Source: Alphaproteobacteria bacterium MarineAlpha9_Bin3 (GTDB lineage: Bacteria > Pseudomonadota > Alphaproteobacteria > TMED109). Taken from it: a DNA stretch of 51,519 nucleotides. The stretch lies in contig PTKH01000007.1 in the NCBI GenBank assembly GCA_002937655.1, forward strand, positions 1 to 51,519, read 5' to 3'. This document shows, one piece after another, positions 1-51,519 of this stretch. The position numbers and the translations under genes are program-made. The notes under the pieces were generated by a model. It saw only the letters and a program-made list of their open reading frames with translations. It was not told the DNA's origin and did no database searches. The stretch's first letter is position 1. Every line of letters begins with the position of its first letter.

Positions 1-77
1 CATGATGACCATGCTGACCATGACGATCATGCAAAGCACGAAGATCATGATGACCATGCTGACCATGACGATCATGC
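1..77 (+). repeat. 45-bp-period tandem repeat coding for the His/Asp stretch
   Basis: An exact 32-base match lies at 1-32 and again at 46-77, a spacing of 45 bases or 15 codons. The repeat is in frame and codes H-x-x triplets rich in Asp and Ala. It is likely to have grown by duplication and may extend further left, outside the window. Confidence 0.75.
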
Positions 78-831
78 GGATCATGATGATCATTCAGGAC
101 ATAATCATGAAGACCTAGGTTTTAAAGTATCAGGTATTCTTGAGCCCACGGGAACTCCAATTGATAACGCTGTTTACATAAGTTTAGCTGGTGCAGAAGC
201 TATGCATACAGGATGGATTGGAAATCAAAAAGTAATGGATGTCTCTATAGAGCAGATACTAGAAAGTGAATTAAAACCTAAGACTATTTCGGCCATATTT
301 ATATCTTTAAAAAATAGAACGCAAATTTTTCAGTTTCAGAGAGATGTCTTGAATTATAAAAAGGAGGCTATAAGTTCTGTTATGCCAGGATTAACATTAT
401 CAAGACTTTGGGTTTTAACCGGTAATGTTGATAAAGCTTTTAAATTTATTACATTCTTAATAATTATTATAGCTCTTTTAGGTATGATAGCCATGACTAT
501 TGCGGGCCTAAATAGTAGAAGAAGAGAAATGGCAATTTTGAGATCTGTTGGCGCTTCTCCAAATAACATAGTCAGCTTATTATTAGTAGAATCGATTATA
601 ATATCCTTGGTGTCTTGTATTTTAGGATATATCATTATGATTGTAATATTTACTTTAGGAAAAGATTATGTCCAAAGTAATTATGGTATATTTATTGATG
701 GTTTCTCTATCAAAAACTATGATTTACAAATAATTATTGCAATAGTATGTGCTGCTCTAGTAGCAACTATTGTTCCCGCGATACAGATATATAAAAATAC
801 ACTTAGAGATGGTTTGTCCGTTAAATCATAA
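1..831 (+). CDS. FtsX-type ABC transporter permease, 3' part, His/Asp-rich loop
   Basis: The reading frame is open from the first base, so the gene starts outside the window. The visible 276 residues begin with a soluble His/Asp-rich stretch (codons 1-38, His at every third position up to codon 34), continue into a periplasmic-type domain (GILEPTGTPIDNAVYISLAG), and end in three membrane segments with the FtsX/MacB signature SRRREMAILRSVGASP. Permeases of this family with a His-rich loop next to a DUF3299 gene are known from proteobacterial clusters linked to zinc (compare the Vibrio Zrg system); that comparison is from memory. The cognate ATPase is presumably encoded just upstream, outside the window. 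Role inferred: zinc or metallo-protein handling in the envelope. Family call firm, substrate uncertain. Confidence 0.8.
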   Translation, partial: HDDHADHDDHAKHEDHDDHADHDDHADHDDHSGHNHEDLGFKVSGILEPTGTPIDNAVYISLAGAEAMHTGWIGNQKVMDVSIEQILESELKPKTISAIFISLKNRTQIFQFQRDVLNYKKEAISSVMPGLTLSRLWVLTGNVDKAFKFITFLIIIIALLGMIAMTIAGLNSRRREMAILRSVGASPNNIVSLLLVESIIISLVSCILGYIIMIVIFTLGKDYVQSNYGIFIDGFSIKNYDLQIIIAIVCAALVATIVPAIQIYKNTLRDGLSVKS

Positions 832-888
832 ATATCAAGAAAGGAGATTAGAGGTGCATAAAGGATAGTAAAAAAATTTATTATTATT

Positions 889-905
889 TGCGATAATATT
901 GCATT
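889..905. promoter_or_regulatory. Predicted Zur-type operator upstream of the outer-membrane gene
   Basis: TGCGATAATATTGCATT is an imperfect palindrome that ends 48 bases before the ATG at 954. It matches 16 of 17 bases of the site at 2265-2281 in front of znuA. The shared motif in front of two genes of one zinc-type block suggests one regulator; Zur is the inference. The motif was not compared with a database. Confidence 0.55.
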
Positions 906-953
906 AAAGTAATAAGATTTCATTAATTTAATAACTTTAATAAGGAGTAACAA

Positions 954-2222
954 ATGTATATATATAAAATAATTGCTTCATTTATATTAACACTTTTTGT
1001 TTTTACAAAATTTGTTGTTGCAGATGAATTAGAAGATAGGGTTAAAGAATTAGAAGAAAAAATTGCTAAGATGGAAAGTAGTGATGGTAATAATTCTTTA
1101 TCTACATCAACAAAAACTAAAATATATGGGAATGAATTTAATCCATCTATAGGTATAATTCTTAATGGCAAGTATAATAATTTTTCAATGAAATCTGCAG
1201 AACCAGCAGTTAAAGGTTTTGTTATAGGCCATGAAGGAGAACGAGGTCGTGAAGGATTGCAACTAGGTGAGTCAGAGCTAAACTTTTCAAGTAATATAGA
1301 TGATAAGTTTTATGGAAGCATGACAGCTGCCATTGTTAAGGAGGATGGAGAAGACAAAGTAGAATTAGAAGAAGCTTATTTAATGACTACTCCCAATTTT
1401 AATTTTCCTGATGGAATGAGTCTAAAAGCAGGAAAAGCATTTTGGACTTTAGGTTATATGAATGAACACCATGTGCATGCAGATGACTTTGCTAATAGAC
1501 CGCTTCCTTATAGAGTTTACTTGAATAAAAGTTGGAATGATGAGGGTGCAGAAATCACTTATACGCTTCCAACAGATTATTATGCTGAAATTGGTGCTGG
1601 AATGTTCCGCGGTGATGATTATCCTATAAAAGGAGGTGATGGAGAAAGTGTAGGAGCTATGTCCGCATTTGCTCGTATTGGAGGAGATATCGACCAAGAT
1701 CAAAATTGGCGTATGGGGCTATATTATGTTGATGGAGATAATTCTGGGGGTCGTGCAGGTAATGATGGTGATAATACGTTTAAAGGTGACTCTAGTCTAT
1801 ACGTAACAGACTTTAGATATTCTTACGCTCCAACTGGTAATGTGAGAGAACAAGAATTGACCTTACAAGGTGAGTTTTTTGCACGTAATGAAGATGGAAC
1901 TTATGATGATATAGTATTTAATGGCACTTCATATGGTTGGTATGCACAGAGTGTTTATAAATTCAACTCTAGATGGCGTGGCGGTTTACGTTACAGTCAG
2001 ATGGAAACTGCAGGAGTCCCTACGGGTCTAATAGGTACTAATATGGATGGTGAGGGATTTGACCCTACTTCTATTGCAATTATGACTGATTGGACAAATA
2101 GTGAATTTAGTCGAGTGCGTTGGCAAATTAATCAGGATAAATTAGCTAGTGGTTCAACTGATAATCAATTTACAGTGCAATATATTATTAGTATTGGTGC
2201 TCATGGAGCTCATAAATTTTAA
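954..2222 (+). CDS. Outer-membrane beta-barrel protein, putative zinc channel
   Basis: A 422-residue exported protein. A signal peptide ends near VVA-DE (about residue 23), a short coiled coil follows (residues 24-43), and the rest has the alternating aromatic/glycine pattern of an outer-membrane barrel, ending in the typical terminal Phe (GAHGAHKF). The segments NPSIGIILNGKYNNFS, LGESELNFSSNIDDKFYGS and LEEAYLMTTP match a family of proteobacterial outer-membrane proteins often annotated as zinc-regulated or TonB-dependent receptor-like, related in layout to LbtU-type siderophore porins. There is no plug domain or TonB box, so it is probably a porin-like channel. AAGGAG lies just before the ATG. 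It sits between a metal-related permease and znuA, with a predicted Zur site upstream. Family recognition is good; the substrate is inferred. Confidence 0.72.
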   Translation: MYIYKIIASFILTLFVFTKFVVADELEDRVKELEEKIAKMESSDGNNSLSTSTKTKIYGNEFNPSIGIILNGKYNNFSMKSAEPAVKGFVIGHEGERGREGLQLGESELNFSSNIDDKFYGSMTAAIVKEDGEDKVELEEAYLMTTPNFNFPDGMSLKAGKAFWTLGYMNEHHVHADDFANRPLPYRVYLNKSWNDEGAEITYTLPTDYYAEIGAGMFRGDDYPIKGGDGESVGAMSAFARIGGDIDQDQNWRMGLYYVDGDNSGGRAGNDGDNTFKGDSSLYVTDFRYSYAPTGNVREQELTLQGEFFARNEDGTYDDIVFNGTSYGWYAQSVYKFNSRWRGGLRYSQMETAGVPTGLIGTNMDGEGFDPTSIAIMTDWTNSEFSRVRWQINQDKLASGSTDNQFTVQYIISIGAHGAHKF

Positions 2223-2252
2223 TATATAGCTTTTGATTTCATTAGATAGATA

Positions 2253-2291
2253 TAGTATCACGGTTGCAATAATATTGCATTCGTGATACTA
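2253..2291. promoter_or_regulatory. Long palindrome with predicted Zur core before znuA
   Basis: The outer arms are perfect 10-base inverted repeats (TAGTATCACG at 2253-2262 and CGTGATACTA at 2282-2291). Nested inside is TGCAATAATATTGCA (2265-2279), palindromic apart from its centre, the same core as at 889-903. The element lies 29 bases upstream of the znuA ATG and 30 bases after the stop of the outer-membrane gene. It may be an operator, and its RNA could also form a hairpin; no T-run follows, so a normal terminator is less likely. Confidence 0.55.
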
Positions 2292-2320
2292 ATAATTAGT
2301 AATCATCTAATGAGGTAATC

Positions 2321-3229
2321 ATGCTTAAAAAAATAATAACTTTAATAATTATACAATTCTCTTTTCCAAGCACATTAATAGCAAAAGAATTAAATGTATT
2401 TGCTTGTGAGCCAGAATGGAAGTCCCTAGTAGAAGAAATAGGTGGTGAAAAAGTAAAAGCTATTTCTGCTACTCATGCTAAACAAGATCCGCATTATATA
2501 CGTGCTAGACCAAGTTTAATTTCAAAAATTAGACGAGCTGATTTAATTTTTTGCAGTGGTGCTGGCTTAGAAGTTGGTTGGATGCCAATACTAATACAAA
2601 AGGCCAAGGCAGAAGTGCAACCTGGTAGTATAGGTTATCTAATGGCATCAAAATATACTCCCATCATAGACATTCCAAAATCAATTGACCGTGGACATGG
2701 CGACATTCATCCTGAAGGTAATCCCCATGTGCATCTAGATCCTAATAATATTCCTATTATAGCAAAAGAATTATATAGAAGGTTAGTTATTATAGATCCT
2801 ATAAATAAATCTTATTATAACTCACGATATAATAATTTCATTTCTAGATGGGATAAATCTCTTCTAGAATGGGAAAAAGAAATACAAGATATTAAGGGTA
2901 AAAATATAGTTATTCATCACAAATCTTTTGATTATATGTTTTATTGGATGGGACTAAATGAAGTAGCTGCCTTAGAAATTAAACCAGGTATTCCTCCAAC
3001 AGCAGCGCACCTTAATGATATTTTACAAACTGTAAATAAAGATACAGTAGATTTAATAGTTGTATCTCCATATGATCCACCAAAAGGTGCAACCTGGCTG
3101 TCAAATAAAACTAAAATACCTTTTGTTATTTTGCCTTATACAATAGGAGGAAATGAAGAAAGTAATAATTTATTTGCACTATTTGATAGTTCAATTAAAA
3201 TTTTACAAGATGCATTATATTACAAGTAA
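2321..3229 (+). CDS. znuA: Zinc/metal ABC transporter substrate-binding protein (ZnuA-like)
   Basis: This 302-residue protein belongs to the cluster A-I metal-binding family (ZnuA/TroA/PsaA). It has a signal peptide (residues 1-21, LIA-KE). Candidate metal ligands are His58 in QDPHYIRARPS, His136/138 in NPHVHLDP, and His199/200 in VIHHKSFDYMF. The PRS/PS loop after the first His and the PGIPPTAAHL segment are also typical of the family. The long acidic His-rich loop of E. coli ZnuA is missing; only a short HGDIHPEGNPHVH stretch (residues 126-138) is present. It should deliver Zn(II), or less likely Mn(II), to the overlapping znuB-like permease. A predicted Zur palindrome lies 29 bases upstream. 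Confidence 0.88.
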   Translation: MLKKIITLIIIQFSFPSTLIAKELNVFACEPEWKSLVEEIGGEKVKAISATHAKQDPHYIRARPSLISKIRRADLIFCSGAGLEVGWMPILIQKAKAEVQPGSIGYLMASKYTPIIDIPKSIDRGHGDIHPEGNPHVHLDPNNIPIIAKELYRRLVIIDPINKSYYNSRYNNFISRWDKSLLEWEKEIQDIKGKNIVIHHKSFDYMFYWMGLNEVAALEIKPGIPPTAAHLNDILQTVNKDTVDLIVVSPYDPPKGATWLSNKTKIPFVILPYTIGGNEESNNLFALFDSSIKILQDALYYK

Positions 3230-3974
3230 CGATTTTATAACAATAATTGGGCCAGCTTTATTAGCTGGCTTAATTATAACAATTACTCATGCTCCATTAG
3301 GAATAGAGGTATTAAGGCGTGGCATTATATTTATTGATTTGGCAGTAGCTCAAATTGCTGGATTAGGTTTGTTAATATCAAACTTATACTTTAATAATGA
3401 TAAAGCTTGGTTACCTCAAATAATTGCTTTAATTTTTGCATTAATAGCAGCTTATTTCTTTAAGATAGTTGAAAATAAAATTAAGTCACAACAAGAGGCT
3501 ATTATTGGTGTTAGTTTCATATTAGCAGCTTCATTATCTATTTTATTATTAGCTGATCATCCAACCGGTGGAGAAGAAATTCGACATTTACTCTCTGGGC
3601 AAATACTATTTGTTACATGGCAAGATGTGTTAATGCATGTACCAATTTATATAATTATATTAATACTTTGGTTTTTACCTATAAATTTAAATGGTATTGG
3701 CTTTTATATTCTTTTTTCCTTAGCCATAACATCTTCTGTTCAACTAGTAGGTGTTTATGTTGTATTCGCAAGCTTAATTTTACCAGCTTTAACAGCACTT
3801 AAGAGCAAAAATCCATGCAAGATTGCATGGATAAGTGGTTTATTTTCAGTAATAATTGGAATATTATTATCTATAATTATAGACTTACCTGCAGGACCAA
3901 TTCTGGTTGTAAGTTATGTAATTGTTACTATTTTAATATTATTTTTAGAGAAAATTAATATAATTAATATTTAA
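3210..3974 (+). CDS. znuB: Zinc/metal ABC transporter permease (ZnuB-like, ABC-3 family)
   Basis: An integral membrane protein of about 254 residues with seven to eight hydrophobic segments; HAPLGIEVLRRGIIFIDLAV, AQIAGLGLL and VGVYVVFASLILPAL are typical of the ABC-3 metal permease family. I chose the ATG at 3210 (residues MHYITSND) because the longer reading from 3153 would overlap znuA by 77 bases and adds a stretch unlike the family's N terminus; the chosen start still overlaps the znuA stop by 20 bases, suggesting translational coupling. It would carry the metal from ZnuA across the inner membrane. No ZnuC-type ATPase gene is present in the visible cluster, so the energising subunit must be elsewhere. 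Confidence 0.85.
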   Translation: MHYITSNDFITIIGPALLAGLIITITHAPLGIEVLRRGIIFIDLAVAQIAGLGLLISNLYFNNDKAWLPQIIALIFALIAAYFFKIVENKIKSQQEAIIGVSFILAASLSILLLADHPTGGEEIRHLLSGQILFVTWQDVLMHVPIYIIILILWFLPINLNGIGFYILFSLAITSSVQLVGVYVVFASLILPALTALKSKNPCKIAWISGLFSVIIGILLSIIIDLPAGPILVVSYVIVTILILFLEKINIINI

Positions 3975-3989
3975 TAATTGGAGTTTAGA

Positions 3990-4550
3990 ATGAAGTTTTT
4001 AGTTTTTATTTTTAATATTTTTATATGTCATTTATTATTTAGTGCATCATTATATGCAAATAATACTATAGAAATTACTAATGAAAACGAAGTTTTACCC
4101 ATTACATGGACAGACTTATTACCTATGGATGCATTCGATTTCGTGCCTGATGGTGGAGTAACAGATGAGATGTGGAGCGATCCTAATTTTCTTTTGGCAG
4201 TTGAAAAGGCGGGTTTAGCAACAGTAAGTGAATTAGATGGAGTTAATATAAGACTCACTGGCTTCATGGTTCCTTTAGATGTTGATTTTGGTGAAGCTGA
4301 AACTGTCACAGAGTTTGTCTTAGTGCCTTCAGCGGGAATGTGTATGCATGTTCCTCCACCGCCACCTAATCAGATGTTAATGGTAAGATTTAAAGAGCCT
4401 GTTAGAATAAGGCATATGTATCAACCTATAGGGATTAATGGAGTAGTTAGAATAGATGAACCTAATGATGAAGCATTTGGAAGTATTTATAATGTTACAG
4501 GTGAAGTAGTTGAAGACGTTACTTATAAAGATCTTGATTTAGGAAGATAA
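3990..4550 (+). CDS. DUF3299 family exported protein
   Basis: About 186 residues with a signal peptide (cleavage near LYA-NN). The core matches DUF3299: ITWTDLLP, LTGFMVPLDVDFG, TEFVLVPSAGMCMHVPPPPP and NQMLMV. The Cys-Met-His-Val-Pro segment is the most conserved part of the family and could bind a metal or cofactor, but the function is unknown. An upstream TTG at 3978 is in frame, but the ATG at 3990 has GGAG (3980-3983) at good spacing and begins a normal signal peptide. DUF3299 genes commonly accompany FtsX-type permeases of the kind at the start of this window, so the protein likely works with that transporter. It begins 15 bases after znuB, so it is likely co-transcribed. Confidence 0.82.
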   Translation: MKFLVFIFNIFICHLLFSASLYANNTIEITNENEVLPITWTDLLPMDAFDFVPDGGVTDEMWSDPNFLLAVEKAGLATVSELDGVNIRLTGFMVPLDVDFGEAETVTEFVLVPSAGMCMHVPPPPPNQMLMVRFKEPVRIRHMYQPIGINGVVRIDEPNDEAFGSIYNVTGEVVEDVTYKDLDLGR

Positions 4551-4559
4551 TCAAAATAA

Positions 4560-4593
4560 AAGAGAGTAAGTGGAGGTACTCACTTACTCTCTT
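4560..4593 (+). terminator. Hairpin after the zinc block
   Basis: A 13-base perfect stem (AAGAGAGTAAGTG at 4560-4572 with CACTTACTCTCTT at 4581-4593) encloses a short loop, 9 bases after the DUF3299 stop. The sequence after it is T-rich only in part, so it is a strong hairpin but an imperfect intrinsic terminator. Confidence 0.6.
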
Positions 4594-4685
4594 AGAATTT
4601 AATAAGGTGAGTATTACTTTCTTGGGAGGAAACTAATATTGTCCTTATTAACTATATATATAAGTTAATTAATTTTGTTTGTCAA

Positions 4686-4706
4686 TGAGAATGATAATCA
4701 TTCTCA
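4686..4706. promoter_or_regulatory. Fur box
   Basis: The 19 bases at 4687-4705, GAGAATGATAATCATTCTC, form a palindrome apart from the centre and match 17 of 19 positions of the classical Fur consensus GATAATGATAATCATTATC. The site lies 20 bases before the ATG at 4727. This predicts iron-repressed expression of the two small genes downstream. The half-sites differ clearly from the predicted Zur motif at 889 and 2265. Confidence 0.8.
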
Positions 4707-4726
4707 ATAAAAAATAAAGATGTAAT

Positions 4727-4990
4727 ATGAAAAAAATTTTTGTAATAGAAATAAATGAAAAAGATAAAAATATTAGTAATGAAGAAGCTATAAGTGAATT
4801 AGATCAACAGTTTAAAGAATTTTATAATATAATCAATAATAATAAAAATCTATACGTACGATTTAAAAGAGTAGGTAATACGTGGCAAAATATATTAAAT
4901 AATTTTAAAAAAATGAAAATAAATACATACAAAAATAAAAAAAAAGAAAAAAAAGTAGTTAAACCGAATCATTTAAAGGTTGTTAAATAA
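4727..4990 (+). CDS. Unrecognised 87-residue basic protein, Fur-box controlled
   Basis: Not recognised. The first 66 residues are mixed and mostly helical-looking (EEAISELDQQFKEFYNII), followed by a strongly lysine-rich tail (residues 67-87). There is no signal peptide or membrane segment, so it is probably cytoplasmic. It is the first gene after a near-consensus Fur box, and the next gene starts 24 bases later, so the two likely form one iron-regulated unit. The basic tail could contact nucleic acid or an acidic partner; that is a guess. The open frame and clear context support a real gene. Confidence 0.6.
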   Translation: MKKIFVIEINEKDKNISNEEAISELDQQFKEFYNIINNNKNLYVRFKRVGNTWQNILNNFKKMKINTYKNKKKEKKVVKPNHLKVVK

Positions 4991-5014
4991 AAATTTGTAT
5001 TTATAAGGTGTAAT

Positions 5015-5443
5015 ATGAAATTTTTTTCTTACTTTTTTTTAACTTTCTTTTTAAATTTTTCTCTTCATGCAGAAAAAGTTCCTGCTGGATATGTAGCTAA
5101 ATGGGACACAATTCCTTTATCTGCATTAGATTATAAAATTAATCATAATATATCATGCCAATCTTTTGAAGCCACTTTACAAAAAGGTAAGACTGAAATG
5201 CCTCATATACTGCCATTTAAAATCATAAATAAAACACTAATAAATTTTTTAAATGGTTATAAGATTATGAATAATAATAAAAATCAAGATTTTATTGATA
5301 AAATTGATACTGTGGTAATTTGGCCAAATTATGAGCAATCTAATTGGTATATTTTAATGGGTAGTGAATCTTGCTTCGTAAGTTGGATAGAAATTCAACC
5401 AGATAATTTAGACGCAATTATTCATGCTGGAAAAAAATTATAG
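5015..5443 (+). CDS. Unrecognised exported 142-residue protein
   Basis: Not recognised. A clear signal peptide (residues 1-19, ending SLHA-EK) is followed by a soluble domain of about 120 residues with two cysteines, in HNISCQSF and GSESCFVSW, which could form a periplasmic disulfide. Tryptophans and short hydrophobic strands (TVVIWPNYEQSNWYILMG) suggest a small beta-rich fold. It is likely periplasmic. It lies 24 bases after the small basic protein and probably shares its Fur-controlled promoter, so an envelope role under iron limitation is the best inference. Confidence 0.65.
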   Translation: MKFFSYFFLTFFLNFSLHAEKVPAGYVAKWDTIPLSALDYKINHNISCQSFEATLQKGKTEMPHILPFKIINKTLINFLNGYKIMNNNKNQDFIDKIDTVVIWPNYEQSNWYILMGSESCFVSWIEIQPDNLDAIIHAGKKL

Positions 5444-5532
5444 TTTATTATTAGCTTAATGATTTATAGATAAATATAAACTTAAAATTATATTATCTTC
5501 ACTTATTAATATATAAATTATATAGTTTATTT

Positions 5533-6609
5533 ATGAAAAATAAAATTGCTTTAATTACAGGTATAACAGGACAAGATGGAGCTTATTTAGCCGAATTTCT
5601 TCTCAATAAAGGGTATGAAGTTCATGGTATAAAAAGACGTTCTTCATCTTTTAATACAAGTAGAATTGATAATTTATATCAAGATCCTCATTCAAAAGAC
5701 TTAAAATTTTATTTACATTATGGAGATATGACAGATGCAACTAATCTGATTGGTCTTATGCAAAAAATAAATCCTGATGAGGTTTATAACTTAGCTGCTC
5801 AAAGTCATGTTCAGGTTAGTTTTGAGACTCCTGAATATACTGCTAATGCAGATGGTTTAGGTACTCTTAGATTATTAGAAGCTATTAAGTTATTAAATAT
5901 GACGAAGAAAGTTAAATTTTATCAAGCATCTACATCAGAGTTATATGGTAATACTGTAAATATTCCTCAAAATGAAGATACTATATTTTCTCCGAGATCT
6001 CCTTATGCTGTAGCGAAATTATACGCATATTGGATTACTGTAAATTATAGAGCAGCATATAATATTTTTGCTTGTAATGGAATTTTATTTAATCATGAAA
6101 GTCCTATACGTGGAGAAACTTTTGTAACACGAAAGATAACTAGGGCTGTAGCTGCAATTAAATTAGGACTTCAAGATAAGTTATATATTGGTAATCTAGA
6201 GGCAAAAAGAGATTGGGGTCATGCTAAAGATTATGTTGAAGGTATGTGGCTGATGTTACAACAGGATAAAGCAGATGATTTCGTTTTAGCTACAGGACAA
6301 GCGCATACTGTCAGAGAATTCATAGAAGCTGCGTTTATGGAAATTAGTGAAGAGATTGTTTGGAAAGGTTCTGGAGTTAATGAAAAAGGATATAGTAAAA
6401 CTAGTAATGATATTTTAATTGAAGTTGATGAGCGGTATTTTAGGCCTACGGAAGTTAATTTTTTAATGGGGGACTCTTCCAAAGCTCAAAAAAAATTAGG
6501 TTGGAAAGCACAAACTAAATTCGAAGATTTAGTTCATGAAATGGTAATAGAAGATTTAAAAACTGTAGACTTGGAACAAAAAACAAGACGCTTTGGAATT
6601 GATGGTTGA
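5533..6609 (+). CDS. gmd: GDP-mannose 4,6-dehydratase
   Basis: Gmd converts GDP-D-mannose to GDP-4-keto-6-deoxy-D-mannose, the first step of GDP-L-fucose synthesis, in the cytoplasm. This is a short-chain dehydrogenase/reductase of 358 residues, close to the usual 350-370. The NADP-binding motif GITGQDG is at residues 10-16, the active-site segment STSELYG at 133-139, and the Tyr158-x3-Lys162 pair lies in SPYAVAK. The family stretch [17 protein letters not shown] is also present. Its stop overlaps the start of fcl. No strong ribosome-binding site precedes the ATG. Confidence 0.95.
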
Positions 6610-7574
6610 TAAAGTCTAAATCTGAAAAATATTCATTAAAGGGAAAACGTGTTTTTGTTGCTGGTCACACTGGAATGGTAGGAAGCGCTTTAATAAGACT
6701 CTTACAAGATATAGATTGTGAAATTTTAACTGTTAGTTCTAAAAAGTTAGATCTAAAAAAAAACTATGATGTTGATAAATGGTTTCATGAAAATAAACCA
6801 GATACTGTTTTTTTAGCTGCTGCTAAAGTAGGAGGTATTTTAGCTAATAACTCATATCCTGCTAATTTTTTATATGAAAATCTTGCTATTCAAAATGCTG
6901 TAATAGAAAACTCTTTTAAGCATAAAGTAAAAAAGCTGATGTTTTTGGGTTCAAGCTGTATTTATCCAAAAAATGCACAACAACCTATAAAAGAGAATTC
7001 ACTTCTTACTGGGGAATTAGAACCCACAAATGAGGCATATGCTATTGCTAAAATAGCGGGTATCAAGTTATGTCAATTTTATAGAACACAATATGGGGTA
7101 GATTATATTTCTGTTATGCCTACTAATTTATATGGGCCCAGAGATAATTTTCATCCGCAAAATAGTCATGTTGTAGCAGCCTTAATTTATAAATTTTATG
7201 AAGCAGTAAAGTTAAACAAAAAGGAAGTTGTTTTATGGGGAACTGGGAAACCATTAAGAGAGTTTATGCATGTAGATGACTTGGCACAAGGACTTATATT
7301 TTTGATGGAAAACTATAGTGATAATCAGCATATTAACATAGGTACTGGTAAAGAAATTTCTATTAAAGAATTTGCTAATATTATAAAAAATATTTCTGGT
7401 TGGGAAGGAACCATAAAATTTGATAGTAACTATCCTGATGGAATGTACAGAAAGGTTATGGATATCTCGAAAATTAATAAATTAGGATGGTATTCAAAAA
7501 TTACTCTTAAAAATGGTTTAATAAATTCTTATAACTGGTTTTCAGAAAATTATGAAAATATTAAAAAAAAATAA
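6606..7574 (+). CDS. fcl: GDP-L-fucose synthase
   Basis: Fcl (WcaG) epimerises and reduces the Gmd product to GDP-L-fucose using NADPH. This is a 322-residue SDR protein with the Rossmann motif GHTGMVGS (residues 20-27), the active-site stretch LGSSCIYP (114-121) and Tyr145-x3-Lys149 in EAYAIAK, all as in the family. Translation most likely starts at TTG 6606, which overlaps the gmd stop (TTGA) and implies coupling; no ATG lies in frame before the Rossmann motif. The pair supplies fucose, or via other enzymes related deoxysugars, for surface glycans, but no further polysaccharide genes adjoin it. Confidence 0.94.
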
Positions 7575-7644
7575 TTCATATTATCTTGATCTAGTTTTTT
7601 AAAACTAAAGTAAAAAAATATACATAGCTTATTGGGAATTTAAA

Positions 7645-8070
7645 ATGATTGAGCCTTTATTATATCAAATAAGAATATATTTTTCTACAGAATTTTCAGA
7701 TATCTTTAGAAGTGATAAGTCTAATGATAAAAAACAATCTTTGTTAACAGTTTTAGAAAAACATAATGGCGTCTTACTAAGTCAGTATGATGGCTTTATG
7801 AGTTACGTCATAGAAGCTGAAAAAAATGGTATAGAAAATTATCCTTTATACCAATGGACTAAAGATTGTTTAGAAATAAAAAATAAAGTAATTAAATATA
7901 AAAAATCATTTACTATTTATATTGATAACGAAGAAGTATATGCAAAAGATTTAGCAGATAATATTGAACGTGATTTGATGGAATTGGTAGATAAATTGAC
8001 AATATTGAGAATAAGTAAACACGATACAAATCCAAAAAATAATCCGCAACCACCTACAAAGTATCGTTAA
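7645..8070 (+). CDS. Unrecognised 141-residue protein
   Basis: Not recognised. A soluble, charged, probably alpha-helical protein without signal peptide or membrane segment; it ends in a low-complexity tail (NPKNNPQPPTKYR). The stretch VYAKDLADNIERDLMELVDKL (split here for description: acidic and amphipathic) suggests a helical bundle or partner-binding helix. It follows the GDP-fucose genes on the same strand with a 70-base gap holding only a weak AT hairpin. Codon use and length look genuine. Confidence 0.55.
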   Translation: MIEPLLYQIRIYFSTEFSDIFRSDKSNDKKQSLLTVLEKHNGVLLSQYDGFMSYVIEAEKNGIENYPLYQWTKDCLEIKNKVIKYKKSFTIYIDNEEVYAKDLADNIERDLMELVDKLTILRISKHDTNPKNNPQPPTKYR

Positions 8071-8088
8071 TGTGTGATATGAAGAGTT

Positions 8089-8226
8089 ATGAATAAATTT
8101 ATTAAGACAGAGTGTGGTTTAAACAAATATGAAGAGCTTAAAGTCAATAAAACATTATTTGGCAGGATACGTTTTTATTGGTTCATAATACTAGCTAGTA
8201 TAAGGGATAGAATACTTAAATTTTAA
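8089..8226 (+). CDS. Possible 45-residue small protein
   Basis: An ATG at 8089 opens 45 codons, starting MNKFIKTECGLNKYEE, with one short hydrophobic stretch (FYWFIILASI, residues 29-38) and a basic end. A GAAGAG lies close upstream. It overlaps the 3' end of the convergent ogt gene by 11 bases. It may be a small membrane-associated protein or just a chance frame in a 145-base gap; no family is recognised. Confidence 0.25.
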   Translation: MNKFIKTECGLNKYEELKVNKTLFGRIRFYWFIILASIRDRILKF

Positions 8227-8677
8227 TATTTTCTATTTCTAATAATTTTTTTTTAGTTGTAATTCCACCTAAAGCTGAGAAACCATTAAGTTTTCCTTTT
8301 ATTGACAATACTCTGTGACAAGGAATAACAATTAGTAAGGGGTTTTTTCCACAAGCGTTTCCTATAGCTCTTGGAGACGTTTTAAGTAAAATAGATAGGT
8401 TTAAATAAGATACAGTTTTTCCAAAAGGTATAAGAGATAATGCTTTCCATACTTTTTTTTGGAAGTTAGTGCCATTAGGATTAGCTGTTATGTCAAATGT
8501 AGTTCTTTTACCTAATATATATTCTTTTAATTGTATTTTTGCGTTATTTAAAATTAAAGAATTTGATTTTTTTGTTTTATTTCTTGTGAAGTCAATTCTA
8601 GTAATTTCTTCATCTTTAGATAATATTTTTATATTACCCAAAGGAGTATTAAAAATTATTTCATCATTTATGTACAT
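8216..8677 (-). CDS. ogt: Methylated-DNA--protein-cysteine methyltransferase
   Basis: A suicidal DNA repair protein that transfers the alkyl group from O6-alkylguanine to its own cysteine. The 153 residues carry the signature PCHRVL with the acceptor Cys120, the helix-turn-helix region (VWKALSLIPFGKTVSY) and the Asn-hinge segment SPRAIGNACGKNP, followed by LNGFSALGG. The length fits the short Ogt class without the AdaA domain. It is the last gene of a minus-strand run with the GST-like gene 9 bases upstream of its start. Confidence 0.93.
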   Translation of the reverse strand: MYINDEIIFNTPLGNIKILSKDEEITRIDFTRNKTKKSNSLILNNAKIQLKEYILGKRTTFDITANPNGTNFQKKVWKALSLIPFGKTVSYLNLSILLKTSPRAIGNACGKNPLLIVIPCHRVLSIKGKLNGFSALGGITTKKKLLEIENIKI

Positions 8678-8686
8678 AATTTTTAT

Positions 8687-9358
8687 TTAATTCAGTCCAA
8701 AATATATAGGTTCATCATTTTTTTTCCAGGGCTTATTTTTTATCATAATTTGGTTAAATGTATCCCATTCCAAAAATCGCATTACCCAGGAATGTACATT
8801 TTTATAAGGCATTTTTTCATCGAACCATTTAATGTCTGCTATTCTGTATTGTCTTATAAAGGGCAATATCGCTATATCTAAAAAACTTGGATTATTATTA
8901 AATAACCATAAGCTATTATTCTTATCTAATTGATCTTCTAAAATATATAAATTTTTTAATGCTTCATCTCTATGAATTTCTTTTGATTTTACTACATCAC
9001 TGGAATCATAACGACTATTATATTTATACCTATCAAGATGAAATTTAAAATTATTATCAAAAATACTTAATATTTTATTGTGTATTTCAATATTGTCGTT
9101 TTTAGATTTTTTTAATTTAAATTTATCATTATTATTAATCGCCCAATCCATAATATCTAAACTTTCTTCCAGAATAGTTCCCTCATATAGTTGTAATACT
9201 GGTACAGTAGCTTTAGGTGAAATTGCTATCATCTCTTGAGGAATATCTCTTAATATAACTTCTCTCAGTTGCACCTCAATTTCACATAATTTTATAAATA
9301 TTCTAGCTCTCATAGCATAGGGGCATCGTCTAAAGGAATATAAAATAGGTTTATTCAT
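8687..9358 (-). CDS. Glutathione S-transferase family protein
   Basis: A 223-residue thioredoxin-fold GST. The N-terminal domain starts YSFRRCPYAMRARI (residues 7-20), a CPYxxR active-site type where the Cys rather than Ser/Tyr would act, so reductase or deglutathionylation chemistry is possible. PKATVPVLQL carries the cis-proline (about residue 53), and EESLDIMDWAI is the glutathione gamma-glutamyl site. The C-terminal helical domain follows. Its start overlaps the trhO stop by 8 bases, and ogt follows, so the three are likely one transcript. The substrate is unknown. Confidence 0.85.
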   Translation of the reverse strand: MNKPILYSFRRCPYAMRARIFIKLCEIEVQLREVILRDIPQEMIAISPKATVPVLQLYEGTILEESLDIMDWAINNNDKFKLKKSKNDNIEIHNKILSIFDNNFKFHLDRYKYNSRYDSSDVVKSKEIHRDEALKNLYILEDQLDKNNSLWLFNNNPSFLDIAILPFIRQYRIADIKWFDEKMPYKNVHSWVMRFLEWDTFNQIMIKNKPWKKNDEPIYFGLN

Positions 9359-10313
9359 TATTATTTCTATCTATTATTATTGAAGATTTAGGTTTACTTC
9401 CAATATGTTTTTCTCCACGTAGTGATGCCAAATCTATTTGCTTTTGTCTATCTGCATACCTTTTCTTACTTTCTGGACTTTTTTTATTATGGCAATATTT
9501 ACATGATACACCATGTATATATGTTTTTAATAGAGTGTCTTCATGTTTTAGTGGCATTCGACATCCATGACACATGACGTAGGTTCCAGGTTTTAATTCT
9601 TCAGCAACTGAAACTCTTTGATCAAATACGAAACATTCCCCATCCCACAAGCTTTTATTTTTAGGAACATTTTCTAGATATTTTAATATACCTCCTTTTA
9701 AATGAGACACATTTGTAAATCCTTTCTGCACCAGATAAGATGTAGATTTTTCACATCTTATACCACCTGTACAAAACATAGCTATTTTTTTATCTTTATA
9801 ATTATCATCTAAAGTTTCTAGGTTATTTTTAATCCATTTTGGAAGATCCCTGAAGCTTTTAGTTTTAGGATTAATCGCTCCTTTAAATGTTCCTATAGAA
9901 ACTTCATATGCATTTCTAGTATCAATTAACACAGTATTAGGATCTGAAATAAATTCGTTCCATTCTTTTGGATCAATATATTTTCCAACATACTTATTAG
10001 GGTCAACTTTAGTATCACCTATGGTTACTATTTCTTTTTTAAGCCTTACTTTCATTCTATTAAAAGAGTCTTTTTTACTATATGAATATTTTGGTTCTAT
10101 ATCAGAAAAATTTTTATCTATTTTAAATTCTAACAAGAAGCTATCTATATTATCTTGAAAGCCTTCAATAGTAGCATTAATTCCCTCAGGAGCTATTAAT
10201 ATGGTTCCTTTTATATCAAATTTTTTACAAATTTTTTCAATTTTTACTTTTACTTTTTCTAAATCTAGTATTTTAATAAATTTATAAAATGATATAATAG
10301 ATATATTATCCAT
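9351..10313 (-). CDS. trhO: tRNA uridine(34) hydroxylase (rhodanese family)
   Basis: TrhO (YceA) makes 5-hydroxyuridine at wobble position 34 of tRNA using oxygen. The 320 residues show the N-terminal UPF0176/acylphosphatase-like domain (GTILIAPEGINATIEG, 36-51), a rhodanese domain with active-site Cys181 in MFCTGGIRCEKS, and a C-terminal zinc-ribbon-like CHGC...CKYC pair. These match the family in order and length. It is followed by an overlapping GST gene and lies 35 bases from bioD on the same strand. Confidence 0.93.
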   Translation of the reverse strand: MDNISIISFYKFIKILDLEKVKVKIEKICKKFDIKGTILIAPEGINATIEGFQDNIDSFLLEFKIDKNFSDIEPKYSYSKKDSFNRMKVRLKKEIVTIGDTKVDPNKYVGKYIDPKEWNEFISDPNTVLIDTRNAYEVSIGTFKGAINPKTKSFRDLPKWIKNNLETLDDNYKDKKIAMFCTGGIRCEKSTSYLVQKGFTNVSHLKGGILKYLENVPKNKSLWDGECFVFDQRVSVAEELKPGTYVMCHGCRMPLKHEDTLLKTYIHGVSCKYCHNKKSPESKKRYADRQKQIDLASLRGEKHIGSKPKSSIIIDRNNNE

Positions 10314-10348
10314 ATGAGTAACTCCTGATATAATTATTTATATAAAAA

Positions 10349-11017
10349 TTATAAATAATTCAAAACTTTATCTACTTTTATATTATTAAATTCATTTCTT
10401 TTAAAATAAATTATTGGAGTTTTTTTTATATAGTTTTGAAGAGATTTTAATGTTATTTCGCAACCTACATCATTGTCTTGACTCTGCATCATAACAATTG
10501 AACTAATATTAACATTATATCTATTTAAAATTTCATATGCAGTAAGCGTATGACTTATACTTCCTAAATATGAGCCTATAGTTAATATAACTGGTACATC
10601 AAGACTTGTGATTAGATCTAAAATTGTTTGCTTATTATTTATAGGAACCATGACTCCGCCTACACCTTCAATTAAGGTTAAATCATATTTATTATCATTA
10701 ATATGACTTTGACAAAAGTTATGTAAATCTTCAAATTTTATATATTTACTCTCGTTTTTAGCAGCTATATCTGGAGATAAAGGATCCTTAAAGCGCCAAG
10801 GAGATATTTTATCTATATTTTGTGAAGAAGTATTTAAAGCTTCTAAAATAATTCCACTATCTGTTTCTTTAAAATTATTTATATTAAACCCACTGATTAT
10901 AGGTTTTAGGGCATTTACTCTATGATTTAATTTAATTGCTCTTTTAATGAGTATTTCTGTTAAAAATGTTTTTCCTATATTAGTTCCAGTACTGGTGATA
11001 AAAGCATTCTTTTGCAT
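10349..11017 (-). CDS. bioD: ATP-dependent dethiobiotin synthetase
   Basis: BioD closes the ureido ring of dethiobiotin from 7,8-diaminopelargonic acid, CO2 and ATP. The 222 residues begin with the family P-loop STGTNIGKT (residues 9-17) and carry the DLTLIEGVGGVMVPI segment, typical of the BioD/CobB fold. It lies 7 bases downstream of bioF on the minus strand and so is part of the biotin cluster. Confidence 0.92.
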   Translation of the reverse strand: MQKNAFITSTGTNIGKTFLTEILIKRAIKLNHRVNALKPIISGFNINNFKETDSGIILEALNTSSQNIDKISPWRFKDPLSPDIAAKNESKYIKFEDLHNFCQSHINDNKYDLTLIEGVGGVMVPINNKQTILDLITSLDVPVILTIGSYLGSISHTLTAYEILNRYNVNISSIVMMQSQDNDVGCEITLKSLQNYIKKTPIIYFKRNEFNNIKVDKVLNYL

Positions 11018-11024
11018 AAGTATA

Positions 11025-12179
11025 TCAATCTTTAAATAAAATTTTTGTAAGATGGGCTAATTCTATAACATCTTTTTTTTTATGTTCAGAAGAGAATGTA
11101 AACCTTAATCTAGATGTATTCTTAGGAACTGTTGGAGGTCTAATAGCTCCGATATAGTAACCATAATTTTCATACAATTTAGATGCTTTAATTGTATTAT
11201 TTTCATCATAAAGAATCTTGGAAACTATAGAAGACTCAGGAATAGGTAATCCGGCTCTTTCACAAAATAATTTTGCATACTTATATGGCTTTTTTGTTAC
11301 CTCAGGGTTTTTAATAATAATTTGAAGAGCTTTTAAAGAAGCTGCTAAAGTACCTGGCGGAAGACCCGTTGTATATATCAAGCTTCTAGCTTTACTGTGC
11401 AATAATTTAATAATTGTTTTAGGTGCTGTTACAAAACCCCCATAACTGCCAATTGCTTTAGATAATGTTCCCATCTGAATTAAAACTTCTGGGGTTGGAT
11501 TATGTTCATATAGTGATCCTCTACCTTTACCCAATACCCCAAAGCCATGTGCATCATCTAAAATAATTGATGCATCATATTTATTTGCAAGCAAAGCTAA
11601 TTCTTTAATATTACCTCTATCGCCATCCATACTAAAAACTCCTTCTGTAAAAAGAAAGCAGTTAAAATATTTTTTTCTATATTTTTTAAGAAGTGACTCC
11701 AAATGATTTGCATCATTATGTTTGAACTTTATATATTTAGCACTTGATAATTTCAGGCCTATATTGGTTGAAGAATGACTTAACTCATCATATAATAATA
11801 AATCTTTACTGGATGTTAGAGCTGGAATTATTCCTGCATTAGTTAAAAAGCCACTTCCGAATACGCAGGCAGATTCGGATTTTTTATATTTAGCTAATAA
11901 ATTTTCTAATTCTTCATATAGGGGATTATTTCCAGATACTAATCGCGATGCACCAGAACCTGAGCCATATTGCTTGGTAGCTTTAATACTCTCTTTAATT
12001 ACTTCTTTATTTTTACTTAAGCCAAGATAATCATTACAACTGAAGGAAATAAGCTGTTTTTTATTTCTCGTAACCTTTAAATTATTTTCTCTACTAGTTG
12101 TCACTAAATTTCTAGCTTGAGATAATTTATTGATTTCAGACAATTTACTTTTATAAAGAGAAATTATTTTACTATTCAT
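11025..12179 (-). CDS. bioF: 8-amino-7-oxononanoate synthase
   Basis: BioF condenses pimeloyl thioester with alanine (PLP-dependent) at the start of biotin ring assembly. The 384 residues match the alpha-oxoamine synthase family: [11 protein letters not shown] (46-56), [13 protein letters not shown] (72-84), [10 protein letters not shown] with Asp208 and His211, and Lys241 in [12 protein letters not shown] as the PLP lysine. Because paralogues such as KBL and HemA share this fold, the bioD/bioB neighbours settle the call. Its 5' end faces bioB across 47 bases. Confidence 0.93.
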
Positions 12180-12191
12180 ATCATTTCTTAC

Positions 12192-12219
12192 TTGCTCAAT
12201 ATTTTAATAATACTATATT
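12192..12219 (+). promoter_or_regulatory. Candidate bioB promoter, possibly leaderless transcript
   Basis: TTGCTC (12192-12197), a 16-base spacer and TATATT (12214-12219) form a plausible sigma-70 promoter in the 47-base bioF/bioB gap. The -10 box ends 7 bases before the bioB ATG, so transcription would begin at or next to the start codon. No ribosome-binding site is present, in keeping with a leaderless message. Confidence 0.35.
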
Positions 12220-12226
12220 AGCCATT

Positions 12227-13231
12227 ATGAATAAAATATATAATAATAATTCTATTTTAAGGCATAATTGGTCTATAGAGGAAGCTAAAGCCATTATAGA
12301 TCAACCTTTATTAGACTTAGTATATCAAGCTCAGACTATTCATAGAAGTAATTTTCCTAAAAATGAAATTCAAAAAAGTAAATTATTAAGTATTAAAACT
12401 GGCTCTTGTCCAGAAGACTGTTCTTATTGTTCTCAAAGTGCTCATCATAATGTTGATTTAAAAAAGGAGCCTCTAATTTCTCTCGAGGAAGTAGTTCATG
12501 CCGCAGAGGATGCAGTAAAAGAAGGTGCGACAAGGTTTTGTATGGGAGCAGCCTGGAGAGGACCAACGGATAGAAATATTGATCAAGTGTGTGAAATGGT
12601 AGAGGCAGTAAATAATTTAGGTTTGGAAAGTTGTGTGACACTAGGTATGCTCAAAGATGGACATGCCGAAAAGTTAGCTAGTGCTGGACTAAATTACTAT
12701 AATCATAATATTGATACTTCTGAAGAGTTTTATAATTCTATTATAACAACTAGAAATTTTTCTGATAGAATAGATACATTAGGAAAAGTTAGAAATGCTG
12801 GTGTTAAAGTTTGTTCAGGTGGCATTATAGGTATGGGTGAGACTAGATATGACAGATCAGAAATGTTAAGAACTTTATCTAATTTAGAGCAACACCCTGA
12901 AAGTGTGCCTATAAATATGTTAATCAGAATTCCTGGAACACCTCTTGGTAATGTAGAACCACTAAGTCATATAGAGTTAGTAAGAACAATTGCTTTAGCA
13001 AGAATATTAATGCCTTTGTCCACAGTAAGGTTGTCAGCTGGTAGAGCAGAAATGTCAGATTCAACACAAGCATTGTGTTTTTTAGCTGGTGCAAGTTCAA
13101 TATTTTTAGGAGATGTATTGCTCACTGCAGATAACCCAGGCACAGATAAAGATTCTAAAATGTTAGACGATTTTGGTCTAAAAGGCGAAACTAAAATTAC
13201 ATTTAAAGAAGTAATAAAAGAAGTATCTTAA
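12227..13231 (+). CDS. bioB: Biotin synthase
   Basis: BioB is a radical-SAM enzyme that inserts sulfur into dethiobiotin, the last step of biotin synthesis. The 334 residues include the SAM-cluster motif CPEDCSYC (Cys61, Cys65, Cys68), the family stretches [14 protein letters not shown] and YYNHNIDTS, and an Arg/Ser-containing [10 protein letters not shown] near the end for the auxiliary [2Fe-2S] cluster. Start ATG 12227 has almost no leader. bioA begins 4 bases after its stop. Confidence 0.97.
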
Positions 13232-13235
13232 TCTT

Positions 13236-14498
13236 TTGAATACTCCTCATCCAAATTTATGGTATCCATATGCACAAATGAAGCATTTGGATTTTGTTCC
13301 AAAAGCTATAAAAACTAAAGGCTCTCAAATAACTTTAGAAGACAATAAGGTGCTTATAGATGGTGTTGCTTCGTGGTGGACAGCTTGTCATGGTTATAAT
13401 CATCCAGTTATTATTGATGCAATGAGAAAACAGTTAAATGATATGCCTCATATTATGTTTGGAGGCTTCACACATAATCCTGCTGAAAAACTTGCATTAA
13501 ATTTAAAATCATTACTTCCTCCTGATTATAATCATTGCTTTTTTGTAGACTCAGGGTCGGTAGCAGTTGAAGTTTCAATGAAAATGGCAATTCAATATTG
13601 GGTTAATAAAAATAGACCAAATAAAAGAAAATTTTTAAGTTTTAAAAATGGTTATCATGGTGATACTCTAGGTGCTATGTCTATATGTGATCCTGAGGAA
13701 GGAATGCATTCTTTATTTAAGAATTATGTGCCTGAACAATTAAATATAGATGTACCAATTAATGAGAATACTAAGGATAATTTTAAAAATATTATATTTA
13801 ATAATAAAGATGATTTAGCGGCAATTATTATTGAACCATTAGTCCAGTGTGCTGGAGGCTTCAAATTTCATGATGATAATGTGCTAAAATTTATTAGTGA
13901 TATAGCAAAAGATAATAATATTCTTTTTATAATTGATGAGATTGCTACTGGATTTGGAAGAACGGGTACTATGTTTGCATTTGAAAATAGTAAAATAGAA
14001 CCAGATATAATATGTTTAGGAAAAGCATTAACTGGAGGTTCTATATCTTTAGCATGTGCTATTTCAACAGATTCAATTTATGAAGCATTTTTATCAGATA
14101 AAGAAGAAGATGCCTTAATGCATGGTCCAACTTATATGTCTAATCCTTTAGCTTGTGCAGCTGCTAATGCGTCAATTGAACTATTTAAAAATGAGCCTAG
14201 GCTGTCACAAGTTAAAAACATTGAAATAGCTTTAAAAAAAAGCTTATTTGAGTGTAAAGATTTTAATTCTGTAGTAGATGTTAGAGTTAGAGGTGCTATA
14301 GGAGTAATTCAAGTAAAAGAAATGAATAAATTAAATTGGTTAAGAAAAAGGTTTGTTGAAGAAGGTGTTTGGATAAGACCATTTCTTGATGTTATTTACA
14401 TAATGCCTTCATTTACAATATCAAAAAAAAATCTAAATCAGTTGATAGCAGCACTAATAAAAATAATACCAGAATGGGAATATGAGTCTAAAAAATAA
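13236..14498 (+). CDS. bioA: Adenosylmethionine-8-amino-7-oxononanoate aminotransferase
   Basis: BioA transfers an amino group from SAM to KAPA to give diaminopelargonic acid. The 420 residues show the class III aminotransferase fold: LWYPYAQMKHL (8-18), SWWTACHGYNHP (46-57), DSGSVAVEVSMK, IIDEIATGFGRTG, and the PLP lysine Lys263 in LGKALTGGS. Translation most likely starts at TTG 13236, 4 bases after bioB; the N terminus so defined aligns well with the family. bioF, bioD, bioB and bioA cover the four ring-assembly steps, but bioC/bioH-type pimelate genes are not in the window. Confidence 0.95.
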   Translation: MNTPHPNLWYPYAQMKHLDFVPKAIKTKGSQITLEDNKVLIDGVASWWTACHGYNHPVIIDAMRKQLNDMPHIMFGGFTHNPAEKLALNLKSLLPPDYNHCFFVDSGSVAVEVSMKMAIQYWVNKNRPNKRKFLSFKNGYHGDTLGAMSICDPEEGMHSLFKNYVPEQLNIDVPINENTKDNFKNIIFNNKDDLAAIIIEPLVQCAGGFKFHDDNVLKFISDIAKDNNILFIIDEIATGFGRTGTMFAFENSKIEPDIICLGKALTGGSISLACAISTDSIYEAFLSDKEEDALMHGPTYMSNPLACAAANASIELFKNEPRLSQVKNIEIALKKSLFECKDFNSVVDVRVRGAIGVIQVKEMNKLNWLRKRFVEEGVWIRPFLDVIYIMPSFTISKKNLNQLIAALIKIIPEWEYESKK

Positions 14499-14514
14499 TT
14501 AAAGTTAAATAGAT

Positions 14515-15195
14515 ATGAAATATGATTTTAATATAATTATAAAAAGAACTAATAGGCTTAAAACTATATCACTGAAAGTTAAAAACCAAGAAGTGGTTTT
14601 ATCTGCTCCTAAATTTATGTCGGATGATGAAATATTTAGTATTATAGATAATAAAATAAATTGGATACGAAACAAGTTAGCTGCAGATAAATCATACTAT
14701 ACTAAAGAAAGAAAATATACTAATGGGGATAAATTTTTATATTTTGGTTCTGAATATTTGTTAAAAATAAAAGAATCTGAAAAAGATAATGCTTATTTAG
14801 ATAAAAATTATATTATAATTGAAACAAAAGATTTTACTAATAAGGATAATATTAAAAATATTCTACAAAATTGGTATATATATAAATCTAAAAAATATTT
14901 AATAAAAACAAATAGTTATTATGAAATTCTAATAGGAGTTTCCGCAAAAAAACTATTATTTGGTAAATATAAAAGTAAATGGGGAAGTTGCAATTCTAAT
15001 AAAATCATATCTTATGACTGGCGTATAATTATGGCACCGCTAGAGGTTATTCATTATTTAATAATACATGAATTATGTCATATAAAACACCCCAATCATT
15101 CCAAAAATTTTTGGAATTATGTAGAAAAATATATGAGTGATTATAAGATACAAACAAAATGGCTAAAAATTAACTCTCATAAATTATTTTTATAA
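14515..15195 (+). CDS. YgjP-like metal-dependent hydrolase/peptidase (DUF45)
   Basis: A 226-residue protein of the YgjP/DUF45 family. The C-terminal half holds KSKWGSCNSNKIISYDWRI (155-171, written without its flanks) and the zinc motif HELCH (His185, Glu186, His189) followed by HPNHSKNFW with third ligand His195. The fold is related to SprT/WSS1-type metallopeptidases; a nucleotide pyrophosphatase activity has been proposed for some members. The N-terminal half is divergent. It begins 16 bases after bioA but has no obvious link to biotin. Confidence 0.85.
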   Translation: MKYDFNIIIKRTNRLKTISLKVKNQEVVLSAPKFMSDDEIFSIIDNKINWIRNKLAADKSYYTKERKYTNGDKFLYFGSEYLLKIKESEKDNAYLDKNYIIIETKDFTNKDNIKNILQNWYIYKSKKYLIKTNSYYEILIGVSAKKLLFGKYKSKWGSCNSNKIISYDWRIIMAPLEVIHYLIIHELCHIKHPNHSKNFWNYVEKYMSDYKIQTKWLKINSHKLFL

Positions 15196-15274
15196 TATTT
15201 TTTTAAATATTTAATGCATAATTATATATTTTGACTAGTATAATATAATTAATATTTTTATTAAGGAGGATCAG

Positions 15275-16768
15275 ATGGATATAGATGCAGGTGATTTAAC
15301 TTTTCAGTTAAGGGATCAAAGTTTATTTAGACAACAATGTTTTATAAATGGTGAATGGGTAAATGCTGAAAGCAAAAAAACTTTTGATGTTTATAATCCT
15401 TCAGATTTAACAGTAGTTGGCTCAATGCCAAATTGTTCTAAATCTGACACAATAAAAGCTATTGATGCTGCTAATTCTTCATGGGAAGCTTGGAAGAAGC
15501 TTACAGGAAAAGATAGATCCATTATAATTAGAAAATGGCACGAGCTTATTTTAGAAAATATAGATGATTTAGCATTAATTATGACATTAGAAAATGGAAA
15601 GCCTATTGCAGATGCGAGAGGCGAAATAATATATGCTTCTTGGTTTACTGATTGGTTTTCAGAAGAAGCCAAAAGAACTTATGGTAAAACTATTCCTTCA
15701 ACAATGGCTGATAGACGAATGATGTCCATTAAACAACCAATTGGAGTTTGTGGAATAATAACACCTTGGAATTTTCCAGCAGCTATGATTACGAGAAAAA
15801 TTGCTCCAGCCTTGGCAGCTGGTTGCCCCGTTGTTATAAAACCAGCTGGTTCTACACCCTTTTCTGCTACTGCATTAGTTGAATTAGCACATCGTGCAGG
15901 TGTACCAAATGGTGTAATAAACCTTATTTCAGTTTCTGAGGAGAATGTATCTGAAGTTGGCGATGAATTATGTACTAATAATCATGTCCGTAAAATTTCT
16001 TTTACAGGCTCGACCAATGTGGGAAGAGCTCTAATAGCTAAAACAGCTTCTACAATTAAAAAAGTATCCATGGAATTAGGTGGGCACGCACCTTTGATCG
16101 TATTTGAAGATGCTGACTTAGATGCTGCCGTAGAAGGCGCTATGGCCAATAAATATCGTAATAGTGGACAGGTTTGTGTCTCAGCTAATAGAATATTTGT
16201 TCATGAAAATATATATGATGAATTTGCAAAAAAATTCTCGGATAAATCAGCTGCACTTAAGGTTTCTGATGGAAGAGAGGATGGAGCTCAAATAGGTCCT
16301 CTTATTACTATGTCTGCAGTAGAAAAAGTGCAAAGTCACGTAGAAGATGCTGTAAATAAGGGTGCTAAGGTAATAACAGGTGGAGCTCTAGATAATGCAG
16401 GAAAACAGTTTTATAAACCTACAGTGATGACTAATGTAACAAATAAGATGAAAATATTCTATGAGGAAACGTTTGGTCCAGTAGCACCACTTATTAAATT
16501 TTCTTCTGAAGAAGAAGTTATTAAAATGGCAAATGATACTAATTATGGCCTAGCTGGTTATTTTTATAGTAGAGATATAGGAAGAATATATAGAGTAGCT
16601 GAAGCCTTAGAGTATGGCATGGTGGGTATTAATGCAGGAGTAATTTCCACGGAAGCAGCCCCATTTGGAGGTATAAAGGAATCAGGTATTGGCCGGGAAG
16701 GAGCTGCTGAAGGTATTGATGAATATCTAGAAACTAAATATATGCTAATTGCAGGAATAGATGATTAA
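15275..16768 (+). CDS. gabD: NAD(P)-dependent succinate-semialdehyde dehydrogenase
   Basis: An aldehyde dehydrogenase of 497 residues with all catalytic residues: Asn166 in TPWNFP, Glu267 in SMELGGHAP, and Cys301 in SGQVCVSANR. The pattern MELGGHAPLIVFEDADLD and the QPIGVCGIITPWNFP region are those of the GabD subgroup, which oxidises succinate semialdehyde to succinate; related glutarate-semialdehyde enzymes cannot be excluded. A strong AAGGAGG (15263-15269) precedes the ATG, suggesting high expression. No gabT is next to it. Confidence 0.88.
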   Translation: MDIDAGDLTFQLRDQSLFRQQCFINGEWVNAESKKTFDVYNPSDLTVVGSMPNCSKSDTIKAIDAANSSWEAWKKLTGKDRSIIIRKWHELILENIDDLALIMTLENGKPIADARGEIIYASWFTDWFSEEAKRTYGKTIPSTMADRRMMSIKQPIGVCGIITPWNFPAAMITRKIAPALAAGCPVVIKPAGSTPFSATALVELAHRAGVPNGVINLISVSEENVSEVGDELCTNNHVRKISFTGSTNVGRALIAKTASTIKKVSMELGGHAPLIVFEDADLDAAVEGAMANKYRNSGQVCVSANRIFVHENIYDEFAKKFSDKSAALKVSDGREDGAQIGPLITMSAVEKVQSHVEDAVNKGAKVITGGALDNAGKQFYKPTVMTNVTNKMKIFYEETFGPVAPLIKFSSEEEVIKMANDTNYGLAGYFYSRDIGRIYRVAEALEYGMVGINAGVISTEAAPFGGIKESGIGREGAAEGIDEYLETKYMLIAGIDD

Positions 16769-16776
16769 AACTATAT

Positions 16777-17853
16777 ATGAAAAATAAGCATTTAGTTTTA
16801 ATTTCTTTTGATACTAAGGCCGGCGGTATATCTAATATGATAGGTATACATGCTTTAGCGTTGGTTCGTGAAGGCTACAAATTATCAATAATATTACCAA
16901 AGTTATCAGATGCAATAAATTCTATTGAAAATGCTTTTATCGATAATAAAGAATACAATAAGTACGTAAATATTTATAAATATAATAGCTTTGATAAATT
17001 TTTTTTAAAATTAGGTTTTTCTCTATGGATAAAAAGAATTTTAAATAATTCTGATGCTTGTTTTGTTCATAATGCTAAATTAATACCTATAATCAAAAAC
17101 AATTCTCGAAAGCCTGTATTTGCGGTTAATCATACATCAAAGCATTCGCAGATGAAGTATTATAACAACGCTGATCTTATTTACACAGTAAATAAAACTA
17201 TTATTTCAGATTTGGTTAATTTTGGTATAGACAGAAATAGATGTATCTATTGCCCTAATGTTTTATTAAAATTACCTAATATAGAATTAAAAGATATAAA
17301 TAAAAACAATATTATAATAGGCGCATTAGGTAGAATGGTAGAAAAAAAAGGATTTTTTGATTTTATAGATGCTTTAAAAATTCTAAAAGAAAGAGGTTAT
17401 AATTTTACAGCAATTTTAGCGGGTGATGGACTATTATTTAAGGAATTGCAAAAATATGCTGAGAGTATACCAGAATTAGAATTTCCAGGTTGGGTTTTAG
17501 ATAAACAAGATTTTTTTAATAAAATTGATATATTCTGCCAACCTTCTCATTTTGAACCTTTTGGCTTAACCGTAATAGAAGCAATGTCATATGGAAAGCC
17601 TGTTATTTCTACTGATTGCGATGGGCCGTTAGAAATAATTAATGATAATATGAAAAATGGAATTTTAGTATCAAAAAAGAAACCTCTAGAAATGGCTGAT
17701 GCAATAATTGAGCTTATTAAAAATTCACATTTACATAGAAGTATGTGTAATTTAGCTTACAGCCATATTCATAAATTTTATAGTCTTAGAAATCTTCAAA
17801 ATAATTTAAATAGTAGTATAACTAACTATTTTAAATCCTTACATAAAAAATAA
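16777..17853 (+). CDS. GT-B glycosyltransferase (family 4-like)
   Basis: A 358-residue glycosyltransferase with two Rossmann-like halves. The C-terminal half shows the family features IGALGRMVEKKGFFDFIDAL (nucleotide-sugar side), AGDGLLFKEL, FPGWV and the E-x7-E motif in FEPFGLTVIEAMSYGKPVI, where the first Glu binds or orients the donor. It probably adds a sugar to a lipid or surface glycan at the inner face of the membrane; donor and acceptor are unknown. It begins 8 bases after gabD. Its last 28 bases overlap the convergent small exported protein. Confidence 0.85.
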   Translation: MKNKHLVLISFDTKAGGISNMIGIHALALVREGYKLSIILPKLSDAINSIENAFIDNKEYNKYVNIYKYNSFDKFFLKLGFSLWIKRILNNSDACFVHNAKLIPIIKNNSRKPVFAVNHTSKHSQMKYYNNADLIYTVNKTIISDLVNFGIDRNRCIYCPNVLLKLPNIELKDINKNNIIIGALGRMVEKKGFFDFIDALKILKERGYNFTAILAGDGLLFKELQKYAESIPELEFPGWVLDKQDFFNKIDIFCQPSHFEPFGLTVIEAMSYGKPVISTDCDGPLEIINDNMKNGILVSKKKPLEMADAIIELIKNSHLHRSMCNLAYSHIHKFYSLRNLQNNLNSSITNYFKSLHKK

Positions 17854-18257
17854 ATATCATTATTCATCTTTAGTGAATTCCATTCAGCCTTAGCATATTT
17901 GCCCTCAGGACAAAGGCCATATTCACTTATTACTTCTAATTTTATTAGAGCTTTACATTTTGTTAGGTATTTTGATTTTAAATTGATAGTTAAATTTCCA
18001 TTTCTGTCTGAATATTTATACGTATTGATATCTTCTCCACAGATACTTAAAAAAATATTTTTATTTTTATATAAGCTTTTGTCTGTTGAATACATTTTAA
18101 TCATTATATCTTTATTCATTAGCGCACTTTTCAATTTTTTAAGACATTTATCAATTTCATAAGAATTACTATTATTAGAACATTTCTCATAATTTTGAGA
18201 ATAAGACAAAAATGGTATACTAATAATAGATATAAAAATAATTAAAATATTTTTCAT
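17826..18257 (-). CDS. Exported cysteine-rich 143-residue protein, unrecognised
   Basis: A clear signal peptide (residues 1-20, ending SYS-QN) precedes about 120 residues with six cysteines (in EKCSNN, DKCLKK, SICGED, TKCKAL, GLCPEG and FLCKDL), enough for three disulfides in the periplasm. The N-terminal CSNN...YEIDKCLKKL spacing vaguely recalls LprI-type domains, but I do not claim membership. AGGT sits before the ATG. It overlaps the 3' end of the glycosyltransferase gene tail to tail. Function unknown. Confidence 0.65.
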   Translation of the reverse strand: MKNILIIFISIISIPFLSYSQNYEKCSNNSNSYEIDKCLKKLKSALMNKDIMIKMYSTDKSLYKNKNIFLSICGEDINTYKYSDRNGNLTINLKSKYLTKCKALIKLEVISEYGLCPEGKYAKAEWNSLKMNNDIYFLCKDLK

Positions 18258-18325
18258 TATAAAATTACCTAGCTATAGATTGTAAATAAATATATATAAT
18301 TTTATATATATATAAGGAGTATATC

Positions 18326-19684
18326 TTGAATAATAAAGTATCAAAAAATAATCATTACGATTTAATTGTTATAGGTGCAGGTTCAGGTGGTGTGAGAGCA
18401 TCAAGAATTGCAGCAAATTATGGTGCTAAGGTTGCCATTATTGAAAGTGTAAGAGTAGGCGGTACATGCGTACTAAGAGGATGTGTACCTAAAAAGTTGT
18501 TGGTTTATGGTTCTCACTTTGCAAGTGAAATTGAAGATTCACAAGGTTTCGGTTGGGAAGTATCTTCTTTTAAACATGATTGGCAAAAACTTATTAACAA
18601 TAAAAATACTGAGTTAGATAGATTAAACAATATATACCTAAATCTTCTTTCCAAGGTTAATATAATTAATGGTTTTGCTAAAATTATAAGTAAAAATGAG
18701 GTTGAAGTTAATGGGGAAGTGTTGTCCTCAGATACAATACTCATTGCTGTAGGTGGAAAGGCTTATATGCCTGATATTAAGGGAAAAGAGTTATGTATAA
18801 ACTCAGATGCCGCATTGGATTTAAAAAAATTTCCTTCTCGTATTGTTATAAACGGGGGTGGTTATATTGCTTTAGAATTTGCAGGTATATTTGCATCCTT
18901 TGGAGCTAATGTAACAATTGTATACAGAGGAACTAATTTATTAAGAGGTTTTGACAGTGATATTTCTAAGTTAATTACTGAGGAGCTTAAAAATTCTAAA
19001 ATTAAAGTTCTAACAGAAATAGAAATAAGTTCTGTTTCTAAAACTTCAGCTGGATTGTCGACGCTATTAAGTAATGGAGAAGTAATTATTTCTGATGAAG
19101 TTATGTTTGCAACAGGTAGAGTGCCAAATACAAATTCATTGGGCTTAGAAAAAGTAGGAATAAAAACTGGAAGTATAGGTGAAATTATTGTTGATGATAA
19201 TAATGAAACTAATCTTAAAAATATCTTTGCTATAGGGGATGTAACAAATAGAATTAATCTTACTCCTGTCGCTATAGCAGAAGGCCAAGTTTTTGCAGAT
19301 AATCGTTACGGAGGTATGAATAAGAAATGCGATTATGACAATGTAGCTTCAGCAGTGTTTACGCAACCGGCAATAGGTGTTGTAGGTTTAACCGAAAATA
19401 AAGCTGAAGAAATATTTGCAAATGATGGAGGTATATCTGTCTTTCAGACATCCTTTAAACCAATGAAACAGACATTAGGAGGAAGAAATACGAGGATCTA
19501 TATAAAAATGATTGTTTCTAAAAAAGATAATAAAGTTGTGGGTATTCATGGTATAGGTGATGATTTGCCAGAAATAGTACAAATATGTGCAGTAGCAATT
19601 AAATCTGGAGCAACAAAGGATGATTTTGATAATACTATGGGTATTCATCCTACAGCAGCTGAGGAACTAGTAACTTTAAAATAA
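18326..19684 (+). CDS. gor: Glutathione-disulfide reductase
   Basis: Gor reduces oxidised glutathione with NADPH (FAD enzyme). The 452 residues show the FAD motif GAGSGGVRAS (17-26), the redox disulfide Cys48/Cys53 in GGTCVLRGCVPKK, the NAD(P) motif GGGYIALEFAG, the second FAD motif FAIGDV, and the C-terminal GIHPTAAEE with catalytic His and Glu. The start is TTG 18326 behind AAGGAG. The neighbouring DAHP synthase gene is a common arrangement in alphaproteobacteria. The GST and monothiol glutaredoxin genes in this window agree with a glutathione-based cell. Confidence 0.95.
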   Translation: MNNKVSKNNHYDLIVIGAGSGGVRASRIAANYGAKVAIIESVRVGGTCVLRGCVPKKLLVYGSHFASEIEDSQGFGWEVSSFKHDWQKLINNKNTELDRLNNIYLNLLSKVNIINGFAKIISKNEVEVNGEVLSSDTILIAVGGKAYMPDIKGKELCINSDAALDLKKFPSRIVINGGGYIALEFAGIFASFGANVTIVYRGTNLLRGFDSDISKLITEELKNSKIKVLTEIEISSVSKTSAGLSTLLSNGEVIISDEVMFATGRVPNTNSLGLEKVGIKTGSIGEIIVDDNNETNLKNIFAIGDVTNRINLTPVAIAEGQVFADNRYGGMNKKCDYDNVASAVFTQPAIGVVGLTENKAEEIFANDGGISVFQTSFKPMKQTLGGRNTRIYIKMIVSKKDNKVVGIHGIGDDLPEIVQICAVAIKSGATKDDFDNTMGIHPTAAEELVTLK

Positions 19685-19777
19685 ACTTTTATGTAATTAA
19701 AACTTGTAAATAATATTCACAAACAGTAATCATTATGCTCAATATTATAAAATAAAGCATTTTAAAGGTAATAAATT

Positions 19778-21130
19778 ATGAATTCTAAATGGTCTATAGA
19801 TTCTTGGAGAGATTTTCCTATTAAGCATCAGCCTATTTATTCCGATTTAAATAAGCTAAATAAAGTTGAAAATAAGCTTAAAACTCTTCCACCTCTGGTT
19901 TTTGCAGGTGAAGCAAGAACTTTAAAATCTAAATTAGCAGATGTTTCAGAGGGTAAAGCTTTTTTGCTACAAGGTGGTGATTGTGCAGAATCATTTGCTG
20001 AGTTTAATGCTGATAATTTAAGGGATACATTTAGAGTAATATTACAAATGGCTGCGGTATTAACTTATGGTGCGTCATTACCTATAGTTAAAGTGGGACG
20101 ACTTGCAGGCCAATTTGCAAAGCCAAGGTCTGAAGCATTTGAAATTAGAGATAATGTAAAACTTTCTTCTTATTTAGGAGATATCGTAAATGGAATTGAA
20201 TTTGAAGCTTCTTCTAGAGAGCCTGATCCTGAAAGAATGATCAAAGCTTATAGTCAAGCTGCATCGGCATTAAATCTTTTAAGAGCTTTTGCTACTGGTG
20301 GATATGCTGATTTACATGAGGTTCACAGATGGAATTTAGAGTTTTTAGAGGGAAGTAGCCAAGATAATAAGTATAGAATGATTGCTGATAGAATTGGCGA
20401 TTGCTTAGATTTTATGAAGGCTTGTGGAATAAATAAAAATACAGCTGGTTTGGTTTCAAAAGTTGATTTTTTTACTTCACACGAAGCATTATTGTTAGGC
20501 TATGAACAGAGTTTAACAAGAATAGATAGTATTACAGAAAATTATTATGATTGTTCTGCTCATATGTTATGGATAGGAGAGAGAACCAGGGGATTGGATG
20601 AAGCACATATAGAGTTTATGAGAGGAATAGGAAACCCTATAGGAGTTAAAGTAGGTCCTTCGATGATTAATGATGAATTAATAAGTTTAATAGAAAAGCT
20701 TAACCCAAAAAATGAAGCTGGAAAACTTACATTAATAGCAAGAATGGGAAGGGATAATATAGGAAATGTATTACCTAGTTTAGTTAGAAAAGTTGATCAA
20801 GAGGGTAAAAAAGTAGTTTGGTCATGCGACCCAATGCATGGAAATACTTTTAAAGCTCAAACAGGATATAAAACTAGAGCATTTGATAATGTTATGAGTG
20901 AAGTAGAACAGTTTTTTCAAATTCATAGGTCAGAAGGGACTTATGCTGGAGGTATTCATTTAGAAATGACAGGACAAGATGTGACTGAATGTGTTGGAGG
21001 GTCACAAGAAATTAAGGAAGAGAATTTAGGCGATAGATATCATACTCATTGTGATCCAAGGCTAAATGCTAGTCAAGGATTAGAATTGGCTTTCAGACTT
21101 TCTGAAGAGCTAAGTAAATATAGAAAATAG
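19778..21130 (+). CDS. Class II 3-deoxy-7-phosphoheptulonate (DAHP) synthase
   Basis: Condenses phosphoenolpyruvate and erythrose 4-phosphate to DAHP, the entry step of the shikimate pathway. The 450 residues belong to the plant/bacterial type II family: [33 protein letters not shown]-like [30 protein letters not shown], and the metal-site stretch CDPMHGNTF. Type II enzymes are unrelated in detail to E. coli AroFGH, so I give no symbol. It follows gor at 93 bases and is convergent with apbE. Confidence 0.95.
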
Positions 21131-21131
21131 A

Positions 21132-22019
21132 TTAATTAATAATAAACCGTACATCTGAAAACTCTTTAATTAAACTTTTTCTTATCTTTTCATTTGATAC
21201 AGCATATGTAGTAGATAAGCCATCTGCTAATGTAGCATTTTTCGCAATTACTGTTGTTTTTTCTGGAATATTTGAAGCAGAGTCATAATTATTTGCATCA
21301 AATAAATGACTTTTTTTATTAGGTAAAATTGTACTATCTGGTTCACTAACTGAAAATCCTTTATTTGTTATATCAAGAAATTCATTATTTACTAATAAAC
21401 GCCATTTATTATCATTTGGAGAAATACCAGATGCTTTACCTTCACCAAAATTAATAAGGTGATTATTTAAACCTGAGTTTAATAAGATTTCATGTATTCT
21501 ATCCGTTAATATACCCTGAGCTAACGCGTTAAAGGTTATTTCTGTATTTTTATTTAGCAAAATTACTTTATTCTTAGAAATATCAATATTATTAAAACCA
21601 ATACCTTCAAAATTAACTTTCGTCCCTGAGGAATAGCTATTCCATAGGGGTTGTACTGTAATATCAAAAGATCCTTTGCTTACTCTATAAAACTTTTCAG
21701 ATATATATATTGCATTTATTAATTCTGGATCTGGATTAATTAAGACTTTATTATCATTTAAAAGATTAATTTTACTAGAACCATCTTGAAGGTAAAATAT
21801 TTTATTAAATCTTCTAATTTCTGAATTAATTAATAAAATTAATTTATCTAAATGAGCTTTATTTTTAGTATGTATTTGCATTACTACTGGATTCCCAAGA
21901 GCGGTACTACTCCATCTATAGCTATGAATATTGTTATTTGCGACAGCTTGAAGTGGAGTTATTGCAATAGAACTAGCTATTATTTTTATAGTTTTTCTTC
22001 TAGATATTAATTGTTGCAT
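21132..22019 (-). CDS. apbE: ApbE-family FAD:protein FMN transferase (NosX-like)
   Basis: A 295-residue ApbE-family protein that transfers FMN from FAD onto a threonine of a partner protein in the periplasm. The N terminus carries a likely Tat signal (SRRKTIK, residues 6-12, then a hydrophobic stretch ending near AVANN), consistent with export of a folded flavoprotein or cofactor-loaded enzyme. Family features include SFDITVQPLW, NFEGIGFNNID (in place of the common DLGGIAKG), HLINFGEGKASG and NATLADGLSTTYAV. It starts 1 base after the stop of the NosR-like gene, its evident substrate. Confidence 0.88.
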   Translation of the reverse strand: MQQLISRRKTIKIIASSIAITPLQAVANNNIHSYRWSSTALGNPVVMQIHTKNKAHLDKLILLINSEIRRFNKIFYLQDGSSKINLLNDNKVLINPDPELINAIYISEKFYRVSKGSFDITVQPLWNSYSSGTKVNFEGIGFNNIDISKNKVILLNKNTEITFNALAQGILTDRIHEILLNSGLNNHLINFGEGKASGISPNDNKWRLLVNNEFLDITNKGFSVSEPDSTILPNKKSHLFDANNYDSASNIPEKTTVIAKNATLADGLSTTYAVSNEKIRKSLIKEFSDVRFIIN

Positions 22020-22020
22020 A

Positions 22021-23997
22021 TTAAGCTACTTTTATTTTATTCAATTTAACTAAAGGAGGGCACCTATTAGTATCAGTATATTCTAATTGACAGTCCAGAC
22101 ATCTAAAACATTCACTCATAATTATCTTGCCTTTTTTAATCCCATTTGTTGGGATAGCTTTTACAGGGCAAGATTTAGAACATAAATTGCATGGATTTCC
22201 GCATTCTTGCCTTCTTTTCAAGTTATCTGTAATCCTTAATTTACCTAGAACGGCCAAACTACCTCCTAGAGGACATATAAATCTGCAAAAACCTCTTTCC
22301 ATAAACATGCTAATAATTAATAATATTATGGCATAACTAACGTATGGTAACCCTCTGTTAAAATGCCTCATTATTGAAGTTTTGAACGGTTCAATTTCTG
22401 CTATACTAGACGCTGTCTCCATTGAGAAAAATGAAGCACCAATAATAGTAACTAATATAAAATATTTAATGGTCCACAGTTTTTCAAAATATTTTTCTGG
22501 TAATTCTTTCTTCTTAATTCCAATAAATTTTGAAATATATCCTATTAATTCTTGTAATGCTCCAAAAGGACAAAGCCATCCACAAAATAGACCTCTTCCT
22601 AAAATCAATGTTGATAAAATTGTGAAAACTAAAATTATAAAGATTAGAGGATCAATCATAAAATAATTTAGGTCTGCTCCAGTAATAGGAATTCTTATTA
22701 AAGATAAAATATTAAAAATTGATAATTGTGCTCCTGTATACCACCCAATCCATATTAGAGTAAAAGATAAATATGATATTCTGATGTATCTAAATATTCT
22801 TCGATATTTACTTATTCTTTCTTGAAATATTGTTATTAAGCATAAAAAAAGTAGTGCTGATACTAAAATTAAAATTCTAAATTTAGAGTCTAGCCATATA
22901 TTTATCCACATCGGAAGAGGTTTAGTATTTTCAATTATTAATTCTTTATTTATTACAAATGGAATTATTAAGCTTCTTAAGTTTTCTGTATGGTTTTCAT
23001 TTATTATTTCTATGTACCATGGTTCTGTTGGATCAAAGTTATGATGAGGACCTATTTTAAATATAGATATTTCTTTAAATTTTGGGGCATTTTTTGTCTG
23101 AATTTTAGATACTCTTGTATGGTCTGAAGCTTTAAAAATTATTTCATTCTCGCCTTGAATTAGCCTAATCCTATCAAATAACTTTGTACTTCTCCATCTA
23201 TCTCCTTTATAGGAATAGCCATTTCCAGCAATCAAAATTGCATTGTCTTGAGCACTTAAACTAGCCATGAGCTTATCATGAGTATGTTTTTTTAAAATAT
23301 TATATCCTATCGCTCTAGGATTTAAATAAGTTATAGCTAATTGAGACTCAATGTTTTCTTCAAAATAGTAGCTGTTTTTATAAATGACATGTTTGTCTCT
23401 TATTAATTCATTCCAATTCATTTCAATTTCTTTTAAATAATTTATTTGATTAGAGTATGTTGTTTGAAATAATCCTATTAATAAGGATGCGTTTCTTGCA
23501 GACTTAAAAATTGCCTCATGCATTAAATTTGAAGAAATTGTTCCTCTATGAACTGTATCAGGTCTAATAGGTTTATCTCTAGATGCTCTCGACATTCCAT
23601 TTGAAATATTAATATCTTTAGTTCTTTCAATATATTCTAATAAATCTGACTCACTTATATCATGTTCAAAGAGGGGTTCATTATGATAGATAAGTTTAGC
23701 TCCAGCAATAGTGCCTGATAAATTTAATCCAACAATTATTTCATAGGGAGACCTATCATAGCCCAGCGATTTTACCATATCCCATGTCGAAAATACATAG
23801 CCTAATAATTCATTATTATTAAATATTTCAATTATTCTCTCATCATTTTTATTATTTTTTTTATAAGTATAATTTTCAAAAAATTCTTTAATTAATTCAT
23901 TATCAACCCTATCATTAATTTTACCTGTAATTTCAGCAAAGGAAGATTGTGAAATTAATAAAGAAAATATAATTATAAAAAGTGAAAAATTTTTCAT
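22021..23997 (-). CDS. nosR: NosR/NirI-like membrane flavin and iron-sulfur protein
   Basis: A 658-residue protein with the full NosR layout. It has a signal peptide (1-21), a periplasmic FMN-binding domain with the flavinylation-type Thr153 (DTVHRGTISSNLM aligns with the usual D-x-V-SGAT pattern), about six membrane segments, two membrane-side CxxxCP motifs (FCGWLCPFGALQE and FCRFICPLGG), and a C-terminal pair of [4Fe-4S] motifs (CGNPCNLCSKSCP and CFRCLDCQLEY...CP). NosR passes electrons from quinol to periplasmic reductases, classically N2O reductase. No nosZ is in the window, so the acceptor here is unknown. apbE follows directly. Confidence 0.9.
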   Translation of the reverse strand: MKNFSLFIIIFSLLISQSSFAEITGKINDRVDNELIKEFFENYTYKKNNKNDERIIEIFNNNELLGYVFSTWDMVKSLGYDRSPYEIIVGLNLSGTIAGAKLIYHNEPLFEHDISESDLLEYIERTKDINISNGMSRASRDKPIRPDTVHRGTISSNLMHEAIFKSARNASLLIGLFQTTYSNQINYLKEIEMNWNELIRDKHVIYKNSYYFEENIESQLAITYLNPRAIGYNILKKHTHDKLMASLSAQDNAILIAGNGYSYKGDRWRSTKLFDRIRLIQGENEIIFKASDHTRVSKIQTKNAPKFKEISIFKIGPHHNFDPTEPWYIEIINENHTENLRSLIIPFVINKELIIENTKPLPMWINIWLDSKFRILILVSALLFLCLITIFQERISKYRRIFRYIRISYLSFTLIWIGWYTGAQLSIFNILSLIRIPITGADLNYFMIDPLIFIILVFTILSTLILGRGLFCGWLCPFGALQELIGYISKFIGIKKKELPEKYFEKLWTIKYFILVTIIGASFFSMETASSIAEIEPFKTSIMRHFNRGLPYVSYAIILLIISMFMERGFCRFICPLGGSLAVLGKLRITDNLKRRQECGNPCNLCSKSCPVKAIPTNGIKKGKIIMSECFRCLDCQLEYTDTNRCPPLVKLNKIKVA

Positions 23998-24103
23998 AGA
24001 TAAACTCTAGATATTTATGGTAAAATTAACTATTAACACTAAAGTATAAAAAGTATAGCTTTTATATAATTAAATAAAGTTAAATCTATGGAGTGTAAGA
24101 TTA

Positions 24104-25234
24104 TTGTCTGATTTTGAAAATGACATTGAATTAAGAACTGACCATTATTTTAAGCTAACTAAAAAAATAGTTGAGAAACATGGCGATATGCAAGTCACCT
24201 ATGCAGTTTTTATGCGAAGACCAGTAATATATTGTCCAAAATTAGCAATTAATTGGATTAGCAGTGTTACAGCCGCACGTGGATCTAGAATAAAAATAAA
24301 AGAATGTTTTGAGGAAGGTGCTTGGGTAGGTGCTGGAGAGTGTCTCATGTATATAACTGGACAATTAAGTGTATTAGCTGATTTAGAAACTATATTTCTA
24401 CAGAAAATAGGTGGAGCATGCGTTGCTGCATATAATACCTTTGGAATGGCTAGTGATTTACCTAAGGTAGGATTTATTGCAATGGATGCAAGGCATTGTG
24501 CTGGAGGAGAAATGCAAGAACTTATGGCTTATGGCGCATCTGTAGGTTCTAAAAAAGCGCAAAATGAGCAAGGAGCAGTTGGTTTCATTGGGAGCGCTAA
24601 TGATATAACTTCACATTTTTTTGGTAAAAAAAATGGAGTGGGGACCATGCCACATGCATTAGTTGGTTATGCTGGCTCTACACTTAATGCTGCTAAAATG
24701 TTTATGGAAACGTATCCGAATAAGCCTATAACAGTCCTTATTGATTACTTTGGTAAAGAAATTTCTGACACACTTGAGGTTTGTAAAGAATTAAAGAAGA
24801 TAGCTGATAATGGACTTTTATCTGTAAGAATTGATACCCATGGTGGTAGGTTTGTTGAAGGTTTAGATACTGCGAAATCTTATGAATTATTAGATAAGAA
24901 TGCACCTCGTGCTATAAGAACATTTAGAACTGAACAAGAGCTTAGATGGCTCGTAGGAACTGGAGTAAGTGCTGCCGCTTTATGGCACTTAAGGTTAGCA
25001 CTAGATAAGAATAATTATAAGAAAGTAAAAATTATAGCCTCTAGTGGTTTTAGTCCTGAGAAATGTAAATTGATTGCAAGTGTTGGAGCTCCAGTAGACA
25101 TGATAGGAACGGGTTCTTACATTCCTGACAGTTGGTCTGAAACTTATGCAACTGCAGATATTATAGAGTATAATGGTATAGCTAGAGTCAAAATTGGTAG
25201 AGAGTTTTTACTGCCTAAAAAACAAAATAATTAG
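24104..25234 (+). CDS. Nicotinate phosphoribosyltransferase
   Basis: About 376 residues of the nicotinate/nicotinamide phosphoribosyltransferase family, which makes nicotinate mononucleotide from nicotinate and PRPP. Recognisable parts are LRTDHYFKLT at the N terminus, DARHCAGGEMQEL, GVGTMPHALVGY (GTMAHS-like), RIDTHGGRFVEG, and IIASSGFSPEKC followed by MIGTGSYIP for the PRPP end. The subgroup differs from E. coli PncB, so I leave the symbol blank. The start is TTG 24104 behind GGAG (24090-24093). nadE follows 14 bases later: NAD salvage feeds directly into NAD synthesis. Confidence 0.85.
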   Translation: MSDFENDIELRTDHYFKLTKKIVEKHGDMQVTYAVFMRRPVIYCPKLAINWISSVTAARGSRIKIKECFEEGAWVGAGECLMYITGQLSVLADLETIFLQKIGGACVAAYNTFGMASDLPKVGFIAMDARHCAGGEMQELMAYGASVGSKKAQNEQGAVGFIGSANDITSHFFGKKNGVGTMPHALVGYAGSTLNAAKMFMETYPNKPITVLIDYFGKEISDTLEVCKELKKIADNGLLSVRIDTHGGRFVEGLDTAKSYELLDKNAPRAIRTFRTEQELRWLVGTGVSAAALWHLRLALDKNNYKKVKIIASSGFSPEKCKLIASVGAPVDMIGTGSYIPDSWSETYATADIIEYNGIARVKIGREFLLPKKQNN

Positions 25235-25248
25235 TGAGGAAATAATCT

Positions 25249-26910
25249 TTGAATACTTATATTAAAATATATTTGTGCCAATTAAATTTTCATGTTGGCG
25301 ATTTAAAAAATAATTATGACAAAATTATTTCGGCTAGAGAAGAAGTAAAAAGACAAGGTGGAGATTTATGTGTTTTTTCAGAGTTATCTGTTACAGGTTA
25401 TCCCCCAGAAGATTTAGTTTTAAGAAAAACATTTATTGAGTCAGTAGAAAATATAATAGATAATTTAATAGAGCTATCTAATGATAATGGCCCAGGAATT
25501 ATCGTTGGTTATCCTAGGTTGCATGATAATAAGTTAATGAACTCTGCAGCTATAATTTTTAATGGGAATATTTCTATCATTAATAAATTTCATTTGCCAA
25601 ATTATGGTGTTTTTGATGAAAAAAGAGTTTTTAATTCTGATAGAGTGCCAGGCCCAATAGTTTTTAAAGATATTAGGATAGGTTTAATGATATGTGAAGA
25701 TATGTGGTATCCTGACGTTTCAGAAAGCCTTCAGGAATCTGGAGCACAAATATTAATAGTAATTAATGGTTCTCCATTTGATCAAAATAAGGAAGATGAA
25801 AGACTTTCAGTTGCTGTTTCAAGGGTCGTAGAAACAAATTTACCTTTAATTTATGTAAACCAAATTGGAGGACAAGACGAACTTGTTTTTGATGGAAGTT
25901 CTTTTGCTTTAGATTCTAGTGCTAAATTGTGCTTACAGAGCTCATCTTGGAGAGAAGAAGTAAATAAATTAGAAATAACAATTAATAACAATGGTTTAAA
26001 TAAATTATCTTCTTCAGTTATTAATAAAATATCTGTTGGTTTGGAGTCAAAGTATAATGCTATGGTTCTAGGTTTAAGGGATTATGTAAATAAAAATAGA
26101 TTTAAAGGTGTTGTTTTAGGTTTATCAGGTGGAATAGACTCTGCTCTAGCTGTAGCTATTGCGGTTGATGCTTTAGGTGCAGACAGAGTAAGAGGTATAA
26201 GAATGCCATCTAAATATTCATCTGAAGGTTCACTAAGTGACGCTAAAGAATCTGCAAAGTTATTAAATATAAAAATTGATACAATTAATATTGAAGAAAT
26301 CAATAAATCTTATTTAGGACACCTTAATGATTTATTTAAGGATTTGGATAAAGATACAACTGAAGAAAATATTCAATCAAGAATAAGGGGTGTTATACTT
26401 ATGGCAGTTTCCAATAAATTTGGCGAAATGCTTATATCAACTGGAAATAAGAGTGAAATAAGTGTTGGATATACAACTATTTATGGTGATATGAATGGTG
26501 GATTTTGTGCTTTAAAGGATGCGTACAAGACGGATGTTTATAATTTATCTAAATGGAGAAATAATCATTATAATGATTTATTTTTAGGGCCTTCTGGAAT
26601 GGCTATTCCTGCTAATAGTATTACAAAAGAGCCCTCTGCAGAACTTGATTTTAATCAGAAGGATCAAGATAGTTTACCAGATTATGAGGTGCTAGATGAG
26701 ATATTAATTAAAATAATTGAAGAAGAGGCATCTTTAGATTCTATCATATCCATGGGGCATGATAGTGAATTAGTTCATAGAGTCTACAGGCTACTATTAC
26801 TTTCAGAATATAAAAGAAGACAGTCAGCTCCTGGAGTCAAGCTTACAGCGCGTTCCTTTGGAAAAGAAAGAAGGTATCCAATAGTAAATGCATTTTTAGA
26901 TGATACATAA
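25249..26910 (+). CDS. nadE: Glutamine-dependent NAD+ synthase
   Basis: Two-domain NAD synthase of 553 residues. The nitrilase-type glutaminase half has the Glu45-Lys113-Cys149 triad (FSELSVTGYPPEDL, NKFHLPNYGVFDE, MICEDMWYPD), and the synthetase half has the PP-loop GLSGGIDSALA (291-301) plus STGNKSEISVGY and the C-terminal KLTARSFGKERRYPI. It amidates nicotinate adenine dinucleotide with ammonia tunnelled from glutamine. The start is TTG 25249 behind GAGGA. The nicotinate phosphoribosyltransferase gene upstream and trmJ 15 bases downstream are probably co-transcribed. Confidence 0.96.
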   Translation: MNTYIKIYLCQLNFHVGDLKNNYDKIISAREEVKRQGGDLCVFSELSVTGYPPEDLVLRKTFIESVENIIDNLIELSNDNGPGIIVGYPRLHDNKLMNSAAIIFNGNISIINKFHLPNYGVFDEKRVFNSDRVPGPIVFKDIRIGLMICEDMWYPDVSESLQESGAQILIVINGSPFDQNKEDERLSVAVSRVVETNLPLIYVNQIGGQDELVFDGSSFALDSSAKLCLQSSSWREEVNKLEITINNNGLNKLSSSVINKISVGLESKYNAMVLGLRDYVNKNRFKGVVLGLSGGIDSALAVAIAVDALGADRVRGIRMPSKYSSEGSLSDAKESAKLLNIKIDTINIEEINKSYLGHLNDLFKDLDKDTTEENIQSRIRGVILMAVSNKFGEMLISTGNKSEISVGYTTIYGDMNGGFCALKDAYKTDVYNLSKWRNNHYNDLFLGPSGMAIPANSITKEPSAELDFNQKDQDSLPDYEVLDEILIKIIEEEASLDSIISMGHDSELVHRVYRLLLLSEYKRRQSAPGVKLTARSFGKERRYPIVNAFLDDT

Positions 26911-26925
26911 ATTTATAGTAAATAA

Positions 26926-27660
26926 ATGAATAAATTAACTCCCAGCATTATATTAGTAGAGCCACAATTGGGCGAAAATATAGGGTCTGCTAGCAGGGCT
27001 ATGTTAAATTTTGGTGTATCTGATTTAAGGTTAATTAATCCAAGAGATGGTTGGCCAAATTCTAAAGCAAATGCAATGGCTGCTGGAGCTTTAGAAAATA
27101 AAAACTTCAAAGTTAGATTATATAGAGACATTAAACATGCTACAGAGGATGTTTCATATTTATTAGCAACATCTGCTAGAAGTAGAGATATGAATAAACC
27201 AGTTTATGATACTAAAGATGCTATAAAAAAATTAATAAAAGCTCAAAATAAGGGTTTAAAAACAGCTATAATTTTTGGGGGAGAAAAGTCAGGTTTAAAT
27301 AATGATGACATAGTAAAAGCTGATGCGTTAATTAATATTAATAATAATAAAAAATTTAGTTCAATTAATTTATCAATGTCAGTATTAATAATCTGTTATG
27401 AGTGGTTTTCTAATAAAATGATAAATGAAGGTATACCTAATTTAACAATGAATAAAGATAAAATGATGGCTAATAAAAGTGAATTAAATTATTTTATTGA
27501 TAAATTAGTTAAAACTTTAGATGATACTAACTTCTTTAATCCTGAGGAAAAAAGAAAGATAATGATAAATAATATAGAGGCAATTTTTACAAGAAATGAA
27601 TTAACTTTACAGGAATTAAATACTTTACATGGAATATTATCAAGTATAATAAGAAGTTAA
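26926..27660 (+). CDS. trmJ: tRNA (cytidine/uridine-2'-O-)-methyltransferase TrmJ
   Basis: A SPOUT-class RNA methyltransferase of 244 residues; TrmJ methylates the 2'-O of position 32 in tRNA. SIILVEPQLGENIGSASRAM (residues 5-24) is the RNA-side motif, IIFGGEKSGLNNDDI the knot motif 2, and INLSMSVLIICYEW motif 3, giving the SAM-binding trefoil knot. The C-terminal extension (PEEKRKIMINNIEAIFTR) is typical of TrmJ rather than TrmL. It precedes rpsD. Confidence 0.88.
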   Translation: MNKLTPSIILVEPQLGENIGSASRAMLNFGVSDLRLINPRDGWPNSKANAMAAGALENKNFKVRLYRDIKHATEDVSYLLATSARSRDMNKPVYDTKDAIKKLIKAQNKGLKTAIIFGGEKSGLNNDDIVKADALININNNKKFSSINLSMSVLIICYEWFSNKMINEGIPNLTMNKDKMMANKSELNYFIDKLVKTLDDTNFFNPEEKRKIMINNIEAIFTRNELTLQELNTLHGILSSIIRS

Positions 27661-27672
27661 ATAAAGATAGGG

Positions 27673-27700
27673 TTGACAGTATATAATTCAGCTGTATAGT
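27673..27700 (+). promoter_or_regulatory. Sigma-70 promoter of rpsD
   Basis: A consensus -35 TTGACA (27673-27678), a 16-base spacer and a -10 TATAGT (27695-27700) lie 48 bases before the rpsD ATG. This is the clearest promoter in the window and fits a highly expressed ribosomal gene. Confidence 0.7.
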
Positions 27701-27747
27701 TCCCTAGAATTATATTCATTTCGTTACATGATAGGAAATTATTAATA

Positions 27748-28362
27748 ATGAGTAAGAGAAGCGAACCGCACTATAAAATTGACAGAAGATTAGGTTGTAA
27801 TCTATGGGGAAGACCTAAAAGTCCATTTAATAAAAGAGAATATGGACCAGGACAACATGGTCAAAGAAGAGGTAAGCTATCTGATTTTGGTATTCAGCTT
27901 AGAGCTAAGCAAAAGCTTAAAGGGTATTATGGTAACTTATCAGAAAAACAGTTTAGAAATTATTATAAAAGTGCTGCTTCTTTAAGAGGTGATACTGGTG
28001 AACAACTTGTGGGGCTATTGGAAAGAAGACTGGATGCTGTAGTTTATAGGCTTAATCTTGTTCCAACTATTTTTTCTGCAAGGCAGTTAATCAACCATGG
28101 ACATGTAAGAGTGAATGGTAAAAGAGTTAATATAAGATCTTATATGTGCTCAGTAGGGGATGTTATTTCTATTAGAGAGCAATCTAAAGATCATCCTTTA
28201 GTATTAGAAGCATCTCAAGGTCAGACCCGAGATATTCCAGATTATATAAGTCCTAATTTGGATAAGTTAGAAGGAACATTTAACAGAATACCAGTATTAG
28301 CTGATATTCCATACCCTGTTGAGATGGAACCCAATTTGGTTGTAGAATTCTATTCGAGATAA
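27748..28362 (+). CDS. rpsD: 30S ribosomal protein S4
   Basis: S4 nucleates 30S assembly by binding the 5' domain of 16S rRNA. The 204 residues carry the alphaproteobacterial pattern ([34 protein letters not shown]) and the S4 RNA-binding domain ([35 protein letters not shown]). The N-terminal zinc-finger cysteines of the zinc-binding S4 type are absent. A strong promoter precedes it, and it converges with grxD at 28369. Its position beside the purL block is common in alphaproteobacteria. Confidence 0.98.
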
Positions 28363-28368
28363 AAATAA

Positions 28369-28689
28369 TTATTTATTAAATAATTCTTGTAACTCTCCAT
28401 TTTCATACATTTCTTTAACGATATCACAGCCCCCAATGAATTCCCCATTTACGTATAACTGTGGAATAGTTGGCCAATCGCTATAAACTTTTATGCCATC
28501 TCTTAATGTGGGTTCTGAAAGTACATCTACTCCTTTGAATTCTACTCCAATATGACTCAAAACTTGAGATACCATTGAAGAAAAGCCGCACTGCGGAAAT
28601 ACAGGTGTTCCTTTCATAAATAAAACTACGTCATTTGAGCTTATTTCTTTTTCAATTCTACTTTTTACGCCTTCGTCTAATTCTGACAT
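28369..28689 (-). CDS. grxD: Monothiol glutaredoxin (Grx4 type)
   Basis: A 106-residue monothiol glutaredoxin with the CGFS active site (Cys34 in FPQCGFSS), the KGTP and cis-proline [16 protein letters not shown] regions, and a short N-terminal extension. Such proteins carry [2Fe-2S] clusters to client proteins together with BolA; bolA is the next gene upstream, 25 bases away. The gene ends the purine-bolA-grxD run on the minus strand. Confidence 0.95.
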
Positions 28690-28714
28690 TATTACCTCCT
28701 ATTATTATTTTAAG

Positions 28715-28948
28715 TTAGTCTTCTGAGCTAGTCTTTAATGCTAAAGCATGTAATTGTTGACCCATTTTACCTTTCAATGCTTTATAAACCATTTGATGTT
28801 GTTGAATTTTTGATTTTCCGTTAAACAACGAGGATTTTACATGCGCAGAGTAATGATCTCCATCTCCTCTAAGATCTTGAATTTCAACTGTTGAATTAGG
28901 AATAGCTTCCTTGATCATAGTTTCTATTTCATTTGCACTCATAGACAT
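28715..28948 (-). CDS. bolA: BolA family protein
   Basis: A 77-residue BolA/IbaG-type protein. The features SMSANEIETMIKEAIPNS, GDGDHYSAHV and the KIQQHQMVYKALKGKMGQQLHALAL (in part) helix with the conserved His agree with the family. BolA proteins pair with monothiol glutaredoxins to bind or deliver iron-sulfur clusters, and grxD is next to it. It lies 18 bases downstream of purL, so it is probably in the purine operon. Confidence 0.93.
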   Translation of the reverse strand: MSMSANEIETMIKEAIPNSTVEIQDLRGDGDHYSAHVKSSLFNGKSKIQQHQMVYKALKGKMGQQLHALALKTSSED

Positions 28949-28966
28949 ATCTTTTCCTTATATTTA

Positions 28967-31132
28967 TTAAGAAAAATAATTATGAAACCAATTATTTCTT
29001 ATATTAGCTAATTTTTCAATAGATATTTTATTATTATCAACAGTAAAATATTTGCCATTTATTTTTCCAATAATATTAGCATCTATATTCATTGTTTTAG
29101 ACTTATTAATTATAGTTTCACTATCATTTGTAATAACTATATATCTCGCTTGATCTTCACCAAAAAGCCATTCACAAATATTATTATCTTTTGGTGAGTT
29201 TATTTCACACCCTATATTACTCATAATGCATAGTTCAGCTAGGGCAATACCAATTCCTCCATCAGATAAGTCCTTACAAGCATCTATTAAACCTAAAGAC
29301 GCAAGATCTAAAATAAATTTACCATGTTGTAATTCTTCATCAAGATTTATATTAGGTGGACAACCTTTTTCAATTTTTGCTATTTCTTTTGCATATATTG
29401 AGCATTGTAAATGTCCTCTAGTGGAACCTAGAACTATTATATCTTGATTATTATTTTCGCTAATTTTGTTAGATAATTGATTATCAGTATTTTTTATTAT
29501 TCCGACTGCTCCAATTTGGGGCGTAGGAGGAATACTCTTTCCTTCAGTTTCATTATACAAACTAACATTACCAGCAACCACCGGCATAGATAGTTTCTTA
29601 CAAGCATCAGAAATACCTCTTATTGCATCAACAATTTGCCCCATAACTTCTTTTTTTTCTGGATTACCAAAATTTAAACAATCTGTTATTGCTAAGGGTA
29701 ACGCACCAACAGAGCATAGGTTCCTATAAGATTCACATACTGCCTGCATACCGCCTATATGAGCATTAGACGCACAATATCTAGGAGTACAATCGGTTGT
29801 TATGGCTAAGGCTTGTTTGTCTATATTATGAATCTTTACTACTCCAGCTTCAGATCCAGGCATTCCTATTGTATCTCCCATAACCATATGATCATATTGT
29901 TCCCATATCCATTCTCTGGAACATAGATCATGATTTCCTATTAATTTTAATAAAGCATCTTCCCAGTTATCATCAACTGGAATATCATGTGAATTACTAT
30001 TAATATTAGATTCATAAGGTCTTTCGTATATTAAGCCGTTAGCTAATGGTTCAAGAGGAATATCAGCGACAGTTTTATTATTGGATTTTAATACTATATG
30101 TTTAGAAGAAGTAACTTCACCAATTATACTAAAATCTAATTCCCACTTTTTAAATATATTTTCTGCTTTTTCTTCAGAGCCTGGTTTTAATACCATAAGC
30201 ATTCTTTCTTGACTTTCTGAAAGCATTATTTCAAACGGAGTCATTTCAGTTTCTCTTACGGGTACTTTATCTAAATCAATTTCTATTCCATTATTATCTT
30301 TAGCAGCCATTTCTACAGATGAAGAAGTAAGACCTGCTGCTCCCATATCTTGTATACCTATTATGCAATCGGTTTCCATTAACTCTAAACATGCTTCTAG
30401 TAATAATTTCTCTGTGAATGGATCACCAACTTGAACAGTAGGTCTCTTACTTTCTGAATCAGCATCAAATGATGCAGATGCCATAGATGCTCCATGAATT
30501 CCATCTCTGCCTGTTTTAGCTCCTACATATACTACAGGGCTTCCAGGAGATCCTGCTTTTGCATAAAATATTTTATCTTTTTTTACTATGCCTACTGTCA
30601 TAGCGTTTACTAAAATATTTCCGTTATAACCTTCATCAAATGTGCACTCTCCACCTATAGTAGGAACTCCCATACAATTCCCATATCCACCTATACCAGA
30701 TACTACTCCAGATAATAAATGTTTGGTTTTAGCATGAAGAGGGTTTCCAAACCTTAAACAATTAAGATTTGCTACCGGTCTTGCACCCATAGTGAATACA
30801 TCTCTCATGATACCACCTACGCCAGTAGCTGCTCCTTGATAAGGTTCAATAAATGATGGATGATTATGGCTCTCCATTTTAAAAACAGCAGCTAAATTAT
30901 TACCAATATCAATTATTCCTGCGTTTTCACCCGGACCTTGGATAACCCATGGTGCTTCTGTAGGAAGAGTTTTAAGCCATTTTCTAGATGATTTATAAGA
31001 ACAATGTTCGCTCCACATAGCAGAAAATATCCCTAATTCTGTTATATTAGGTATTCTGTTCATATATTTTATAGTTTCTTTATATTCATCCTCATTAAGA
31101 CCTAATTCTATAGCTTGATCGAGCGTAGTCAT
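28967..31132 (-). CDS. purL: Phosphoribosylformylglycinamidine synthase, PurL subunit
   Basis: The synthetase subunit of the three-part PurLQS enzyme (step four of de novo purine synthesis); it uses ATP and ammonia from PurQ. The 721 residues fit the short PurL form. Visible motifs are [35 protein letters not shown] (in two parts), [31 protein letters not shown] and MPHKR-free C-terminal [11 protein letters not shown]. purQ starts 6 bases upstream on the same strand. Confidence 0.97.
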
Positions 31133-31138
31133 ATTAAA

Positions 31139-31825
31139 TTATCCTAATTTTTCAAAAAATGTCTTAAAAAAATTAATACCATCTTTTCCACCTAAACTAG
31201 AATCTATTGCTCTTTCAGGGTGGGGCATCATACCTAACACATTACCTTTATCATTAAAGATACCAGCTATATTATTTATAGAACCATTGATATTATTAGC
31301 GTCATTAATTTCTCCATCATCTGAACAGTATTGATATGCTATTCTATTATCCTTATTTAGTTTTTCTATTACTTGATCGTTTGCATAATAATTTCCATCA
31401 TGATGTGCTACTGGCATAGAAATAACTTTATTGATTGAGTTTTTATTATTCCATTTATTTTCATGCTTAGATATTAAATAGGTATATTTACATATAAAAT
31501 TCATCTTTTTATTTCTCATTAGCACTCCTGGTAATAGCTCACATTCGGTAAGTATTTGAAATCCGTTACAAATTCCTAGAACTGGTGTTCCATTTAAAGC
31601 TTTAGCTATTACTTCTCTCATAATTGGAGCACGAGATGCTATAGACCCAGATCTAAGATAATCTCCGTGAGAGAAACCTCCAGGTAAAACTATTAAATTA
31701 GGGTTATCAAGAGATGTATCTTTATGCCAAATCATTTTAGATACATGACCAGTAGTTTTCTTTATTGCTACAAAAATATCTCTGTCACAATTAGATCCTG
31801 GAAATACAATGATATTTGGTTTCAT
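31139..31825 (-). CDS. purQ: Phosphoribosylformylglycinamidine synthase, PurQ subunit
   Basis: The glutamine amidotransferase subunit of PurLQS, 228 residues. The class I triad is visible: Cys86 in VLGICNGFQIL, and His-x-Glu in GMMPHPERA near the C terminus. The N-terminal VFPGSNCDRD and PGGFSHGDYLRSG are family signatures. It supplies ammonia to PurL. It lies between purS (13 bases) and purL (6 bases). Confidence 0.97.
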   Translation of the reverse strand: MKPNIIVFPGSNCDRDIFVAIKKTTGHVSKMIWHKDTSLDNPNLIVLPGGFSHGDYLRSGSIASRAPIMREVIAKALNGTPVLGICNGFQILTECELLPGVLMRNKKMNFICKYTYLISKHENKWNNKNSINKVISMPVAHHDGNYYANDQVIEKLNKDNRIAYQYCSDDGEINDANNINGSINNIAGIFNDKGNVLGMMPHPERAIDSSLGGKDGINFFKTFFEKLG

Positions 31826-31838
31826 AAATTATATCTTC

Positions 31839-32087
31839 TTAATTATCTGGCAGCACTTTAATTTTATAGTCTTCAATAACCATATTTGCTAAAAGTACTT
31901 TGCATATTTCTTCTGTTAATTTTTCTGCTTCTTCCTTGCTTTTTGTATCAAATTCTAAGTCAAAAAGTTTTCCTTGCCGTATTTTTTTTATTCCTGAGAA
32001 GCCTAAGTTTTTAAGAGCTGATTCCACAGCTTTACCTTGTGGATCAAGAACTCCTTCCTTAAGTGTAGTATGTACTTGTACTTTCAT
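31839..32087 (-). CDS. purS: Phosphoribosylformylglycinamidine synthase, PurS subunit
   Basis: The small PurS subunit, 82 residues, that bridges PurQ and PurL for ammonia transfer. KVQVHTTLKEGVLDPQGKAV, GFSGIKKIRQGKLFDLEF and the VIEDYKIKVL end are typical. It sits between purC and purQ, 13 bases from each. Confidence 0.95.
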   Translation of the reverse strand: MKVQVHTTLKEGVLDPQGKAVESALKNLGFSGIKKIRQGKLFDLEFDTKSKEEAEKLTEEICKVLLANMVIEDYKIKVLPDN

Positions 32088-32100
32088 AATAAGCCTCTAA

Positions 32101-32832
32101 TTAATTTTCTAAAATACCAAGTCTATTAGCGACCTCTTGATAAGCTTCTTTCATATCACCTAGGTCTTGCCTAAATCTATCTTTATCTAATTTCTTATTT
32201 GTATTATTATCCCAAAGTCTAAAATTATCTGGACTTAACTCGTCTGCTAAAATAATTTCTAAATCATCATTTTTATATATTCTTCCAAATTCTAGTTTAA
32301 AATCCACGAGCTTTATAGAAATACTTGAAAATATTCCTAATAAAAAATCATTTACTCTGAGAGACATATTAAAAATATCTTCTAATTCATTTGGAGTTGC
32401 CCAATCAAAGGCAGAAATGTGCTCTTCAGAAATTAAAGGATCATTTAATTCATCAGATTTATAGTAGTATTCAACAATAGGTCTAGGAAGCAATTCTCCT
32501 TCTTTGAGACCAAATCTTTTACAAATTGATCCTGCAGCGATATTTCTAACAACTACTTCTATAGGAATTATATCTACTTTATGAACTAACTGTTCTCTCA
32601 TATTTAAACGTTTTATAAAATGAGTAGGAATTCCTATATCTTTTACTTTATCCATCAAAAATGATGAAATTCTATTATTTAAAACACCTTTACCATTAAT
32701 TACTGCAAATTTTTTATTGTTAAAAGCCGTGGCATCATCTTTAAAATATTGAATTATAGTATTAGGTTGAGTTCCTTGATAAAGAATTTTAGCTTTACCT
32801 TCATATATTTTTTTTCTTTTATCTTTTGCCAT
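32101..32832 (-). CDS. purC: Phosphoribosylaminoimidazole-succinocarboxamide synthase
   Basis: PurC couples aspartate to CAIR with ATP. The 243 residues show [36 protein letters not shown] and [15 protein letters not shown], all SAICAR synthetase marks, and the length is typical of bacteria. GAAGG lies before the ATG. A 60-base gap separates it from the NRDE gene upstream on the same strand, which may hold a separate promoter for purC-S-Q-L. Confidence 0.96.
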
Positions 32833-32891
32833 GTGTGCCTTCAGTTAATAACTTAAATATATGTATTAAGTAATACAAGAACTATGTATTA

Positions 32892-33638
32892 CTAACAAGT
32901 ATTGATGGAATAAAAATTATTTTTATCTGGTGAAGAGTCGTTGAATAAAAATATAGTTTTTTCTTTATTCTCTGGAATTGCTACTATAGAAGAACATATA
33001 GTTCCGTAATTCTTTATATATTTATCACCAATATTTATAGCTGCTAAAGGTTTATCTTCAGGATGGATATCCCTAGATAAGAATTGTATCCATTCATCCC
33101 ATTCAGCTATTTCAGGTTTTGGATCTTTAAGAGATTTATATTCTTTTTTATTATAATTATATCTATCTGAAAAGTTACTATTTATATCATGACTATCTAA
33201 AAAATGTTTTCCTTCGGGTATATTATGTATTTCTATTTTATCTTTACTATTACTTTTTATCCAATATGCTCTTTTATTATTAGCTAAAAATAAATTAAAT
33301 GGTTTCCATTTTGAATTGTTTATAGATTTTATATAGCTAAGTGCATCTTCAATATTATTTTTATTTAAAACATCTATAACTATATTGCCTCTACTTAATT
33401 TATTACTACTTGGTCCTAAACTATTTGATCTATTCAGTATTGTAGCGACTAAACCATGTTCATTTATTCCAAGCCAACTTCCTCCCGCAGTTAAATCTTT
33501 GCCAGCTATTATATTAGGAGAATCTGGCCAATGTTTACCTGGAGACAACCAAGGCCTGTCTATCATTTCATCTCTATTTCCTGCAATAATTAAAGGCCAT
33601 TTATCTTTTGGCCTAAAGAGTATTAATAAAGTGCACAT
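32892..33638 (-). CDS. NRDE (TANGO2) family protein
   Basis: A 248-residue member of the NRDE/TANGO2 family, named for the NRDE motif seen here as AGNRDEMIDRPW (residues 19-30). The N terminus MCTLLILF has the conserved Cys2, LTAGGSWLGINEHGLVATILNR is also family-typical, and the end includes YGTICSSIVAI. A heme-handling role has been proposed for TANGO2-type proteins; the exact function here is not known. It lies between purB (13 bases) and purC in the purine run, so co-transcription is likely. Confidence 0.85.
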   Translation of the reverse strand: MCTLLILFRPKDKWPLIIAGNRDEMIDRPWLSPGKHWPDSPNIIAGKDLTAGGSWLGINEHGLVATILNRSNSLGPSSNKLSRGNIVIDVLNKNNIEDALSYIKSINNSKWKPFNLFLANNKRAYWIKSNSKDKIEIHNIPEGKHFLDSHDINSNFSDRYNYNKKEYKSLKDPKPEIAEWDEWIQFLSRDIHPEDKPLAAINIGDKYIKNYGTICSSIVAIPENKEKTIFLFNDSSPDKNNFYSINTC

Positions 33639-33651
33639 TAATTTTTAAACT

Positions 33652-34950
33652 TTATTTATTTTTAAAAACTTTATCAAAAATATAAGGAATATTTTTTGTA
33701 TGTTTTTTCAAATCAAAAAGAGTATCTATTTCATTTTTATTTAAATATTTACTTACATTTTTATCATTTATTAAAAGTGTTTTAAAATCAGTCTTATTAT
33801 TCCATACATCCATTGCTGATTTTTGAACTACTCTGTATGCATCTTCTCGACTCATTCCTGCTTGCGTTAAAGCAAGTAATACACCTTGGCTAAAATGTAA
33901 CCCTCCAAGTTGATTCAGGTTTTTTTTCATATTTTTGGGGTATAAAACTAAGTTTTCTATAACACCAGCTAGACGATTAATGGCAAAGTCTAAGGTTACA
34001 GTTGCGTCTGGTGCAATAACTCTCTCAACTGATGAATGCGAAATATCTCTTTCGTGCCATAGAGCTACATTCTCTTGAGCAGGCATTACTGCTGATCTTA
34101 CTAACCTAGCTAATCCTGTTATATTTTCAGTTAATATCGGATTTCTTTTATGTGGCATTGCAGAACTGCCTTTTTGTCCATCACTGAATTTTTCTTCAGC
34201 TTCTCTAACTTCTGTTCTTTGTAAATGTCTTATTTCTATTGAAACTCTTTCTAGGCAACTTGCTATAATTCCTAAAACTGAAAAATACATAGCATGTCTA
34301 TCTCTTGGTGATATTTGTGTAGAAATGGTTTCAGGTTTTAATTTCATTTTTTTCGCAACATACTGCTCAACTTTTGGATCAATATTAGCAAAAGTACCCA
34401 CTGCTCCTGAAATTTTACATGTAGCAATATCTTTGCAGGCAAAATCTAATCTTTCTCTGCATCTATTAAATTCAGCATAGGCATACGCAAATTTTAGTCC
34501 CATAGTAGTTGGTTCAGCATGTATGCCATGACTTCTTCCAATACAAACCATTTCTTTACTAGATAAAGCTCTTTTTTTTAGAGCTTTTAATAATCTTGCT
34601 ATACCTTTATCAAGTATTTTACTTGCTTGCATTAATTGAACATTTAGACAAGTATCTAGAACATCAGAAGATGTCATTCCTTGGTGAATAAATCTGGCTT
34701 TTGGACCCACATGCTGAGCTACATTTGTAAGAAATGCTATTACATCGTGTTTTACTTCTTTTTCAATAGCATCAATCTTGTCTATTTCAAATTTCCCTTT
34801 TTTATCGATTTGCTTTGCTACACCTTTTGGAATAACTCCTAATTTTTCCTGTGCTTCACAGGCATATTTTTCAATATCTAGCCATATTTGGAATCTAGAA
34901 GTTGTATTCCAAATTTTTGTCATTTCAGGTCTACTATATCTTGGAATCAT
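33652..34950 (-). CDS. purB: Adenylosuccinate lyase
   Basis: PurB removes fumarate from SAICAR and from adenylosuccinate. The 432 residues show the fumarase/aspartase superfamily signature GSSAMPHKRNPI, the N-terminal IPRYSRPEMTKIWN, HDVIAFLTNVAQHVG and MTSSDVLDTCL. The length is that of the short bacterial class. It leads the minus-strand purine run, which continues through an NRDE gene to purC, purS, purQ and purL. Confidence 0.97.
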   Translation of the reverse strand: MIPRYSRPEMTKIWNTTSRFQIWLDIEKYACEAQEKLGVIPKGVAKQIDKKGKFEIDKIDAIEKEVKHDVIAFLTNVAQHVGPKARFIHQGMTSSDVLDTCLNVQLMQASKILDKGIARLLKALKKRALSSKEMVCIGRSHGIHAEPTTMGLKFAYAYAEFNRCRERLDFACKDIATCKISGAVGTFANIDPKVEQYVAKKMKLKPETISTQISPRDRHAMYFSVLGIIASCLERVSIEIRHLQRTEVREAEEKFSDGQKGSSAMPHKRNPILTENITGLARLVRSAVMPAQENVALWHERDISHSSVERVIAPDATVTLDFAINRLAGVIENLVLYPKNMKKNLNQLGGLHFSQGVLLALTQAGMSREDAYRVVQKSAMDVWNNKTDFKTLLINDKNVSKYLNKNEIDTLFDLKKHTKNIPYIFDKVFKNK

Positions 34951-35003
34951 ATTTATACCTTAAAATTTATTAGTATTTATTAGAATTATATATAATGATA
35001 TTA

Positions 35004-35035
35004 ATACTACAAATATATAATAATATTTGTAGTAT
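35004..35035. promoter_or_regulatory. Perfect AT-rich palindrome between purB and mtnA
   Basis: Two 13-base arms (ATACTACAAATAT at 35004-35016 and ATATTTGTAGTAT at 35023-35035) are exact inverted repeats around a 6-base centre. The element lies in the 113-base divergent gap, 28 bases before the mtnA ATG. It could be an operator for mtnA, purB or both, or a hairpin in the leader RNA. No known regulator motif was recognised. Confidence 0.5.
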
Positions 35036-35063
35036 AATTATTTAAAATATTTAAGGTTTATTT

Positions 35064-36137
35064 ATGCTTATTGATGGAATATCAAGACAATCTATAGAAT
35101 CTAATGATAATTATAAGGTAAAAATTATTGATCAAACATTATTACCTCATGAATTAAAATATATAACTTTAAATAGTTTTAGTGATTGTTGTAAAGCTAT
35201 AAAGGATATGTGGGTTAGGGGAGCGCCATTAATAGGTGTTACTGCATCATACGGTATGTTTTTTGCGGCATATGAAAACCCAAGCAAAAGAAATTTAAAT
35301 GAAGCTTTTAAAAAGTTAATTGCTACTAGACCTACTGCAGTTGATTTAAAATGGGCATTAGAAAATATTATAAAATTAATTGAGAACGCACCTACTAAAG
35401 AAAAAGCTGATTTAATATGGGATTTTGCGAGTAAATTGGAGAAAGAATCTATAGAACAATGTTCACGTATAGGTGATTATGGATTAGAAATTATTGAGTC
35501 TCATATCAAAAATGATAAAACTATAAATATTTTAACACATTGTAATGCTGGATGGTTAGCCTGTGTAGATTGGGGTACAGCTTTAGCACCAATATATAAA
35601 GCATATAATAAAGGAATAGATGTTCATGTTTGGGTTGATGAGACAAGACCTAGATCTCAAGGAGCAGCTTTAACGGCTTGGGAGCTTAGTAAGCATGGAG
35701 TGAATAATACATTAATTGTTGATAACGCTGGCGGCCATCTAATGCAAAATAGTAAAGTTGATATGTGTATAGTTGGGTCAGATAGAACTACATCAAGTGG
35801 GGATGTATGTAATAAAATAGGTACTTATATGAAAGCATTATGTGCGTATGATAATAATATTCCTTTTTATGTTGCTTTACCAGAATCAACTATAGATTTT
35901 AATTTAACATCGGGAGTAAATAAAATTGAAATTGAAGAGAGGGCCCAAGAGGAAGTTACTTTAGTAAGAGGGATAAATGAATTAGGAAAAATTAGTAATG
36001 TTAAAATAACACCTAATTTTGTAAAAAGTCATAATCCTGGTTTTGATGTTACTCCAGCTAGATTAGTTACCAAGTTAATTACTGATAAAGGTATATGTAG
36101 GGCCTCTAGAGATGGTATAAGAAAATTGTTTAAATGA
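35064..36137 (+). CDS. mtnA: S-methyl-5-thioribose-1-phosphate isomerase
   Basis: MtnA converts 5-methylthioribose 1-phosphate to methylthioribulose 1-phosphate in the recycling of methylthioadenosine. The 357 residues have the eIF2B-like fold with the catalytic Cys160 in LTHCNAGWLA and Asp240 in VGSDRTT, the same positions as known for B. subtilis MtnA; VRGAPLIGV, DETRPRSQGAALTAWEL and ITPNFDVTP-like ends fit too. The next gene is a FucA-type aldolase overlapping by 4 bases, not the usual mtnB-mtnC-mtnD set of the methionine salvage cycle. Confidence 0.95.
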   Translation: MLIDGISRQSIESNDNYKVKIIDQTLLPHELKYITLNSFSDCCKAIKDMWVRGAPLIGVTASYGMFFAAYENPSKRNLNEAFKKLIATRPTAVDLKWALENIIKLIENAPTKEKADLIWDFASKLEKESIEQCSRIGDYGLEIIESHIKNDKTINILTHCNAGWLACVDWGTALAPIYKAYNKGIDVHVWVDETRPRSQGAALTAWELSKHGVNNTLIVDNAGGHLMQNSKVDMCIVGSDRTTSSGDVCNKIGTYMKALCAYDNNIPFYVALPESTIDFNLTSGVNKIEIEERAQEEVTLVRGINELGKISNVKITPNFVKSHNPGFDVTPARLVTKLITDKGICRASRDGIRKLFK

Positions 36138-36778
36138 TTAAATTAAAAAAAGAAATTATTAAATTTGCTCAAAAGCTTAATGAAACAAAATTATCTCCTC
36201 TGAGATCAGGTAATTTATCTATAAGAGTTAAATTAAAAAATAAAATTGACGGTTTTTTAATTACTCCATCAGGTATAAAGTACGAAAAGCTATCAACAAA
36301 AGATATCGTATTTGTATCGTTAGAAGGAGAATATAATAAAAAAGGATTAGAACCATCATCAGAATGGAGATTTCACCAAGATATTTATATTAATAAAAAG
36401 TGTTGTAAAGCAATTGTACATTCACATTCATTGAACGCTACAGCATTATCTACTCATAGAGTTAAGATTCCAGCGTTTAATTATATGGTTGCAATTGCAG
36501 GAGGTATTGATATTAAATGCGCAGAATATGCAACCTTTGGAACTAGACAATTATCTAATAATATTATTAAGGCATTAAAAGATAGAACAGCTTGTTTAAT
36601 TGCAAACCATGGGCAAATTACATATGGTAGTTCATTAGATGAAGCCTTTGAACTCGCTGAAGAAATAGAAAATATTTCTAAACAATATATATTAGCTAGA
36701 CAGTTAGGAAACCCAAAAATTTTATCTTTAAATCAAATGGAAAAAGTTTTAAATAAATTTAAGAATTATAAAAAGTAA
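36134..36778 (+). CDS. Class II aldolase, likely methylthioribulose-1-phosphate aldolase
   Basis: A 214-residue class II aldolase/adducin protein. The active site residues of FucA are at identical spacing: Glu77 (PSSEWRFH), His96 and His98 (VHSHS), His159 (ANHGQ), that is E-19-H-2-H-61-H as in E. coli FucA. The gene overlaps mtnA by 4 bases (ATGA), so its natural substrate is probably the MtnA product, cleaved to dihydroxyacetone phosphate and methylthioacetaldehyde as in the known MTA DHAP shunt (Ald2). MtnB-type dehydratase cannot be excluded from sequence alone, but the FucA-like residue pattern favours aldolase. Confidence 0.75.
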   Translation: MIKLKKEIIKFAQKLNETKLSPLRSGNLSIRVKLKNKIDGFLITPSGIKYEKLSTKDIVFVSLEGEYNKKGLEPSSEWRFHQDIYINKKCCKAIVHSHSLNATALSTHRVKIPAFNYMVAIAGGIDIKCAEYATFGTRQLSNNIIKALKDRTACLIANHGQITYGSSLDEAFELAEEIENISKQYILARQLGNPKILSLNQMEKVLNKFKNYKK

Positions 36779-36801
36779 ATTATTTGATATAGGAGTATGT
36801 A

Positions 36802-37824
36802 ATGCGAACTTGGCAATTAAATGGTTATAGTATTAAAGAACTAAATATTGAAGATAGACCAGTTCCTAAAATAAATAATAAGAATGACGTAATTATAAAA
36901 ATGCAATCTGCTAGTTTAAATTTTAGAGATTTAATTATGATTGATGGTGGTTATGGACCTACAGGAGGAAATATTCCATTTGTTCCAATATCAGATGGTG
37001 CAGGTGTAGTTACTGAAATTGGAGATTCAGTTTCTAAATTTAGCAAAGGTGATATTGTAACAATACCTTTTTTCAAAGATTGGGATTCAGGTGATATAAA
37101 ACAAAATACCTATTTAAGCGCTCTTGGTGGTTTAGAAAATGGAGTGATGCAAGAATATATAGCGTATTCAGAAAATAAAATAGTTAAGTCACCAAATAAA
37201 TGGAGTTGTAATGAAGCATCAACTCTACCTTGTGCTGCTTTAACAGCATGGCGAACAATAGTTACTGAAGGAAAAGTAAACAACAAGTCTATCGTTCTAG
37301 TACAAGGGTTAGGAGGAGTATCAATTTTTGCTATTCAGATAGCTAAATTATTTAATGCTCAGGTAATAGCGACTACTTCTAGTGATGAAAGAGTAAACTT
37401 AGCTAAAAAGTTTGGAGCTGATTATGTAATTAATTATAATAAAGATAAAGAATGGTGGAAAAAAGTCCAAGATATTACTGATAGAAAAGGTGTTGATATA
37501 GTTGTTGAAGTAGGAGGGGGGGAAACGTTAGAGCAATCAATTAAGTCCTCAAAAGTTGGCGCAGTAATTGGTATTATTGGAGTTTTATCAGGAGGTAATG
37601 CCAATTTACCGATAGGAAGAGTAATTTATAAGGCTTCTAGATTAATTGGTATAACTTGTGGTAATCAAGAAGAATTAATTAGCATGGTTGATAAATTTAA
37701 TGAGTCTAATGTAAGGCCAATTATTGACTCAACTTTTTCATTTGCAAATTTACCTGAAGCTTTGAAATATATGAAGACGGGAAAACATTTAGGCAAAATA
37801 GTCATAGATTTTGATATGGTTTGA
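36802..37824 (+). CDS. MDR-family NAD(P)-dependent alcohol/quinone dehydrogenase
   Basis: A 340-residue medium-chain dehydrogenase/reductase. The N-terminal GroES-like domain has SLNFRDLIMIDGGYG and DGAGVVTEIGDSVSKF but no catalytic zinc cysteine, as in quinone-oxidoreductase types; the Rossmann domain has VLVQGLGGVSIFAIQIAK and ADYVINY. It starts 23 bases after the aldolase gene. In the MTA DHAP shunt an alcohol dehydrogenase reduces methylthioacetaldehyde to methylthioethanol, so this enzyme is a natural candidate; that role is inferred from position only. Confidence 0.82.
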   Translation: MRTWQLNGYSIKELNIEDRPVPKINNKNDVIIKMQSASLNFRDLIMIDGGYGPTGGNIPFVPISDGAGVVTEIGDSVSKFSKGDIVTIPFFKDWDSGDIKQNTYLSALGGLENGVMQEYIAYSENKIVKSPNKWSCNEASTLPCAALTAWRTIVTEGKVNNKSIVLVQGLGGVSIFAIQIAKLFNAQVIATTSSDERVNLAKKFGADYVINYNKDKEWWKKVQDITDRKGVDIVVEVGGGETLEQSIKSSKVGAVIGIIGVLSGGNANLPIGRVIYKASRLIGITCGNQEELISMVDKFNESNVRPIIDSTFSFANLPEALKYMKTGKHLGKIVIDFDMV

Positions 37825-37826
37825 TA

Positions 37827-38555
37827 ATGGTAGAGATTTTAATTATAGAAGATGATCAAGTTTGGATTGATATTTTATTAGATGAATTAGAAAATAGTAT
37901 AAATAATTCTTCTGTAAAAAGTATCTTATATAAAAACCAAGATTATGATTATTTTTTAGAGAAGGTTACACAAATTAAGCCAAGTTTAGTTATCTTTGAT
38001 GTTAATATGGGAGGTAATCCTCAAGAAGGAATAAAGTTAGCTAAGTATATTAAGAAAAAATACTCAAATTTAGTCTTTGTTTTTTTAACATCACAAAAAA
38101 GTGTAGATCCATTAATTTTAGATAATGCAGCATCTGTAGGTGCAGAAACAGTATATGATAAAAATGATTTTGTTAATGACATTGAGGTATTAGGAAAGTT
38201 TATAAAGAATTCTTTAAATAAAAGTAATGATTTAGTTGATATAATTAAGGAACCTCCTTTGGAGATTGATTATAAAGCAAGGTCTATCAAATTACATAAT
38301 ATAGAAATAGATTTTACAAGAATGGAATTTGAAATTCTTTCGCATTTAATAAAAAATAAGAATCAAGTTTTTTCTAAATTTCAATTATATGATCATTCTA
38401 CTAATGATACCGTTCATGAAAATACATTTGAAAATACAATAGTTAGTCATATAAAAGCTATAAGAGATAAATTTAAAAAAATTGATAAAAACTTTAATCC
38501 AATAAAAACTGTCCAGTCAATTGGTTATAAATATGATTATAAGTATGATAATTAA
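37827..38555 (+). CDS. OmpR-type response regulator
   Basis: About 242 residues. The receiver domain starts MVEILIIEDDQ with the acidic pair Glu8-Asp9/Asp10 and the phosphoryl Asp58 in LVIFDVNMGG; Thr/Ser in FLTSQKS and the Lys in VYDKND follow. The winged-helix DNA-binding domain (residues about 140-240) has ETFENTIVSHIKAIRDKF-like recognition helix and the end VQSIGYKYDY. I chose ATG 37827 over an in-frame TTG at 37821 because receivers begin this close to the first strand. The sensor kinase at 39607 is its likely partner. Its 3' end overlaps the convergent OmpA-like gene by 4 bases. Confidence 0.88.
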   Translation: MVEILIIEDDQVWIDILLDELENSINNSSVKSILYKNQDYDYFLEKVTQIKPSLVIFDVNMGGNPQEGIKLAKYIKKKYSNLVFVFLTSQKSVDPLILDNAASVGAETVYDKNDFVNDIEVLGKFIKNSLNKSNDLVDIIKEPPLEIDYKARSIKLHNIEIDFTRMEFEILSHLIKNKNQVFSKFQLYDHSTNDTVHENTFENTIVSHIKAIRDKFKKIDKNFNPIKTVQSIGYKYDYKYDN

Positions 38556-39508
38556 TTTTTGTTGTCATTTAAAAATATCTCTACTCTTCTGTTTATTTTT
38601 TCTCTAACACCATCTGCAGTAACGACTTTAGGTCTACTTTCTCCATAATAATAACTTGTAATATTTTTATTATCTATTCCTAAGCTTATGAGGTATTTTT
38701 CTACTTCATTAGCACGTAATTTAGATAATAAAATATTATATTCATCTGTTCCAGATCTATCTGTATGACCTACTACTTCAATTATAAAGTTATTTGTAAT
38801 ATTATAAGTATTTTTAATATCTTTTAGAGTGATTTTAGTTTCATTATTTAATTTATAAATATTGTGAGCAAAGTATATTTCAAATTTTAATTTTTTTTCT
38901 ACATCATCAATTTTTTTAATTTCTTTTATATTTTTAGCTTCCTCTATATCATTTTCTTTATTTTTATTAGATTTTATAGAGTTAACCTTTTCAACTACAT
39001 CCGTATTATGATTAATATCATTTGCTAGTGTTATCAAGCCAGTATTCATCATATCGTAACATTTTTTTATATGTTCTGTTTGCCATCCTTCTTCTAACTG
39101 CTCTAACCAACAATCAAAACCTAACTGAGTTCTAGCACTCAATTTTGGAAATAGAGCCGCTCTTTCAGTATTTAGGGTAAAAATTAATTCTTTTCTTTTG
39201 TTATTAACAATTTCTATATATTCATCATCAATATCCCAGTTATTGATTAATTCAGGAGAAATATCTATATTTTTTCTTGCACTAATCCCTTTTTTTGCAA
39301 AATATGAAGCATCCATTTCATCGTGCATTTCATTCATTTCATAAAGTGCAAATTCCAAATAAGACTCTGAGAGTGCTTGTGCAAACTCATTGTTAGACTT
39401 AGGCGTTGATTTAAGTTCTTCAATATCGAAGTATGCACAACCATTACCTATTAAAATAACTAAAAATAATAAATAAAAGTGACATTTTTTTTCTAAATAA
39501 TTTAACAT
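38552..39508 (-). CDS. OmpA-family envelope (lipo)protein
   Basis: A 318-residue envelope protein. Residues 11-24 form a hydrophobic signal ending GNGC; Cys24 may be lipidated, though the -3 position is not the usual Leu. The middle part has a Lys/Glu-rich stretch (NIKEIKKIDDVEKKLKF). The C-terminal OmpA domain (about 205-315) contains the peptidoglycan-binding pattern VVGHTDRSGTDEYN, LSKLRANEVEKYL and RRVEIFL. It likely tethers the outer membrane to the cell wall. It lies on the opposite strand between the response regulator and its presumed kinase, convergent with the first and divergent from the second. Confidence 0.85.
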   Translation of the reverse strand: MLNYLEKKCHFYLLFLVILIGNGCAYFDIEELKSTPKSNNEFAQALSESYLEFALYEMNEMHDEMDASYFAKKGISARKNIDISPELINNWDIDDEYIEIVNNKRKELIFTLNTERAALFPKLSARTQLGFDCWLEQLEEGWQTEHIKKCYDMMNTGLITLANDINHNTDVVEKVNSIKSNKNKENDIEEAKNIKEIKKIDDVEKKLKFEIYFAHNIYKLNNETKITLKDIKNTYNITNNFIIEVVGHTDRSGTDEYNILLSKLRANEVEKYLISLGIDNKNITSYYYGESRPKVVTADGVREKINRRVEIFLNDNKN

Positions 39509-39606
39509 ATTTCTTCCTCTGTAATTAATTGTTAAAATATAATAATTATTTATATAGATATACTTTTTTATTTATGAAGATTTTATGAAGAAATTTTAGG
39601 TTAGAC

Positions 39607-41010
39607 ATGAATATTGCACAAATAAAAGTTTGGTTAATATTACTATTATCAACTTTTATACTATTAATTGGTATAGTTTTTTCAATATTTTTGAGTTCTT
39701 ACTATTTAAGTCCACTAGGCCAAAATTATGCTAAAAAAGAATTAAATAAAGTAAATAAAATTGTAGAAAATGATTATTCAATCTTGAAAGAGGTTTTTAA
39801 AGATTTTACAATTTCAAATGAAGAAAAAATAGTAATAGATAATTTGAATATTGTAAAAAATAATTCTGGTAATATAAAATTTATTATCCAAGAAAGAGAT
39901 AGAAAAGTACTTTATAATAAAGGCATAATTAATAATTTTACTGATAAACCTAGTAATAATTTAATATCGATAGGTAAATTCAGCATTGATTTTGCAGCGT
40001 TTTTTAAAAAAGTTTTTTTTTATAAAGTAAAAAATGATTGTAACGATTATTTTCGTAACCCGTATACAGTATTTCAAGATAAAATTGAAGTTTATGAAAT
40101 ACAATGTTCTTTTAATTTAAATAAAAGTATGATGAGAATATATAAAGGTGGAGACCTTAATAGTTCATATATTATTGCTAAAAGTATACCTATATATATA
40201 GATAATAAAGTAGGTGTAGTTATTTATCTTTCATCAGATGCTAGGAATTTAGAGGAGGATTTAGGGATTATTCTTTTATCAATATTAACACCAGTTATAT
40301 TTAGTATTTTTTTAGTCTCTTTCTTTATAATATATTTACAAAGATATTTGAGATTAAAAATTAATAGTAATTGGATTAATGCAAAAAATATTGCTCATAA
40401 TTTAAAGAATAAGACTAATGCTATAAAATTTTATAATTCTAAAAATTTTGATAATATTAAAATGTATAGAAATAATTCTATAAAAATTAACAATATAATT
40501 TCTAATTTAGATGATTTTATAGAGACATCATTAAACACGGCTCGGAATGATCATTATGAAACTGGAGATCACGATAAAAAAGATTTCACTGATTTTTTTA
40601 CAATAATTGATTTATTACAAAATTTATATCCTTCTAAGAATATTGATCTTAATCTAAATATTGATAGAAAAAAGAAATATGTGATTAAAGGAGAAAAAAA
40701 TAAAATAATTGAAGCAATTTCTGCCTCTATAGATAATAGCCTATATTGGAATATATCAGATAACAAAATAATAATAAGTGTAAATATCAATAATAATTTT
40801 TTAGAGCTTATAGTAAGAGACCGTGGACCAGGTATTAGTAATAAAGATAAAAAAAATATTTTTTTAAAGGAATATAGTAAATCAGGTGGTAATGGAATTG
40901 GCTTGTATCTTGCAAAAAATATTGTAGTTTCATATGGTGGCAACCTTTATCCTTTAGACAGAAAAGGTGGAGGACTAGATATGGTATATAAATTTAAACT
41001 TATAAATTAA
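39607..41010 (+). CDS. Membrane sensor histidine kinase
   Basis: A 467-residue sensor kinase. TM1 (about 8-32) and TM2 (about 219-244) bracket a periplasmic sensor of about 185 residues with two cysteines (NDCNDYF and IQCSFN), which may form a disulfide. No HAMP domain is evident. His264 in IAHNLKNKTNAI is the likely phospho-acceptor, without the usual following Pro; the ATPase domain has the N box DNSLYWN, the G1 box RDRGPGIS and the G2 box GGNGIGLYLAKNI. It precedes the three-gene RND efflux set by 33 bases, so it probably controls it through the regulator at 37827. Confidence 0.88.
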   Translation: MNIAQIKVWLILLLSTFILLIGIVFSIFLSSYYLSPLGQNYAKKELNKVNKIVENDYSILKEVFKDFTISNEEKIVIDNLNIVKNNSGNIKFIIQERDRKVLYNKGIINNFTDKPSNNLISIGKFSIDFAAFFKKVFFYKVKNDCNDYFRNPYTVFQDKIEVYEIQCSFNLNKSMMRIYKGGDLNSSYIIAKSIPIYIDNKVGVVIYLSSDARNLEEDLGIILLSILTPVIFSIFLVSFFIIYLQRYLRLKINSNWINAKNIAHNLKNKTNAIKFYNSKNFDNIKMYRNNSIKINNIISNLDDFIETSLNTARNDHYETGDHDKKDFTDFFTIIDLLQNLYPSKNIDLNLNIDRKKKYVIKGEKNKIIEAISASIDNSLYWNISDNKIIISVNINNNFLELIVRDRGPGISNKDKKNIFLKEYSKSGGNGIGLYLAKNIVVSYGGNLYPLDRKGGGLDMVYKFKLIN

Positions 41011-41043
41011 ATATTTATATATAACTTAGATAAGATATGACTA

Positions 41044-42486
41044 ATGATTAAATTAAAAAGAAATATTATTTTATTTTCAATATCAGTTTTTCTATTAATA
41101 AGCTGTACTTCTTCTCAATATATTGAGCCTAAGCAACTTGACGCTGAAACTTCAGCTAAATCAATCCTTTCTAATAATATTAATGATCAAAAATTAATAG
41201 CTTATTTAAGTAGGTATAATTTAATTATTCCAGATAAAGATGATTATTGGAATTCTGACTTATTAGTAATGATTGCTTTGTTTAATAATAAAAATTTAGA
41301 AATGAAGAGGGCTGAGTATGGTTTAGTGGCAGCTGATATACAAGTAATAACTGCTGGTTTTAAAAATAATATTTTAAATCCTACAACGGAATATCATACT
41401 AAGGGTAAACCATTTACCATTGGTTTGAGCTTAGAAGTTCCTACAAACAATATTTCCATTAAAAAAATTAAGCTAGATTTAATAAAAATTAAGACTTTAA
41501 CTAAGGCGTTAGAAATAATTTTACCAGCATGGGAAATTCGTACTAATGTTATGAAGTCTATTGCAAAAATATTAAAATATGAAGAAGAGTACATTTTAGA
41601 AAACAATATAACTAATAAAATGGACAAAAATTTGAACATAATGAATGGGTTGTATGAGCAGGGATTAATTTCTTCAATTTTATTAAATAATTATAAGAAA
41701 GAGTTAGAAGAAAGAATTAGTAATTTAAAGATTATTAAATCTAAAATTAAAGCCTCTAGAATAAATCTATCTAGTAATTTAAACTTACCAATAGATTTAA
41801 TAATGAGTATGAAAATTGCATTAGAAGATAGTAAAACTGCAACAATAGAAGAGTTAGAATCTACATTAGAGGAAAAATTAAATTTTGCCTTGGTCAGCAG
41901 AGGAGATGTTTTGACTTCTTTATCTAAATATGCTGAGTCTGAGTCTGAGTTAAGATTATTAGTTGCAGAAGAAAATAATATAATACAATCTTTATCACCA
42001 GCGATCCTTTGGGATCAAACTGATCTAATATTTAATTTAACTGGTGCTTTATTATTGAAAAATGAAGAAATTACGGATGCTAAAATGAATAAGGCAATTT
42101 TAAAAAGAGATTTATATAAAGCAAGCTTTGAAGCAACTCAAAGTATGATACTTCAAGAAGTATATAATTCATTTTCTAAAATGTTGATTGTAAATGCTGA
42201 GTATTATGCGGGTTTATCTTTGCTGCAGAATTCTAAATTAAATTTAGAAATAATAATAAATAGAAGGAAAAAAGGCGATGTAAGTAATCTTGATGTTTTA
42301 CAAGCAGAGTTATTAACTTTACAAAGAGAAAAATTATTATCTGATATTAAATATAATAGGTTATTTTCTTTTTTAGATTTTGAAAACAGTCTGGGTCATA
42401 GCTACAATAATAAAGATTATCTTCCTAAAGATGCTTATTATCCTATAGATTATTTTACAAATTCATATAAAGGTAATTCTCAATGA
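41044..42486 (+). CDS. RND-type outer-membrane efflux lipoprotein (TolC family)
   Basis: A 480-residue outer-membrane factor. The lipobox LLIS-C puts the lipidated Cys at residue 21. The body is long helices typical of TolC/CusC (for example MNGLYEQGLISSILLNNYKK and LNLEIIINRRKKGDVSNLDVLQAE in part). It should form the trimeric outer-membrane exit duct. The next gene, the adaptor, overlaps its stop by 4 bases (ATGA). Together with the adaptor and the inner-membrane pump it makes a complete tripartite efflux system. Confidence 0.85.
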   Translation: MIKLKRNIILFSISVFLLISCTSSQYIEPKQLDAETSAKSILSNNINDQKLIAYLSRYNLIIPDKDDYWNSDLLVMIALFNNKNLEMKRAEYGLVAADIQVITAGFKNNILNPTTEYHTKGKPFTIGLSLEVPTNNISIKKIKLDLIKIKTLTKALEIILPAWEIRTNVMKSIAKILKYEEEYILENNITNKMDKNLNIMNGLYEQGLISSILLNNYKKELEERISNLKIIKSKIKASRINLSSNLNLPIDLIMSMKIALEDSKTATIEELESTLEEKLNFALVSRGDVLTSLSKYAESESELRLLVAEENNIIQSLSPAILWDQTDLIFNLTGALLLKNEEITDAKMNKAILKRDLYKASFEATQSMILQEVYNSFSKMLIVNAEYYAGLSLLQNSKLNLEIIINRRKKGDVSNLDVLQAELLTLQREKLLSDIKYNRLFSFLDFENSLGHSYNNKDYLPKDAYYPIDYFTNSYKGNSQ

Positions 42487-43541
42487 AAAAAATAATATAT
42501 GTATTGATAGGAGTTTTAATTGGTTTGCTAGTTTCTTTGCTATTATTCCAACCAAGGCTTGATTATTTTTTGGATGATGAGAGTGAATTAATAGATAACG
42601 AGATGAAGATTTATGACGATGATGACGATGATGACGATGATGATTATGAAATTAATAGAGTAGAGTACTATAAAGATAAATTAGCTATAAAATTATCTGA
42701 TGATGAAATTAAGGATGCTGGAATTATTGTTTATAAATTAACACAAGATAAAATTACATTAGAAGAAGAAATAAACGCTATATCTATAGGTTATAAAAAC
42801 TTATTAGATGTAGTTAGTAAATACGACGTTTTGAATGTACAGCTTAGTAAGAGCAAAATTAACAAAACACATAATGAAAGAATATATTTGAGATTGAAAT
42901 CTCTTTATGATGAGCAGGGTAGTATTGCTCTTAAAGATTTGGAGGAAATAGAGTTTAAAATTGAGTCAATTAAAGCTGATATGAATTCAATACAAAAAGA
43001 TATGGATTTTCTTATTAGTGAAATAAAATTAGAATACGGCAGTATATTAGTGGATGATGTTCTTAGTGAAAGAAAGATTTTTACTTCTTTAATAAATAAT
43101 TCTTCTTCTTTATTAATCATAGAAAATGTTAATTTAACTAATAAAAATAGAAATTATAAATTTAATAATGAAGAATTAATTTTTCTTAACCCTTATAATG
43201 GGAATTCAAATTTAAGAGGTAATGTAGGTATATTTTTATTACAAAATATAAAAATTTCATCAAATAGCAAGCTAACTGTTTTCCTGGAAAATGAAGACTT
43301 GATTGACGGTTATTTTATTCCAGAAAGTGCTTTACTCTATCACGGTGGAAAAGTATGGGCATATTTTAGAGAAAATAATGAAATTTTTTATAAGGAGGAG
43401 ATAACTAATTTTTATAATATAGATAATAATAAAGTTTTTAGTACTAACTCCTTATTAAATTTGAATATTGTAGTATCTGGAGCTCAAATATTATTAGCTG
43501 AGGAATTTCGCTCGCAAATTATGCAAGAAGATGATGATTAG
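42483..43541 (+). CDS. RND efflux periplasmic adaptor (membrane fusion protein)
   Basis: A 352-residue adaptor: N-terminal membrane anchor (residues 4-22), an acidic linker with a run of ten aspartates (45-54), a helical hairpin (about 105-180), and a C-terminal beta region with DGYFIPESALLYHGGKVWAYF typical of adaptor barrels. The usual paired lipoyl half-motifs are weak, so it is a divergent member. The chain ends in QEDDD, again acidic. It is translationally coupled to the outer-membrane factor and followed 8 bases later by the pump gene. The acidic linker could bind cations. Confidence 0.78.
   Translation: MKKIIYVLIGVLIGLLVSLLLFQPRLDYFLDDESELIDNEMKIYDDDDDDDDDDYEINRVEYYKDKLAIKLSDDEIKDAGIIVYKLTQDKITLEEEINAISIGYKNLLDVVSKYDVLNVQLSKSKINKTHNERIYLRLKSLYDEQGSIALKDLEEIEFKIESIKADMNSIQKDMDFLISEIKLEYGSILVDDVLSERKIFTSLINNSSSLLIIENVNLTNKNRNYKFNNEELIFLNPYNGNSNLRGNVGIFLLQNIKISSNSKLTVFLENEDLIDGYFIPESALLYHGGKVWAYFRENNEIFYKEEITNFYNIDNNKVFSTNSLLNLNIVVSGAQILLAEEFRSQIMQEDDD
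42615..42644 (+). repeat. 9-base repeat coding ten aspartates
   Basis: Three copies of GACGATGAT plus one GAT, in frame, code for the ten-Asp run of the adaptor protein. Such short repeats can change copy number by slippage; the period keeps the frame. Confidence 0.75.
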
Positions 43542-43549
43542 AATTTATA

Positions 43550-46500
43550 ATGTTTTATTCAATAATTAGATTATCCATATATAAACCTTTAATAACCATT
43601 TCCTTTGTTTTATTAATTTCTTTTTTTTGTTCTTGGAAATTATTTCAAACGTCTTTAGATATTTTTCCTGAGTTTTCGCCTAAATTAGTTGTTATTCAAA
43701 CTGAATCTCAAGGTCTATCAGCTGAACAGGTTGAGAATAACGTAACAAGACCGCTTGAGTCCTATTTGGCAGCTATACCTAATATGGATTATTTGAGATC
43801 TGAATCTATTGCAGGTCTATCTGTAATAACCTTAACTTTTAAAGAAAATTCAGATCATAATATTAATAGACAACTAGTATTGGAAAAACTTAATGGTGTT
43901 AAAAATATACTCCCATCTAATGCAAATACCCCTTTAATGATGCCTTTAGCTTCTTCAGCTGCTACAATTATGACTATCGGTTTTACTTCTGAAGAAAAAA
44001 ATTTATTAGATTTAAGAACTTTTGTGGATCAACATATTTCACCCGCTTTATTATCTTTAAATGGTGTAGCTGATGTAAATGTCTTTGGGGGTTACGAGAG
44101 GCAATTAAGTATAATATTAGATAAAGATAAACTTTTGAAATATTTTATTAGCCTTGAAAGTATTATTGATCATATCAAAGCATCTAACTTAATTGTATCT
44201 GGTTCAATTCAAACACCTAATCAGGAATTACAAATTGTCTCAAACAATGTAATCCCTATTGAGAAAATTAGAGAAATAAATCTCTTAAATGATAATGGCC
44301 AATATTTTAAGTTAAAGGATATAGCAACTATAAAATTTACTGCTGTAAAACAAATTAGTAAAGCTAGTATTGAAGCTACAGATGGTATTGTTTTAATGAT
44401 CATTGGACAGTTAAATGCTGACACTGTTGCTATAACAAAATCTATAGATCAATCTTTAAGTAAACTTAAAGCTTTAATTAGAAGTAATAAAATTGAATTG
44501 CATGATCAAATTTTTAGGCCTGCTAATTATATTTTAAAAAGCTTAGAAAGTATTTTAGATCATTTAGTTCTAGGTGGATGTTTAGTATTAATTGTACTTA
44601 TCATTTTTATGTTTAATCTTAAAGCTGCATTAATTTCAGCTTTATCAATACCTATTTCACTTCTATTAGCATCTATTTTAACATTAAGTACTGGTACAAG
44701 TTTAAATATAATGGTTATAGCTGGCTTAGCTATAGCACTAGGAGAAGTTGTTGACGATGCTATTATAGATGTTGAAAATATACTTAGACGATTAAGAGAA
44801 AATGCGAAGTTAAAAAACCCACTAAATACTCTAAGAGTTATCTATAAAGCGTCACTAGAAGTTAGAGGTTCTGTTATTTATGCCTCATTAATAGTAATGC
44901 TAGTATTTGTGCCTTTACTTTTATTATCTGGATTAGTTGGTAGAATGTTTGCTCCATTAGGTATAGCTTATATACTAGCAATTTTTTCATCCTTAATTTC
45001 TGCACTGACATTGACACCAGCTCTATCAAGCATAAGTTTTAGAAAATATACAGAAACAAAAGAGCCGTTTGTAATAAATTTAATATCCCCTCTTTATAAG
45101 AAAATATTATCTTATATTACATCATTCCCTAAGTTATATTCTATTATTACACTCTTACTATGTTTTTCAGGAATCATTTTAGCACCTAAATTGAATTTTG
45201 GTTTTTTACCAGACTTAAGGGAAGGGCATTTTATGATTCATACATCTTCGATTACAGGCACTTCCTTATCTGAAACAATGAGAATTGGAGATAATATTAG
45301 CAGTAAAGTTTTGCAGATAGAAGGTGTTAAAACTATATCACAGTGGGCGGGAAGGGCAGAAAGAGGAGCAGATACATTTGGAAGCCATTATTCAGAATTT
45401 GAGGTTGAATTATATGATTTGACTGGAGAAAAAGAGCAGATAGTACATGATAAGATTAGAGAGGTATTAATTAATACACCTGGAATATCTTTTGAACTAA
45501 ACTCTTTTTTAGTTGAAAGAGTAGATGAAACTTCTTCAGGTTTTACTTCACCGATTGTAATTCAAATTTTTGGTAATAGTTTAGTTAATATAGATATTGC
45601 TAGTAATAAACTACATCAAGGTTTATTAGAAAGTAATTTGCTGAGAGATGTTCAATTAAAGTCTGTACTTGATAAACCACAAATTAATATTGAATTTAAC
45701 AATAAATTATTAGCTAAAAATAATATTTCACTTAATCAGGCTAAATTATTTATTAATACTGCGATAGATGGATTTATAATTGATAACTATTATGAAGATG
45801 TTTTACTTATACCTGTAGTTCTTTTGTATAAAGATGAAAATCATATAGAAAGTATTGATTATATAAAAAACTTGGTTTTGTTTAATAAGCTTGGTCAGCC
45901 AATAAAACTAAAAGATATTTCTGAAATATCTATAACGAAAGGACGCTATAATATTCTTCATGATTCTGGAAGAAAAGTGCAAATTATAACTTTAAAACCA
46001 TTAGGGGGAGCTATCAATTCAGCATTAAATGAAATTAATAATATTATAAATAATATTAATTTAGGAGATAATATTTATATTAATATAACTGGAAGTGCGA
46101 TAGAAGGAAATGAAGCTCGAAAAGAACTAATAATTATCTCATTTTTAATTATGATAGCAGTATTATTTCTTGTCCTATTAGCTATAGGAAATATGAGAAA
46201 TACTTTACTAGTTTTAATAAATTTACCTTTTGCCTTAATTGGAGGTTTAATTGCAGCTTCAATTGGAGGCGGTATATTATCTATAGGATCAGTTGTTGGA
46301 TTTATAACCTTATTTGGTATAACTTTAAGAAACTCCATTATGTTAATTTCTCATTATCAGCATTTAGTATTTAAAGTTGGTTTAAAATGGAACAAGGATA
46401 CTGTAATAAAAGGAGCAACAGAAAGGTTGCCGTCTATATTAATGACAGGATTAGTTACAGCACTTGCAATGGTTCCTATTGCTTTTGATTCGGATAATGC

Positions 46501-46627
46501 TGGCAGAGAAATTATGGGTCCAATGGCATCTATAATTATAGGAGGCTTGACTTCTTCTACTATTTTAAACTTACTTATTTTGCCAGCTTTTATGTTAGCT
46601 TTCGGATCTTTTAATAGAAAATCATAA
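43550..46627 (+). CDS. RND efflux pump, heavy-metal (CusA/CzcA-like) type
   Basis: A 1025-residue inner-membrane pump with twelve membrane segments and two large periplasmic loops. The N terminus (SIYKPLITISFVLLISFF, then DIFPEFSPKLVVIQTES) and GLSAEQVENNVTRPLE match the HME subgroup. TM4 carries ALGEVVDDAIIDVENILRR, with two acidic residues for proton relay, which differs from the CusA and CzcA wording and belongs to a less-studied HME branch. WAGRAERGADTFGSHYSEFE is also typical of that branch. The exported substrate cannot be named; monovalent or divalent metal ions are likely. It ends a kinase-OMF-adaptor-pump run. Confidence 0.88.
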   Translation: MFYSIIRLSIYKPLITISFVLLISFFCSWKLFQTSLDIFPEFSPKLVVIQTESQGLSAEQVENNVTRPLESYLAAIPNMDYLRSESIAGLSVITLTFKENSDHNINRQLVLEKLNGVKNILPSNANTPLMMPLASSAATIMTIGFTSEEKNLLDLRTFVDQHISPALLSLNGVADVNVFGGYERQLSIILDKDKLLKYFISLESIIDHIKASNLIVSGSIQTPNQELQIVSNNVIPIEKIREINLLNDNGQYFKLKDIATIKFTAVKQISKASIEATDGIVLMIIGQLNADTVAITKSIDQSLSKLKALIRSNKIELHDQIFRPANYILKSLESILDHLVLGGCLVLIVLIIFMFNLKAALISALSIPISLLLASILTLSTGTSLNIMVIAGLAIALGEVVDDAIIDVENILRRLRENAKLKNPLNTLRVIYKASLEVRGSVIYASLIVMLVFVPLLLLSGLVGRMFAPLGIAYILAIFSSLISALTLTPALSSISFRKYTETKEPFVINLISPLYKKILSYITSFPKLYSIITLLLCFSGIILAPKLNFGFLPDLREGHFMIHTSSITGTSLSETMRIGDNISSKVLQIEGVKTISQWAGRAERGADTFGSHYSEFEVELYDLTGEKEQIVHDKIREVLINTPGISFELNSFLVERVDETSSGFTSPIVIQIFGNSLVNIDIASNKLHQGLLESNLLRDVQLKSVLDKPQINIEFNNKLLAKNNISLNQAKLFINTAIDGFIIDNYYEDVLLIPVVLLYKDENHIESIDYIKNLVLFNKLGQPIKLKDISEISITKGRYNILHDSGRKVQIITLKPLGGAINSALNEINNIINNINLGDNIYINITGSAIEGNEARKELIIISFLIMIAVLFLVLLAIGNMRNTLLVLINLPFALIGGLIAASIGGGILSIGSVVGFITLFGITLRNSIMLISHYQHLVFKVGLKWNKDTVIKGATERLPSILMTGLVTALAMVPIAFDSDNAGREIMGPMASIIIGGLTSSTILNLLILPAFMLAFGSFNRKS

Positions 46628-46632
46628 TAATA

Positions 46633-47619
46633 CTAAGCTGCTTCTTCTATAGTTTCTTCTAGTTGTGAGGATAAATCATAAATACTATTTATAGATATTT
46701 TATTGTTTGCAACTTCATTTAATTGTTGTTTCCAAATTTTTGTACCTTGAACTCCATAGAATAAATTAAATAATGGTCTTACTAATCTTCGTTGTGAATG
46801 ACCTAGACTAATATATTTACTTGCATATTTTAAGTATTTACCAATTATTTCTGATCGAGACATATTGTTTTTATTATTATAAAATAAATTATCTGTTTCA
46901 CTGAGCATCCAAGGATTGTCCCAAGCTGCTCTTCCTATCATACTTCCATCAAAAGTATTTAGATGCCACTTAGCTTCTTTTAAATTTTTAATACCACCAT
47001 TAAGTATTATATTCATATCTTTAAAGGTGTTTTTAATATATTTAACTCTTTCATAATTTAAAGGAGGAATCGTCCTATTTTCATGAGGACTTAACCCCTT
47101 AAGTATGGCTATTCTTGCGTGAATTATAACTGTTTTAACATTTTTAGAGTGCAATTCTGAAATAAATTCTTCTAAAAATTCATCAGTATCAAAATTATCC
47201 AAGCCTATTCTTGTTTTAACGGTAATAGGAATATCTGTTTCTTCCTTAATTGCATCTATCATTTTACCAACTTTAATAGGTTCTTTCATTAAACAAGCAC
47301 CAAAATTACCATTAACGACCTTACTAGAAGGGCATCCACAATTAATATTAATTTCTTGGAAGTTTTCTTTTGCAAAAATATTAGCAGCTTGTTTTGCTAA
47401 AATTGGATCAGAGCACCCAATTTGTAATGCAACAGGTCCTTTGCAATCTCCTTCAATCAGGAATCTTTTATTTTGATCATGAATAATAGTATTAACATTA
47501 ATCATTTCAGTATATAAAAATATATTCTTAGATATTAATCTTATTAAATTCCTAAAGTGTAAATCTGTTCTATCCATCATAGGAGCTACTGATAATAAAT
47601 TAGGATGAATATTTTCCAT
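46633..47619 (-). CDS. dusA: tRNA-dihydrouridine synthase A
   Basis: DusA reduces uridine in the D-loop of tRNA with NADPH and FMN. The 328 residues show SVAPMMDRTDLHFRNLIRL, ALQIGCSDP, the active-site NINCGCPSSKVVNGNFGACLM (in two parts) with catalytic Cys109, and ITVKTRIGLDN. GSMIGRAAWDNPW closes the FMN site. It starts 4 bases downstream of hemB on the same strand and converges with the pump gene 5 bases away. Confidence 0.93.
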   Translation of the reverse strand: MENIHPNLLSVAPMMDRTDLHFRNLIRLISKNIFLYTEMINVNTIIHDQNKRFLIEGDCKGPVALQIGCSDPILAKQAANIFAKENFQEININCGCPSSKVVNGNFGACLMKEPIKVGKMIDAIKEETDIPITVKTRIGLDNFDTDEFLEEFISELHSKNVKTVIIHARIAILKGLSPHENRTIPPLNYERVKYIKNTFKDMNIILNGGIKNLKEAKWHLNTFDGSMIGRAAWDNPWMLSETDNLFYNNKNNMSRSEIIGKYLKYASKYISLGHSQRRLVRPLFNLFYGVQGTKIWKQQLNEVANNKISINSIYDLSSQLEETIEEAA

Positions 47620-47623
47620 TAAA

Positions 47624-48631
47624 TTAACCTTTATTTATAATTTTTGCAGCTTCGATAGCAAAGTAACTTAATATACCATTTGCTCCTGCTCTTTTAAAAC
47701 AAGTTAAAGATTCTATTATAGCCTTATCTTTATCAATATATCCATTTTTAACTGCAGACATGATCATAGCATATTCACCTGATACCTGATAAGCATATGT
47801 AGGCATTTTAAAAGTAGTTTTTATTCTGTAAATTATATCTAAATATGGCATACCTGGTTTTACCATAACCATATCAGCTCCTTCAGATATGTCTAAACCA
47901 ACTTCTCGTAATGCTTCATCGGAATTAGAAAAATCCATCTGATAACTTTTTTTTGACTTACTGCTGAGGTTTTTTTCAGATCCAATGGCATTTCTAAATG
48001 GTCCATAGAAACATGAAGCGTACTTTGCTGCATAAGACATAATTTGCGTATTTTTATAGCCATTTTTATCTAGTTCTGTGCGAATTGCCTGAACTCGTCC
48101 ATCCATCATATCACTAGGAGCAATTATATCAGAGCCTGCTTTTGTTTGAATGATAGCTTGTTTACACAATATACTAAGAGTTTCGTCATTTAATATTTCA
48201 TTATTTTTTATTATACCATCATGTCCATGACTAGTATATGGATCTAGTGCTACATCAGTAATAATACCAATACCTTTAATATTATCTTTTATTAATCTAG
48301 TTGCATTACATACTATATTTTCTTCATTAAGAGCTTCTGAACCATTTTCATCTTTTAATGAGTTATTCGTTTCAGGAAATAATGCTATAGCAGGTATTCC
48401 TAATTCTTTTGCTTCGTGAACTATTCCAACAACTTCATTTATTGGAATTCTATTTACTCCTGGCATGGAAGTTATAGCTGTTTTCTTTTCAGAATCAGTA
48501 ACAAATATTGGAAGTATTAAATCATTTACACTAATCTGATTTTCTTTAACTAAACGTCTGCTCCAATCAGATTTTCTATTTCGTCTCATTCTTATATTTG
48601 GATATGAAGCAATACTTATATTATTAGTCAT
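47624..48631 (-). CDS. hemB: Delta-aminolevulinic acid dehydratase (porphobilinogen synthase)
   Basis: HemB condenses two 5-aminolevulinates to porphobilinogen in heme synthesis. The 335 residues have the family stretches RMRRNRKSDWSRRLV, LPIFVTDSE, IAPSDMMDGRVQAIR and MVKPGMPYLDII, with the two active-site lysines in the usual places. The metal site reads DVALDPYTSHGHDG (126-139), with Ala/Asp/Asp where zinc enzymes have three cysteines, so this is the zinc-independent (Mg/K) type. dusA follows after 4 bases. Confidence 0.96.
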   Translation of the reverse strand: MTNNISIASYPNIRMRRNRKSDWSRRLVKENQISVNDLILPIFVTDSEKKTAITSMPGVNRIPINEVVGIVHEAKELGIPAIALFPETNNSLKDENGSEALNEENIVCNATRLIKDNIKGIGIITDVALDPYTSHGHDGIIKNNEILNDETLSILCKQAIIQTKAGSDIIAPSDMMDGRVQAIRTELDKNGYKNTQIMSYAAKYASCFYGPFRNAIGSEKNLSSKSKKSYQMDFSNSDEALREVGLDISEGADMVMVKPGMPYLDIIYRIKTTFKMPTYAYQVSGEYAMIMSAVKNGYIDKDKAIIESLTCFKRAGANGILSYFAIEAAKIINKG

Positions 48632-48759
48632 AATTATTTCCTAATTAAACAGAGTATATTATATTATAATAGTGTATTTTTACAAAATTCTTGTATCTTA
48701 ATAATGAGTTTAGTCAAGAAAATACATTTATATTAATTTTTAAAGGCATCGGAATAATT

Positions 48760-49902
48760 ATGGATTTTACTCTAACTAACGACCAAACAGCAATTAAATC
48801 TATGGTACAGTCTTTCGCTAAAGAAAAAATGGAACCGTTTGCTAATAAGTGGGATCAAGAAAAAACTTTACCAGTGGATGTACTTAGAGAAGCAGCTAGT
48901 TTAGGTTTAGGAGGAATTTATATACCTGAAAAATTAGGTGGTACAGGTCTTGGTCGTTTAGACGCTGCAATTATATTTGAAGAACTTTCCACTGCATGTC
49001 CATCTACAGCTGCATTCTTATCAATTCATAATATGGCAACTTGGATGATTTCTAAATATGGTTCCGATTATCATTTTGATAATTATCTTCAAAAATTAAT
49101 ATCTATGGAATCAATTTCTTCATATTGTTTAACAGAACCTGGCTCAGGTTCAGATGCTGCTGCATTAAGTACTACGGCGAAGAAAGATGGAGATTATTAT
49201 ATACTCAATGGAACAAAAGCTTTTATATCTGGAGCGACATTGTCAGATATTTATTTAACTATGGTTAGAACTGGAGATAAAAGTGCTAATGGAATATCCT
49301 GTATAATAGTAGATAAAAATTCTGAAGGCCTTTCTTTTGGAAAATTAGAAAATAAAATGGGCTGGAATTCGCAACCAACAGCTCAAGTAATATTTGATAA
49401 TTGTAAAGTACCTATAAAAAATTTAGTAGGAAAAGAAGGAGATGGCTTTAAGATTGCTATGCAAGGGTTAGATGGTGGACGAATTAATATTGCATCCTGT
49501 TCGCTTGGTGCAGCAAAAGCTTGTTTAGAAAAATCCTTAATATATGTAAACGATAGAACACAATTTGGAAAAAAAATATCTGACTTTCAAGCAACTCAGT
49601 TTAAATTAGCTGATATGGCTACACAACTAGAAGCTGCAAGATTAATGGTCTTAAAAGCAGCTTCAGAATTAGATAACCTTGGACAAGAGACTACAAAGTC
49701 ATGTGCTATGGCAAAAAGATTTGCAACTGATATTGGTTTTGCAATTTGTAATGAAGCATTACAATTGCATGGCGGATATGGTTACTTATCGGAATATCAA
49801 ATAGAAAGATATGTTAGAGATTTACGTGTACATCAAATTTTAGAAGGTACTAATGAAGTTATGAGGGTTATAATTTCTAGGGCTTTATTAAATAATAGGT
49901 AA
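48760..49902 (+). CDS. Acyl-CoA dehydrogenase, probably isobutyryl-CoA dehydrogenase
   Basis: A 380-residue FAD enzyme of the acyl-CoA dehydrogenase family. Seen are YCLTEPGSGSDAAALSTTAK, GTKAFISGA, GFKIAMQGLDGGRINIA and the C-terminal LQLHGGYGYLSEY...QILEGTNEVMR with the catalytic Glu. I took ATG 48760 (GGA at 48751-48753) rather than the upstream in-frame start at 48691, whose 23 extra residues are unlike the family. The two genes downstream are for later valine-degradation steps, so its substrate is most likely isobutyryl-CoA (valine); other short-chain acyl-CoAs remain possible. Confidence 0.9.
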   Translation: MDFTLTNDQTAIKSMVQSFAKEKMEPFANKWDQEKTLPVDVLREAASLGLGGIYIPEKLGGTGLGRLDAAIIFEELSTACPSTAAFLSIHNMATWMISKYGSDYHFDNYLQKLISMESISSYCLTEPGSGSDAAALSTTAKKDGDYYILNGTKAFISGATLSDIYLTMVRTGDKSANGISCIIVDKNSEGLSFGKLENKMGWNSQPTAQVIFDNCKVPIKNLVGKEGDGFKIAMQGLDGGRINIASCSLGAAKACLEKSLIYVNDRTQFGKKISDFQATQFKLADMATQLEAARLMVLKAASELDNLGQETTKSCAMAKRFATDIGFAICNEALQLHGGYGYLSEYQIERYVRDLRVHQILEGTNEVMRVIISRALLNNR

Positions 49903-49908
49903 TTTAAG

Positions 49909-50952
49909 ATGACTGTTAAATATGAAGTAAATAAAAATGCAGCTATTTTAACTTTAAGCAGACCTAAATATTTAAATACTTTAACATTTGAAATGATAGA
50001 AAAAATAGAAAAGTATCTAAAAGCAATTTTAAAGAATAATAATATTCATATTGTTATTTTTAAGGGTGATGGTGAAAGAGCATTTTGTGCTGGTGGAGAT
50101 GTTAAAAGTTTTTATGAAGAAAAAAATACAAATACTAGTAATAAACTAAGAAAAAATTTTTTTTATAAAGAGTATCAATTAAATTATTTAATAAAAAATT
50201 ATAAGAAGCCTATAATTTCTCTTGTTAATGGAATATGTATGGGGGGTGGAGTAGGTATTGCTATGCATAGCAATATAACTGTAGTGTCTGAAAATGTTAC
50301 TTTTGCTATGCCTGAGACCGCAATTGGATTATTTCCTGATGTAGGTGCTGGAAGTATTTTATCAAAATTAAAAAATAATATAGGTATATATATTGGTTTA
50401 ACCGGAAAAAGGTTAAACAGTGATGATTTAATTGAATTACAATTGGCTAATTATTGCATTAAGTTTGATAAATTCGAAGAAGTTGAAAAATCTTTAATTA
50501 AAGTTAAAACAAAGCAATCTATTCAGAATATTCTTAAGAAAAATTCATTAAAAACTAATTCTCTTATTTTTCCTAATTTAAATAAAAAAATTGAAAATAT
50601 ATTTAGATATAACAATATTGAAAAAATTATTTTGGCATTAAAAAATAATAATGAAAAATGGTCTGTGGACGCTCTCGAATCTCTTAAAAAAATGTCCCCT
50701 ACAAGCCTTAAGATCACTTTAAAACAAATAAGGGCTTCAAAATATTTGTCTTTTAAGGATGATTTAATTATGGAGTATAGGTTGTCACAAGCATGTATGG
50801 CAGGAGTTGATTTTTATGAAGGAGTAAGAGCTATTTTAGTAGATAAGGACTTTAAGCCAAAATGGAGTCCTAATAGAATTGAAGATGTTACTGATAAATT
50901 AGTTTCATCACATTTCAAATCTTTAGGTAAAAATGATCTAAAAATACAGTAA
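49909..50952 (+). CDS. 3-hydroxyisobutyryl-CoA hydrolase
   Basis: A 347-residue crotonase-fold hydrolase (HIBCH type), releasing free 3-hydroxyisobutyrate in valine degradation. Key parts: FCAGGDVKSFYEEK, KKPIISLVNGICMGGGVGIA (oxyanion loop) and AMPETAIGLFPDVGAGSIL with the catalytic Glu, plus the C-terminal SQACMAGVDFYEGVRA typical of this subfamily rather than of plain enoyl-CoA hydratase. It starts 6 bases after the dehydrogenase and is followed 10 bases later by 3-hydroxyisobutyrate dehydrogenase. Confidence 0.9.
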   Translation: MTVKYEVNKNAAILTLSRPKYLNTLTFEMIEKIEKYLKAILKNNNIHIVIFKGDGERAFCAGGDVKSFYEEKNTNTSNKLRKNFFYKEYQLNYLIKNYKKPIISLVNGICMGGGVGIAMHSNITVVSENVTFAMPETAIGLFPDVGAGSILSKLKNNIGIYIGLTGKRLNSDDLIELQLANYCIKFDKFEEVEKSLIKVKTKQSIQNILKKNSLKTNSLIFPNLNKKIENIFRYNNIEKIILALKNNNEKWSVDALESLKKMSPTSLKITLKQIRASKYLSFKDDLIMEYRLSQACMAGVDFYEGVRAILVDKDFKPKWSPNRIEDVTDKLVSSHFKSLGKNDLKIQ

Positions 50953-50962
50953 AGGAAAAGAT

Positions 50963-51519
50963 ATGAATATTGGATTTATAGGATTAGGAAATATGGGAAG
51001 GGGTATGGCTTTAAATTTAGTTAAAGCTAACCACAAAGTTAAGGTTTATGATATTAACATTGATGCTGTTAATGATTTAAATAGTAATGGTTGTATTGGT
51101 TGTTCTAATATAGTTGATACTGTTTCTAATGTGGAAATAGTTATAACTATGTTACCTGAAGGCTCTCATGTTAGAGATGTTTATCTTGGTAGTAATGGAG
51201 TAATTGAAAATGCTAATAAAAATACACTATTAATTGATTGCTCAACTATAGATATTGATACAATTAAAAATGTTGGCGAAGAAGCTAGTATCAAAGGTAT
51301 GAAATTAATAGATGCTCCAGTTTCTGGAGGAATAGTAGGGGCAGACAATGGAACATTAACTTTTATGGTAGGGGGGTTGGAGGAAAACTTTAAAATGGCT
51401 GTACCTATATTAAATAGTATGGGTAAAAATATTATTCATGCGGGAGAGTTAGGCTCTGGTCTCGCTGTAAAAATATGTAATAATATGATTTTAGGTACAA
51501 CAATGATTGCATTAGCAGA
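50963..51519 (+). CDS. mmsB: 3-hydroxyisobutyrate dehydrogenase, 5' part
   Basis: The gene runs off the window end; 185 residues are visible. It begins MNIGFIGLGNMGRGMALNLV, the dinucleotide motif of beta-hydroxyacid dehydrogenases, with LIDCSTID, DAPVSGGIVGADNGTLTFMV and the Lys in GLAVKICNNMILG as active-site region. The upstream acyl-CoA dehydrogenase and 3-hydroxyisobutyryl-CoA hydrolase genes identify the substrate as 3-hydroxyisobutyrate, oxidised to methylmalonate semialdehyde with NAD. AAAGGA lies before the ATG. Confidence 0.9.
   Translation, partial: MNIGFIGLGNMGRGMALNLVKANHKVKVYDINIDAVNDLNSNGCIGCSNIVDTVSNVEIVITMLPEGSHVRDVYLGSNGVIENANKNTLLIDCSTIDIDTIKNVGEEASIKGMKLIDAPVSGGIVGADNGTLTFMVGGLEENFKMAVPILNSMGKNIIHAGELGSGLAVKICNNMILGTTMIALA

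Follow-up and report, generated by a model that had tools for sequence, protein, structure and literature searches.

A candidate zinc-binding histidine strap in the periplasmic loop of a ZrgB-type permease encoded without ZrgA

The window, by which we mean the whole stretch of 51,519 nucleotides that was analyzed, opens inside an FtsX-type permease gene that encodes histidine at every third residue, and the question raised by this locus is what such an array does in a permease of a zinc cluster. For ZrgBC-type systems, the receipt of zinc and the direction of transport are disputed, with uptake argued in Vibrio and metallophore export in Pseudomonas. Zur control, the zinc role of ZrgA and this dispute are treated in the accessible parts of PMC9817125, PMC9820375, PMC8561739, PMC11481552 and PMC11761036. 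We consider it somewhat probable that the feature is a His-rich strap, likely to bind zinc, within the periplasmic loop of a ZrgB-type permease, which would form part of a Zur-linked Zrg transporter that has lost ZrgA.

The genome measures 1.62 Mb and is 96.4% complete; the window is its contig C67, with a GC content of 29%. The array occupies positions 1-108 of the plus strand as 12 H-x-x units and ends in HNH. Histidine is found at codons 1, 4, 7 and so on to 34, 12 in register, with one further His at codon 36, and the 36-residue stretch contains 13 His and 14 Asp. The original prediction had described this array without a miss over codons 1-34 together with a 45-base repeat; its counts were reproduced, and bases 46-90 match bases 1-45 at 89%. 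Chance composition was rejected as the source of the array, because with this composition a register made up entirely of His, in any of the three, has a probability of 3e-8. The array was also rejected as the start of a gene, because base 1 of the window is a contig end within the permease gene and not the place where the feature begins; the open frame at 1-831 has an open 5' end.

Retrieval of the upstream sequence, which had been called for in the original prediction, was successful, and contig C33 supplied the ATPase and the 5' part of the permease. The 3' end of C33 (12,162 bases) overlaps the window start by 77 exact bases, a 32-base overlap also being possible, and window positions 1-600 used as a query against the genome matched only C67 and C33. 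The 5' portion of the array is located on C33 (L003:12050-12162), where the 45-base unit recurs in 2.4 tandem copies that match at 100%, and C33 contributes HTDHDDHAKHED ahead of the overlap. Because C33 carries this 5' part, the array of C33 and the window together comprises at least 16 H-x-x units with at least 17 His. In the relative G006 the corresponding genes are contiguous on one strand, and this gene order therefore supports the order C33-C67. In three of the seven genomes of the clade (G000, G003 and G007) the sequence is broken within the array.

The order of the cluster is zur-like gene, ATPase, permease, porin-like gene, znuA, znuB and DUF3299. C33 bears, in this order, a Zur-like Fur protein, a LolD-like ATPase (L003:10816-11502) and the 5' part of the permease (L003:11495-12162), the ATPase and permease being separate ORFs. 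The 3' part of this FtsX/MacB-type, ZrgB-like permease (1-831, plus strand) matched PF02687 with 54.6 bits (cut-off 25.5), which bears out the earlier assignment to the FtsX type, and it is 93% identical to the intact permease of G006 over the C-terminal 237 amino acids. It is followed, all on the plus strand, by a putative porin-like outer-membrane protein of 422 amino acids (954-2222), which has homologues in relatives and no Pfam or NCBIfam match, a ZnuA-type zinc-binding protein (2321-3229; PF01297, 146.6 bits), a ZnuB-type permease (3153-3974, start codon unsure; PF00950, 78.5 bits) and a DUF3299 protein related to ZrgE/PA4066 (3978-4550, start codon unsure; PF11736, 96.5 bits). The DUF3299 protein matched PDB 4hsp (E 9e-20), given as the structure of PA4066 in the available part of PMC8561739.

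The ATPase, permease and DUF3299 genes thus share one cluster. The same seven genes are contiguous in G006, and in G001 and G005 the block from the porin-like gene to DUF3299 lies on the opposite strand. No znuC was found beside znuA and znuB (2321-3974), the only ATPase gene of the cluster being the LolD-like one on C33, and of the 33 places in the genome with an ABC ATPase, the 8 that were scanned gave no match to a ZnuC model at 1e-40. Among the best 80 of 578 matches, the nearest named relative was Candidatus Pelagibacterales MAG SAT136. Several small observations were made around the operon. In G010 and G013 a homologue of the porin-like gene is oriented divergently from zur. Divergent from zur on C33 is a small Cys-containing ORF resembling a membrane protein (L003:9720-10136), which has no Pfam or NCBIfam match. 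Small membrane-protein-like ORFs that look alike by eye are also located beside the operon in G011 (L216:6057-6428, with no Pfam match and a few His near the C-terminus) and G007 (L217:7931-8218).

Four exact palindromes precede genes of this cluster, namely zur (C33:10220), the ATPase gene (C33:10753), the porin-like gene (TGCGATAATATTGCA, 889-903, no strand assigned) and znuA (TGCAATAATATTGCA, 2265-2279, no strand assigned). The pattern TGCRATADTATYGCA has only these four exact matches in the whole 1.62 Mb genome, all in the zinc cluster, and the sole additional site with one mismatch lies within a frame read as sucC-like. We infer that the palindrome is a Zur operator, the Zur-like protein itself scoring 73 bits against PRK11639, below the cut-off of 167. 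Relatives were scanned for the box with up to 3 mismatches. In G006 it was found ahead of zur, the ATPase, the porin-like gene and znuA; in G001, G005, G010 and G013 it was found ahead of zur or the porin-like gene, and it precedes znuA in G006, G001 and G003 (1 mismatch). With the same tolerance the box was missing ahead of the ATPase in G001, G005 and G011 and ahead of znuA in G005, and the stretches tried of G007 and G012 did not show it.

On sequence comparison, the permease is a member of the Zur-controlled ZrgB/PA4065 family, of FtsX/MacB type. The tree placed it in the ZrgB clade, apart from a second class of more distant pairs. The intact G006 permease showed 36-40% identity to nine rows from outside the clade, and conserved blocks including LGDSH could be aligned. 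In a scan of named genomes, the best 80 of 578 matches included permeases of Vibrio, Photobacterium, Pseudomonas, Aeromonas, Hyphomicrobium and others at 34-39% identity. The original reading of a zinc-linked permease was supported by the cluster with ZnuA/ZnuB, DUF3299 and the Zur-box-like sites, but its view that such a permease is little explored was not, as this family has already been studied in Vibrio and Pseudomonas according to the portions available of that literature.

The fold was assessed on the AlphaFold model of a homologue without the strap, ZrgB of Pseudomonas alcaligenes (L097; mean pLDDT 89). Its long helices can be read as four TM helices, with a domain at about 57-279 predicted between the first two. 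Confidence is lower at residues 171-190 (block means 64 and 77), which correspond to the place where the array is inserted in the window's clade (site 1), and at 221-230 (block mean 76), which falls in a second loop (site 2); the loops of both sites are thus low-confidence stretches within an otherwise well predicted periplasmic domain. The nearest folds to this model were 5xu1 (VIA Z 24.3), LolE (21.4), HrtB (19.1) and MacB (18.4), so that, judged from the homologue, the permease fold would be shared with the MacB, LolCDE, HrtBA and 5xu1-type systems; this structure comparison is one that rules out no family. In MacB exporters ATPase and permease form one chain, whereas here they are separate genes. 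A LolCDE-type lipoprotein exporter was rejected by the NCBIfam scores, which were far below cut-off for LolD (154.6 of 307.75) and LolCE (19.9 of 362.45). A closer LolD candidate is encoded elsewhere in the genome (246 bits, likewise below cut-off).

Comparison with the ZrgABCDE system of Vibrio cholerae and V. parahaemolyticus indicated that the ATPase, a 4-TM permease with a MacB-like periplasmic domain, DUF3299 and a probable link to Zur are common to both. The present system differs in that ZrgA was not found, the permease has a His-rich insertion, and znuA and znuB sit between the permease and DUF3299. With regard to PA4063-PA4066, the G006 permease is 36% identical to one from a P. aeruginosa plasmid operon annotated DUF2796-ATPase-permease-DUF3299. 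Site 1 of the P. alcaligenes permease has only 13 residues and one His, and in P. aeruginosa His-rich loops are borne by PA4063, as stated in the accessible text of PMC8561739. ZnuA and other zinc-binding proteins also have a flexible, His-rich loop next to a domain for zinc binding or transport (PMC9820375, seen in part), but in those cases the loop is on a solute-binding protein and here it is on the permease.

ZrgA (PF10986), which in the standard system is a zinc-binding protein of its own, had no match in the window's own genome, and it was not found in G001, G003, G005, G006, G007 and G011 (59-88% complete), all of which have the insertion in the permease. The identical search does detect ZrgA in 18 of 97 relatives. 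In G006, G001 and G005 zur, ATPase and permease are consecutive without zrgA, and in G011 ATPase and permease are adjacent, with a divergent gene preceding the ATPase. The relatives in which ZrgA adjoins the permease, such as G010, G012 and G013, have short loops. Homologues next to DUF3299 without a His-rich loop had been named in the original prediction as the observation that would speak against it. Most homologues examined are of this kind, by which the idea that all DUF3299-linked permeases carry the loop was rejected, but these homologues have ZrgA.

The relation of loop and ZrgA was counted over class-1 (ZrgB) loci, a loop being called His-rich with at least 3 His at site 1 or at least 4 at site 2, cut-offs that were set after the loops had been seen. 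In the 116 class-1 loci with ZrgA, site 1 has 11-14 residues with 1-2 His and site 2 has 20-38 residues with 1-3 His. A further 26 ZrgA-plus loci, for which ZrgA was assigned by genome, lie within those ranges, with at most 1 His at site 1 and at most 3 at site 2. Thus, a His-rich loop was detected in 0/142 ZrgA-plus class-1 loci (0/116 and 0/26), against 17 of the 18 ZrgA-less class-1 rows, where it is located at site 1 or site 2; the named and unnamed collections were counted without mutual de-duplication. Of these 17, the loop measure identified 14, and the window, G003 and G419, which are cut by a contig end or frame break, were judged separately. The sole exception was G636. The window's clade uses site 1, which has 28-70 residues in four intact relatives, and the remaining ZrgA-less His-rich loci use site 2. 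The longest site-2 loops are those of G547 (L314:5556-7139), with 140 residues and 45 His, and G616 (L315:4900-6480), with 136 residues and 35 His; enrichment is only mild in G151, G247 and G715 (4, 5 and 4 His at site 2).

Nine contig-cut class-1 loci were left out of these counts (L125, L145, L148, L149, L150, L159, L181, L191 and L247). They are cut upstream, have no ZrgA in view and are not His-rich, the largest His count within any 40 residues (H40) being 2-4. In L181 (G150) a ZrgA fragment with a stop lies about 750 bases from the permease.

The rows came in part from two draws of genomes. The class draw gave 29 other genomes with a strong class-1 permease, of which 26 have ZrgA by reading of the tables; the others are G151, G247 and G339, of which G339 is truncated at its contig end. 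An earlier count at H40 of at least 7, taken over both classes, had given 0/96 ZrgA-plus loci (largest value 6) and 17/29 ZrgA-less loci. The phylum draw of 398 genomes was made after the idea had been formed. Besides the window's own, 72 of its genomes have a strong class-1 permease, and nine of these are without ZrgA by reading of the tables (loci L308-L316). Their H40 values were 12, 3, 8, 5, 9, 7, 19, 17 and 6, so that 6/9 reach the cut-off of 7, counted beforehand, and 8/9 are His-rich by the later loop measure. Of the 63 ZrgA-plus genomes in this draw, 46 were read, with H40 at most 5 in all 46, and a further five (G049, G133, G209, G277 and G355) were already in the class draw. DUF3299 was not seen in the fetched stretch of six of the nine new ZrgA-less loci (G636, G657, G715, G668, G419 and G648), compared with 1/20 ZrgA-plus loci. 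The system in these six may therefore have changed its job, and parts besides ZrgA would also have been lost, which argues against a plain replacement.

Phylogenetic analysis with a quick tree, in which only every fourth named ZrgA-plus locus was kept, indicated 8 changes of the ZrgA label, of which 5 or more fall on well supported branches. The His trait at cut-off 7 never moved in the same direction as ZrgA, and at cut-off 5 it did so in 13 of 200 pairings. Strict tests of independent pairs were non-significant (2 pairs, median p 1; 5 pairs, median p 0.25 and 0.5), and with only five supported pairs such a test cannot reach significance. A nearest-neighbour comparison of nine lineages gave 8 up, 1 tie and 0 down (p 0.008), a value that is optimistic because partners were chosen greedily, lineages were drawn by eye, three H40 values were set by hand and two lineages, those of the window and G247, are neighbours on the tree. 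These H40 values (window 13, L212 14, L217 13) were taken from full open frames because the trimmed rows cut the array.

The more distant ATPase-permease pairs (class 2) comprised 37 loci, with a DUF3299 match in the stretch of 29 of them and a Zur- or Fur-type gene in some; four (L240, L241, L242 and L250) lie outside the class-2 clade on the tree. ZrgA was present in 0/37 loci, and 21/37 have at least 4 His at site 2, with a maximum of 22. The class-2 sequences support the trend, though low-His loci occur. Some of the latter are located by a ZnuA-type gene (L229, L231 and L325), and for others, such as L317, L318 and L321, no ZnuA-type gene was recognised alongside. Genomes G012, G015, G018 and G021 have both arrangements: their class-1 permease has short loops and ZrgA beside it, and their class-2 permease is His-rich, its locus lacking ZrgA; the two systems of G012 are L243 and L219.

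These distributions suggest to us that the strap may be a built-in stand-in for ZrgA. Under zinc starvation, Zur would release the operon, and the strap would loosely bind several Zn2+ in the periplasm. It could then hand the zinc to the MacB-type domain of the permease or gate that domain, the role that soluble ZrgA would have elsewhere, and ATP-driven movement of the permease would transport either zinc itself or a ligand that carries zinc or cobalt; for the family, the direction is disputed. ZrgA likewise has zinc-binding His-rich loops (available parts of PMC8561739 and PMC9820375). What weighs most against this is that V. cholerae ZrgA does not need its His-rich loop to function in vivo (PMC9820375, consulted in part), and a strap by itself may therefore be insufficient to replace ZrgA. 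What is essential in ZrgA may be its folded body and not the loop, and for a fold a strap is no replacement. As a tentative generalization, which we hold to be possible but short of probable, zinc ABC transporters of the MacB fold may exist in two exchangeable designs, a bare permease with ZrgA or a His-strap permease without it. The designs would have been switched repeatedly via two loops, the window's clade being the only one seen to use the first loop, by expansion of a 9-base H-x-x unit.

The transporter family is known already, the internal His strap is apparently new, and its exchange with ZrgA is apparently recurrent. In the open-access literature no paper was found on a His-rich loop in a ZrgB-type permease, nor on a swap of ZrgA and strap, and the passages available of PMC4176598, PMC12183173 and PMC5387054 contain nothing on this permease. 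If true, the exchange would place the action of the metal-binding partner at the periplasmic domain of ZrgB, and permeases with a built-in strap offer a place to test it. It would also represent a compact zinc-starvation system for marine α-Proteobacteria with small genomes.

Another explanation, which we think unlikely, is that the strap is a zinc sensor or brake: with plenty of zinc in the periplasm it would fold against the permease and halt transport, and under starvation it would empty. The low confidence of the predicted loops is what flexible loops would give, and a sensor role with micromolar affinity has been proposed for the ZrgA homologue PA4063 (PMC8561739, in the part accessible). 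However, a supply role accounts at least equally well for the recurrence of His-rich loops in loci that lack ZrgA, and the Zur-box-like sites would probably keep the operon silent at ample zinc, so that a second brake would be less needed.

It also seems unlikely that the transporter is a MacB-like exporter, for a metallophore or some other ligand, whose strap would remove metal from the ligand or retain it at the exit site. For PA4065, deletion data on pyochelin and cobalt have been used to argue that a pyochelin-cobalt complex is exported (PMC11481552, available in part), and MacB, LolE and HrtB are among the nearest folds. Against this, ZrgA is required for the zinc-limited growth of V. cholerae lacking ZnuA (accessible sections of PMC9820375), and no adaptor family was detected among the 10 cluster proteins scanned.

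We find it very improbable that the array has no function and is a minisatellite expansion that a disordered loop tolerates: the 45-base exact tandem copies, the differences in array length between relatives and a loop that tolerates insertions would agree with it, but differently sequenced His-rich loops arise at two sites, solely in loci without ZrgA, and in several species the three-residue spacing of His is kept, by CAT as well as CAC codons, as the residues between vary. The codon counts were taken on runs chosen as perfect, are therefore suggestive only and cannot show purifying selection. The built-in stand-in for ZrgA is our preferred reading of the strap. Elsewhere in the window, at 39607-46627, consecutive ORFs resemble, from their translations alone, a sensor kinase, a TolC-type protein, an adaptor and a large RND pump, and the adaptor-like ORF at 42483 contains a run of ten Asp.
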